Shown here piece by piece: positions 1 to 64,000 of a stretch of DNA of 64,000 nucleotides. Made by a program: the position numbers and the translations under genes. The stretch spans positions 372,001 to 436,000 of the forward strand of contig JBAIAA010000700.1 in assembly GCA_037893245.1 (NCBI GenBank), written 5' to 3'. The notes beneath the pieces are model-generated. The model was not told where the DNA came from. It did not search any database and was given only the letters and a program-made list of their open reading frames with translations. This stretch comes from Crossaster papposus (lineage: Eukaryota > Echinodermata > Asteroidea > Velatida > Solasteridae). Numbering within the stretch: position 1 is the first letter of the stretch; each line of letters starts with the position of its first letter.

Positions 1-458
1 TAGAGTGGATAATAAATAAATTGAATTGAAAACATAGGTAAGCAAAAGTGCCTTCCAAAATCTCCACACGGAAGCTGCGCGCAAATTTACGCGCAGCTCG
101 CAAAGTGACAAAAATTATATTAAAACAAGATCAGTCTGGTTCCCAGACTAAATGTTTTTGACATTTTGTTTATGAATATTAATTAAGACAATTTAGAACA
201 TTCCAATTTAGATGTTTGGGTATATTCAGGGAGCAAACTATTAAAGGAGGTTTTTTAGACTCTTGGTGGCAGCAGACACACTCTTTCCTTTCCTATTGTA
301 TAAGTCATTTCGAACATTACTTTTAACATGATATTGTTATGGTAATGAAAAAAACATTTCCACTGATGTCCCCCCATTACAATGCCCCACCAGTTTAAAA
401 TATTGCCTCTGTTTTGATAACAAAATATGCTTTGTTCTGCTTTGTATTTTGTACTTGC

Positions 459-2307
459 ATTATACAGCAGACCGCCAATTGCTGGCCCGATTGCAAACGA
501 CAATCCTCCTGTCATCTCGATTAAACTCTGTTTACAAACAAATAAAATAATAATTAATCACAAATAAAATAATAATCTTTCACCGATCTAACACAAACAC
601 TGATCTAACACTGTTTACTCATAATTGTTAACACTAATCCCCGGCTACTGTGTAATCTGACACGTCACACCTCTATCACACCAACACAACACCAACAACA
701 CCAAATTGTGTTAATAATATACACCTACCTAAAACAAGTAACGTGCCTAATGTCACCGTTGTTTCCACACTGGTACAGTAAAAGGTAGAATACACTAATT
801 CTTTTACTACTGATTTATTAATAAATACCTTACTTATTTGAAAGTAAATAATGAATCTAGGCATCCAGCAAAATGACTGTGCTAAATATCCTGTAATTGA
901 TCAGAAAAATTGAATTTTATAAAACAAATTCACAATCGCCGAACGGCGATCCCCCCAAAAAACCAAGAACTGCCCGAATCCGGTTGAAAACGAACACCGT
1001 TTGTCTTGTTTGTTTTGTAGTAAAACTTCAGGCAGGCCTGTTAAACGATATTTACTATAAAATACAACCCCCCCTTAAATTCACCAATTCCTGATAATTC
1101 AAGCAATCACAAATGGTGTATCCTACCTTTGAAATGACAGGGTATTAACCAACGATCGATACATCGGCCTTGTACCAATCTCACATCAATATTACACCGA
1201 TATCACCCATCCGCATCCCCAGGATGTTTATTATTATTGACATCTCCAACACCCACACATACAGGCACAAAATAATACCAATCATAATTAGAAGATTTAC
1301 CATTGCCGTTCCGACGTTGTCGGGAAAGTTCAACGTCACAATGGCCCCGGATGAAGTCAATACAGCCGAGCTGCCTAGCCCCTCTAAGAGCCTCAAGGCG
1401 AAACTGAACCCAATGAAAGTTGCTTTGGTTGGCATCTGATTAACAAACCTGCAATAGATGATCGACCAGAGTTAGTCGAACTACAGTTAATATAGTTCTT
1501 GATCGAACTTTTGGAAATGTGAAGTAACGGATTGTTGGGCTCGAAACGCCATAATGTTTATTGTTAAAAGGGTATTCATATCATGCCTGAATTTTTGCAT
1601 TTTTGTACAAGTTTGGATTACTTTTCTTTTTATATAGGCCTATATACATATATATTTTTTTTTAATTATTTTTTGTTATTTATTTTTCAAATTTTTTTTT
1701 AGGAGGGTGTGTGTGTGCGTTTGTTTTTGATTGAAATAGGGGACGTATGACAAAGGGAACAATGGGGTCCCCTATTCCGCAAAGGTCCCCGATTCAGACT
1801 CGTGTGCAAATCCTATGGCGATCATCCGAAAACGTTAGAGTACAAACAAAAGAGGGAAGACGGTCGGACAATGCCCCGTCCCCTATTGACGGCATTTACC
1901 CACTTGCGTGTGTGTGTGCGTGTGTAATGACCGGCAATCGTGGTCGTCGGACAAAAGAATTGGGAGTCAAACAATGGGTCCACGATTGACAAAACGTCCA
2001 CGATCTTTTCCCGTGTACAAATCCTATGGCGATCATCAAAAAACGTTAGAGTATAAACAAAAGAGGGAAGACGGTCGGACAATACCCCGTCCACGATCGA
2101 AGGCCATTACACACTTGTGTGCGTGCGTTTGTTTTTGATTGAAATAGGGGACGTATGACAAAGGGAACAATGGGGTCCCCGATTCAGACTCGTGTGCAAA
2201 TCCTATGGCGATCATCCGAAAACGTTAGAGTACAAACAAAAGAGGGAAGACGGTCGGACAATGCCCCGTCCCCTATTGACGGCATTTACCCACTTGCGTG
2301 TGTGGGT

Positions 2308-2349
<42 letters not shown>

Positions 2350-4629
2350 GACCACCTCGATGGGCTTTCGATTAGCTCAATTGACATGTGAACCATTATC
2401 ATTGTGCGCTTGCGCAATTTAAAATACCCAAGTTGCTTAATTTAGCAGAAGATAGATTTCAAACTATTCATTAAAAAAATTGCTCACCCGAACAATATAT
2501 TACATCCACCAGTGACGAACCCTCCGGCCAGAAAAAACAAACCGAGCGCCGCAAGTAGGTATCTGTACAAGGTAAAACAAGTAGGCTCGTTCATGCCAAA
2601 AACAAATACTAGGATGTAGGCCTGGTTGTTTTTAAAAGAGAATCTGAATGAAAAGCCACGGACCAGGATTTGTATGCCGTTATAAATGGATCGCTAACAA
2701 TTCTTGTTAACACTACAAAGTTATACCAGTATGAAGTTAACTCTTTTGTTGTAACAGTTTAGGACAATTCAATTTTGTTATAAGCAATATTTTCGTATAG
2801 AAACTTGTAATAACGGGTTTGGACCGTACAACAGTGCTAATCTAGTTTGAAGTGTGACATTATAGGTTAATTGGGTAATACAATAATGATGACCATTGAT
2901 GATAAAATGGGGTTTAAAATAAAGAAAAACCTACAATTCTGCCCCAAATCGGCGAGCCAATTGCGCCTGACAAGGAAAATGCGCTAAACACGAGTCCAAT
3001 AACAGTCTGTGATACTCCTCTTGACACGGCCTGTTAAAAGAAAAAAAAAAAAATATTGCTGCAGAGATTCAATTCCTTTTTTTTTTTATTTCAGAAAAAA
3101 ATCCGAAGACACCTAACGTTAAGGCTACAACCAAATAAATAGGCCAAACATCCGTCCGCAGAGCTCAATAATAAAAAGTTATGTACACTACAATTATTCT
3201 TTGTTAGATATAGTTCTAATAACCATGACATTTGGTAATTGAAAAATTTGGTTATTTTTCAAAATGGCTACTTTTCTAGTTTGGGAAACCTCACTGGTTC
3301 ATAGGGGTTGGCTCCTTTGGGTAAAAATTTATCAAAATTTATCACTTCCTTAGAAACAAAAATTACTCGGTTTACTGTCTACAAGATGTTCATTTTGATA
3401 AGGACACGGAACATCTTGTTAGAAGCGAATGGGGCTTGGAATGCTTCTTCAGTTCTTTTAGAAGTAATTCTAGGGGAGTTGCTATTCTTTTTAATAATAA
3501 TTTTGAGTATAAAGTTAATAGTGTTAAAAATGACGACAATGGCAACTTATTAATTATCGACTTGGAAATTGGGGAGTATAGAATTACTCTAGTCAACCTG
3601 TATGGTCCAAACAACGATGACCCTGGTTTTTACGAAGAAATCTGTACTACTTTGAACGATTTGGATAATACTCATGCTATTTTGTGTGGTGACTGGAATT
3701 TGATTTTAAATGAAATTGTTGATTGTTGATATTTACCCTCCAACTTGAGAAATATGCATCCTCGAGATATTTACTTTGTTATAAATGACCAAGTTTTTTT
3801 CGAAATGTTATTAATGAAAATAAGATCGAAAACGATTTCTTATTCTGTCTGGAAGAAGAAAGAAACCAGAAAAACAGAGTGCAAGCTTGAGAAAGAGATA
3901 AGTATTTTGTCCAATAAAGTTTCACAAGGGGATCTTGAATCGGTTGATTGTTTAAATGCTATGCAGGCCGACCTTGTGGACCTCCGGAAAAGAGAAATGG
4001 AGGTTTTTTTAATTAGATCTAAGACTCGTTGGATGGAGAATGGGGAAAAACCTTCTAAGTACTTTTTAAACTTGGAAAAACGTAATTTTGTTAATAAATC
4101 GATTAAGTGTGTTATTAATGATGCTAATTGTAGATTTACAAGTTCTAAAGAAATCGTAAAAGAGGCTCAGAGACTGAAGAGGAGACATTAGTCCATCTCA
4201 TTTGCTCCTGTACTTATACAATCTCCTTTTGGTCTTCGGTATTTTCATGGATTAAGGAGAAAACCAATTTTTCTATTACACTGGACAATGAAGTATTTTT
4301 ATTTGGTAATACTAACGTTAATAGCAAAGTGGTTAATTTGATCTTATTGATATGTAGATTTCATGTCTATAAAATGAAAATGAATGGAAAATGTCCATCA
4401 CTTTTAGTGTTAAAAAAAGATGTGAAGAATTACTACTCGATGGAAAAATTAATGTTTTACAGTAATGGAGTTGGCTTCAAATTTTATCAGAAATGGGATT
4501 CTTTTTTGACGTTATGTCAAGGTTAATTTATTTTCAATATTAATGGATTTGTAACTTGTACCTGTCACTTAACATTGTTTGTATGGTTATTGAAAAAAGA
4601 GACAGTGAGCAATAAATAAGATTCCCTGG

Positions 4630-4660
<31 letters not shown>

Positions 4661-5116
4661 ATCAAAAAATGTCCACCCACCAACAATTGAAATGACATTT
4701 TGGTGAAGCCTAAACACCTGTGAGAGTTCCAAGTATTAAGAAAATAGATTTTAAAATTATGGGCATTTAGCATAAGTGTCTATGTATATGAATGTATCTG
4801 CACCACCCCACATCATGGCGGGTAAAATCAATATAAAATTTGGCCCGTTTGGAATACTCACCTCATTGGGGAAGAAGACGACCAAGATGGAATAGGGCAT
4901 CATGTTTGCAAATGACGCGAGTATAGCGCTGGCAAACGTGGCTTTCTGTCGGAAGGTGTAACGAGTCTTGGCGGGTTCCTCATTGGAGATTTGGTCAGTT
5001 CCCGGTTCTGCTACATCCTGATTGGCCAAAGTGATTTCGTTGGGCGGGGCCTCTTGGCTTGAATTTGCATGTTCTATCGACGGCGAGGCAGGATTGTCGT
5101 CACCCTTGCTATCCAT
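459..5116 (-). CDS. slc18b1: SLC18B1-like vesicular amine transporter, copy A (exons 1-5 only, partial)
   Basis: This is the 5' half of an MFS transporter gene; exons 6-13 lie beyond the left edge. Coding exons on the minus strand are 4862-5116, 2935-3030, 2488-2562, 1301-1448 and 459-527. Exon 1 starts with a good initiation context (GCCATGG) and encodes an acidic cytosolic tail and TM1 ending FFPNE. Exon 2 encodes AVSRGVSQ and TM2, ending in the MFS motif-A sequence WGRI. Exon 5 ends with the antiporter motif GPAIGGLLYN followed by a GC donor (GCAAGT). Exon 3 is 75 nt instead of the 74 nt in copies C and D, with one extra T in a T-run. As written this shifts the frame into a TAA, so the copy is either a pseudogene or has a consensus error. 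Intron 1 carries a LINE on the opposite strand. The family (SLC18B1) is known to load polyamines into vesicles by proton exchange; the substrate here is inferred. Confidence 0.8.
1742..2307. repeat. Tandem repeat array in intron 3 of copy A
   Basis: About three diverged units of about 190-210 bp, with the marker TCCTATGGCGATCATC near 1812, 2024 and 2202 and GACGTATGACAAAGGGAACA at 1742 and 2150. Units contain AACGTTAGAGTA and GAGGGAAGACGGTCGGACAAT. The array is absent from the same intron of copies C and D. A core (GTGTACAAATCCTATGG) is shared with the larger array in copy B at 18.1-19.5 kb. Confidence 0.75.
2308..2346. repeat. Poly-G run of 39 nt
   Basis: An uninterrupted G homopolymer at the end of the intron 3 array of copy A. 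A comparable G-run occupies the matching intron of copy B (24840-24890). Its exact length is unreliable in any assembly. Confidence 0.9.
3341..4658 (+). mobile_element. Internally deleted non-LTR retrotransposon (L1/Tx1-like LINE) in intron 1 of copy A
   Basis: Reading from 3343 the plus strand encodes an APE-type endonuclease fragment: a YCLQD(V)H block, RGVAILF, VNLYGPNND and ILCGDWNLIL (to 3726, then a stop). After a break, 3745-4191 encodes the linker/RT-start motif SKTRWMENGEKPSKYFLNLE. At about 4165 it jumps straight to the C-terminal zinc-knuckle region (TEEETLVHLICSC..FW), open to 4523, so most of the reverse transcriptase is deleted. It ends in a 29-nt poly-A (4630-4658). Flanks carry imperfect copies of TTATCAAAA, the expected target duplication, and the undisrupted site is seen in copies B-D. 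It lies antisense to the host gene and is not functional. Confidence 0.85.
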
Positions 5117-5998
5117 GGCTCTGATAAAGTAGGACTGACAGGAAATAGTTTGTTAATATGTTGGTATAAACTAATTTTGTGTCGGAGGGGTGGAGTTGTT
5201 GCAACAAAACTATTAATTATAACTTGGTAATGACGTACTAGCTCACAAGATTCATCTATGGCGAGCCCATTTAACATTTTGATGTAACATTTTTTTCAAC
5301 GTTTCCATTCATTAAAATATGTACAATCATACATAAGTTACCAAGAATTTAACAATACACTTCGTGGTGCGACCGACGAATTCATCGATAGCCAAAAATG
5401 ACAAATAAACAACCGTCAACATGCATGGCGGCTTTGGAATGATTTCCTGTCGCAACTCCTTTTAGGATGTACACCTGCACAACAATTACCAGCATGGCGT
5501 GCAAGTCAACAGGACAGCCTTCGTGAAATGGGTACAAAATTAGTCTGAAAATATGTACAATTGTGGAATTCAATCAGGTGCAAGGGGTACCATAGACCAA
5601 CATTTACTGGTACGGATTCCCCGGCAAATCTAAGGTTATTTTACTTGGAAAGGATGACCACAAATACGTTGAATATAATACAGGGCAAACATAATTATAA
5701 TGATGCTCCTGTACGACAGGTTCCGGGTTCATGGACTTCATGTGGTGGTATCTTGAAGTAACGTACAGTAGGCCAAAAAACCTATGTTCCATAATTCCAA
5801 ACCATTTTTAGTTGATCAGACCTACCCGTACCGTACCTGTGCACACAATTCTCCGCTAGTAGATTCCTCGTACCACGGCCTCAGTCATATGCGTGGTTAA
5901 CAAGTAGAATATTATGAATCGTACAACACGGGTGCCTTAATTCCCTCCCCAAGGACTGTAACTCGCCACAGCGTACACTTCTGTTTAACAATTGCCTA
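5117..5998. other. Upstream flank of copy A, no gene seen
   Basis: Homologous to the upstream flanks of copies C (40352-41230) and D. It includes a block near 5358-5394 (GTGCGACCGACGAATTCATC) also present at about 40590 and 55650. No convincing ORF or RNA gene is visible. Confidence 0.5.
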
Positions 5999-8900
5999 TA
6001 GTAAGGGATGAACGCTAATGTCCCGTGACCAAATCTTGGCAACAAAGGTTTGAAAGTGTTTTGGGCATCCCTGAAGGGTACTGAACAAATTTGGCTTGGG
6101 CTGCCCTCTTCAAAGTTCCGGGCATTTTTGTTAGGGGTCAATTAAGGTCAAACAAGGGTCAAATTTGAAATTTATCCGAATCTGTTCATGAAGCATATCA
6201 AATTAATCGTCTGGTCATCAGAAATCCAAAAATATATAGTTTGCCCTATCTGTGACCTTTCGTTACAGCGCTATGGGGGAAAACGTGACAAAGGTCAACG
6301 CACTTTGATATGGCGGTCAAGTTGACTAAATGGTTAAGATTGTCCGATTTCAATAATTTTGGTGTGTAATTATAGGTTTCCTGACATGACAAATTCAACT
6401 GAACAACTTTTAAAAATCCAAGAGGTCCCCTTGACCTTGAAATTCAAAATGGCTGCCAAAATGAACGTATTTTTCCCATTTTCCCATTCCCAAGACCATA
6501 AAGGCTTAAGTCAAAAACAATCCCAATTGGATTTATAGCCCAATTCCACAAAGTTTTAACTCAATGAAACAGGTTTTAGTATAGTTACCAATGTTACCAC
6601 CTGAAAGACTCAGCTCAGACTTAGGTCTTTCTGGCTTGGTAACTGATTTGCTAATAGTGAGATATGGTTTTCTGGCCTACCCAATTGCCAGAATGTATGC
6701 CATAAAGACTACATAATTCCCCTTCATTCTTAGTTATTTAGACTTGTACCCTCAAATAAAATGATACCTAGGCAATAGGCATGGCAACATGGTAAACATT
6801 CCACAGAGATGAGTGGTTTCAGTAATACTATCGCCACTTGTGAACCCTAATCACTTTAACACTTGACTTCTTGACATGTGACCTTCTTTCTATTAAAATA
6901 CAATAAACCAAAGTTAAGATGATTTAAAAGTGTGTCATTTGCATGTTTGGTGGTTTAAAAACCCATTCATAAATACCTGGGATTATTCATAAATACCTTA
7001 GGCATTCCTATTGGTCGAGAGCCCGTCACGTGGCCGGTATTAAACGGACGATATATACATGGCTGGAAGTGTTTAAACATAGCTGGAATCACCATTCCGT
7101 CCCCAGGGCTCATTTTATTTCCAATCCTGAACCGTACCTCGTCTCCAATAATAAGAGCGGGTAGTGTTGAGCGCGTACAGCTCGACACCTTGGGAACGAG
7201 GTTGCCAATGGCAGTAATAGTCTGGTTCACAGTAAATACGCTTTATTGTATGTATTGTGTAGAGAGCGACAGAGGCGGAAACATGTCATTTGACACAGAC
7301 AGAATGGCGAAACACCGAAATTTACTTGCGACAATTTTCCGGGAATTTCGGGGCTTTTTGGGCTGAATTTTACAAAAAAGGTATTTATGAATGGGAATAA
7401 ATGTGTGTTCGGTCGGTATTAATCACTCTGTTTAATACCGATTGGAGTCTGGGTGCTGGTAATTACCCTCGCCTTCGGCTCGGGTAATTATCAGCACCCA
7501 GACTCCAATCGGTATTAAACAGAGTGATTAAAACCTCTCGAACACACATTTATTTCCCTTATTTAAAAACCCTTGCTCCTACATGGGCTTATCATAATAA
7601 CTTGTTTTTCTGAAGTGAACAGTTTATCAGTCTTCACTAATAAACTGTTCACTTCAGAAAAACAAGTTATTATGATAAGCCCATGTAGGAGCAAGGGTTT
7701 TTAAATAAGGGAATAAATGTGTGTTCGAGAGGTTTTAATCACTCTGTTTAATACCGACCGAACACACATTTATTCCCATTCATAAATACTTTTTTGTAAA
7801 ATTCAGCCCCAAAAGCCCCGAAAATCCCGGAAAATTGTCGCAAGTAAATTTCGGTGTTTCGCCATTCTGTCTGTGTCAAATGACTTGTTTCCGCCTCTGT
7901 CGCTCTCTACACAATACATACAATAAAGCGTATTTACTGTGAACCAGACTATTACTGCCATTGGCAACCTCGTTCCCAAGGTGTCGAGCTGTACGCGCTC
8001 AACACTACCCGCTCTTATTATTGGAGACGAGGTACGGTTCAGGATTGGAAATAAATTGAGCCCTGGGGACGGAATGGTGATTCCAGCTATGTTTAAACAC
8101 TTCCAGCCATGTCTTTATCGTCCGTTTAATACCGGCCACGTGACGGGCTCTCGACCAATAGGAATGCCTAAACTGTCCCAGGTATTTATGAAGTTTTTAA
8201 ACCACCAAACATGCAAATGACACACTTTTAAATCATCTTAACTTTGGTTTATTGTATTTTAATAGAAAGAAGGTCACATGTCAAGAAGTCAAGTGTTAAA
8301 GTGATTAGGGTTCACAAGTGGTGATAGTATTACTGAAACCACTCATCTCTGTGGAATGTTTACCATGTTGCCATGCCTATTGCCTAGGTATCATTTTATT
8401 TGAGGGTACAAGTCTAAATAACTAAGAATGAAGGGGAATTATGTAGTCTTTATGGCATACATTCTGGCAATTGGGTAGGCCAGAAAACCATATCTCACTA
8501 TTAGCAAATCAGTTACCAAGCCAGAAAGACCTAAGTCTGAGCTGAGTCTTTCAGGTGGTAACATTGGTAACTATACTAAAACCTGTTTCATTGAGTTAAA
8601 ACTTTGTGGAATTGGGCTATAAATCCAATTGGGATTGTTTTTGACTTAAGCCTTTATGGTCTTGGGAATGGGAAAATGGGAAAAATACGTTCATTTTGGC
8701 AGCCATTTTGAATTTCAAGGTCAAGGGGACCTCTTGGATTTTTAAAAGTTGTTCAGTTGAATTTGTCATGTCAGGAAACCTATAATTACACACCAAAATC
8801 ATTGAAATCGGACAATCTTAACCATTTAGTCAACTTGACCGCCATATCAAAGTGCGTTGACCTTTGTCACGTTTTCCCCCATAGCGCTGTAACGAAAGGT

Positions 8901-9155
8901 CACAGATATGGCAAACTATATATTTTTGGATTTCTGATGACCAGACGATAAATTTGATATGCTTTAGAACAGATTGGGATAAATTTCAAATTTGACCCTT
9001 GTTTGGCCTTAATTGACCCCTAACAAAAATGCCCGGAACTTTGAAGAGGGCAGCCCAAGCCAAATTTGTTCAGTACCCTTCAGGGATGCCCAAAACACTT
9101 TCAAACCTTTGTTGCCAAGATTTGGTCACGGGACATTAGCGTTCATCCCTTACTA
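5999..9155. mobile_element. Long foldback (inverted-repeat) DNA element, 3.16 kb, 3-bp target duplication
   Basis: Two arms of about 1.5-1.6 kb are near-perfect reverse complements about a centre near 7636. Ends are TAGTAAGGGATGAACG and its complement. CTA is duplicated at 5996-5998 and 9156-9158, and copy C (near 41226) shows the empty site GCCTATTGCATT. The left arm has an extra self-complementary insert (about 7424-7529: AATCACTCTGTTTAATACCG, AGCACCCAGACTCC). Each arm carries a mirrored small ORF (6967-7230 minus, 7939-8220 plus) that I do not regard as a gene. A 3-bp TSD fits a PIF/Harbinger-type non-autonomous element, but no transposase is present. Confidence 0.8.
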
Positions 9156-9542
9156 CTATTGCATTTATGCTTTCCATTCGTTCGATTTTCTTTGCTTTTT
9201 TGCTCAGGCATTGCATACGCTACTTCGCAGTTTCGCCTGAATACAAAAGGGCCTACAGGACACAGCACACTATCAATACCAATGTCGAGTTTACTCGACA
9301 GCGCAACGCAGTGTGCTTCCGTACCAATGTCGAATTTACTCGACAACATAGTGCCTCTGTTTTCGAGAAGCTGCATTATTTTCGTTTGCTGCCCTCTGTT
9401 GTTGAATTTTATATAGTCAGGAAGTCAATTGAGCTAGCTTTACAATGGTGTATAACGCGTGTGGGGTTTCCATTACGATTTTCCGAGAAAAACAACACGC
9501 AACAAATTTTCTTCTGTTTTTGTTGGACAAAATATCACCATT

Positions 9543-9764
9543 ATGGCTGATCGTAACGCGGAAATACTAGCATAGTTATTTGCTGATAGTGACTCCGATA
9601 TAGATTTGGAAAGTTCTGAAGAGAAACTTAGTGAGGATTCCAATGAATCTAGTAAAGTTTCTTCCATGTCTACGTCGTCGTTTGACTTTGATATGCCTGG
9701 TCATAGTGCTACTACAACGGCCCGCCGTGGACGGGGTGCCGGTGGTAGCCGGGGTGCCGTTTGA
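9543..9764 (+). pseudogene. Transposase-like N-terminal fragment (piggyBac-like acidic N-terminus), with a stop
   Basis: From the ATG at 9543 the frame reads MADRNAEILA, a TAG, then LFADSDSDIDLESSEE, a Ser/Asp/Glu-rich stretch and ARRGRGAGGSRG before TGA at 9762-9764. A short N-terminus of this sort (MADR..EIL..L..DSDSD) is typical of piggyBac-type and related domesticated transposases. No catalytic core follows. The surrounding 9.26-10.0 kb is absent from the matching spacers of copies B and C, so this is a relic insertion. Family call is tentative. Confidence 0.4.
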
Positions 9765-12700
9765 CGCGCCGGGCCTTGGGTAGCTGGTGTCGCTGGTGTA
9801 TTTTTATATAACTACATTTTGTTCTATTTGTATAACAACTAACAGATATGAAAGACCATTTCATTGCCTACAAATAATATACACAATGATTTTTGGTAAA
9901 ACGAAGTCTTCAAATGGAAAATTGAGGTTTACAAATAGTAAACGCTGCAAGTTGCATAAAACAGTGCGTTGTGTGAAAGAATGTATAACACAAACACAGT
10001 ACCTTTATTAATAAATCCCTATTCTATTCATCAGTCGAGTCGGTTGACTGCTTTTTAGTACTGGTAATGCCCATGTACATTTTGTACATCTCGTCGTTAT
10101 TCAGTTCTATTTCCCCCACTGATAATATACTCGATTAGTAATGATATTTGGGAGGACTATTCGCCTAATTTGTACTACACTTTCAGTTGAACTTCCCGTT
10201 GTCTTTTGTTTTCAATTCTGGCGAATTTCAATTCATTAAAACCACAAACATACACTGGTTTTGCATGCATAAAATGGACCCCTCCCCGGGGTCGAACCTC
10301 AGAAACTGAGGTTCCAGAAAATGTCTAAGATTAGGCTCGGTACTGGTATTACGTTTAACTATGTTTTTTTTTTTTTTTTTAACTCGGAAAGGACCGCAAA
10401 TACAAGTATTTTTAAAGGTTTGGTTTTAGAGCTTATTATACATGCCGTTTCTTTTATTCAGAATATGATTGCAAACTTGCACATAAATATTCTTGTCCGC
10501 TACAGAGTGCTATTCTAAATCTGCCACTGCATGGTGACTAAAGCCTGCACGCTGCTGCCATTAAACTCTGTAACAATTAATAGTTGCCTTATAAAGTTAT
10601 AGTATCCGCCGCTCACTGCAGCTTTATGCAAAAATATATACTCATCTTGTTTTGCTAGTTGTTTCATTATGTAGAGCGCTGTGATACTGCATGTATGAAT
10701 AGTTGGAGATCTCTGTATTATTATCATTATAGGTCTAGGTTGCATGGTGTAGCAATTACAAGTGAAATCTGGTGTCTCTGTTAGCTTTTCCCTGTACATG
10801 TAACATGCACAATAACCCATCTGCGTTCACCATTTGTGTGTTTTTTAACTGCATGTGTTAAGCAACACAAACATGTGATATACATGTAGATATGAATCTA
10901 TTTAAACATTTTGACATTGTGTCCCAATTTAGACCCATTTTTATTTACAGAAAGACCAACAAAATAAACAGCAAGACATTTGAAAACCCATTATTGGCTT
11001 CCAAGGAAATTTTGCTTTGATACAAACAAATCCCATCTATAGGCAGGTTAAGGGGCTGGGGAAATTTTTAGCTGTCTGCTTTATATATACTGAAGAAACT
11101 ATCTCAGGGCATGCCCTACCCGAGGCTGGAGACATTCCTTTATCTTGGGTAATAGGGGGACCCACTCCTAACTACCCAGGGGTCTATTTGGTTACACAGC
11201 AAACACAGCAAAAAAAACACACACATGTATGTTTTACTAAAAGAAATAAAATAAAAAGGGGGACTACTCTAATCAAGTGCATTAAAGTAAAACATTTACT
11301 GCCACCGCTGATCATTGACCACTTAGTCATTTTGATAGTTAGGCCCTTTTTATTAGACCAAAACAAACGTAGTATGTACAAACAAACAATAAACAACCCA
11401 ACACCCCCACAACCAAATAAAAATAGCGTTTGCTGTCTTGGTTTTAATTGTTATTATTGTGAATAAATATGTCCCTCATTGGTTAAATAAGTTTGGCATT
11501 GCACCGAAGAAAACGCTCGGCATTTATTTTTTCACAACTGATCAAGCACTTGTAATGTTACATTCCATAAACAGAGTAAATACGCGACATCGCGTATTTG
11601 TATGTTGACACAATTTACTTTACATGTACAGGTACAGAAATGAAAAAATACTAACACTGAGGCAGCGGGTGAATACAGCAAAATATATTACTGTATTACT
11701 TACCTTATAAACTCTGATCTAATCCTGTAAGTTTGCAATTCAATCTAAATACTCTGCTCAAACTCGGGGAACCGCTATCCTAGTGTTATGTTCCTTGCTT
11801 TATGGTAATGCACCGTCCAATCATGGAGGAATTCCTCCATGGTCCAACGCGCTTACAAAGTATAATATGCGGGGAGATTGCACCATCACTGGTAATACAC
11901 AACAGATCAAGCACGTGTAAGGTAACATCCGTACAAAATAGGACTGAACTACCGCATTATATAACGTGTGCATACGTTTTCCGTACGGTGTATTTCGATA
12001 AACAGAGTAAAAACGATCTTCAGTTAACCGCGACATCGCGTATGTTGACACAATTTACTTTACATGTACAGGTACAGAACTTATAAACAAATACTAACAC
12101 TGAGCAACGGGTGAATACAGCAAAATATATTACTATATTACTTACCGTATAAACTCTGATCTAATCCTGTAAGTTCGCAATTCAATCCAAATTACTCTGC
12201 TCAAACTCTGGGAACGTGAACCGCTATCCTAGAAATATGTTTCTTGCTCTATGTTGTGATGCACCGTCCAACGCGCTCACAGCTCAGACTAACTAGTAGT
12301 ATGCGCATATGCGTGGAGATTGCACCATTGCGCTAGTATTGCACCACCACTGGCAATACATTCATAACTAAGGTCAAACTGTGCCAGAAATGTTTATTGT
12401 TCCTTATGGGTGAACTACCCAAATTGAACAGAGAATTTCTCCGCCAGCTCATTAGCATGAAATGTGCCCCCCACAATTTCTTTTGAAAAAGGAGGCCGTT
12501 TGGTGAAAGAAATGGTGGGATTGTGTAAATATAGCATAGGATCAACTCCCTGGTTTTTTAGCTTCAATCTGAGGGCAGACTTGACAAAATTACGGTTGAA
12601 AAATGGGTCAGTCCTCATTGCCCTAAAATCGAGCGTGGAGGGATGCGTGCAGGCTTGGAAAGTTTCACTTTTCGGGAGGCGAGTTTCTTTTGGTGTGAAT

Positions 12701-12919
12701 ATTAAAAAATGTATAATTAGCTAACCTATACTAACAATTGAAAAGAAATGGAAAGATAAAGACCAAGACAATAATCTGATTGTTGTTTGAGAAACCCCAG
12801 TGATGTCAGTGTGCATGAGACTTGGTCCTAAACGTTGTTGATTTTACACTGTTTTCAATGGGACTTGAATTCAACAATTTTTTTATTTCATTCAACAATT
12901 AATGTGAAGAAGTTACAGT
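9765..12919. other. A/B spacer without genes
   Basis: Non-coding sequence shared with other spacers of the array: 10060-10980 matches 41440-42420, and 11030-12850 matches 56360-57870 (for example GCACCGTCCAACGCG and the flank of GAACCGCTATCCTAG). It contains two diverged copies of an approximately 430-bp unit (11640-11900 and 12060-12310, marked by AATACAGCAAAATATATTAC). No ORF resembles a known protein. Confidence 0.5.
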
Positions 12920-14353
12920 GTTAGAGGTGGGAGGAAAACCCCAGAAGAATATCCTGGGGAAAAACCCACGGAGTCGGGCAGGGAAGGAAAGTTTTCCTGA
13001 GAGTTTTAAGGCCTTCTTTTTTGTTGAGAATAGCTTGCTGACATTCGTCGTTCCACCAAGAGGAAGGAGGTTTGGGGTGGTTGGGATTGGTTTTAGGGAT
13101 AGAAAAAGTCATAGCAGTATCAATTTGGCAAAGGAAGTTGTCATACATTTTGTCGACAGGGGGCCGACTCATTAGGTTTAGTAATATATTGGTTACAGGC
13201 GTCCTCGAATTTGTTCCAGTCGGCTTTTTTATAGAACCATTTTGGGCTATTTCTGTATGAGTTTTTCTGAATAGGGTGGTTGACATCGATAATTATAGGA
13301 CAATGGTCGCTTCCCCATGTATCATTAAGAACTTTCCAGTTACATTTGGCAGCTATGTTAGGCGTAACGAAGGTGATCAATACAGGAGAGTGTACCATGT
13401 GCCGTGTCAACTCTTGTGCCCTCACCAGAGTTTACACAGACCATGTCAGTATCAATAATCACATCTTCGATGATCTTGCCATTATGGTCGAGTTTTGAAC
13501 TACCCCACAAGGGGTTATGACCATTGAGGTCACCACACACTATACAAGAATGATCAGTTTTATCAATGATATCTTTAAGAGTTTTGGTGTCTAGAAAATT
13601 ACATGGGTTGTAAAAATTTATAATAGTGATTTTATTTTTCTGTGTATTATAGAGTTCCCCAATTTGATATTCAACAGAGTTATTATCACCTAGGGTATAT
13701 TTGAAAGCAATGTCTCGTTTGACCAAGAAAGCGCATCCTCCACCCTTACTTTTAGGATCGTTTTTATTTCTGTCATGTCTATGTTATAGCCAGGAAAAGT
13801 AAATTGTTTGGTTTTTTTTAGCCATGTTTCCTGTATTCAGATGACATCTGGTTTTTCTTTCCAAGTGTTAATGCAGTTTTTAAATTCTTTTCCATGAGCT
13901 AACAAAGACTGGGCGTTCCATTGTAGGATAAGAATCATTATGAAAATGAGAGTCATGTTTGATGTGTTTTTGGATTTTCTTGACGTTTTTTGGCTATTTG
14001 CTAGTGAGTCTGTGTTTTCTTGGGTAGAGGGTGTTTTGTCCATCTTTTGGGATGATTTATGGTCGGTGTTTCCTTGCTTTGTATTTGCTGGTGGTTGAGA
14101 AGACTTTCTTGATTTTCCTTGTTTAGTTGTTGGTGTTGGCTGAGAACAAGTTGGGTGGGTGATGTAATTGACGAGAGTCTTCACTGCCGAAATTCTTTCT
14201 TCTTTATTTTTGATTGTTTCCCAAATCTGCATTGTACCAGTGAGGAGTTCGGTCAGGCGTTGTTCACTGCAAATACATTGAGTGTGTTCAGTTTGTGTTT
14301 ATGCTGTTTTTTCTGTTTGAGTGGTAGCGTCTTTGGTGGTGGGATCCGTCTCC
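12920..14353 (-). mobile_element. Degenerate non-LTR retrotransposon (I/Jockey-like) endonuclease region
   Basis: On the minus strand a Lys/Ser/Thr/Gln-rich segment (14355-13950) leads into the APE endonuclease start ILQWNAQSLLAHGKEF, then IQETWLK after an in-frame TGA. After a one-base frameshift come GGGCAFLVKRD, INFYNP, the hallmark GDLNGHNPLWGSSKLDHNG, CIDH, and TWGSDHCPII near 13310. It ends with a WWNDECQQA stretch at about 13040-13070, so the reverse transcriptase is missing. GDxN..HxxWGS and SDHxPI are classic APE endonuclease motifs of I and Jockey clades. The segment is absent from the C/D spacer. Confidence 0.8.
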
Positions 14354-14414
14354 TGTAAGGTTAATATAGTTCTGTTCGAGTGTTTATCATTGTATAAGTT
14401 ACCTAATAGTATGG

Positions 14415-14451
14415 AAATAAACCTGAACCTAAACCTGAACCTGAACCTGAA
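14415..14451. repeat. (AACCTG)n microsatellite downstream of copy B
   Basis: Hexamer AACCTG with AACCTA variants. The same microsatellite is present 3' of copy C (31424-31456) and copy D (43100-43150). It is not telomeric (AACCCT). Confidence 0.8.
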
Positions 14452-14625
14452 TGTTCTGCGATGCATTTTACTCGGCTTAGGCCTCGTGGAATGGAACATT
14501 CCAGATCACCTCTTTATTTCATTGAGCTCACAACATTCGTTTCTTAAAAAATACCATGCAGCTGAAGCAACATTGAAACCGCGTCTACTCCTGCCTGCTG
14601 TTTATGCAACAAAAGGCAACTCGAA

Positions 14626-17600
14626 TCACACATCACTTGAAATAAGCAGCTTCCGTTCCTCGTCAGTAGCCTTTATCTTCAGCCGCGACCTCGGGATCCG
14701 TCTCCTGTAAGGTCAAGGATTATGGATCATGACATTGTAACCCGTTTTACACTTTTAGCTTCATACACCCGGTTTTTTGTTATCGTTGTATCATTGTCTC
14801 GCGATAATATTGTACAAAACGTTTATGAATGGAGTTTACCTGTGGCTTTACCTGCGGAGTTTACCTGCGTCGTAGGCGACTTTAAACAACTTTTGACAAA
14901 ACCAGGGCGCTTTGAACCAAGACATATAAAGCCCTTGATACGTAAAATATATAACCGAAGTAATGAGACACGGCGACTTTGGCTTCATTAAATATAGCTA
15001 TAGGTATTTTTTTTAATGATCCTAGTTTACTAAATCCTATTCAAAATCTTCCAATGGAACATGACCATTCATTCGTTCAAGACAGACTTAGATTTGTGTT
15101 AATCAACCAATCAGGACTCAAGTTTTATTCAATTTGACTCACCCTAACCCGCACCGATATTCCCAGACTCCAAATAGGCACATCAGAATCATGAACAAGA
15201 TTAAAATACCGGCGAAGATTGTAGTGGCGTATTCAAATCCAAAGGCCTCAGTCAGAGCGCTCGCAAGCAAGGGCCCTATCACATACCTATCCAGAGATAG
15301 AACGAAGTGTATTTGAAAGGAAAAGGTGGGGGGTGGGGGTGGGGGGTGGGGGGTGGGGGGTGGAGGGTGGGGGTTGGGGGTGGGGGGGGGGGACCTTGTG
15401 ATAGCATTGCAGATTTTATCAAAGTTTACAGGGTTAAAGCTAGGGTTCCAACGGAAATGTGAACAAAAAAAACATTACTTTTTAAGGAGTAAATTATGAC
15501 AATTTCCATGACCATTAACGTCATTTTGCAAAAAGGTTAGTCCAACATTATTATTACCAACGGTACTATTAGGCCTATGATGTTGGCCAACCATTTTTGT
15601 TAGCTTTGGAAAACGTTTTAAATAATACCCGTTATTCTGTTATCACATCAAAACCGGCCCATTAAAAAAAAACTTCCATGATCTTGATTCCCATGACGTT
15701 CTAAGTTTCCTAATTTTACATTACTTCCATGACAACTCCCCCCCCCCCCTCAGGATTTTCCATGACCGTGGGAACCAATCGACTTACGTACCCGACTCCA
15801 AACCCGCCGTTAAATATGCCAGCAATTGCGGACGTCAACACAATGTCGTTGGGAATACCATACCATCTGTTGAAGTAAATTGAATAAACTAATGATGTAC
15901 CTAAATAAGGCGTATCCATGAATGCTTTGGGGTTTTTTATGCAAGAAAATGTAAACCCCCGAAAAATCCTCAAATGTAGCCTTTTTACGCATTTCCGAAA
16001 CAAAATCCAATTGTCTTTAAAATATCTAAAAAAATACAGTTGTCTCAACAATTTAATACCGTAAAACGAGGTAACTTTGGTCCGATCGATTTATGAGTAA
16101 ATTTGTGTGAGATGTATGAAATATCACATCAAATCTAGTTTGATGTTTATTTGTTAACTCTTTCTTTATCATTTTAATAAAAAATTAAAAATTACAAGTA
16201 AAACCATAAAATAGAAGTTATTGGAATGTAGTTCCGAAGTTAATCCTGGGTGCCCGGATGCCAAAGTTGAATCCCGGATGCAAAAGTTAACCCCCCGGGT
16301 GCAAAATTAACCCCCCAAAGTTAATCCCCCGGTGCCAAAGTTAATCCCCCGGGTGCCAAAGTTAATCCCCCGGGTGCCAAAGTTAATCCTCTGGATGCCA
16401 AAGTTAATCCTCTGGATGCCAAAGTTACCCCAGTTAACAATGTAAGTCCCCATTTCTACACGGCTTACTCTGCTGAGCTGAACATGTCGACTAACGTTGG
16501 AATAGCCATCAGACTGATCCATATAACACCAATTGTTGCAGCCACAATGGGGATTAACTTGGTCCTGTCGAAGGGAAAAAACACACACAAATTAATAATA
16601 AAATTAATAATAATAATAATAATAAATAATTATAATAATAATAATAAATAATGTTATGCGTACTTCGTCGTGTCCGATGTAAACAACGAGTGATTTTGTT
16701 GGTTTCGTCTAAAACATATTATTAGGAGGTTGGTGAATTCCTTTCCACAAGATGTTTGAAATAATTTAAGTAAACAATTTCTTGAACGGTAATGTCACTT
16801 TAATAACACTTACGAGGCTATATTCAGCAGTGGCGACGGTCCCAAAAATAGGAAGAAAACTGCGGAGCCAAACGATCCAATGACGATCATAATTCGTGTG
16901 GCTTTCTGGTGAAACCCACAAATGTAACTGTTGTTATTATACCTCCAAATGGGCACTTTGGGAGACAATCCCATAGAGTCGTGCACAATCTTTATTGTAA
17001 CCTAACCCGTTTTTACCTGGAGCTTTTTCCACGAAATTTCATATTTATGCTATTTAGACCCAAATCTGTCTTCTCCGAGCAAAAATAACTCCCAAATATC
17101 GTTTTGTGGGGTAGCTAGACACTTAGGGAGACACTGAAATGTCTCCCTAAGTGCCACTGTCTCCCAAGTGAATCAAAACTATCGCTAATTTGTCTCCCAA
17201 AGTGCCTATTTGGAAGAATTAGTACCCGAACAAATATTTTTCATGTCAGGCGTCAATTTATTAAAGTATTTTCAAGTTGGTATGATTATTTATAACTAGG
17301 CCTATTCTTCATTTATTGCATTATTGGGCCCATAGTTTGCTAATTTGTTGTTCAACGTATCAACCGGCAATAACAAACGTCTATTTCTTGCCATTTCTTT
17401 TTTGGCAATTTAAATCCAGGGTTTCTATAGTTTCACGCATGGCGTCACTATCAAACGGAAACGAGCCATGGCTTGTTTTTCAAACCCCAGCCTCGTCCTC
17501 GTCTCAGACTTCAATCGGAGACGGATCAGAAGCCAAATATATAGGCGTACAGAAAACGGCCCAGGAGCTCACGAACGTTGCTCACGTTGGCCATCTAACT

Positions 17601-19638
17601 ACGCAAACAATATTGTCCATTAGTCGTGCAAACAAAGTTAGCGAAGTTTGCATTGTTCGCGTGAGTATAAAACGCACCGCAATGATAACATCAAGGGGAG
17701 GATCAAGGGTCAAGGGTCACGAGTTTAGTTGCATATTTTAACAGGGGAATTAAGTACAAGCCCATTAGCCCCCCCCCCCCCCCCCCCGACGTACCTTTGC
17801 GTCTGCAACAGCTCCCCAAAGTACGGAGGAAAACGCGTACGTAAAGCCCATACCGAGAAAGATTAAACTTATCTGTATCACAGTAAAGCCAAGCTGTAAA
17901 GAGAAATGGTGGAAAAAACAAATACCAAAAGGAAAAAACAAATACCAAAAGGAAAAAACAAATACCAAAAGGAAACTAGACATGTGTTTGTGGACAAACA
18001 CAGAGCTGTTTCGAGTGTCTTACATTATTTTCAATATGTGTGTGTGGTGGTCTATGTGTGTGCCAAGTCTCAAGTCGATCAGATTTACTAAAGTGTCAAC
18101 GGCAATAGTCTAAAGAAAAACGTGTACAAAATCTATGGGGAAAAATGAAACTTTAACGTGACGCCCCGTGACCTTGAATGACGTAATCGTGCCAAATTTC
18201 TTTTAGGGCCGTCTGTAGATGGTGGTCTAAGTGTGTGCCAAGTCTCAAGTCGATCGGATTTACTACAGTGTCAAAGTCAACAGTCTAAACATAAACGTGT
18301 ACAAAACCTATGGGTGAAAAATGTGCACCTTTAATGTGACGTCACGTGACCTTGAATGACGCAATCGTGCCGAATTTTTTTCAGAAACATCTAGGGGTGG
18401 TGTTCTAAGTGTATGCCAAGTTTCAAGTCGGTCGGATTTACCAAAGTGTCAAAGTCAAAGGTCTGAAGGAAAACGTGTACAAAACCTATGGGGAAAATTT
18501 AACCTTTAACGCGAAGTCACGTGACCTTGAATGACGTAATCGCGACGAATTTCTTCTAGGACCGTCCTTGGGTGGTTGTCTAAGTGTATGCCAAGTTTCA
18601 AGTCGATCGGATTTCCCAAAGTGTCAAAGTGTATTGTCTGAACAAACGTGTACAAATCCTATGGGAAAAAAAAGGCAAAGAAAAAAAAAAAAACTAGACA
18701 TGTGTTTGTGGACAAACACAGAGCTGTTTCGGGTGTCTAACATTACTTTCTATATGTGTATCTGATGATGGTCTATGTGTGTGCCAAGTCTGACGTCGAT
18801 GGATTTACACAATTGCCAAAGATATATTAGTTGGAAAAAACGTGTACAAATACTATGGGGAAAATTGCACCTTTAATGTGAAGTCACATGACACCCGATG
18901 ATGTCATCATGATGTCATCTTAATTTTCGTCTGTAACACATCCTGGAATACTTGCATACCAAGCTTGACCCCAATCGGGCCTGTATTTCCAAAGATAGAG
19001 GGTCCTTAAAACTACACCTTTAATATGACGTCACATGACCCACGATGATGTCATTATGACGATTTTCCCCTTGGCCCTCCTGGGGATGGTGGTCGAGATG
19101 TGTGCTAAGTCTCGAGTCGATCAAATGTACGAAAGTGTCAAAGTCAATAGTCTGAAGACAAACGTGTACAAACCCTATGGGAAAAAAATGTACACCTTTA
19201 ACGTCACGTCCTGTGACCTTGAATAACGCAAATCGTGCTGAATTTCGTCCAGGACCATCTGTGGGTGGTGTTCTAGGTGTATGCTAAGTCTTAAGTCGAA
19301 CGGATTCATTAAAGTGTCAAAGTCAATAGTTTGAAGAAAAACGTGTACAAAACCTATGGGGAAAATTGTACCTTTAACATGACGTCACGTGACCTTGAAT
19401 TACGGAATCGCGACGAATTTCTTCTAGGACCGTCCTTGGGTGGTTGTCTAAGTGTATGCCAAGTTTCAAGTCGATTGGATTTACCAAAGTGTCAAAGTGT
19501 ATTGGCAGAAAAAACGTGTACAAATCCTATGGGGAAAAATGACAAATAAAAAAAAAAAAAAAAAGAAAAAAAAAAAGAAAAAGAAAAAAAAAAACTTTAA
19601 CGAAAACAAAAGCTGTTTCGGCTGAAATGCCGAAACAG

Positions 19639-19691
<53 letters not shown>

Positions 19692-22600
19692 AGAACGAAA
19701 ACAAAAGCTGTTTCGGTGAAAAACCGAAACAGCTAAAAACAAATACCCAAAGAAAAGAAATACCAAAAAGAAAAAAACACATTTAGACAGTAGAGTAGAC
19801 CTAAGACAGTAATGACGTCAAGCTTTGTTTACATGCGAGCTTTCCTATTGGAGCCAAGTGGGGACAATTCGGGCGATTCACAATGCAGTGCGCCACCAAG
19901 ACGACGTAAAAAGACGTAAAAACTGATGAGTTCATGCAAAATGAATACAGTTTTTCAAACTGATGCCGACTTTTTCCCAATATGCACTGCGGGTATAGCA
20001 GGATTTGCGCCTCCAACGGCAGCTTCCAGGTATTGTGAATCGCTCGAATTTATTGTGCTTGCAAGAGTTGCCTTTCTTTTCTATAATGAGGGCGCTATAA
20101 ACTGAAAGTTTGCTAAAATGAATAACTGAACGTGCTAGGCCCAAAACTGTGGGAACCAAAAGCCTGTGTGATGAAAAATGTCTGGTGGTTGATAGGATTA
20201 AGCGATTTTCCCCCATAGAAACCTTCACAGTGTTTGTAATAACCGGAAATTCGTTTTGTCCTATTTCGTAATAACTGGAGTAGACTGTACATTGAATATT
20301 ATCTATTAATAATGGTCGATTTATAGAGCTAGGAATATTCTGAACTAAAGCTAACAATAATCTATCTTGAATCTACTACATGTTGTACATTGTATACGCA
20401 TGCACCGCACACGTACATTTTGGTTAAGTTTAGCATAGGAATTTACCTTTTTCAAATGAATAGAAAGAATTGGGTCTGTGGCTGAAAAGAAAGTCGTTGC
20501 CACAATGAGAGCCATTAAGGCCATCCAAATGGCCGGTATACTCAAAAGTTGGGTGATTGAACCAGATGACTCGTTATTCCTTGTTCCTGATAAAAAACAA
20601 CACCAAGACCATTTAGTTTACACATACAAACAATAACAATGTTGTTTATTAAAGCAGTGTTATGGACACATTTGTATTTCTTGCAATGATCTTTAATGAA
20701 CTTGTGTATATGTTCTAAAGGTGGCGTCGCTTAAGCGCCCTTCTTGTTTAAATTTCGGCCGATTCAAGATCTCACTACAAGGACACGTAAATGTATTACA
20801 AGGGCAAGGTGTCTTCGTACTCGTTTTTAAGTTCGTAGATTTGAAGAGAAGCCATTCGATCAAAACGGAACTCACCCTGCACTTCAGGCAATAAGAAGAA
20901 ATTTAAGATATCGATTAATATAGCAAATCCTCCTAAAGTGAAGAACGGAATCCCAAAGCCGCCAGCCTGTCAACGAAAAAAATATAATGGCTCTGATGCT
21001 AGGAGTCCACTGGGCCGCGCCAGTTGGCGCCAGTTTGCGCCAATGCAATTTGCTGTGGCGCCTAGTGTCGCCAATAAGGTGCCTAGTGGCGTGTAGTGGC
21101 TCAAACTGCCTCCCAACTAGCTCGTGGTGGCCCGTAACGGCACCAAATTTGAATGTGGCGGCAAGAAAATTTCAAAATGTTTGAAATTTTCGTCGCGCCA
21201 CTTGCATCGAGCAATCAGCGCCAAGTGTCCGCCAAGTGGCACCAAATGGCGCGAACATATCGCCCTTTGGCGCAAACAATCCGCCTATTGGAATCCACTG
21301 GAATGTAATGGCGCGCGCCAAGTTGCGCCATATTTAGTAGAGATGTTGTTCATACATGCTAGGAGTCCACTGGGCCAGCGCCAGTTGGTGCCAGTTCGCG
21401 CCAAAGATTATGTGATTGGCGCGTAGTGGCTCGCTGTGGCGCCGAATTAATGTCCGCTCGGCATGTGTCGCCAAGTGGAATAAACTGGGTGCCATATGGC
21501 GTGCGCCAAATGCCACCCGGCTTACTCCAAAATGTTGCGCCAGTTTGCGCCAGTTCGCGCCATTACACGGCCATTTGATTCCAAAATTCACCCTGTTGGC
21601 GCCATTCGCGCCAATAGACGGCTACTTTGCGCCACTTGGTGATTAGTTTGTGCCAAAGGTCGCCAAATTGGTTTGAACTTGCCGCCGCTTGGCGCTACTT
21701 GCCGACTATATAAATACCGGCCATCGGCTACCTGGTTCAGACCCTCCTCAGCTGCTTTTATAGGCGGCAAGTAGCGCCGAATGGCGGGCAACCAGGTGGC
21801 ATTTGGCGCGAAGTAGTCACCAATCGGGTGCCGTTTGGCTCGCGCCACTGCATATTTGGCGCGCTTTGGCGGGCTATCCGCCTCTGTTGGAATTATTTGG
21901 CGCGCGCCATTACATTCCAGTGGATTCCAATAGGCGGATTGTTTGCGCCAAAGGGCGATATGTTCGCGCCATTTGGTGCCACTTGGCGGACACTTGGCGC
22001 TGATTGCTCGATGCAAGTGGCGCGACAAAAATTTCAAACATTTTGAAATTTTCTTGCCGCCACATTCAAATTTGGTGCCGTTACGGGCCACCACGAGCCA
22101 GTTGGGAGGCAGTTTGAGCCACTACACGCCACTAGGCACCTTATTGGCGACACTAGGCGCCACAGCAAATTGCATTGGCGCAAACTGGCACCAACTGGCG
22201 CTGGCCCAGTGGACTCCTAGCAACAGCAGCTGAGGAGGGTCTGAACCAGGTAGCCGATGGCCGGCAAGTAGCGCCAAGCGGCGGCAAGTTCAAACCAATT
22301 TGGCGACCTTTGGCACAAACTAATCACCAAGTGGCGCAAAGTAGCCGTCTATTGGCGCGAATGGCGCCAACAGGGTGAATTTTGGAATCAAATGGCCGTG
22401 TAATGGCGCGAACTGGCGCAAACTGGCGCAACATTTTGGAGCAAGCCGGGTGGCATTTGGCGCACGCCATATGGCACCCAGTTTATTCCACTTGGCGACA
22501 CATGCCGAGCGGACATTAATTCGGCGCCACAGCGAGCCACTACGCGCCAATCACATAATCTTTGGCGCGAACTGGCACCAACTGGCGCGGCCCAGTGGAC

Positions 22601-24862
22601 TCCTAGCATGAGATAACGTTTTAACCCTGCGAGCTGCCAGATTTCAGTAGGCACATTTTATTATTTTTCTAACTTCCATTATGAAGCCGTCAGCCTATTC
22701 CATTCAAATTGTATGTATTCCGCAATGACACATTGTAGTTTGAAGCGGTATAGTCGCTTTTCAAGAAGAAGTTCACCAGGGGTCACTCCAGTCATGAGAA
22801 ACCTAGGCCCCAGCGAAAAACCCATTCAGTTGTGCACAAAATGGGCTCCAGACTATTGAAGGAGGCTTTTTAGACTCTTGGTGGCAGCAGACACACTCTT
22901 TTCTTTCCTATTGTTCAAGTCATTGCGAACATTACTATTAACATGATAATGTTATGGTAATGAAAACAACTGATGTCCTCCCAGTACAATGCCCCACCAG
23001 TTTAAACATATTGCCTCCGTTTTAATAACAAATTGTGCTTCGTTCCGCTTTGTATTTTGTACTTGCATTATACAGCAGACCGCCGATTGCTGGCCCGATT
23101 GCAGACGACAATCCTCCTGTCATCTCGATTAAACTCTGTTTACAAACAAATAAAATAATAATTATTCAGTGATCTTTCATTGATCTAACACAAACACTGA
23201 TCCAACACTGTTTACTCATAATTGTTAACACTAATCCCCGGCTACTGTGTGACCTGACACGTCACACCTCGATCACACCAACACAACATGTAGCTTTACC
23301 ACGCACTCGTGGACATTCCTTGTGTATTCGTGTAGTTAACAAACTTTGACTAAATACTCATTTTTCTCGCTTCCCCAAAACAAATTTACCCTCAAATGTA
23401 GGATTATGGGCCTCTCAGCTGTCCCTTCTATCTTTCTATATATAACCCTAGACCCGTTTTTCCTCTAGCGCTCTTTTTCGGAAACTGAAAAACGGATTGT
23501 GGACGTGTGCAAGTCCACACACCGATAACCTCTTCCCGCATCGTGTGGACCTATATTGTTCGGAGGTCCACAGTGCGTATGCAAGACTAACTCACCAATA
23601 TCACACCTTGTGTTAATAATTTATAGCACCGACCTAAAACATGTAACGCGCCTAATATCCACCGTTTGTTTTCACACTTACAATAAAGGTAGAATACACT
23701 AATTCTTTTACTACTGAATTATTAATAAATACCTTACTTTTTTGAAAGTAAATAATGAATCTAGGCATCCAGTTAGTGCCTGTGCTAAATAGTCCTGTAA
23801 TTGATCCGAAAAAAAATTATAAAACAAATTCACAATCGCCGAACGGCGATCCCGAAAAAAACCAAGAACAACTGCCCGAAGCCGGTTGGAAACCGAACGC
23901 CGCGTTTTTCTTTATTTTTTTTCTCGGCATCTACGATTGTAAAACTTAAGGCAGGTCTGTTAAACGATATTTACTATTAAATTACAACCCCCCCCTTAAA
24001 TTCACCAATTTCAAGCAATCACAAATGGTGTATCCTACCTTTAAATTCACCCATTCCTGATAATTCAAACAATCACAAATAGTGTTATCCCTACCTTTAA
24101 ATTCCCCCCTTCCTGATAATTTCAAGCAATCACAAATGGCTGTATCCTACATTAAGAATGACAGGTTATTAACCAACAATCGATACATCGGCCTCGCAAC
24201 CAATATTACACATCAATATTACATCTGCATCACCAGGACGTTTATTATTGTTGGCAAGTCCCACACCCACACATACAGGCACAAATACCAATCATATTTA
24301 GAAGATTTACCATTGCCGTTCCGACTCGTGTCGGGAAAGTTCAAACGTCACAATGGCCGCGGGATGAAGTCATTACAGCCGAGCTGCCTAGCCCCTCTAA
24401 GGTCCTTAAGGCGAAACTGAACCCAATGAAAGTTGCTTTGGTTGGCATCTGATTTAATAAACCTGCAATAGATGATCGACCAGAGTTAGTCGAACTACAG
24501 TTAATATAGTTCTTGATCAAACTGCCCATGTTTTACTTTTCGAAATGTGAAGTAACGGATTGTTGGGCTCGCAAACGCCATAATGTTTATTGTTAAAGGG
24601 GTATTCTTCATGCCTGAATTTTTGAATTTTTGTACAAGTTTGGATTAGTTTTCTTTGTATATACATACAGAGCCATAATTCTCCCTGAAGAAGGTGCATT
24701 CGCACCGAAAGCTCGGTTTTATTTATATTTATATTTTCACATTTTGCTATACCATCCTATATATATTTTTTTTATAATTTTTTTTATTAATTTTTTTTAT
24801 TAATTTTTTTTTTTTTTTTTTTTTAATCTTTTTTTTTTTGGGGGGGGGGGTAGGGGGGGGGT

Positions 24863-24894
<32 letters not shown>

Positions 24895-26472
24895 GACCAT
24901 CTCGATGTGCGTTCGGATTATCTCAATTGACATCTGGTGAACCATTATCATTGTGCGCTTGCGCAGTTGAAAATACCTAAGTTGCTTATATTTAACAGCA
25001 AGAAAGATTTCAAAGATTCTGTCCAAAAATTGCTCACACCGAACCATATATTACAATCCACCAGTGAGGAAACCCTCCGGCCAGAAAAATAAACCGAGCG
25101 CCGTAAAGTAGGTATCTGTACTCAAGGTAAAAACAAGTAGGCTCGTTCATTGCCAAAAAACAAATACTAGGATTCTATAGCATAATGATAGAATCGAAAT
25201 GAAAAGCACGGACCAGGGATCGTTCATGCCAAAAACAAATACTAGGATTTATAGGCATAATGATGAGAATCGAAATGAAAAGCCACGGACCAGGATTTGT
25301 ATGCCGTTATAAATTGATCGCTAACAATGCTTTTTAACACTACGAAGTTATACCTAACTCTTTCGTAACAGTTTTGGACAATCCGATTTTGTTATAAGCA
25401 ATATTTTTCAATAGAAACGTGCAAAGTTTTGCTGGAACCGAGTATTATGTGTTTGTAATAACCGGAATTGCGCTATATCCGAGTTCGTAATAACGGGTTT
25501 GGACTGTACAACAGTGCCAATCTAGTTTGAAGTGTGACATTATATGTTAATTGGGTAATACAAAAATGATACTTCCTGTGTGCAATAATGACCTTTGATG
25601 ATTAAAAGTTGTTTCAAATAAAGAAAAACCTACAACTCTTCCCCAAGTAAGCGAGCCAATTGCGACTGACATTGAAAATGCGCTAAACACGAGTCCAATA
25701 ACAGTCTGTGATACTCCTCTTGACGCGGCCTGTTAAAAGTAAAAAAACAAAAACAATTGCTGCAGAGATTCAATTCCTTTTTTTTTATTTCAGAAAAAAA
25801 AGCTGAAGACGTCTAACGTTATGGCTACAACCAAGTAAATAGGCCAAACATCCGTCCGCCGAGCTCAATAATAAAAAGTTATGTACACTCAAATTATTCT
25901 TTGTTAGATATAGTTCTGATAACCATGGAATTTGGTAATTGAAAAATTTGGTTATTTTTCAAAATGGCTACTTTTCTAGTTTGGGAAACATCACTCGTTA
26001 ATAGGGGGGTGGCTCCTTTGGGTTAGAATTTATCAAAAATGTCATTGGTCAACCCACCAACTATTTAAATGACATTTTGGTGAAGCCTAAACACCTAACA
26101 CCAAGTATTAAAAAAAATAGCTTTTGAAATTATGGGCATTTAGCATAAGTGTCTATATGAATGTATCTGCACCACCCACATCATGGTGGGTAAAATCAAT
26201 ATAAAATATGGCCCGTTTGGAATACTCACCTCATTGGGGAAGAACAACAACCAAGAGGGAATAGGACATCATGCTTGCAAATGACGCGAGTATAGCGTTG
26301 GCAAACGTGGCTTTCTGTTGGTAGGTGAAACGAGTCTTGGCGGGTTCCTCATTGGAGATTTGGTCAGTTCCATCGTGATTGGCTAACGTGATTTCGTTGG
26401 GCGGAGCCTCTTGGCTTGAATTTGCATGTTCTATCGATGACGAGGCAGGATGTCGTCACCCTTGCTATCCAT
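14626..26472 (-). CDS. slc18b1: SLC18B1-like transporter, copy B (13 exons, disrupted in exons 1, 3 and 4)
   Basis: Minus-strand exons: 26230-26472, 25634-25729, about 25027-25103, 24311-24462, 23067-23135, 20876-20966, 20447-20586, 17795-17893, 16814-16905, 16469-16564, 15792-15866, 15143-15286 and 14626-14704. Exons 2 and 5-13 have the same lengths, phases and splice signals as copy C. Exon 1 has lost one base at codon 8, so the start codon leads to a TAG within 14 codons; it also has a 12-nt in-frame deletion and one later inserted base. Exon 3 has three single-base insertions and exon 4 has four relative to copies C and D. The other exons keep family features: AGGFGIPFF after the motif-C exon, GAVADAK joined to KATR (motif-A-like) across exons 8-9, and the tail with EERKLL. 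I read it as a decayed gene or as a good gene with a poor consensus at 24.3-26.5 kb. Introns 5 and 7 carry large insertions. Confidence 0.75.
15324..15391. repeat. G-rich (GGGGGT)n simple repeat in copy B intron 11
   Basis: Runs of G broken by single T or A, between exons 12 and 11 of copy B. On the transcribed strand of the gene it is C-rich. Confidence 0.85.
16057..16455. mobile_element. TIR element with internal 19-bp minisatellite, intron 10 of copy B
   Basis: The left end ACCGTAAAACGAGGTAACTT mirrors the right end AAGTTACCCCAG. Between them (16229-16437) lie about 10 degenerate copies of GTTAATCCTGGGTGCCAAA. The same structure is found in copies C, D and E at the same intron position. 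Confidence 0.65.
16598..16650. repeat. (TAA)n microsatellite, copy B intron 9
   Basis: Imperfect AAT/TAA repeat next to exon 10 of copy B, shorter in copies C-E. Confidence 0.8.
17769..17787. repeat. Poly-C (poly-G in the transcript) next to the exon 8 donor, copy B
   Basis: In the transcript a 19-nt G-run begins eight nucleotides into intron 8, after GTACGTC. Equivalent runs sit at 34260-34293 (copy C), 47555-47574 (copy D) and 62791-62804 (copy E). Confidence 0.9.
17967..19775. mobile_element. Tandem-array element in copy B intron 7 (Helentron/HINE-like architecture)
   Basis: About 1.8 kb is absent from the same intron of copies C-E. It begins after three copies of AAACAAATACCAAAAGG and is built of about eight units of 175-190 bp, marked by CGTGTACAAAACCTATGGGG near 18120, 18297, 18474, 18647, 18840, 19161, 19341 and 19516. 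Each unit has GCCAAGTTTCAAGTCGATCG and TGACGTCACGTGACCTTGAA. The ends carry AGCTGTTTCG in opposite orientation plus hairpins (19604-19640, 19697-19736) and a long A-rich tract (19541-19690). No protein is encoded. The class assignment is an inference from the layout. Confidence 0.6.
20997..22608. mobile_element. GGCGCC-rich foldback element with interleaved arms, copy B intron 5
   Basis: Ends are TGCTAGGAGTCCACTGGGCC and its complement, flanked by TGA (20994-20996 and 22609-22611); the empty site is seen in copies C and D. The same terminus occurs twice more inside (21357 forward, 22222 reverse). The arms run A (20997-21320), B (21357-21757), A' (about 21897-22222), B' (22223-22608), where primes are reverse complements. 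Motifs such as TTGGCGC and GCGCCA recur every 10-20 bp on both strands. ORFs in it are mirror copies of each other and not genes. Confidence 0.8.
23288..23595. other. Copy B-specific insertion in intron 4, nothing recognised
   Basis: Sequence between ACACAAC and ACTAACTCACC that is missing in copies A and C. It holds short inverted stretches (GTGTGGACCT against AGTCCACAC) but no ORF or known repeat. Confidence 0.4.
24838..24890. repeat. Poly-T/poly-G compound tract in copy B intron 3
   Basis: A T-rich tract (24776-24838) runs directly into about 50 nt of nearly pure G. It lies next to exons that show clustered single-base insertions, so consensus quality is suspect here. Confidence 0.85.
25134..25310. 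repeat. Imperfect 80-90-bp tandem duplication in copy B intron 2
   Basis: CAAATACTAGGATT through GAAAAGC.ACGGACCAGG occurs twice in a row, once only in copies A, C and D. Small indels distinguish the two, as expected from either a local duplication or an assembly artefact. Confidence 0.65.
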
Positions 26473-27490
26473 GGCTCTGATAAATTAGGACTGACAGAAA
26501 ATAGTTTTGTGTCGGAGGGGTGGAGTTGTTGCAACGAAACTAGCAATTATAACTTGGTAATGACGTAGGCTCACAAGATTCGTCTATGGCCTATCCTAAA
26601 CCATTTAAGTTGATCGGAACACAGAGAAAGGCAGACCTACCTGTACCTGGGCACAATTCTCCGCTACTGTATACAACCATACACACGTACATGTACAATG
26701 TACATGGGAAAGTCACAAGTAGATTCCTCGTACCATGGCTGTTGTGGCCTCAGTCATACGTGCTGGGCACGATATGTGGCAGAGGGGTACCCCCCTCTTA
26801 TCCCTATACTTTATACGCACTCAACACTATTGTAACCTAACCCATCCCCCCTTGAAACCTAAAAAGATTTCCTAAGATTCCGGGAACACAATGGTCAACA
26901 CAAAGGGGGGGGGGGGGGGGTGGGGGGGGGGGGGGGTTTCTCTGCCCACATATCGCGCTTCATAAACAAGTAGAATAAATGAATCGTACAACACAGGTGC
27001 CTTTCCTCCCCGCCCCAGGGACTGTAATTCGTCACAATGCGATCGACTTTCCTTTGTTTTTTTTGTACAGGCATTTGTATACGCCACTTCGCAGTGTGTC
27101 TTGAATACGACACCGAAAGGGCATAAGGACACGCACGTGCACATCACACACATCTCGTGTTTAACCCTTACCTTTGGAGAGAAAAAATCCCCCCATTCAT
27201 CAGGTCGAGTCGGTTGACTGCTTTTTAATACTGGCCTGCACATGTATGTACATTTTGTACATCTCGTCATTATTCAGTAATACATGTATTTCCCCCCACT
27301 GATAATTATACTCGATCAGTGATGATATTTGGGAGGACTATTTCCCTGATTTGTATTGTTATGAAAACTCACGGACTTTATTACACTTTCAGTTGAACTT
27401 CCTGTTGTCTTTTGTTTAAAAATTTTTGCGAATTTCAATTAATTAACATACACTGGTTTTCCATGCATAAAGTGGACCCCTCCCCGGGTC
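26473..27490. other. Upstream flank of copy B, no gene seen
   Basis: Homologous to the upstream flank of copy C (40352-41650), with a G-run at 26907-26936. No supported gene. Confidence 0.5.
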
Positions 27491-27889
27491 CGCGAATATT
27501 TTTTTCCTAAACGTAACATAGCAGATTTCATGAATTATTCAGTAGTTTGGATGAGAAGTTATGTTTATTAATCGGAATAAAACATGACGTCACATCATTG
27601 TTGTTATTTAGTAAACTAGTTACATTAAATCACTTTAAAGAACAGCTGTTGTCGAGCTGCTACATACGTAGTGTAGGGGATATAGTGGGATGGGCTATGG
27701 ATCAAAAATCCCTGGTTCGAATCCTGCTGTAGGTCACCTCGATCGTTTTTCCTAGTCAAATTGATATATTTGGAGTATTTTTCATTTAAGGGGAAAAAGA
27801 GACCTAGAACCTAAGTGTTGTACAGTGATCAATGCAACTACTGAATAATTCAGAAATCTGCCCGTTAAATTTGGGAAAAAATATTCGCC
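27491..27889. mobile_element. hAT-like MITE with an internal tRNA B-box-like stretch
   Basis: Terminal inverted repeats of about 50 bp (GCGAATATTTTTTTCC... and its complement, including CAGATTT and GAATTATTCAGTAG) are flanked by CCCGGGTC at 27483-27490 and 27890-27897. Copy C near 41650 has the single, empty site. An 8-bp duplication suits hAT elements. Inside, 27713-27724 has GGTTCGAATCC, a Pol III B-box consensus, but the surrounding bases do not fold as a tRNA. Confidence 0.75.
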
Positions 27890-28663
27890 CCCGGGTCGAA
27901 CCTCAGAAACTGAGGTTGCAAAAAATGTATTAGATTGGGCTCGGAAGTTCAACAAATATAATGGGTTTTTTTACTCGGAAATAAGGACCACAAATAGTTG
28001 ACACCTAATGCAGGGCATGCATGTTGCTTCTGTATATTGTAATGTTCATGGGCTCCATGATGGAACCTTAGCTGGAAGTATCAACGTAGGTCAAAATCGT
28101 TACCTATCTCAAACCATTTTGATCGGACCTACGTACGTACCCTTCGCACAATTCTATGCAGTGCTAAATGATTGTAAACCATTATACGTATGATGGAACG
28201 TCTCAAGTAGATTCCTCGTACGGACCGTTGTAGCCTCAGTCATAGGTGAAATAGAATATATGAATCAACAACACACGGGTGCCTTTCCTCCCTAAGGACT
28301 GTAACTTATCACATAAACACAGCGTACATTTTTGTTTAACAATTGCCTAATTTATTTGTGCCTCGCATTCAATCTCGGGTTTGACACTTGCCTTTGATAA
28401 AAATAAATCCTCCCATTCATCAATCGAGTTTGTTGACTGCTTTTCAATACTGGCCACGGACTCACACTCGTTTGTGCACGGGGCCCCGCATTCAAAACAA
28501 GTTAATATACAGGATGGCCTACAAACAATGGCAAGCATACTTCCACTACTCGGAGACCAAAAACTACCTATACTGTAATGTTTTCTGATGTAATTTTGGT
28601 GCGAAGTCATTTGAGTTATTTACACTGAAGAGGTCAGATGATGAGTAGAGATGAGGGTTATTA

Positions 28664-29064
28664 ATATTACTACTATTATTATTATTATTATTATTTTATT
28701 ATTATTATTATTATTTTCTGGTAATGAAACCAAGGATCCTTCAAAGCGCTCAAGGCACTGTAGCTCGTAAGCCAGAAGAAACCCGAGACAGAGTGTCAGC
28801 CAGGAACACCGGGGCAAACCCCTTCTCTTAGCGAAGAGTGTTCTGGGTTCTTTTTACGTGCATTATACAATTTTATAATGTTATAATGAGAAAGATATAT
28901 ACACACATTATAAATTATACAACACACGGGACCTACAACTTTACGTCCCATCCGAAGGACGAAGCAATAGTGGTTTAATTGCCTTGCTTAAGGACACACG
29001 TGTCCCCGGCCGGGATTCGAACTCACGCTCTGTGGAACAGAAAACACACACTCTTAACCACTCG
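28664..29064 (-). mobile_element. tRNA-derived SINE
   Basis: Read on the minus strand it starts with an A-box-like GAGTGGTTAAGAG (29063-29050) and a B box GTTCGAATCCCGG (near 29007-29020). The body includes TCCTTCGGATGGGACG, AAAGAACCCAGAACACTC and CTTGGTTTCATTACCAG. It ends in an (AAT)n tail, seen here as (ATT)n at 28664-28716. The head, body and simple-repeat tail are the standard SINE layout. It is present only in the B/C spacer. Confidence 0.75.
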
Positions 29065-31585
29065 TTTAATCTGAAACAATATAAACTGGGTTTACAATAT
29101 GATCCACACAATTAATCAAATACACAATCAATGTATGTACGAAATACAATGAATACATAAAGTGTCAAAGAACGAGCCAGTGGAAATAATCCGTGAATAA
29201 TATGAGTATTATTAATAATTATCACTTTAAATCACTATGAAATCTACTGGTATAATCTATCTAATCAATTAACGATCTATAGAAGCAAATGCCTTATCTA
29301 GGTGTTCAGTACAAGCATGGAGGAATAAGAGCAGGTACAAGTTGTCAAAGTAAATCCATAAAGAATCATACAAAGTCGCTGCATTTGTCACTATGATAAA
29401 TAGACATGATACATGTACATAATAGAATTGGAGAATAAACATTGTATAACTTACAACTTTGCTGAGCTTATTTGGTCATGATCACACCAATGCAGAAAAC
29501 ACTAGGATAGTCAACTGACTAGTATGCTTTCCAGCTAGAATCAAAGCTGAAACCATACAAAATATGTGGACTAGCGAGCCCCGCTATAATTTAACTTTCC
29601 ACAAGTAGTACATAATTATAAACTATGCATACTGCCCTAAAACAATGGCTGTGCAATGAGACCATGCTTTTGACCTTAGATTGAACCCAATGGTGTACCA
29701 TATGGCAATGCACTCAAAGGGCAATATGACCTGGTGTTGTATAGAAACCTTTTCTTCTAAAGATTAGGCACAAATTCAGATGGCAGAAAGGACCTGCGTT
29801 ATACCATTGGATGAATAATATAATTTCTAGAAGGTAATACTAAAGATATCTCGATTCGAGATAGTAGTTTTACTGGACCCGATCGAGATATCATGGTATA
29901 ATTTGTCTTCTTGATTCTCCATCCATTGGTCTTTGCTGTTTTGTGTACAGTACAGAACTGAGTTTACTTGTTTTTTGTTGGGCCAACCCGGAATTGTTTC
30001 TCGATATCAAAGGTCAGCTTTACCCTTCATGCCGCACGCAGGGGAGAAAATACAAGTATTTTTAAAGGTTTGGCTTATAGGGCTTAAGCCGTTTTTTTTA
30101 TTCAGACCTTCAGTTGATGGCAAACTTGCACATATTAAACTTACAATAAAGATTGTTAAAACAATTGGCCATGTTTGCGCAACTAAATATTCTATTCCGC
30201 TATAGACTATTCCAAATCTGCCACTGCATGGTGACTAAAGCTTGCACGCTGCTGCCATAAAACTGTAGAACCTATTGTTTATTTTATTTTTTATTAATAC
30301 TTATCTTATATATTTAGTATCCGCCACCCTAGCTCACTGGCAGCTTTATGATAAAATATAATTATACTCATCTTGTTTTGCTAGTTGTTTCATTATGTAC
30401 AATTAAATGTAGAGCGCTGTGATACTTTATGAATAGTTGGAGATCTCTGTATTATTATCATTATACTTACAGGTCTAGGTTGCATGGTGTAGCAATTACA
30501 AGTGAAATCTGGTGTCTTTGTTAGATTTTCCCTGTAAATGTAACATGCAAAATAACCCATCTGCGTTCACCATTTGTGTGTTTGTTTAACTGCATGTGTT
30601 AAGCAACACAAACATGTGATATACATGTGATTCTATTTAAACATTTTGACACTGTGTGCTAATTTAGACCCATTTTTATTTACAGAAAGACCCACAAAAT
30701 AAACAGCAAGACATTGGAAAACCCATTATTGGCTTCCAAGGAAATTTTCTTTGATACAAACAAATTAACGAATTCAATTCCTAACACCAAATACCGTTGT
30801 ATTTAGATATAAAAAATATAATACAAAAATAAACAAATCTTTTTTGTAGAAATATACTGCATGTATCTTCTGCTTTAGATGTTACTACTACATGTTGTTG
30901 ACAATGATATTACAAAAAAGGCTACTTTATACTATAGTGTTGTCCTAATAACAAAATATACACTACCAATAATATATAATAATTGATACCACACTGTTAT
31001 TAAATGCCGTCATTTGATTGGCGGATCGCGCTGACCACGTGTTTTGAACTATAATCGTCACACCACACGGTGGGCCGCACCACAACAAATAGAAGTTCTA
31101 TTCTACAGTGAATAGAACTTGCTTTGCACAGTCACATCATTAGTCCCTTTCTGACAATTCAGGTGATGTATAAAATAAAAAATGAATGTTTTACGTTCGG
31201 GCAATAGCAATACTAAATCCATTCGGTGAAAGATGGAATTAATATCTATTGTTTTGTATTATTAGCTACTTAAGTAATTATTATTAGTATAACTTACACG
31301 TAATACTTGTGATGGGGGCAGACCTAGTACAAGCTTCGGCTTCTTGTCTGAACTCCCGATACTATTAATATAGTTCTGTTAAAGTGTTTATCATTGTATA
31401 AGTTACCTAATAGTATGGATATACACCTGAATCTGAACCTAAACCTGAACCTGAACATTAATGTTCTACAATGCATTTTACTCATTGCGCTCACAACATT
31501 CGTTTGTTAAAAAACACCGTGCAGCTGAAGCAACATTGCCGCGTCTACTCCTGCCTGCTGTTTGTGCAACAAAAGGCAACTCAAA
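29065..31585. other. B/C spacer, no gene seen
   Basis: 29065-29930 is unique AT-rich sequence with no supported feature. 29990-31460 matches 10380-10990 and 41750-43080 of the other spacers. ORFs are short and without recognisable domains. Confidence 0.45.
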
Positions 31586-34259
31586 TCACACTTTACTTGA
31601 AATAAGCAGCTTCCGTTCCTCGTCAGTAGCCTTTATCTCCAGCCGAGACCTCGGGATCCGTCTCCTGCAAGGTCAAGGATTATGAATCATGACATTGTAA
31701 CCCGTTTTACACCTTTATACGCCCGGTTTTTCTCTCGTTGTACAACACGCGTACGTTTATGAATGGAGTTTACCTGCGACTTTATTCAACAGTCGTAGGC
31801 GACTTTAAACTTAACTTCTGACATAACCAGGGCACTTTGAACCAAGACATATAAAACCCTTGATACGTAAAATATACTAGGCATGATGAGACACGGCGAC
31901 TTTGGCTTCATAAAATATAGCTTTATAGGTAGTTTTTTTAATTGATCCTAGTTTACTAAATCAGGACTCAAGTTTTATTTAATTTGACTTACCCTAACCC
32001 GCACCGATATTCCCAGACTCCAAATAGGCACAACAGGATCACAAACAAGATTAAAATACCGGCGAGGATTGTAGTGGCGTATGCAAATCCATAGGCCTCA
32101 GTTAGAGCGCTCCCAAGCGAGGGCCCTATCACAGTCCTGTTTAGAGATAGAACAAAGTGTATTTGAAAGGAAAAGGTGCAATATAGGTCATCAGCCTCAG
32201 TCCAAACAATTGGGCGACCGTTATCAAAATGATTGAGTAATACTCATAAATACTCGGCTAAACCGATGATATTGATGTTGGCTAACCATTTTTGTTACAT
32301 CAAAACCTGCCCATTACAAAAATCACCCCTACATGATCTTGATTCCCATGACGTTCTAGTTTTCCTAATTTTACATTAATTTCATGGAAACCCCCCCCCC
32401 CCGGGATTTCCCAAGACCGTGGGAACCAATCGACTTACGTACCCGACTCCAAACCCGCCGTTATAAAGGCCAGCAATTGCGGACGTCAACACAATGTCGT
32501 TGGGAATACCATACCATCTGTTGAAGTAAATTGAATAAACTAGTGATGTGCCAAAGTTAATCCTGGGTGCCAAATGTAATCCTGGGTGCCAAAGGTAATC
32601 CTGGGTGCCAAAGGTAATCCTGGGTGCCAAAGGTAATCCTGGGTGCCAAAGGTAATCCTGGGTGCCAAAGGTAATCCTGGGTGCCAAAGGTAATCCTGGG
32701 TGCCAAAGGTAATCCTGGGTTCCAAAGGTAATCCCCGGGTGCCAAAGTTAATCCCCCGGGTGCCAAAGTTAAATCCCGGGTGCCAAAGTTAAATCCCGGG
32801 TGCCAAAATTAATGCTAAAGTTACCCCATTTTACGGTAATCCCTATTGTCCGATAACAGTGTAAGTCCCCATTTCTACACGACTTACTCTGCTGAGCTGA
32901 ACATGTCGACTAACGTTGGAATAGCCATCAGACCGATCGCTATAACACCAATTGGTACAGCCACACTGGGGATTAACTTGGTCCTGTCGAAGGAAAAAAC
33001 ACACAAAAATCAATAAAATAATAATAATAATAACGAGCGTCATTCTATACCTCCGAATAGGCACTTGGGGAGACAATCCCATAGAGATGTACACAAACTT
33101 AAATAAAACAGTCCTAAAACTTGTTTACCCTAACCCTTTTCTCCAAGATCTTCGAGATTTATGCTATAAAAGTATAATATTTAGACCAAAATCGGCCGTT
33201 CTAAGACAAAAATAACTCCCAAATGTCTCCCTAAGTGCCACTGTCTCTATACATGTACTCCATGCGGAAACATTTGGGGGGCTGTACAAAGTGTTCGCGT
33301 TTTGCGAACGTTATTTTGTGCATTGGTCCTGTGTGTAATTTGTGTAACACACGTCTGTGTATCGTACATTGAATGAAAACGACAGGGAAAACGTATGCGT
33401 ACTTCGTCGTGTCCGATGTAAACAACGAGATTTTTTTTTCGTCTAAAACATAAGGTTGGTGAATTCCTTTCAACAAGAAGTTTGAATTAGTTTAGGTAAA
33501 CAATTTCTTGAACGGTAATGCCACTTTAATAACACTTACGAGGCTATATTCAGCAGTGGCGACGGTCCCAAAAATAGGAAGAAAACTGCGATGCCAAACG
33601 TTCCCAAGACGATCATAATTCGTGTGGCTTTCTGGTGAAACCCAACAATTTAACTGTTGTTAGTACCCGAACAAAACTTGATCATGTCAGGCGTCAGTTA
33701 TTTTGTTATCAACCTCGGTCTCAGGATGTTTTTTTTTATTAAAGTATTTTCAAGTTGGTATGATTATTTATAACTAGGCCTATTCTTCATTTATTGCATT
33801 ATTGGGCCCATAGTTTGCTAATTTGTGGTTCAACGTACCAACCGGCAATAATAAAGGTATATTTCTTGCCATTTCTTTTTTGGCAATTTAAATCCAGGGT
33901 TTGTAAAGTTTCACACATGGCGCCACTATCAAAAGGAAACGAGCCATGGTTTGTTTGTTAAACCCCAGCTTCGTCCTCGTCTCAGACTTCAATCGGAGAC
34001 GGATCAGAAGCCAAATCTATAGTTGTTCAGAAAACGGCCCAGGAGCTCACTCACGTTGCCCACTCACGTTGGCCATCTAACTATGCAAACAATTTCCCAA
34101 TAGTCGTGCAAACAAAGTTAGCGAAGTTTGCATTGTTCGCGTGAGTAAAACGCACCGCAATGATAACATCAAGGGGAGGATCAATGGTCTAGGGTCACGA
34201 GTTTAGTTGCATATTTTAACAGGGTAATTAAACACAAGCCCATATATATTATATATTAG

Positions 34260-34293
<34 letters not shown>

Positions 34294-37200
34294 TTGACGT
34301 ACCTTTGCGTCTGCAACAGCTCCCAGGAGTACGGAGAAAAACGCGTACGTTAAGCCCATACCGAGAAAGACCAAACTTATCTGTATCACAGTAAAGCCAA
34401 GCTGTAAAAGAAAATGGTGGAAAAAACAAATACATTGTATCCCCAAAAACACACATTTAGACAGAGTAGACCTAAGACAGTAATGACGTCAAGCTTTGTT
34501 TACATGCGAGCTTTCCTATGGGAGCCAAGTGGGGACAATTATTTCGTCGAACTTATAAACCCGGACGAAACCTCTCACCACTCGGAGAAGACTATGATAA
34601 CATTTAACTTGCACAGTTTGGCCGGGACCAAGGATATGTGTTTGTAATAACCAGAATTTCGTTCTGTCCTATTTCGTAATATTAAATATAATCCATTAAT
34701 AATGGTCGATTTATAGAGCCAGGAATATTTGTTGAACTACAGCTAACTAATCTATCTTGAATCTAACGCTACTATTGTAATTGTATACGCATGCACCGCA
34801 CACGTACATTATGATTAAGGTTAGCATAGGAACTTACGTCTATCAAATGAATAGAAAGAAGTGGGTCAAGACATGAAAAGCAAGAGGCTGCCAAAACGAG
34901 AGCCATAAAGGCCACCCAAATGGCCGGTATACTCAAAAGTTTGGCGAGTGGACCAGATGACTCGTTATTCCTTGTTCCTGATAAAAAACAACACCAAGAC
35001 CATTTAGTTTACACATACAAACAATAACAATGTTGTTTATTAAAGCAGTGTTATGGACACATTTGCTTTTCTGGCAATGATCTTTATTGCACTGGTGTAT
35101 ATGTTCTAAAAGTGGCGTCGCTTAAGCGCCCTCCTCAGGCTTCGTTCAAATTGTGGCCAATTCAAGATCTCATTACATGTACACGTAAATGTATTACAAG
35201 GGCAAGGTGTCTTCGTACTCGTTTTTTTTAAAAACAAGTTCGTAGATTTAACGGAAGCCATTCGATCATATAACGGAACTCACCCTGCACATCAGGCAAT
35301 AAGAAGAAATTTAAGATATCAATTGATAAAACAAGTCCTCCTAAAGTGAAGAACGGAATCCCAAAGCCACCAGCCTGTCAAATAAAAAATCAGATTGCTC
35401 TAAGATAACGTTTTAACCCTGCGAGCTGCCATGAGGAGATTTATGTAGGCACATTTTTTCTTTTTCTAACTTCCATATGAAGCCGTCGGCCTAATCCATT
35501 CAAATTGTATGTATTCCTCAATGACACACTGTAGTTTGAAGTGGTATAGCCGCTTTTCAAAAAGGAGTTCACTAGGGGTCACTTAAGTAATGTGAAACCT
35601 GGGCCCTAGCAAACAAAAACATTCAGTTGTGCACAAAATGGGTCCCATTCAGTTGTGCACAAAATTGGCTCTTTGTGTTTTGCTGTTTTGCAGGGGTGTC
35701 ATAAATCATCCTATACTGCTGGCATTGTGACAGCATACAAACCACAAATGTATATAATTATACAACTGAACAGATATTATATTTCTTGATGAAATTGAAG
35801 GAATTTCGCGTTGACAATAGGTTTTAACTCTCTGTTATCAGTCCCTGTTTGTAATTGCAGGTCGGTCGCGCATTGTTTATTTTGGTCGACTTGCGAGTAA
35901 TGAGAAACCTGGGCCCTAGCAAACAAAAACATTCAGTTGTGCACAAAATTGGCTCTTTGTGTTTTGCTGTTTTGCAGGGGTGTCATAAATCATCCTATAC
36001 TGCTGGCCTTGTGACAGCATACAAACCACAAATGTATATAATTATACAACTGAACAGATATTATATTTCTTGATGAAATTGAAGGAATTTCGCGTTGACA
36101 ATAGGTTTTAACTCTCTGTTATCAGTCCCTGTTTGTAATTGCAGGTCGGTCGCGCATTGTTTATTTTGGTCGACTTGCGAGTAATGAGAAACCTGGGCCC
36201 TAGCAAACAAAAACATTCAGTTGTGCACAAAATTGGCTCTTTGTGTTTTGCTGTTTTGCAGGGGTGTCATAAATCATCCTATACTGCTGGCCTTGTGACA
36301 GCATACAAACCACAAATGTATATAATTATACAACTGAACAGATATTATATTTCTTGATGAAATTGAAGGAATTTCGCGTTGACAATAGGTTTTAACTCTC
36401 TGTTATCAGTCCCTGTTTGTAATTGCAGGTCGGTCGCGCACTGTTTATTTTGGTCGACTTGCGAGCTGTTCGATAAACTTTGACGGAGGCATTTCTTTGC
36501 CTTTGTTGTTGTTCCTTTTAATGCTTCTAGTTTTAGGCTGGCTTGCGAGTGACTTGCGAGTGACTTGCGAGTGACTTGCGAGTGACTCGCGAGTGACTCG
36601 CGAGTGACTCGCGAGTGACTCGCGAGTGACTCGCGAGTGACTCGCGAGTGACTCGCGAGTGACTCGCGAGTCACTCGCGAGTCACTCGCGAGTCACTCGC
36701 GAGTCACTCGCGAGTCACTCGCGAGTCACTCGCGAGTCACTCGCGAGTCACTCGCGAGTCACTCGCGAGTCACTCGCGAGTCACTCGCGAGTCACTCGAT
36801 TGCAGCTCTGGCATTGGATGCTGTGTATATTGTATTATGATCTCATTCTGTTTCTAGTGATCGTATTTTATGTATTTTATTCATTTCAAACATTACTATT
36901 AACATGATAATGTTAAGGTAATAAAACAAAACTTTTTCACTTGGCTCTTTGTGTTTTGCTGTTTTGCAGGGGTGTCATAAATCATCCTATACTGCTGGCC
37001 TTGTGACAGCATACAAACCACAAATGTATATAATTATACAACTGAACAGATATTATATTTCTTGATGAAATTGAAGGAATTTCGCGTTGACAATAGGTTT
37101 TAACTCTCTGTTATCAGTCCCTGTTTGTAATTGCAGGTCGGTCGCGCATTGTTTATTTTGGTCGACTTGCGAGTAATGAGAAACCTGGGCCCTAGCAAAC

Positions 37201-40200
37201 AAAAACATTCAGTTGTGCACAAAATTGGCTCTTTGTGTTTTGCTGTTTTGCAGGGGTGTCATAAATCATCCTATACTGCTGGCCTTGTGACAGCATACAA
37301 ACCACAAATGTATATAATTATAGAACTGAACAGATATTATATTTCTTGATGAAATTGAAGGAATTTCGCGTTGACAATAGGTTTTAACTCTCTGTTATCA
37401 GTCCCTGTTTGTAATTGCAGGTCGGTCGCGCACTGTTTATTTTGGTCGACTTGCGAGCTGTTCGATAAACTTTGACGGAGGCATTTCTTTGCCTTTGTTG
37501 TTGTTCCTTTTAATGCTTCTAGTTCTAGGCTGGCTTGCGAGTGACTTGCGAGTCACTTGCGAGTGACTTGCGAGTGACTCGCGAGTGACTCGCGAGTGAC
37601 TCGCGAGTGACTCGCGAGTGACTGGCGAGTGTCACTCGCGAGTGTCACTCGCGAGTCACTCGCGAGTGTCACTCGCGAGTGTCACTCGCGAGTCACTCGC
37701 GAGTCACTCGCGAGTCACTCGCGAGTCACTCGCGAGTCACTCGCGAGTCACTCGCGAGTCACTCGCGAGTCACTCGCGAGTCACTCGCGAGTCACTCGAT
37801 TGCAGCTCTGGCATTGGATGCTGTGTATATTGTATTATGATCTCATTCTGTTTCTAGTGATCGTATTTTATGTATTTTATTCATTTCAAACATTACTATT
37901 AACATGATAATGTTATGGTAATAAAACAAAACTTTTTCACTGATGTCCTTCCATTACATACAATGCCCCACCAGTTTAATAATATTGCCTCCGTTTTTAT
38001 AACAAAATTGTGCTTCGTTCCGCTTTGTATTTTGTACTTGCATTATACAGCAGACCGCCAATTGCTGGCCCAACGGCAAACGACAATCCTGCTGTCATCT
38101 CGATTAAACTCTGTTTACAAACAAAAATAATAATTAATCACAAATAAAATAACTATTAATCAGTGATCTTTCACCGATCTAACACAAACACTGATATAAC
38201 ACTGTTTACTCATAATTGTTAACACTAACCCCCGGCTACTGTGTAATCTGACACGTCACACCTCGACCACATCAACACAACACCAATATCACACTTGTGT
38301 TAATTCTACCGAATTATTACAGGCACAAATACCAATCATAATTAGAAGATTTACCATTGCCGTTCCGACGTTATCGGGAAAGTTCAACGTCACAATGGCC
38401 GCGGACGAAGTCATTATAGCCGATGTGCCTAGCCCCTCTAAGATCCTCAAGGCGAAACTGAACCCAATGAAAGTTGCTTTGGTTGGCATCTGATTAATAA
38501 ACCTGCAATAGATGATCGACCAGAGTTAGTTGAACTACAGTTAATATAGTTCTTGATTAATCGAACTTGCCCATGTTTTAATTTCCGAAATGTGAAGGAA
38601 CGGATTGTTTGGCTCGAAACGCCATAATGTTTATTGTTAAAGGGGGATTTCATCATGCCTGAATTTTATAATTTTTGTACAAGTTTGAATTACTTTTGTT
38701 TTTGTTTTTTTCTATTATGTTTTTTTATTTATTTGTTATTAAAACAAAAATAAATTTGATTATCTCAAATGACATGTGAACCATTATCATTGTGCGCTTG
38801 CGCAGTTGAAAATATCCAAGTTGCTTATATTTAGCAGAAGAGAGATTTCAAATGATTCAGGAAAGAAATTGCTCACCCGAACAAGACATTAGACCCACCA
38901 GTGAGGAACCCTCCGGCCAGAAAAATAAAGCGACCGCCGTAAATAGGTATCTGTACAAGGTAAAACAAGTAGACTCGTTCATGCCATAAAACAAATACTA
39001 GGATGTAGGCCTGATTATTTTAAAAAGAGAATCTGAATGAAAAGCCACGGACCAGGATTTGTATGCCGTTATAAATTGATCGCTAACAATGCTTGTTAAC
39101 GCTACAAAGTTATACCTAACTCTTTTGTTGTAACAGTTTTGGACAATCCAATTTGGTTATAAGCGATATTTTCCAGTTGAAACGTGCAAAGTTTTGCTGG
39201 GACCGAGTATTATGTGTTTGTAATAACCGGAATTGCGCTATATCCGAGTTCGTAATAACGAGTTTGGACTGTACAACAGTGCCACTATAGTTGTGACATT
39301 ATATGTTAATTGGGTAATACAAAAATGATACTTCCTGTGTGCAATAATGACCTTTGATGATTAAAAGTTGTTTAAAATAAAGAAAAACATACAATTTTGC
39401 CGTAAATCAGCGAGCTAATTGCCATTGCCATGGAAAATGCGCTAAACACGAGTCCAATAACAGTCTGTGATACTCCTCTTGACTTGGCCTGTTAAAAGTA
39501 AAAATAAAATAAAAATTGCGGCAGAGATTCAATTTCTTTTTTGTATTTCAGACAACAATCTGAAGACGTCTAACGTTATGGCTATAACCAAGTAAATAGG
39601 CCAAACATCCGTCCGCAGAGCTCATTAATAAAAATTTATGTACACTCAAATTATTCTCTGTTATATTATAGTTCCAAAAACCATGCAATTTGGTAATTAA
39701 AAAAAATATCGCACTGCACCCCTGGCCCAGACTTAAGGCTTTCATTTGATTGCAATATTGGGCTCGAAAGTGGCGCTATTTATGATTTAGCAATGTTGTG
39801 GAAGGATTGGTAATTATTTTTCAAAATGGCTACTTTTCTAGTTTGGGAAACATCATTCGTTAATAGGTGTTGGCTCGTTTGGCTGAGAATTTATCCAAAA
39901 TGTCATTGGTCAACATATAAACAATTTAAATGACATTTTGGTGAATCCATAAACATCTGTGAGAGTTCGAAGTATTAACAAAATAGATTTTGAAATTATG
40001 GGCATTTAGCATAAGTGTCTATATAAATGTATCTGCACCACCCCACATCATGGCGGGTAAAATCAATATAAAATATGACCCGTTTGGAATACTCACCTCA
40101 TTGGGGAAGAAGACGGACATGAGGGAAAAGGACATCATGCTTGCAAATGACGCGAGCATAGCGCTGGCAAACGTGGCTTTCTGATGGTAGGTGAAACGAG

Positions 40201-40351
40201 TCTTTGTGGGTTCCTCATCGGAGATTTGGTCAGTTCCCGGCTCTGCTACATCCTGATTGGCCAAAGTGATTTCGTTGGGCGGAGCCTCTTGGCTTGAATT
40301 TGCATGTTCTATCGACGGCGAGGCAGGATTGTCGTCACCCTTGCTATCCAT
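31586..40351 (-). CDS. slc18b1: SLC18B1-like vesicular amine/polyamine transporter, copy C (intact, 13 exons, 485 aa)
   Basis: This is the cleanest gene of the array. Minus-strand exons: 40097-40351, 39393-39488, 38877-38950, 38355-38502, 38042-38110, 35284-35374, 34838-34977, 34303-34401, 33540-33631, 32888-32983, 32443-32517, 31993-32136 and 31586-31664. All junctions are GT-AG except exon 5, whose donor is GCAAGT; the total is 1458 nt including the stop. The product has an acidic N-tail (about residues 1-58), then about 12 hydrophobic segments. Motif A-like GKI plus GGR lies at residues 115-124, antiporter motif C (GP..GG) at 205-210, a second motif-A-like G(x3)D(x5)R at 318-328, and a C-tail with the acidic dileucine EERKLL at 475-480. 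This fits an SLC18B1 (vesicular polyamine transporter) acting on secretory or endolysosomal vesicles. Family assignment is firm; substrate and membrane are inferred. Confidence 0.9.
32391..32402. repeat. Poly-C (poly-G in the transcript) downstream of the exon 11 donor, copy C
   Basis: A 12-nt run about 35 nt into intron 11. Equivalent tracts lie at 15738-15749 (copy B), 44191-44200 (copy D) and 60567-60709 (copy E, expanded). Confidence 0.85.
32553..32840. repeat. 19-bp minisatellite in intron 10 of copy C
   Basis: About 14 units of GGTAATCCTGGGTGCCAAA and variants, ending with AAAGTTACCCCATTTTACGG. The left terminal repeat seen in copies B, D and E is missing; the array starts only about 35 nt from exon 11. 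Confidence 0.85.
34260..34293. repeat. 34-nt poly-C next to the exon 8 donor, copy C
   Basis: The longest of the four homologous runs; in the transcript it is a G-run starting nine nucleotides into intron 8. Confidence 0.9.
35597..37440. repeat. Nested segmental duplications in intron 5 of copy C
   Basis: A 284-bp unit (marker GGTGTCATAAATCATCCTAT) recurs at about 35693, 35977, 36261, 36969 and 37253. The spacings are 284, 284, 708 and 284 bp, so a larger 992-bp block including the 11-bp minisatellite was itself duplicated. Repeated 72-codon ORFs inside are by-products. Confidence 0.85.
36539..36798. repeat. 11-bp minisatellite with strand switch, first copy
   Basis: Units CTTGCGAGTGA and CTCGCGAGTGA run up to about 36664, then the unit is the reverse complement form CTCGCGAGTCA to 36798. 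The two halves can pair into a very large GC-rich hairpin. Confidence 0.9.
37531..37798. repeat. 11-bp minisatellite with strand switch, second copy
   Basis: Same as the 36539-36798 array, 992 bp downstream. The switch zone here (37610-37690) is irregular with GAGTGTCACTCGC hybrids. Confidence 0.9.
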
Positions 40352-40505
40352 GGCTCTGATAAATTAGGACTGACAGGAAATAGTTTGTTAATAAGTTGGC
40401 ATAAACTGATGTCGGAGGGGTGGAGTTGTTGCAACGAAACTAGTACATGTAATTATAACTTGGTAATGACGTAGGCTCACAAGATTCGTCTATGGCGAGC
40501 CCATT
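40352..40505 (-). promoter_or_regulatory. Conserved 5' flank of copy C (putative proximal promoter/5' UTR)
   Basis: The roughly 150 nt upstream of the start codon are closely conserved at 5117-5270 (A), 26473-26590 (B, shortened) and 54446-54600 (D). Reading toward the gene, the block holds a CRE-like half-site (TACGTCA), an AT stretch, a CACCCC/CCGACA GC-rich box and then ATTTATCAG just before GCCATGG. The last could be a 3' splice site of a 5' UTR intron. No clear TATA box is seen. Conservation may simply reflect recent duplication, so regulatory function is only inferred. Confidence 0.3.
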
Positions 40506-43323
40506 TAACATTTTGATGTAACATTTATTTCAACGTTTCCATTCATTAAAATATGTACAATCATACAAAAATTGCCGAGAATTTAACAATACACTTCGTG
40601 GTGCGACCGACGAATTCATCGATAGCCAAAAATTACAAATAAACAACCGTCAACATGCATGGCGGCTTCGGAATGATTTCCTTTCGCAACTCCTTTCAGG
40701 AGCAACATTCTATGTACAACAATTACCAACAAGTCAACAGGACAGCCTTCGTGAAATGGGTACAAAGTTAGTCTGAAAATATGTACAATTGTGGAATTCA
40801 ATCAGGTGCAAGGGGTACCATATAGACCAACATTTACTGGTACGGATTCCCCGGCAAATCTAAGGTTCTTTTACTTGGAAAGGATGACCACAAATACGTT
40901 GAATATATTGCAGGGCAAACATAATTATAATGATGCTCCTGATGTACGACAAGGTCACCGGGTTTATGGACTCCGTGTGGTGGAATCTTGAAGTAACGTA
41001 CAGTAGGCCAAAAAACTTATGTTCCATAATTCCAAACCATTTTTAGTTGATCAGACCTACCCGTACCTGTGCACACAATTCTCCGCTAGTAGATTCCTCG
41101 TACCACGGCTGTTGTGGCCTCAGTCATATGCGTGGTTAACAAGTAGAATATATGAATCGTACAACACAGGTGCCTTCCCTCCCAAGGACTAATACTCACC
41201 ACAGCGTACACTTCTGTTTAACAGTTGCCTATTGCATTTATGCTTTCCATTCGATCGGTTTTTGTTGCTTTGTTTGTTCAGGCATTTCCATACGCCACTT
41301 CGCAGTTTGGCCTGAATACACCGAAAGGGCCTACATAACACAAACACATCTCGTGTTTAGGCCAGTACCTTTGGAAATAAATCCCACCATTCATCAATCG
41401 AGTCGGTCTACTGCTTTTTAATACTGGCATGCCCATGCACATGTACATTTTGTACATCGCGTCGTTATTCAGTTCTATTTTCCCCACTGATAATTATACT
41501 CGATCAGTGATGATATTTGGGAGAACTATTCGCCTAATTTGTATTACACTTTCAGTTGAACTTCCCGTTGTCTTTTGTTTTGAATTCTGGCGAATTTCAA
41601 TTCATTAAAACCACAAACATACACTGGTTTTGCATGCATAAAATGCACCCCTCCCCGGGTCGAACCTCAGAAACTGAGGTTCCAGAAAATGCCTAAGATT
41701 AGGCTCGGTACTGGTATTAAGTTTAACAAATATGTTGTTTTTTTAACTCGGAAAGGACCGCAAATACAAGTATTTTTAAAGGTTTTGCTTATAGCTTATT
41801 ATACATGCCGTTTCTTTTATTCAGAATTTGTTAGCAAACTTGCACATATTAAACTTACAATAAAGATTGTTAAAACAATTGGCCATGTTTCCTCAACTAA
41901 ATATTCTAGTCCGCTATAGACTATTCTGAATCTGCCACTGCATGGTGACTAAAGCTTGCACGCTGCTGCTATTAAACTGGGGAACAGTTATTAATACTTA
42001 TCTTATACATTTAGTATCCGCCACTCACTGCAGCTTTATGGTAAAATATATACATGTACTCATCTTGTTTTGCTAGTTGTTTCATTATGTAGAGCGCTGT
42101 GATACTTTATGAATAGTTGGAGATCTCTGCATTATTATCATTATAGGTCTAGGTTGCATGGTGTAGCAATTACAAATGAAATCTGGTGTCTCTGTTAGCT
42201 TTTCCCAGTGTACATAAATAACCCATCTGCGTACACCAATTGTGTGTTTTGTTGAGCAACACAAACATGCGATATACATGTAGATATGAATCTATTTAAA
42301 CATTTTGACATTGTGTCCTAATTTAGACCATTTTTATTTACAGAAAGACCCACAAAATAAACAGCAAGACATTGGAAAACCCATTATTAACTTCCAAGGA
42401 AATTTTGCTTTGATACAAACAAATTAACGAATTCAATTCTCAACACCAAATACCGTTGTATTTAGATATAAAAAATCTAATACAAAAATAAACAAATCTA
42501 TTTTGTAGAAATATACTGCATGTATCTTCTGCTTTAGATGTTACTACTACATGTTGTTGACAATGATATTACAAAAAAGGCTACTTTATACTTATAGTAT
42601 TGTCCTAATAAGAAAATATACATCACCAATAATATAGAATAATTAATACCACACTGTAATAAATGCCGTCATTTGATTGGCGGATCGCGCTGACCACGTG
42701 TTTTGAACTATTAATCGTCCTACCACACGGTGGGCCACACCACAACAAACAGAAGTTCTATTCAATAGTGAATAGAACTTGCTTTGCACAGTCACATCAT
42801 TAGTCCCGTTCTGACGATTCAGGTGTTGTATAAAATAAACAATTATTGTTTTACGTTCGGGCAATGGCAAGACTAAATTCATTCGGTAACAGATGGAATT
42901 AATCATGAAATTAATTTATTGATATCGATTGTTTTTTATTATTAGCTACTTAAGTAATCATTATTAGTATAATTACACGTAATCCTTGTGATGGGGGCAG
43001 ACCTAGTACAAACTTCGGCTTCTTGTCTGAACTCCCGATACTAATATAGTTTTGTTAAAGTGTTTATCATTGTATAAGTTACCTAATAGTATGGAAATAA
43101 ACCTGAACCTGAACCTGAACCTGAACCTAAACCTAAACCTGAACCTGAATGTTCTACGATGCATTTCACTCGGCTTGGGCCTCGTGGAATGGAACATTCA
43201 AGACCACCTCCTCATTTCATTGCGCTCACAACATTCGTTTCTTAAAAAACACCGTGCAGCTGAAGCAACATTGAAACCGCGTCTACTCCCGCCTGCTGTC
43301 TGCACAACAAAAGGCAACTCGAA
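40506..43323. other. C/D spacer, no gene seen
   Basis: This is the least interrupted spacer of the array and serves as the empty-site reference for insertions in the other spacers. It contains an (AACCTG)n tract at 43100-43150 and the 3' UTR of copy D at its right end. Confidence 0.5.
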
Positions 43324-46300
43324 TCACGCTTCACTTGAAATAAGCAGCTTCCGTTCCTCGTCAGTAGCCTTCATCTTCAGCCGCGACCTCGGGATCCGTC
43401 TCCTGCAAGGTCAAGGATTTTGGATCATGACATTGTAACCCGTTTTACACCTTTATACGCCCAGTGTTTTCTCGTTGTACCACTGTCTCGCGATAATATT
43501 GTACAACACGCGTACGTTTATGAATGGAGTTTACCTGGGCTTTATTCAACAGTCGCAGGCGACTTTAAACTTAACTTCTGGCATAACCAGGGCGCGTTGA
43601 TTGAACCAAGACGTATAAAACCCTTGATACGTAAAATACACCCGACATGAGACACGGCGACTTTGGCTTCATTAAATATAGCTTTATTGGTAGTTTTTTT
43701 TTATTGATCCTATAGTTTACTAAATCAGGACTCAAGTTTTATTCAATTTGACTCACCCTAACCCGCACTGATATTCCCAGACTCCAAATAGGCACAACAG
43801 GATCATAAACAAGATTAAAATACCGGCGAAAATTGTAGTGGCGTATGCAAATCCAAAGGCCTCAGTTAGAGCGCTCCCAAGCGAGGGCCCTAACACAGTC
43901 CTGTTTAGAGTAAAAACAAAGTGTATTTGAAAGGAAAAGGTGCAATATAGGTCATCAGCCTCAGTCAAAACAATTTGGCGACCGTTATCAAAATGATTGA
44001 GTAATACTCATAAATACTCGGCTAAACCGATGATATTATGATGTTGGCTAACCATTTTTGTTAATTAATTAATTAATACCCTTTACTGTTATCACATCAA
44101 AACCGGCCCATTACAAAAATAACCCCTACATGATCTTGATTCCCATGACGTTCTAGTTTTCCTAATTTTTACATTAATTTCATGGAAACTCCCCCCCCCC
44201 AGGATTTTCCATGACCGTTAGAACCAATCGACTTACGTACCCGACTCCAATCCCGCCGTTAAATATGCCAGCAATTGCGGACGTCAACACAATGTCGTTG
44301 GGAATACCATACCATCTGTTGAAGTAAATTGAATAAACTAGTGATGTACCTCAATGAGGCGTATCCATGAATGCTTTAGGAGTTTTTTCCCCTAATTTTT
44401 CTGGGTTTATCCTCAATGTAGCGCCTTTTTACGCATTTTTCTGAAACAAAATCAAATTGTCTTTAAAATATAAGTTGTCTTAACAATAAAATACTGTAAA
44501 ACGGGGTAACTTTGGTCAGATCGATTTTATAAGTAAATTTGCGTGAGATGTATGAAATATCAAATCTAGTTTGATATTTATTTGTAAAACCATAAAATAT
44601 AAATTATCGGAATGTAGTTCCGAAGTTAATCCTGGGTGCCAAGTTAATCCTGGGTGCCAAAGTTAATCCTGGGTGCCAAAGTTAATCCTGGGTGCCAAAG
44701 TTAATCCTGGGTGCCAAAGTTAATCCTGGGTGCCAAAGTTAATCCTGGGTGCCAAAGTTAATCCTGGGTGCCAAAGTTAATCCTGGGTGCCAAAGTTAAT
44801 CCTGGGTGCCAAAGTTAATCCTGGGTGCCAAAGTTAATCCTGGGTGCCAAAGTTAATCCTGGGTGCCAAAGTTAATCCTGGGTGCCAAAGTTAATCCTGG
44901 GTGCCAAAGTTAATCCTGGGTGCCAAAGGTAATCCCCGGGTGCCAAAGTTAATCCCCCAAAGTTGAAAACGGGGTAACTTTGGTCAGATCGATTTTATGA
45001 GTAAATTTGCATGAGATGTATGGAATATATATCACATCAAATCTAGTTTGGTATTTATTTGTTAATGTAAAAGTAAAACCAGAAAATATAAATTATCGGA
45101 ATGTAGTTAATCCCGGGTGCCATACTTAAATCCCGGGTGCCATACTTAAATCCCGGGTGCCATACTTAAATCCCGGGTGCCATACTTAAATCCCGGGTGC
45201 CATACTTAAATCCCGGGTGCCATACTTAAATCCCGGGTGCCATACTTAAATCCCGGGTGCCATACTTAAATCCCGGGTGCCATACTTAAATCCCGGGTGC
45301 CATACTTAAATCCCGGGTGCCATACTTAAATCCCGGGTGCCATACTTAAATCCCGGGTGCCATACTTAAATCCCGGGTGCCAAAGTTAACCCCCTGGGAG
45401 CCAAAGTTAATCCCTTGTGGGCTAAAGTTACCCCATTTTACAGTAATTCCTATTGTCCGATAACAGTGTTCGCACTGGACTTAAAATGATAAAACATACC
45501 TAGACGATGGGTCCTTTTCCCATTTTAAGTCATTATAATGACAGCTTGGCTACTTCTCCCACGGTCTCGGTAAAATTTTCCCGTGTCGAAAGTCCAAGTG
45601 CGAACAGTGGTAACATTTGACCATTTTTTTTTTACCATCGTCTCAGTAAAACCTTCCAAAAAAAACCAGTGCGAACACGGCTTTAAGTCACTATTTCTAC
45701 ACGACTTACTCTGCTGAGCTGAACATGTCGACTAACGTTGGAATAGCCATCAGACCGATCGCTATTGCACCAAGTGGTACAGCCACACTGGGGATTAACG
45801 AAGGACAAAAACACACAAAAATCAATAAAATAATAATAATAATAACGAGCGTCATTCTATTACCTCCAAATAGGCACTTGGGGAGACAATCCCATAGAGA
45901 TGTACACAAACTTAAAACAGTCCTAACTTGTTTACCCTAACCCTTTTCTCTAAGATCTTCGAGATTTATGCTATTTATACCAAAATCTGTTCTAAGACAA
46001 AAATAACTCCCAAATGTCTCCCTAAGTGCCACTGTCTCTATACATGTACTCCATGCGGAAACTTTGTGGGGGCTGTACAAAGTGTTCGCGTTTTGCGAAC
46101 GTTATTTTGTGCATTGGTCCTGTGTGTAATTTGTGTAACACACGTCTGTGTATCGTACATTGAATGAAAACGACAGGGAAAACGTATGCGTACTTCGTCG
46201 TGTCCGATGTAAACAACGAGAGTTTTTTTTCGTCTAAAACATAAGGTTGGTGAATTCCTTTCAACAAGATGTTTGAAATAGTTTAAGTAAACAATTTCTT

Positions 46301-46616
46301 GAACGGTAATGTGAGATGTCACTTTAATAACACTTACGAGGCTAATTTCAGCAGTGGCGACGGTCCCAAAAATAGGAAGAAAACTGCGATGCCAAAAGTT
46401 CCAAAGACGATCATAATTCGTGTGGCTTTCTGGTAAAACCCAACAATTTAACGGTTGTTAGTACCCGAACAAAACTTGATCATGTCAGGCGTCAGTAATT
46501 TATTTATCAACCTCGGTCTCAGGATTTTTTTTTTATTAAAGTATTTTCAAGTTGGTATGATGATTGATAACTAGGCCTATTCTTCATTTATTGCATTATT
46601 GGGCCCATAGTTTGCT

Positions 46617-46648
<32 letters not shown>

Positions 46649-49600
46649 GAAGGGGGGCCCTTCGAGACTGTGATTGCGAAACGCTGATGTACCGTCCATT
46701 CTCAAAATAGGGGGGAACAATTTTCTCACGCGAAAAATAAAGATTTTTTGGCATCCAATCTTAACATCTTGTCTTTTGTAGTTTGGTAAAAGGTTGTTAT
46801 TTACCTTAGTTTGTATCATCCAATGACAGAAATTGTATTGAAAATGAAAAAAGCAGTCGAAAAAAGTAAGCGTTGACGTACCGTTGATGCGCGTGGAGAT
46901 TGTGTGAGATGTGTGGCTCATGAGCGTGGAAGAATGAATGAGATACATTTCAACGTTGGTGGCGCACTTTGTTGGGCCCCCCCCCCCCCCCCCCGCCCCC
47001 CCCCCCCCCCCCCCCTCCGCCCGCCCGCCCCCCCCCCCTCCGCCCCCCTTCCGCCTCCGCCCCCCCCTTCCGCCCCCCCTTCCGCCCCCCCGCCCCCCCC
47101 CCCTTCCGCCCCCTCCGGTTTGCTAATTCGTGGCTCAACGTACCAACCGGCAATAATAAAGGTATATTTCTTTTTATTGGCAATTTAAATCCAGGGTTTC
47201 TATAGTTTTACACATGGCGTCACTATCAAAAGGAAACGAGCCATGGTTTGTTTGTTAAACCCCAGCTTTGTCCTCGTCTCAGACTTCAATCGGAGACGGA
47301 TCAGAAGCCAAATCTATAGGCGTACAGAAAACGGCCCAGGAGCTCACGAACGTTGCCCACGTTGGTCATCTAACTACGCAAACAATTTTCCATATGTCGT
47401 GCAAACAAAGTTAGCGAAGTTTGCATTGTTCGCGTGTGTGAAACGCACCGCAATGATAACATCAAGGGGAGGATCAATGGTCTAGGGTCACGAGTTTAGT
47501 TGCATATTTTAACAGGGGGATTAAGCACAAGCCCATATATATTATATATTAGCACCCCCCCCCCCCCCCCCCCCACCCCCACCACACACGACGTACCTTT
47601 GCGTCTGCAACAGCTCCCAAGAGTACGGAGAAAAACGCGTACGTTAAGCCCATACCGAGAAAGACAAAACTTATCTGTATCACAGTAAAGCCAAGCTGTA
47701 AAAGAAAAGGGTGGAAAAAACAAATACATTGTACCCAACAAAAAACACATTTAGACAGAGTAGACCTAAGACAGTAATGACGTCAAGCTTGGTTTCCTAT
47801 GGGAGCCAAGTGGGGACAATTATTTCGTCGAACTTATAAACCCGGACGAAACCGCTCACCACTCAGAGAATCCAACAACTTGCACAGTTTGGCCGGGACC
47901 AAGGATATGTATGTGTTTGTAATAACCAGAATTTCGTTCTGTCCTATTTCGTAATATTAAATATAATCCATTAATAATGGTCGATTTATAGAGCCAGGAA
48001 TATGTTGAACTACAGCTAACTAATCTATCTTGAATCTAACGCTACTATTGTAATTGTATACGCATGCACCGCACACGTACATTATGATTGAGGTTAGCAT
48101 AGGAACTTACCTCTATCAAATGAATAGAAAGAAGTGGGTCAAGACATGAAAAGCAAGTCGTTGCCACAATGGCAGCCATTAAGGCCATCCAAATGGCCGG
48201 TATACTCAAAAGTTTGGTGAGTAGACCAGATGACTCGTTATTCCTTGTTCCTGATAACAAACAACACCAAGACCATTTAGTTTACACATACAAACAATAA
48301 CAATGTTGTTTACTAGAGCTAATGTGCTTCAGGAAGCACGGATATCAGCCTAAATAGTCTTTTGTAAGGCTTGTGTGAACCGCCTCGCACTAACCACTTG
48401 GTGATGACTACCACTCCCAAATTGCAAAAGCATCTAACCAAGTTTGACGGAAATCGGCTAAAGAATATAGAAGAAAATACTTTTGATATGCTTCAATATA
48501 ATGACCTCTACTGACCATTAGTTGACCAGTGGCCAAATTAATTAGATCAAGGCTATGGGAGAAGCATTTCGTTATTTTGACAAAAGAATGACCCCTACTG
48601 ACCATTAGGTGACCACTGGTCAAATTCTGTGAACAACTTTTACGAGTTAATTAGATCAAGGCTGTGGGAGAATCATTTCGTTATTTTGAAAAGAAAATTA
48701 CCCCTACTGACCATTAGGTGACCAATGGCCAAATGTTGACCCCTACTGACCATTAGGTGACCAGTGGCCAAATTAATTAAACCAAGACTGTGGGAGAAGA
48801 AGCATTGCGTAATTTTGAAGAAAATGACCCCTGCTGACCATTAGGTGACCACTGGCCAAATTCTGTGAACAACTTTTACGAGTTAATTAAATCAAGGCTG
48901 TGGGAGAAGCATTTCGTTATTTTGAAAAGAAAATTACCCCTACTGACCATTAGGTGACCAATGGCAAAATGTTGACCCCTACTGACCATTAGGTGACCAT
49001 TGGCCAAATTAATTAAACCAAGACTGTGGGAGAAGAAGCATTTCGTAATTTTGAAGAAAATGACCCCTGCTGACCATTAGGTGACCACTGGCCAAATTCT
49101 GTGAACAACTTTTACGAGTTAATTAAATCAAGGCTGTGGGAGAAGCATTTCGTTATTTTGAAAGGAAAATGACCCCTACTGACCATTATGTGACAAATGG
49201 TCAAATTCTGACCCTACTGACCATTAGGTGACCATTGGCCAAATTAATTGGACCAAGACTGTGGGAGAAGAAGCATTTTGTAATTTTAAAGAAAATGACC
49301 CCTGCTGACCATTAGGTGACTATTGGACAAATTTTCGGTGTACACCCTATATGAGGCTTGGTCCAGAGATATAACTGACCAAGTTTGACATGAATTGGAT
49401 CAAAACTTTGGGAGAAGCAGCATTTCCTAATTTTGAAGAAAATGACCCCTACTGACCATCTGGTGACCACTGGCCAAATTCTGTGAACAACTTTTATGAG
49501 GCATGGTCCAGAGATGTAGGCCTAACTGGCCAAGTTTGACAATAATTGGACCAAGACTGTGGAAGAAGTAGCATTTTTACTTTTAAAGAAAATGACCACT

Positions 49601-49747
49601 AGTGACCACTAGGTGACGTTTGACCACACCTGCTGATCACTACAGATAGAACTCGGGTCAAGGAAGATCCTGTCCAAATTTGGTTGAAATCGGTCAAAGA
49701 ATTTGGCAGATATTGAATTTGGCAGATTTTTTGGTGAGCGTTTGCCC

Positions 49748-49803
<56 letters not shown>

Positions 49804-52800
49804 GCGACGAATACAATATATCAGCCTGCTTCGCACGGCTGATATAATTAAAGCAGTGTTATGGACACATTTGCATTTCTTGCAATGATCTTTATTGCAC
49901 TGGTGTATATGTTCAAAAGGTGGCGTCGCTTAAGCGCCCTCCTCAGTCTTTGTTCAAATTGTGGCCAATTCAAGTTCTCATTACAATGTACACGTAAATG
50001 TATTACAAGGGCAAGGTGTCTTCGTACTCGTTAAAAAAAAAAAAGTTGGTAGCTTTAACGGAAGCCATTCGATCATAACGGAACTCACCCTGCACATCAG
50101 GCAATAAGAAGAAATTTAAGATATCAATTGATAAAACAAGTCCTCCTAAAGTGAAGAACGGAATCCCAAAGCCACCAGCCTGTCAAATAAAAAATCAGAT
50201 TGCTCTAAGATAACGTTTTAACCCTGCGAGCTGCCATGAGGAGATTTAGGCAGGCACATTTTTTCTTTTTCTAACTTCCATATTAAGCCGTCGGCCTATT
50301 CCATTCAAATTGTTTGTATTCCTCAATGACACATTGCAGTAGTTTAAAGTGGTATAGCCGCTTTTCAAAAAGGAGTTCACTAGGGGTCACTCAAGTAATG
50401 AGAAACCTGGGCCCCAGCGAAAAACCCATTCAGTTGTGCACAAAATGGGCCCCATTCAGTTGTTCACAAAATTGGCTCTTTGTGTTTTGCCGCCGAGACG
50501 CCTGGCTGTCAATCTGGCCGGCCAGTGAATTGTTTTTTCTCCAAACGACATCGCCATAGAACTGGTTTTTAACGCCTCTGATTGGCCATCTGTTACGTCA
50601 TGGTAGTAAATTGTACTCTCAATTTATTAACCCTAGGATTCTCAACTTATTGACCCTAGGACTCTGGGTTTCAATGACTCTAGGACTCTCAACTTATTGA
50701 CCCTAATCCTAACCCTAACCCTTTTTGACCCTAGGACTCTGGGCTTTTGTTACCCTAGTACACGTCGTGCAATGCGACACATGGATGAATGGATGACCTA
50801 TAAGTTAAACAACCAATCAGATGCGCTAAAAAACAGTTCTATGGCGATGTCGTTTGGGGAAAAAAAATTCGCCACCCGCCCAACCAGCCTTTCAAGAAGG
50901 AATTTCGCGTTGACAATAGCTAGGTTTTAACTCTCTGTTATCAGTCCTTGTTAATTGTTTATTTTGGTCGACTTGCGAGGTGTTTGATAAACTTTGACGG
51001 ATGCATTCATTTGCCTTTGTTGTTGTTGTTGTTGTTGTTCCTTTTAATGCTTCTAGGCTGGCTTGCGAGTGGCTTGCGAGTGGCTTGCGAGTGGCTTGCG
51101 AGTGGCTTGCGAGTGGCTTGCGAGTGGCTTGCGAGTGGCTTGCGAGTGGCTTGCGAGTGGCTTGCGAGTGGCTTGCGAGTGGCTTGCGAGTGGCTTGCGA
51201 GTGGCTTGCGAGTGGCTTGCGAGTGGCTTGCGAGTGGCTTGCGAGTGGCTTGCGAGTGGCTTGCGAGTGGCTTGCGAGTGGCTTGCGAGTGGCTTGCGAG
51301 TGGCTTGCGAGTGGCTTGCGAGTGGCTTGCGAGTGGCTTGCGAGTGGCTTGCGAGTGGCTTGCGAGTGGCTTGCGAGTGGCTTGCGAGTGGCTTGCGAGT
51401 GGCTTGCGAGTGGCTTGCGAGTGGCTTGCGAGTGGCTTGCGAGTGGCTTGCGAGTGGCTTGCGAGTGGCTTGCGAGTGGCTTGCGAGTGGCTTGCGAGTG
51501 GCTTGCGAGTGGCTTGCGAGTGGCTTGCGAGTGGCTTGCGAGTGGCTTGCGAGTGGCTTGCGAGTGGCTTGCGAGTGGCTTGCGAGTGGCTCGATTGCAG
51601 CTCTGGCATTGGATGCTGTGTATATTGTATTACATGATCTCATTCTGTTTCTAGTGATCGTAGTTTATGTAATTTATTAATTTCAAACATTACTATTAAC
51701 ATGATAATGTTATGGTAATAAAGAAAAACATTTTCACTGATGTCCTCCCATTACAATGCCCCACCAGTTTAATAATATTGCCTCCGTTTTTATAACAAAA
51801 TGTGCTTCGTTCCGCTTTGTATTTTGTACTTGCATTATACAGCAGACCACCAATTGCTGGCCCGACGGCAAACGACAATCCTCCTGTCATCTCGATTAAA
51901 CTCTGTTTACAAACAAATAAAATAATAATTGATCACAAATAAAATAATAATTAATCAGTGATCTTTCACCGATCTAACACAAACACTGATATAACACTGC
52001 TTACTCATAATTGTTAACACTAATCCCCGGCTATTGTATGATCTGACACGTCACAAAAACGTCACACGACTTTTTTGGAAAGTCGTGAATATTGACGTCA
52101 AATTTGACGTGGATATTCGCGATCTGCGGAGTCCCTTCAGGGCCACCATGTATGCGTTTTCATGTGTAGTACGTCATCCCTTTTGCTGGTTTACAAGTCC
52201 GCTGGTACTATATCGTGGATTTCATTGTGGTTTTCAGTGGATCTTTGCCGGGAACCAGTACAGGGCGGGAAATTTCAAAATCGAAGAATCGAGGTCTAAT
52301 TTTTTCGGTCAAATTGCAACAAAATTATTTAGAGAAAAACATGACCGTAACAATAAAGTGTTACCTGAACACAACATAAACATGGTCCGATAGTAAAATT
52401 TAATGTGCGAGTTTTCGTTGTAGTCCATCTTTAATAATTTATACACCGACCTAAAACATGTAACGCGCCTAATATCACCGTTGTTTTCACACTCGCACAT
52501 TAAAGGTAGAATACACTAATTATTTTACTACCGAACTATTACAGGCACAAATACCAATCATAATTAGAAGATTTACCATTGCCGTTCCGACGTTATCGGG
52601 AAAGTTCAACGTCACAATGGCCGCGGACGAAGTCGTTATAGCCGAGGTGCCTATCCCCTCTAAGATCCTCAAGGCGAAACTGAACCCAATGAAAGTTGCT
52701 TTGGTTGGCATCTGATTAATAAACCTGCAATAGATGATCGACCAGAGTTAGTCGAACTACAGTTAATATAGTTCTTGATTGATCGAACTTGCCCATGTTT

Positions 52801-54445
52801 TACTTTCCGAAATGTGAAGGAACGGATTGTTTGGCTCGAAACGCCATAATGTTTCATGCCTGAATTTTATAATTTTTGTACAAGTTTGGATTCCTTTTTT
52901 TTTTTTTTTTTCTATTATGTTTTTTTATTTATTTGTTATTAAAACAAAAATAAATTTGATTATCTCAAATGACATGTGAACCATTATCATTGTGCGCTTG
53001 CGCAGTTGAAAATATCCAAGTTGCTTATATTTAGCAGAAGAGGGATTTCAAATGATTCAGGAAAGAAATTGCTCACCCGAACAAGAAATTAGACCCACCA
53101 GTGAGGAACCCTCCGGCCAGAAAAATAAAGCGAGCGCCGTAAATAGGTATCTGTACAAGGTAAAACAAGTAGACTCGTTCATGCCAAAAACAAATACTAG
53201 GATGTAGGCCTGATTGTTTTTAAAAGAGAATCTGAATGAAAAGCCACGGACCAGGATTTGTATGCCGTTATAAATTGATCGCTAACAATGCTTGTTAACG
53301 CTAAGAAGTTATACCTAACTCTTTTGTTGTAACAGTTTTGGACAATCCAATTTGGTTATAAGCGATATTTTCCAGTTGAAACGTGCAAAGTTTTGCTGGG
53401 ACCGAGTATTATGTGTTTGTAATAACCGGAATTGCGCTATATCCGAGTTCGTAATAACGAGTTTGGACTGTACAACAGTGCCACTATGTTGTGACATTAT
53501 ATGTTAATTGGGTAATACAATAATGATACTTCCTGTGTGCAATAATGACCTTTGATGATTAAAAGTTGTTTCAAATAAAGAAAAACCTACAATTTTGCCG
53601 TAAATCAGCGAGCTAATTGCCATTGCCATGGAAAATGCGCTAAACACGAGTCCAATAACAGTCTGTGATACTCCTCTTGACTTGGCCTGTTAAAAGTAAA
53701 AATTAAATAAAAATTGCTGCAGAGATTCAATTCCTTTTTTTTATTTCATGAAAAATGTCTAACGTTATGCCTACAACCAAGTAAATAGGCCAAACATCCG
53801 TCCGCAGAGCTCATTAATAAAAAGTTATGTACACTCAAATTATTCTCTGTTAGATATAGTTCTGATAACCATGGAATTTGGTAATTGAACAAAAATTGGT
53901 TATTTTTTTAAATGGCTACTTTTTTTAGTTTGGGAAACATCACTCGTTAATAGGGGTTGGCTCTATTGGGTGAGAATTTATAAAAAATATCATTGGTCAG
54001 CCACCCACCAACTATTTAAATGACATTTTGGTGAAGCCATAAACACCTGTGAGAGTTCCAAGTATTAACAAAATAGCCTTTGAAATTATGGGCATTTAGC
54101 ATAAGTATCTATGTATATGAATGTATTTGCACCACCCCACATCATGGCGGGTAAAGTAAATATAAAATATGGCCCGTTTGGAATACTCACCTCATTGGGG
54201 AAGAAGACGGACATGAGGGAAAAGGACATCATGCTTGCAAATGACGCGAGCATAGCGCTGGCAAACGTGGCTTTTTGGTGGTAGGTGAAACGAGTCTTGG
54301 CGGGTTCCTCATCGGAGATTTGGTCAGTTCCCGGCTCTGCTACATCCTGATTGGCCGAGGTAATTTCGTTGGGCGGAGCCTCTTGGCTTAAATTTGCATG
54401 TTCTATCGACGGCGAGGCAGGATTGTCGTCACCCTTGCTATCCAT
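43324..54445 (-). CDS. slc18b1: SLC18B1-like transporter, copy D (13 exons; exon 10 acceptor deleted)
   Basis: Minus-strand exons: 54191-54445, 53591-53686, 53077-53150, 52577-52724, 51834-51902, 50089-50179, 48111-48250, 47597-47695, 46338-46429, 45710-45787 (alternative acceptor), 44241-44315, 43757-43900 and 43324-43402. Apart from exon 10, all lengths and phases match copy C. A 12-nt deletion removes the native acceptor and first codons of exon 10. The next AG (ccccag at 45788-45793) shortens the exon by exactly 18 nt, so the frame survives with six residues lost, giving a predicted 479 aa. Exons 1-3 and 8 resemble copy C, whereas exon 7 is closer to copy B in its middle, suggesting gene conversion. 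Motif C is conserved, and the C-tail dileucine EERKLL is kept with a final SSEA. Introns 5, 6, 8 and 10 are swollen by a minisatellite, an array element, an hAT-like element and satellite arrays. Confidence 0.85.
44499..45452. mobile_element. TIR element with 19- and 20-bp minisatellites, intron 10 of copy D
   Basis: The left end TACTGTAAAACGGGGTAACT recurs inverted at the right end (45425-45450). The interior has about 17 units of GTTAATCCTGGGTGCCAAA (44622-44957), then a second copy of the left-end segment (44965-45010), then about 13 units of a 20-bp form CATACTTAAATCCCGGGTGC (45109-45385). The internal duplication of the end shows the element expanded by copying its own terminal part. Confidence 0.75.
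45466..45680. mobile_element. Small MITE, copy D intron 10
   Basis: GTGTTCGCACTGG at the left and CCAGTGCGAACAC at the right flank about 190 bp that are absent from copies B, C and E. A CAGTG start is common in hAT-type MITEs, but a clear target duplication was not resolved. Confidence 0.6.
46618..47117. mobile_element. hAT-like element with G/C homopolymer ends, copy D intron 8
   Basis: GTTTGCTA is duplicated at 46610-46617 and 47118-47125, and copies B, C and E show the single site. The left end is CAG followed by a G-run and CGGAAGGGGGG; the right end is a long C-rich tract with repeated CCCCCTTCCGCC. The 8-bp duplication and CAGGGG-type end fit hAT. The ends could pair into a long GC stem. 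No transposase is encoded; proline-rich and glycine-rich frames are artefacts. Confidence 0.75.
47555..47574. repeat. Poly-C next to the exon 8 donor, copy D
   Basis: A 20-nt C-run, then A, CCCCC, ACC and ACACACGACGTAC at the donor. Confidence 0.9.
48311..49846. mobile_element. Tandem-array element in copy D intron 6 (Helentron/HINE-like architecture)
   Basis: About 1.5 kb is inserted where copies B, C and E read GTTGTTTATTAAAGCAGTG. The left end has a hairpin (GTGCTTCAGGAAGCAC) and ATATCAGCC; the right end has ATATCAGCCTGCTTCGCACG followed by GCTGATAT. Between them are many repeats of TGACCCCTACTGACCATTAG with GTGACCACTGGCCAAATT and AATTAGATCAAGGCTGTGGG. A (GAAA)n tract lies near the right end (49750-49802). 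It shares the core CCAAGTTTGAC...ATCGG with the copy B array element. Confidence 0.6.
49750..49802. repeat. (GAAA)n microsatellite
   Basis: About 13 perfect GAAA units inside the right end of the copy D array element. Confidence 0.95.
51058..51592. repeat. 11-bp minisatellite in copy D intron 5, about 48 units
   Basis: Nearly perfect repeats of GCTTGCGAGTG. All frames stay open because the 33-bp triple unit has no stop, which explains the 200-plus-codon ORFs on both strands. Here all units face one way, unlike copy C. Confidence 0.95.
52050..52430. other. Copy D-specific insertion in intron 4, unrecognised, with a 119-codon ORF
   Basis: Sequence between CACGTCACA and TAATAATTTATACA is missing in copies A-C. 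A plus-strand ORF (52034-52393) would encode a basic, aromatic-rich peptide without a domain I know. The low copy number in this window and lack of clear ends leave its nature open. Confidence 0.35.
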
Positions 54446-54600
54446 GGCTCTGATAAATTAGGACCGATAGAAAATAGTTTGTTAATAAGTTGGAATAAAC
54501 TAATTTTGTGTCGGAGGGGTGGAGTTGTTGCAACGAAACTAGTAATTATAACTCGGTAATGACGTAGGCTCACAAGATTCGTCAATGGCGAGCCCATTTA

Positions 54601-57600
54601 ACATTTGGACATTTATTTCAATGTTGTCATTCATATTATGTACAATCATACGGAACTTGCCAGAGAATTTAACATTACATCAAGTTAAACAATTAAGAAG
54701 CGGTAAATTAAGTGACAACGTTTAGGTATATGGTTAAGCGGTCTTGTACCCGTGGACGGAGATCCCGGGGGGTGACCAAAGTAACCCCCCCCCCCCCCCC
54801 CCCCACTGTTTACGGGTAGGCGTCTTATTTGCGTAGAGTCCGTAACATGCAAATGTCCCTTGACAGGCCAGCACCACGCAGCCCAGCAAGTGCGAGTGTC
54901 GTAAGTTGACTTACCCTGCATTGAGTTTAAACCAGATACTATCGTCGCGTGGAAAGTAGCCTTTAGGCAAGGCGCGCGTCGCTACGCAAAAAAGTGTAAT
55001 GCACGCGCATGAGATTATAATCAAGAAGCGACTTAGTAAAGTCGAATAAACGCCCAGTTGGAGCCACTTGCTCCCGCTAATTCAATTCAAGCCGATGTAA
55101 GTACATGTATTAAAGATCGTTCTTAGGACATTATCTACATGTATCTTTATAATTAACATAGGCCTACCTTAGTGGAAATATATATGTATGCAAATACACT
55201 GTACTTGCATTGATGCACAGGAGATACCGCATTGAAAAAAATCCAAACGACCGATCATTTTTGGGGGCGGTTTTTACCAAAAACTTTGTTTTGCCCTGAT
55301 GTAATTAATGCATTCAAGACATATAATGCTGACTACTGTGTTGCATGGTTTTTTTAACTGATACTGTACTGATCAAAATGAAAATTAGAAAATTATTGCC
55401 CGAATCCAAAAGGGCCAAATTCTACAACTCAACGTTTTTTATTCCTTTTTTCTTCATCAATTATGCCTCTAAATGGCCTAAGATTGCATCACAGAGCATC
55501 TAGAATGCAAAATTTTCAATGCGACTCCCCCTTAGTCCCCATATACCTATACACTCTCTAGACTATTGCTACCTAACGCACCCACCCCGGCCTAAAAACC
55601 TCAAAAGAAACCACAACATAGTTCTCTATACGTCCATTGCTTGAAATGCACCTCGTGGTGCGACCGACGAATTCATCGATGGCCTTATTCCTCCATGATT
55701 ATACATAACCTACATGTAAATAGACAACCGACAAGCATTGCGGCTTCGGAATACTATAGTATACGTTTACTTCCTGTCCTAACAATGTGCTATTGACCAC
55801 AGAGGTAACACTAACATATTGCAACCCGTTAGAGTAGCTGAATAGACTTGTTTCAGTCAAATATTGTTACCCTAAGCCCATAAACTTAAGGTAACAATAT
55901 TTGACTGAAACAAGTCTATTCATTATCTCTGGCAAGGCTGTAGAACCACATGTCCCTAGTAGAAATAATGCTGAGCTACTAATCTTAAACTTTCACATTT
56001 GGTGCAATATTATACATTGCTCTTCTAAAATGGTGCACAAAGACACAAGAATACCCAGGAAATATAAAGGATATGGGCAAAGTTTCGAACTAAATCATTA
56101 TTGATTTTTTCCGCAAAAACTAAAAAATCTAAAGAACTACTACATGTAATTTCACCGATTAAGTCATCAAAACTTTTGTCGGAACAAAAACTTCACTTCT
56201 TCACTGTGTTGTAAATATCAAAGAAACTTATACAATTCGAATCCAGCAAACTAACTAAAGGAAAACAACCTAAATATCAATGTCACTAATTGTATAACTA
56301 AAGACAATCAAATAAACAATGGGAAAAACTCACAGAGTAGTCCATGAGCAGACTGGCCCATATATAGGCAGGTTGGGCTAGAGAAATTGTTGGCTTGCTC
56401 TCTCTACACACTGCCTGTCTGCTTACTGAAGAAACTATCTCAGGGCATACCCTACCCGGCCAAGGCTGGGGACAATCCTTTCTCTTGGGTAATACTAGGG
56501 GGACCCACTCCTAACTACCCAGGGGTCTATTTGGTTACACAGTAAGTACAGGAAAAAACACATGTATGTTTTACTAAAAGAAATAAAATAAAAAGGGGGA
56601 CTACTCTAATGGTACAGAAATGAAAAAATACTAACACTGAGGCAGCGGGTGAATACAGCAAAATATATTACTATTTTACTTACCTTATAAACTCTGATCT
56701 AATCCTGTAAGTTCGCAATTCAATCCAAATACTCTGCTCAAACTCTGGGAACCGCTATTCTAGGGTTATGTTCCTTGCTCTATGGTGATATGCACCGCCG
56801 TCCGCCAACCATGGAGAAATTCCTTCATGGTCCAACGCGCTCATAAAGTATGCGCATAATGCGGGGAGATTGCACTATTGCACCATCACTGGCAATACAC
56901 AACAGGTCAAGCACGTGGTTACATCCGTACAAAATAGGCCTGTAAACTACCGCATTATACAACGTGTGCATATGTTTTCCATACGGTGTATTTCGATAAA
57001 CATCGCGTATTATGACACAATTTACTTTACATGTACAGGTACAGAGCTTATAAAAAAATACTAACACTGAGCAACGGGTGATTACAGCAAAATATATTAC
57101 TATATTACTTACCTTATAAACTCTGATCTAATCCTGCAAGTTCGCAATTCAATCCAAATTACTCTGCTCAAACTCTGGGAACGTGAACCGCTATCCTAGA
57201 AAACTGTTCCTTGCTCTATGGTGATGCACCGTCCAACGCGCTCACAGCTCAGACTGACTAGTAGTAGTAGTATGCGCATATGCGTGGAGAATGCACCATT
57301 GCGCTAGTATTGCACCATCACTGGCAATACATCCATAACTAAGGTCAAACTGTGCCAGAAATGTTTATTGTTCCTTACGGCCGAGTGCACTTCCCTAATT
57401 GAAGAGAGAATTTCTCCGCCAGCTCATTAGCATGAAATGTGCCCCCCCACTATTTTGTTTGAAAAAGGATGCCGTTTGGTGAAAGAAATGGTGGGATTGT
57501 GTAAATATAGCATAGGATCAACTCCCTGGTTTTTGAGCTTCAATCTGAGGGCAGACTTGACAAAATTACGGTTGAAAAATGGGTCCTAATTGCCCTAGAA

Positions 57601-59099
57601 TCGAACGTGGAGGGATGCCATTTGTAAAAAGGCTGCGTGCAGGCTTGGAAAGTTTCACTTTTCGGGAGGCGAGTTTCTTTTGGTGTGAATAAAAAAAAAT
57701 GTAGGCCCTATAATTAGCTAACCTACTAACAATTGAAAAGAAATGGAAAGATAAAGACCAAGACAATAATCTGATTGTTGTTTGAGAAACCCCAGTGATG
57801 TCAGTGTGCATGAGACTTGGTTCTAAACATTGTTGATGTTACACTGTTTTCAATGGGACTTGAATTAGACTAGTGCACCCTTACAGTATTTCCTGTACAA
57901 CGGGTCAAACTGTACTCAATATTTTAACCCTGTGTTATCATCCTATTATTCATTTCCATACCAAAAGGTCAAACTGTATATTTTAACCCTATAATACCAT
58001 CCTATATTCATTTTCAAACCAAAAAGGTCAAATTGTACTCAATTTTTTAATCCTACCCTATTACATATTTTATACATATTCATAATTATACATAGGCCCT
58101 ATTCATATGACCTTTATCATATTTCTCTAAAGATCAAAGTGTACCAGGAAGTCAACATACACTACTCATATATAAATTATATAAATTTGTAAATAATTCT
58201 GAATAAATACTCGACTCCATCTGGGTGTGGCTTCTGGCAAGCATTACCCCTAAATTGGTGTAAAAGTGTGTTTAATGGTGTATTTAAGTGCAAAAAGGAT
58301 TAGGCATATTAGAATAGACTCCTCAGAAGAAAACTGATATGTGTACCAGGAAATCCTGATTCACACCTTAATAGAACGCCGTGGTAGTCTACCTATCCCC
58401 GGAAACACGCAAGTCCGGGTTTTCGTTTGTGTTTTTGTTTACATGTAACATTTTGTTTACTAACATGTAACATGCACAATAACCCATCTGCGTACACCAT
58501 TTGTGTGTTTTTCGAACTGCATGTGTTAAGCAACACAAACATGCGATATACATGTAGATATGAATCTATTTAAACATTTTGACACTGTGTCCCAATTTAG
58601 ACCCATTTGTATTTACAGAAAGACCCACAAAATAAACAGCAAGACATTGGAAAACCCATTATTGGCTTCCAAGGAAATGTTGCTTTGATACAAACAAATT
58701 AACGAATTCAATTCTCAACACCAAATACCGTTGTAGATTTTTAAAAATACAATACAAAAATAAACAAATATATTGTGTAGAAATATACTGCATGTATCTT
58801 CTGCTTTAGATGTACATGTTGTTGACAATGATATTACAAAAAAGGCTACTTTATACTTAAAGTTCTTAACGTTCTATATTCAACAGTGAAAAGAACTTGC
58901 TTTGCACAGTCACATCATTAGTCCCGTTTTGACAATTCAGGTTTGTATAAAATATACAATGATTGTTTTACGTTCCGGCAATGGCAAGACTAAATCCATT
59001 CGGCTCACAACATTCGTTTGTTAAAAAACACCGTGCAGCTGAAGCAACATTTCCGCGTCTGCTCCTGCCTGCTGTTTGTGCAACAAAAGGCAACTTGAA
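54601..59099. other. D/E spacer, no gene seen
   Basis: 54660-55640 is a D-specific insertion with a C-run (54784-54804). 55640-55700 rejoins the common upstream block. 56360-57870 matches the A/B spacer (11030-12850). 58440-58980 matches 10800-10990 and 42240-42850. The 57870-58440 stretch is unique AT-rich sequence. No coding exon was recognised. Confidence 0.45.
55839..55920. repeat. Near-perfect palindrome, about 37-bp arms
   Basis: GAATAGACTTGTTTCAGTCA... and its complement around a short loop (CCTAAGCCCATAAACTTAAGG). It is not seen in the other spacers. Confidence 0.85.
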
Positions 59100-62000
59100 T
59101 CACACATCGCTTGAAATAAGCAGCTTCCGTTCCTCGTCAGTAGCCTTTATCTCCAGCCGCGACCTCGGGATCCGTCTCCTGCAAGGTCAAAGATTTTAGA
59201 TCATGACATTGTAACTCGTTTTACACCTTATACGTCCGTTTTTTTCTCTCGCTGTACCACTGTCTCGCGATAATTAGGTTTCGTACACGAACAGATACGC
59301 GTACGCGTACGTTTAGCTATCCGTACGCGTTTTATATTCACGTGCAGCGAGCGAGATATCCGTGCCTTGTACACGGTTAGCGGATAGTGAAGAGCTGTGA
59401 CGTCATATGTTTACACAAATTGATGACGTATCCGTTAAGCTAACAGTACCCGTTCGCAGGCGAAACCTCTCTAACATTGTACAACACGCGTATGTTTATG
59501 AATGGAGTTTACCCACTGACCTCTACACCTGGACGGACCATTGTCCATATTCTGCTGTGCTAACGCTGGAAGTCAGCGCGAACTGGAAGTGCGACATGGC
59601 GGACCCACGACGTCACTTCTGTGAGCCAATTAAATGTACAGGTGTACGGGTCAGTGGATTTACTCTGTACATTTTGTATGTATAAACATTATGTCATACG
59701 TACCGTACCCACTGAACTCTACACCTGGACATTTCATTGGCTCACAGAGGTCCGCCATGTTGTACTTCCAGTTCGCGCCGACTTCAAGTGTGAAACAATG
59801 ATGATCTGTCCATGTGTAGAGGTCAGTGAGTTTACCTGGGCTTTATTCAACAGTCATAGGCGACTTTAATTTCTGGCATAACCAGGGCGCTTTGAACCAA
59901 GACGTATAAAACCCTTGATATGTGAAATACACCCGACATAATGGGACACGGCGACTTTGGCTTTATTAAAAATAGCTATATAGGTCGTTTTTAATTGATC
60001 CTAGTTTACTAAATCCTGTTCCAAAACTTCAAATGGAACATGATAATTCATTCGTTCAATACAGACTTGGATTTGTCTTAATCAACCAATCAGGACTCAA
60101 GTTTTATTCAATTTGACTTACCCTAACCCGCACCGATATTCCCAGACTCCAAATAGGCACATCAGAATCATGAACAAGATTAAAATACCGGCGAAGATTG
60201 TAGTGGAATATGCAAATCCAAAGGCCTCAGTTAGAGCGCTCGCAAGCGAGGGCCCTATCACAGTCCTGTTTAGAGATAGAACAAAGTGTATTTGAAAGGA
60301 AAAGGTGCAATATAGGTTATCAGTCTTAGTCAAAACAATTGGGCGACCGTTATGAAAATGATTGAGTAATACTCATAAATACTTGGCTAAACCGATGGTA
60401 TTATGATGTTGACTAACCATTTTGTTAGCTTTCGAAAAAAAGTTAATTAATTAATACCCTTTATTCTGTTATCACATCAAAACCGGCCCATTACAAAAAT
60501 AACCCCTGCATGATCTTGATTCCCATGACGTTCTAGTTTTCCTAATTTTACATTAATTCTATGACAACCCCCCCCCTCCCCCCCCCCCCCCCTCCCTCCC
60601 CCCTACCCCCCCCCCCCCCCTCCCTCCCCCCTACCTCCCCCCCTCCCCCTCCCCCCTCCCCCTACCTCCTCCCCCCCCTACCTCCCCCCCTCCCCCCCTC
60701 CCCCCCCCTCAGGATTTTATATGACTGTGGGAACCAATCGACTTACGTACCCGACGCCAAACCCGCCGTGAAATATGCCAGCAATTGCGGACGTCAACAC
60801 AATGTCGTTGGGAATACCATACCATCTGTTGAAGTAAATTGAATATACTAGTGATGTACCTCAATAAGGCGTATCCATGAATGCTTTAGGAGTTTTTACC
60901 CTCATTTTTGCGGGTTCATCCTCAATGTAGCGCCTTTTTACGCATTTTTCTGAAACAAAATCAAATTGTCTTTAAAATATAAGTTGTCTTAAAAATAAAA
61001 TACTGTAAAACGGGGTAACTTTGGTCAGATCGATTTGATGAGTAAATTTGTGTGAGATGTATGAAATATCACATCAAATCTAGTTTGATATTTATTTGTT
61101 AATGCAAAAGTAAAACCATAAAATATAAATTATTGGAATGTAGTTCCGAAGTTAATCCTGGGTGCCAAAGTTAATCCTGGGTTCGAAAGTTAATCCTGGG
61201 TGCCAAAGTTAATCCTGGGTGCCAAAGTTAACCCTGGGTGCCAAAGGTAATCCTGGGTGCCAAAGTTAATCCTGGGTGCCAAAGTTAATCCTGGGTGCCA
61301 AAGTTAATCCTGGGTGCCAAAGTTAATCCTGAGTGCCAAAGTTAATCCTGGGTGCCAAAGTTAATCCTGGGTGCCAAAGTTAACCCTGGGTGCCAAAGTT
61401 AATCCTGGGTGCCAAAGGTAATTTTTGGTGTGAAAGTTAATCCTGGGTACCAAAGTTAAATCCTCGGTGCCAAAGTTGAATCAAGGGTGCCAAAGTTAAA
61501 TCCCGGGTGCCAAAGTTAAATCCCGGGTGCCAAAGTTAAATCCCGGGTGCCAAAGTTAAATTCCGGGTGCCAAAGTTAATCCCCAGGTGCCAAAGTTAAT
61601 CTCCGGGTGCCAAAGTTACCACCCCCCCCCCCCCCCCCTCTGGTGCCAAAGTTAACCTTCCGGGGGCCAAAGTTAATCTTCCGGGGGCCAAAGTTAATTT
61701 TCCGGGGGCCAAAGTTAATCTTCCGGGGGCCAAAGTTACCCCATTTTACAGTAATTCCTATTGTCCGATAACAATGCAAGTCCCCATTTCTACACGGCTT
61801 ACTCTGCTGAGCTGAACATGTCGACTAACGTTGGAATAGCCATCAGACTGATCGCTATGATACCAAGTGGTACAGCCACAATGGGGATTAACTTGGTCCT
61901 GTCGAAAAAACACACACAAATCAATAATAATAATAACGAGCGTCATTCCGTATTCTCCATACATGTACTCCATGCGGAAATATGTGGGGGCGAAAACAGA

Positions 62001-63836
62001 TGTACAAAGTGTTCGCGTTTTGTTAACGTTATTTTGTGCATTTTGTGTGTAATAATGTGATACACGTCTGTGTATTGTACATTGAATGAAAACGACAGGG
62101 AAAACGTATGCGTACTTCGTCGTGTCCGATGTAAACAACGAGTGTTTTGGTTTTTTTCGTCTAAAACCTAAGGTTTGTGAATTCCTTTCAACAAGATGTT
62201 TAAAATATAGTTTAAGTAAACAATTTCTTGAACGGCAATGTCACTTTATTAACACTTACGAGGCTATTTTTAGCAGAGGCGACGGTCCCAAAAATAGGAA
62301 GAAAACTGCGATGCCAAACGATCCAATGACGATCATAATTCGTGTGGCTTTCTGGTGAAACCCAACAATTTAACTGTTGTTAGTACCCGAACAAAACTTG
62401 ATCATGTCAGGCGTCAATTTATTAAAGTATTTTCAAGTTGGTATGACATTGATAACTAGGCCTTTTCTTCATTTATTGCATTATTGGGCCCATAGTTTGC
62501 TAATTTGTGGTTCAACGTACCAACCGGTAATAATAAAGGTCTTTTTCTTTCTATTTTTATTGGCAATTTAAATCCAGGGTTTCTATAGTTTCACACATGG
62601 CGTCACTATCAAAAGGAAACGAGCCAGCTTCGTCCTCGTCTCGGACTTCAATCGGAGACGGATCAGAAGACAAAATTGTTCGCGCGAGTGAAACGCACCG
62701 CAATGATAACATCAAGGGGGATGATCAAGGGTCAAGGGTCACGAGTTAAATTGCATATTTTAACAGGGGAATTAAGCACAAGTCCATTAGCCCCCCCCCC
62801 CCCCACTCCCCCTGACGTACCTTTGCGTCTGCAACAGCTCCCCAGAGTACGGAGGAAAACGCGTACGATAAGCCCATACCGAGAAAGATTAAACTTATCT
62901 GTATCACAGTAAAGCCAAGCTGTAACAAGAAATGGTGGGAAAAACAAATACATGTACTTTGTACCCAACAAAAAACACATTTAGACAATGTAGACCTAAG
63001 ACAGTAATGACGTCAAGCTTTGTTTACATGTGCGCTTTCCTATGGGAGCCAAGTGGGGACAATTATTGTCAGGTGCCCTGACCTGGCCCTATAGGAAAGC
63101 GACGCACATGTAAACACATTTATTACGTAGTATATTGTTTAGTGGATGTGTTTCAAATATACATTTACCCAATTAGCACCATCCCTCTCCTTGGCAAGAT
63201 TAATTAATCAACTTAAATGACAAACACAACTGCATTCAAATTAGATCTGATCTAAATACAAATCCATGGTTAGGTTTCGCAAGCTTTCGTTATACACTGG
63301 TTGCTATCAATGCCTTTTGACGCAACGGAGTTACCAAAACGATTCTTCACGGTTGTAAAATTCGCCTGCTGGACATTGTGTTGCCCTTGTTTCGTCGAAC
63401 TTATAAACCCGGACGAAACCTCTCACCAGACGAGACTATGATAACATTTTACTTGCACAGTTTGGCCGGGAGGGACCAAGGATCTGTGTTTGTAATAACC
63501 GGAATTTCGTTCTGTCCTGTTTCGTAATATTAAATAGAATCCATTAATAATGGTTGATTTATAGAGCCAGGAATATTTGTTGAACTACAGCTAACTAATC
63601 TATCTTGAACATTGAATATATAACGCTACCACATGTATATTGTATACGCATGCACCGCACATGTACATTGCGATTGAGGTTAGCATAGGAACTTACCCCT
63701 TTCAAATGAATAGAAAGAAGTGGGTCAAGAGATGTAAAGCAAGAAGCTGCCAAAGTGAGAGCCATAAAGGCCACCCAAATGGCCGGTATACTCAAAAGTT
63801 TGGCGAGTGGATCAGATGACTCGTTATTCCTTGTTC
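59100..63836 (-). CDS. slc18b1: SLC18B1-like transporter, copy E (exons 7-13 only, partial)
   Basis: This is the 3' half of a fifth paralog; exon 6 should lie roughly 150-200 nt beyond the right edge, judging from copies C and D. Minus-strand exons: 63697-63836, 62821-62919, 62260-62351, 61803-61898, 60751-60825, 60122-60265 and 59100-59178. All have the family lengths, canonical splice sites and open frames. Exon 7 (PLAKLLSIPAIWVAFMAL) is nearest to copy C, while exons 8-10 (VLWGAVADAK, GSFGIAVFF, ISLMAIPTLVD) are nearest to copy B. The exon 8 to exon 9 join restores the G(x3)D(x5)R loop motif. The tail ends EERKLLISSDV, an acidic dileucine. The last intronic stretches carry the longest 19-bp satellite of the window and a C-rich tract after the exon 11 donor. 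Nothing in the visible part suggests a pseudogene. Confidence 0.85.
59272..59470. mobile_element. Small MITE downstream of copy E
   Basis: AGGTTTCGTACACGAAC at the left and GTTCGCAGGCGAAACCT at the right enclose about 195 bp that interrupt the homologous GCGATAATATTGTACAACAC of copy D. The interior is rich in TACGCGTACG. Confidence 0.6.
59514..59828. mobile_element. hAT-type MITE downstream of copy E
   Basis: Ends CACTGACCTCTACACCTGGA and its complement (one mismatch) are flanked by AGTTTACC at 59506-59513 and 59829-59836. Copy D retains the empty site (GAGTTTACCTGGGC). Internal inverted copies of GGCTCACAG...GTCCGCCATG extend the foldback. Confidence 0.85.
60567..60709. repeat. C-rich (CCCCTCC)n tract in intron 11 of copy E
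   Basis: About 140 nt of C with T and A interruptions about 35 nt beyond the exon 11 donor, an expansion of the 10-12-nt C-run found in copies B-D. Confidence 0.9.
61001..61754. mobile_element. TIR element with internal 19-bp minisatellite, intron 10 of copy E
   Basis: The left end TACTGTAAAACGGGGTAACT and the right end AGTTACCCCATTTTACAGTA are inverted repeats. The interior (61145-61740) has about 30 units grading from GTTAATCCTGGGTGCCAAA through AAATCCCGGGTGCC to CTTCCGGGGGCCAAAGTTAA. Confidence 0.75.
62791..62804. repeat. Poly-C next to the exon 8 donor, copy E
   Basis: A 14-nt C-run, then ACTCCCCCTGACGTAC at the donor. Confidence 0.9.
63067..63387. other. Copy E-specific insertion in intron 7
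   Basis: About 320 bp separates GGGGACAATTA from TTTCGTCGAACTT, which are contiguous in copies C and D. Its first part (63083-63130) is an inverted copy of the immediately preceding 63009-63053 (TTTACATGTGCG, CTTTCCTATGGG). The rest is unrecognised. Confidence 0.6.
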
Positions 63837-64000
63837 CTGATAAAAAAATAACACCAAGACCATTTAGTTTACACATACAAACAATAACAATGTTGTTTAT
63901 TAAAGCAGTGTTATGAACACATTTGCATTTCTTGCAATGATCTTTAATGCACTTGTGTATATGTTTCAAAAGTGGCGTCGTTTAAGCGCCCTCCTTCGTT

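Follow-up and report, generated by a model that had tools for sequence, protein, structure and literature searches.

A composite non-autonomous DNA transposon in Crossaster papposus: inverted nesting, phased subterminal arrays and mismatched target footprints

The segment 20997-22608 of the window, the whole stretch of 64,000 nucleotides analysed here, is a composite non-autonomous DNA transposon. It originated when an 866-bp element of the structure B-core-A' inserted in inverted orientation into a relative of about 760 bp with the structure A-core-B', thereby duplicating 3 bp (ACA), and the resulting A-B-A'-B' composite multiplied afterwards as one unit. We regard this composite nesting, together with a PIF/Harbinger-like parent whose ends carry phased binding sites and with footprints of retained tails, as a rather probable joint explanation. 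The features are located as follows.

20994..20996, no strand: outer left TNA (TGA), from the sequence; two tandem paralogues in the window have a single TAA here
20997..21356, plus: arm A of the outer (host) element, terminus 20997-21016 (arm pairing, termini, module map)
21354..21356, no strand: left ACA of the 3 bp duplicated by the inner insertion (uninterrupted host CATACAGCAG in L022, L027 and L032)
21357..22222, plus: inner element E of 866 bp, composed of arm B, core and arm A', inverted within the outer element
21357..21759, plus: arm B of the inner element, consisting of a GGCGC array and, behind it, the TATA box and leader of the gene on the transposase side
21707..21716, plus: TATATAAATA, promoter-like box for the gene on the transposase side, absent from B' (from the sequence)
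21755..21762, minus: TATAAAAG, promoter-like box for the gene on the Myb-like side, directed towards the TATATAAATA box
21760..21896, plus: core of the inner element, the upstream region of the Myb-like-side gene
21897..22222, minus: arm A' of the inner element, terminus 22203-22222 (arm pairing, termini, module map)
22223..22225, no strand: right ACA of the 3 bp duplicated by the inner insertion (comparison with the uninterrupted host)
22223..22608, minus: arm B' of the outer element, without the TATA stretch of B, terminus 22589-22608
22609..22611, no strand: outer right TNA (TGA), from the sequence and the empty paralogues
35195..35604, plus: tandem paralogue that lacks the outer insertion (empty site), about 86% identical
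50004..50412, plus: second tandem paralogue that lacks the outer insertion (empty site), about 85% identical

The terminus TGCTAGGAGTCCACTGGGCC is present exactly four times in the window, twice per strand (20997 and 21357 on the plus strand, 22203 and 22589 on the minus strand), as a preliminary description of this DNA had said, and it was absent from 100 shuffles in which up to three mismatches were allowed. Two pairings bear out the interleaved arm order A-B-A'-B': 21012-21321 pairs with 21897-22206 at 98% (arms A and A') and 21373-21709 with 22257-22593 at 99% (arms B and B'). The outer limits given in that description are exact and its recognition of two related mobile elements stands, but E2F is not supported as an explanation, and its claim that simple nesting cannot produce the observed order is wrong, since both the uninterrupted host element and a perfect ACA duplication were found. 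Among the 40 genomic regions compared, L022, L027 and L032 contain the uninterrupted host, and the inner element also occurs alone (L014, 866 bp). The module map of these regions shows that the arms of the single elements L013, L014 and L022 are unlike, the order of parts being A-core-B' or B-core-A'. Because the ends A and B of a single element are unlike, an inverted copy nested in a relative yields A-B-A'-B' directly. Asymmetric ends thus let an inverted nesting pass for an impossible interleaved palindrome, a tempting reading that is corrected here.

Ten composites (the one in the window and nine others) have identities of 98.4-99.9%. Their left inner junction is common to all ten; the right one is intact in seven, and L019, L047 and L048 share an 8-bp deletion there. 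Exact termini number 533 genome-wide, 267 on the plus and 266 on the minus strand. The composite in the window sits within one of several tandem gene copies, whose paralogues in the window represent empty sites for the outer insertion. The family has the features of MITEs, being non-autonomous, present in many copies and sharing both ends with a longer coding relative (L051). It resembles the Tourist-like mPing and mJing in this respect and in its short elements, but differs from them in its two unlike subterminal ends, in the inward promoter-like boxes kept at both ends, and in an inverted nesting that produced a four-terminus composite which itself multiplied. Foldback (FB) elements have long inverted repeats built of small subrepeats, and so does the composite. 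A classification as a foldback element was nevertheless rejected, because the single elements L013, L014 and L022 lack long near-perfect inverted arms: A and B differ, and long pairing arises solely via nesting.

PIF/Harbinger elements are characterized by a DDE transposase (DDE_Tnp_4), a second gene with a Myb/SANT/MADF domain, and a 3-bp target duplication of the type TNA/TWA or CWG. The parent of the family was likely PIF/Harbinger-like, with the transposase gene on the B side and a Myb/SANT/MADF-like gene on the A side. Longer copies with the same two ends keep gene fragments that read inwards from TATA boxes at the inner edges, and the arms are the upstream regions of the parent's two convergent genes. 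L051, a 2.3-kb copy with both promoter sides and both ends of the family, contains two frames: one reads MPPKGKKG.. and has a splice-like end, the other is transposase-like, an N-terminal-like fragment assigned by eye. In L051 the TATATAAATA box lies ahead of this transposase-like open frame, and the TATAAAAG box precedes an ATG in L028, L049, L051 and L052. The Myb-like-side fragment matches MADF_DNA_bdg with an E-value of 0.043 and 14.6 bits, below the Pfam cut-off of 22. No match, and no DDE domain, was obtained for the transposase-side fragment of L051 in Pfam up to an E-value of 5, neither fragment has a meaningful match in the PDB, and a DDE domain or complete transposase was seen in none of the family copies examined. 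In a tblastn search of the gene fragments against the retrieved loci, L051 was the sole match. Two further candidates for the parent were discarded: L037 is an element of the ~760-bp type with a 1.2-kb palindromic insert, and the interior of L038 partly matches other repeats and shows no such genes.

The comparison with Harbinger3_DR and Ping/Pong/mPing supports this affiliation in several points, namely the 3-bp duplication (here mostly TNA), the pair of gene fragments, of which one weakly matches Myb/SANT/MADF, the short terminal inverted repeats with a repeated subterminal motif (here shared termini of about 48 bp plus a phased TGGCGC array) and the occurrence of deletion derivatives. The differences are that the ends are built of ~10-bp units in helical phase over 340-400 bp or more, that the middle bases of the TNA copies agree only at chance level, and that a DDE domain was not seen.

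The density of GGCGC and TTGGCG motifs, noticed earlier, is far above chance, and the nine copies of the E2F core TTTGGCGC on both strands were recovered (six on the plus and three on the minus strand), compared with a shuffled mean of 0.33 and a maximum of 3 in 500 shuffles; TGGCG occurs 66 times versus 8.4. Each arm is present twice, so these raw numbers count sites double. In the non-redundant ends (537 + 361 bp) there are still 6 copies of TTTGGCGC (shuffled 0.30, maximum 3 in 1000 shuffles) and 40 of TGGCG (shuffled 5.1, maximum 14). This excess and the location of the ends upstream of TATA boxes would suit E2F sites that tie transposition to the S phase. However, the array unit is TGGCGC in helically phased steps of ~10 bp, with a best period of 10.5 bp, and 29 of 73 motif pairs up to 45 bp apart lie near multiples of 10.3 bp (null expectation 11.3, maximum 24 in 2000). 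The bases ahead of TGGCG favor A at positions -2 (21/40) and -3 (20/40) rather than the TTT of an E2F site, and TTTGGCGC accounts for 6 of 32 TGGCGC sites, with about 5 predicted from the column frequencies. Judged by its sequence context, the octamer is most probably a minor by-product of the phased array, and the proposed timing of mobilization by E2F appears unsupported and quite improbable. The second suggestion of the preliminary description, candidate binding sites of transposition proteins, seems the better one, because for Harbinger3_DR, a member of PIF/Harbinger, binding of the Myb-like protein to a 9-bp motif in subterminal position is documented (PMC9710019). The GGCGC-rich ends are likely phased arrays of putative binding sites for the parent's own DNA-binding protein or proteins.

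Target-site duplications are a signature of transposition and are assumed to be faithful copies. Among 55 terminus pairs read, 42 have TNA on both sides, or 40 once repeats of one event are removed, which corresponds to 40 of 44 readable outer insertions; membership in this set required T and A as the outer bases, and 42 of the 46 pairs other than inner junctions belong to it. The middle base is equal in 13 of these 40 pairs (11.0 expected by chance) and differs in 27. Clear empty sites have one TNA (window, L015, L017, L019, L027, the L043 group and L028/L049) and document a gain of 3 bp, although the middle bases are not faithful copies. In all three mismatched events with a usable empty site (the L043 group, L028/L049 and L015), exactly one side equals the empty site. 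The five non-TNA events comprise two unmatched pairs (ATA/TAA and ATA/TGT) and three perfect ACA/ACA duplications (nested E, L014, L052b), whose support for the model below is limited, because they were classed as ACA on the grounds that both sides read ACA.

TNA on both sides, single-TNA empty sites and chance agreement of the middle bases fit the ligation of donor-derived 5'-TNA tails. We tentatively propose, at slightly less than even confidence, a eukaryotic cut-and-paste family that routinely ligates such tails, so that its footprint copies match by chance. When the element is excised, each of its ends would retain 3 nt of the old site as a 5' tail (TNA); if the target is a TNA, the tail's T and A would pair with the gap, the paired tail would be ligated into the new site, and replication would give each new copy one target-derived and one donor-derived middle base. 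At an ACA target, where the tail cannot pair, trimming may leave a perfect duplication. The donor-base reading rests on comparison with empty sites, not on bases traced to a donor copy. The insertion in the window counts against the model: both outer middle bases are G and both empty paralogues (87-88% identical) have A, so that neither side equals the presumed target. If the model is true, one systematically foreign copy reveals the fate of excised DNA ends, each copy keeps a one-base record of its previous site, and such families escape tools that require identical duplications.

Excision of mPing is inferred to produce 5' overhangs that derive from the TSD and whose middle base is free, and its TSD tolerates any middle base with small effect (PMC4561436). 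From a TCA-flanked donor, 45 of 46 mPing insertions were in TTA/TAA (PMC4561436), which indicates that tail retention is not general in the PIF/Harbinger superfamily. The TSDs of mJing are mostly TAA/TTA, a share of them changed (PMC6850418). In the literature searched, part of it aimed at mismatched or carried-over TSDs, we recognized no report of chance-level mismatch in a natural PIF/Harbinger family.

The flanks of Tn916-type elements hold coupling sequences with bases from the previous site. The flanks here would likewise include such a base, and one target plus one foreign middle base per insertion would be the outcome of site-specific recombination via a circular intermediate and a tyrosine or serine recombinase instead of a DDE transposase, in agreement with the lack of a DDE domain in the copies examined. 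This route appears unlikely, because the inverted termini, the 3-bp duplication, the two convergent gene fragments, the weak MADF match and the subterminal arrays fit PIF/Harbinger, and, for a tyrosine recombinase, an overlap of 3 bp is short; moreover, a single base within TNA differs and the element is otherwise cut-and-paste-like. The two ATA pairs that deviate from TNA are possibly decayed or rearranged, and the usual decay of originally perfect duplications, or else exchange between copies, might account for them. For the whole set such an origin is very improbable, given that the ten composites are about 99% identical, yet the middle bases are unequal in 27 of 40 pairs, and that after an exchange between copies the two flanks would not agree with a single paralogous empty site. 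If the duplication comprised just 2 bp (AT) in a palindromic TNATNA target, both middle bases would be the target's own, and TNA would stand on either side with no relation between the middle bases. This reading is hardly credible, since it is contradicted by the paralogous empty sites, the clear ones listed above having a single TNA instead of TNATNA, and by the perfect ACA duplication of the inner insertion.

A control MITE family with CWG duplications, represented by three copies only, has matched duplications in two of them (CAG/CAG and CTG/CTG) and CTG/TAG in a diverged copy.

Self-comparison of the window confirmed the interleaved arms of the preliminary description, with four copies of the terminus delimiting the element at 20997-22608. 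The features are as follows.

21012-21321 with 21897-22206, inverted: arms A and A'
21373-21709 with 22257-22593, inverted: arms B and B'
35195-35604: empty paralogue of the outer insertion, flanks aligning across the insertion point
50004-50412: empty paralogue of the outer insertion, flanks aligning across the insertion point
13361-13783, minus strand: endonuclease/reverse-transcriptase-type fragment (Exo_endo_phos_2, E 2.2e-13), probably from a non-LTR retrotransposon
32421-32872, 36440-36879, 44489-45494, 50927-51322 and on, 61016-61684: tandem arrays with units of 11, 19 and 20 bp, each shared by at least two of the tandem gene copies

The element has a G+C content of 55% versus 38-39% in the adjoining kilobases. 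Many window segments occur in three or four copies, about 12-23 kb apart, and represent a tandem gene family (1-64000; membrane transporter-like by eye), three fragments of which had no Pfam match at E 0.01. The element was inserted into one member of this family, because two other tandem copies align across the insertion point without it.

The genome-wide search proposed in the preliminary description recovered many copies of the 20-base terminus (267 exact matches on the plus and 266 on the minus strand; 1.02 Gb, 1841 contigs). The four-terminus form is not unique, since its spacings (+360, +846, -401, - and the reverse) recur among the 100 matches listed. Mapping of 40 fetched regions (loci labeled L) with the window's arms as modules also allowed the proposed reconstruction of single elements.

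Recurrent forms in the module map
A-core-B': about 760 bp, e.g. L022 (two copies) and L027
B-core-A': 866 bp, alone in L014 and as inner element of the window
A-B-core-A'-B': composite, the recurrent third form

The remaining copies are longer or truncated versions of these forms. Within single elements A and B are unlike sequences with common ends and motif texture. L013 is similar in size to the ~760-bp element and has a different core, and L024 harbors one further A' arm.

In L022, L027 and L032 the ~760-bp element is uninterrupted and reads GTTCATACAGCAGCTG; the same place in the window reads GTTCATACA, the 866-bp element and ACAGCAGCTG. Comparison of this empty host sequence with the window junctions indicates that the inner element is inserted in inverted orientation into the outer one, with duplication of ACA. 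The A-B-A'-B' order follows because A and B differ and the inner copy is nested inverted; the claim that simple nesting cannot produce it is refuted by the uninterrupted host in the three loci and by ACA on both sides. Ten composites (window, L010, L016, L018, L019, L024, L025, L046, L047, L048) are 98.4-99.9% identical and occupy different places with different flanks. The left inner junction is common to all ten, with one extra base at the terminus in L046, and the right one to seven; the subgroup of L019, L047 and L048 (99.6-99.9% identical) lacks the 8 bases ACAGCAGC at the right inner junction. Near-identical copies with different flanks and places thus point to one nesting event, after which the composite itself transposed.

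Some copies retain more interior sequence, with traces of a coding parent on both sides. On the A side of L028, TATAAAAG and a leader are followed by ATG CCC CCA AAA GGC AAG AAA GGC AAG; of the 36 genomic matches to a 153-base A-side piece, 12 extend to the start codon. The frame continues for 115 residues, up to a splice-like GT, in the 2.3-kb copy L051, whose left terminus lies in L053 and whose right terminus is damaged at the last base (a partial Gypsy-type LTR retrotransposon, recognized by eye from open frames, adjoins this copy at L053 1-3471). A further exon-like stretch of L051 weakly resembles MADF (Myb/SANT-like), with E 0.043, under Pfam's cut-off. On its B side, TATATAAATA and a leader containing the core of the ~760-bp element precede the open frame KRKHNWWFRPMLHPQLRAERGQYHTLMEELRENDRSKFKNYTRVSPEMFDDLL..., which by eye reads as the start of a Harbinger-type transposase; no catalytic domain was seen in the fragment, which had no Pfam and no meaningful PDB match. 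According to a published description, PIF elements carry two genes, one encoding a transposase and the other a Myb/SANT/MADF protein, and typically make a 3-bp duplication (PMC9710019). The fragment that by eye is transposase-like, the weakly MADF-like stretch and the 3-bp duplication resemble this description, and we therefore call the family PIF/Harbinger-like, as a working and not a proven assignment.

In non-redundant ends (L028 A side, 537 bp; window B side, 361 bp) TGGCG occurs 40 times versus 5.1 in shuffles and TTTGGCGC six times versus 0.30, so that the reported enrichment of the E2F core stands. Its reading as an E2F site fared less well: TTT is not a preferred context ahead of the motif, and the octamer thus looks like a by-product of an array with the approximate unit TGGCGCnAAc. 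The best period is 10.5 bp; 29 of 73 pairs within 45 bp lie near multiples of 10.3 bp versus 11.3 under random placement (maximum 24 in 2000), and 1% of random placements attain the observed power at 9.8-11 bp, a less extreme result. The Myb-like protein of Harbinger3_DR binds a 9-bp subterminal motif (PMC9710019); by analogy, the phased ~10-bp array in both subterminal regions would suit putative sites for the element's own protein.

Footprints were read from 55 pooled terminus pairs, namely 35 from the window and 33 of the 40 regions, 18 more and two from L052. Pairs were taken in contig order from terminus lists, disregarding flanks, except for L052 (from the promoter search); seven regions (L031-L034, L039, L042, L045) had no usable pair, and the set excludes L049, which records the L028 event again, and L051, whose end is damaged. 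TNA is present on both sides in 42 of the 55 pairs, or 40 after removal of L036 and L044, which repeat the L043 event; this insertion recurs at several places along with the repeat that hosts it and was thus multiplied passively. The other 13 comprise nine pairs with at least one end at a composite inner junction and the following four; 44 outer events are readable.

L014: ACA/ACA
L052b: ACA/ACA
C87:2813968: ATA/TAA
C121:847910: ATA/TGT

The middle base is equal in 13 of the 40 TNA pairs, with 11.0 expected if unrelated (P 0.28); its agreement in this family is at chance level.

Empty sites
Window: both paralogues carry TAA, a single TNA
L043 group: TTA on the left and TGA on the right; a single TTA in each of five empty copies, 95-96% identical (97-98% against L036)
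L028/L049: TCA and TTA according to L049; TTA in a single empty copy (96%), one more base absent beside it (L028's own four spanning matches, poor, were unused)
L015: flanked by TCA and TTA; two empty copies (82% and 87%) compatible with TCA, another (69%) ambiguous
L017, L019, L027: matching TNA copies; single TNA of the same kind (one of three L017 matches poor)

The matches of L022 and L041 are self-matches, and an 84% match of L012 aligns with four bases missing and is ambiguous. The L019 composite lies within a ~185-bp tandem array, other units of which provide several empty sites.

Insertion gains one TNA, and in each of the three mismatched events for which an empty site is usable, exactly one side equals the target. 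Both observations speak against a duplication of AT within a TNATNA target. The ten composites are ~99% identical, so the mismatches cannot have arisen by decay of faithful duplications.

Yeast assays on mPing, a MITE driven by PIF/Pong, led Gilbert and others to infer that the TSD forms 5' overhangs at excision, and altering its middle base is reported to have only a small effect (PMC4561436). By extension, both ends of the excised element would bear a 5' TNA tail, whose T and A could pair across the 3-nt gap of a TNA target. Ligation of the tail instead of trimming would leave a heteroduplex at the middle base of each junction, and replication would provide each daughter with one donor and one target base; chance agreement of the middle bases, as observed, would result. 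Tail handling would differ from mPing, whose insertions from a donor flanked by TCA fell in TTA or TAA in 45 of 46 cases (PMC4561436). In the window both flanking middle bases are G and both paralogues have A, an outcome not predicted by the simple tail model unless G was already present in the target copy or the donor base was used twice in repair. At ACA-type targets a badly fitting tail might be trimmed: three of five non-TNA events are perfect ACA/ACA (nested element, L014, L052b; classed as ACA because both sides read ACA) and two are unmatched (ATA/TAA, ATA/TGT); the trimming part of the model is weak.

Several further arrangements were observed. Two abutting termini share one TTA in L038 (3865-3907), as if one element had targeted the other's footprint. 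In both L022 (2259-2309) and L052 (1108-1158) the spacing between two family members is exactly 51 bp, perhaps by chance, with different intervening sequences; within locus L052 (C225:564225-567374), the flank of one of the two elements resembles, by eye, a Polinton/Maverick-type DNA polymerase. A ~760-bp-type copy in L037 contains a 1.2-kb near-perfect palindrome (1792-2961, 96%). A second MITE family with GGGCCAATTTCACGGAGC ends has 3-bp duplications CAG/CAG, CTG/CTG and CTG/TAG (L012 1524-1764, L024 1046-1294, L031 2459-2702), and one copy resides within arm B of a member of the terminus-sharing family.
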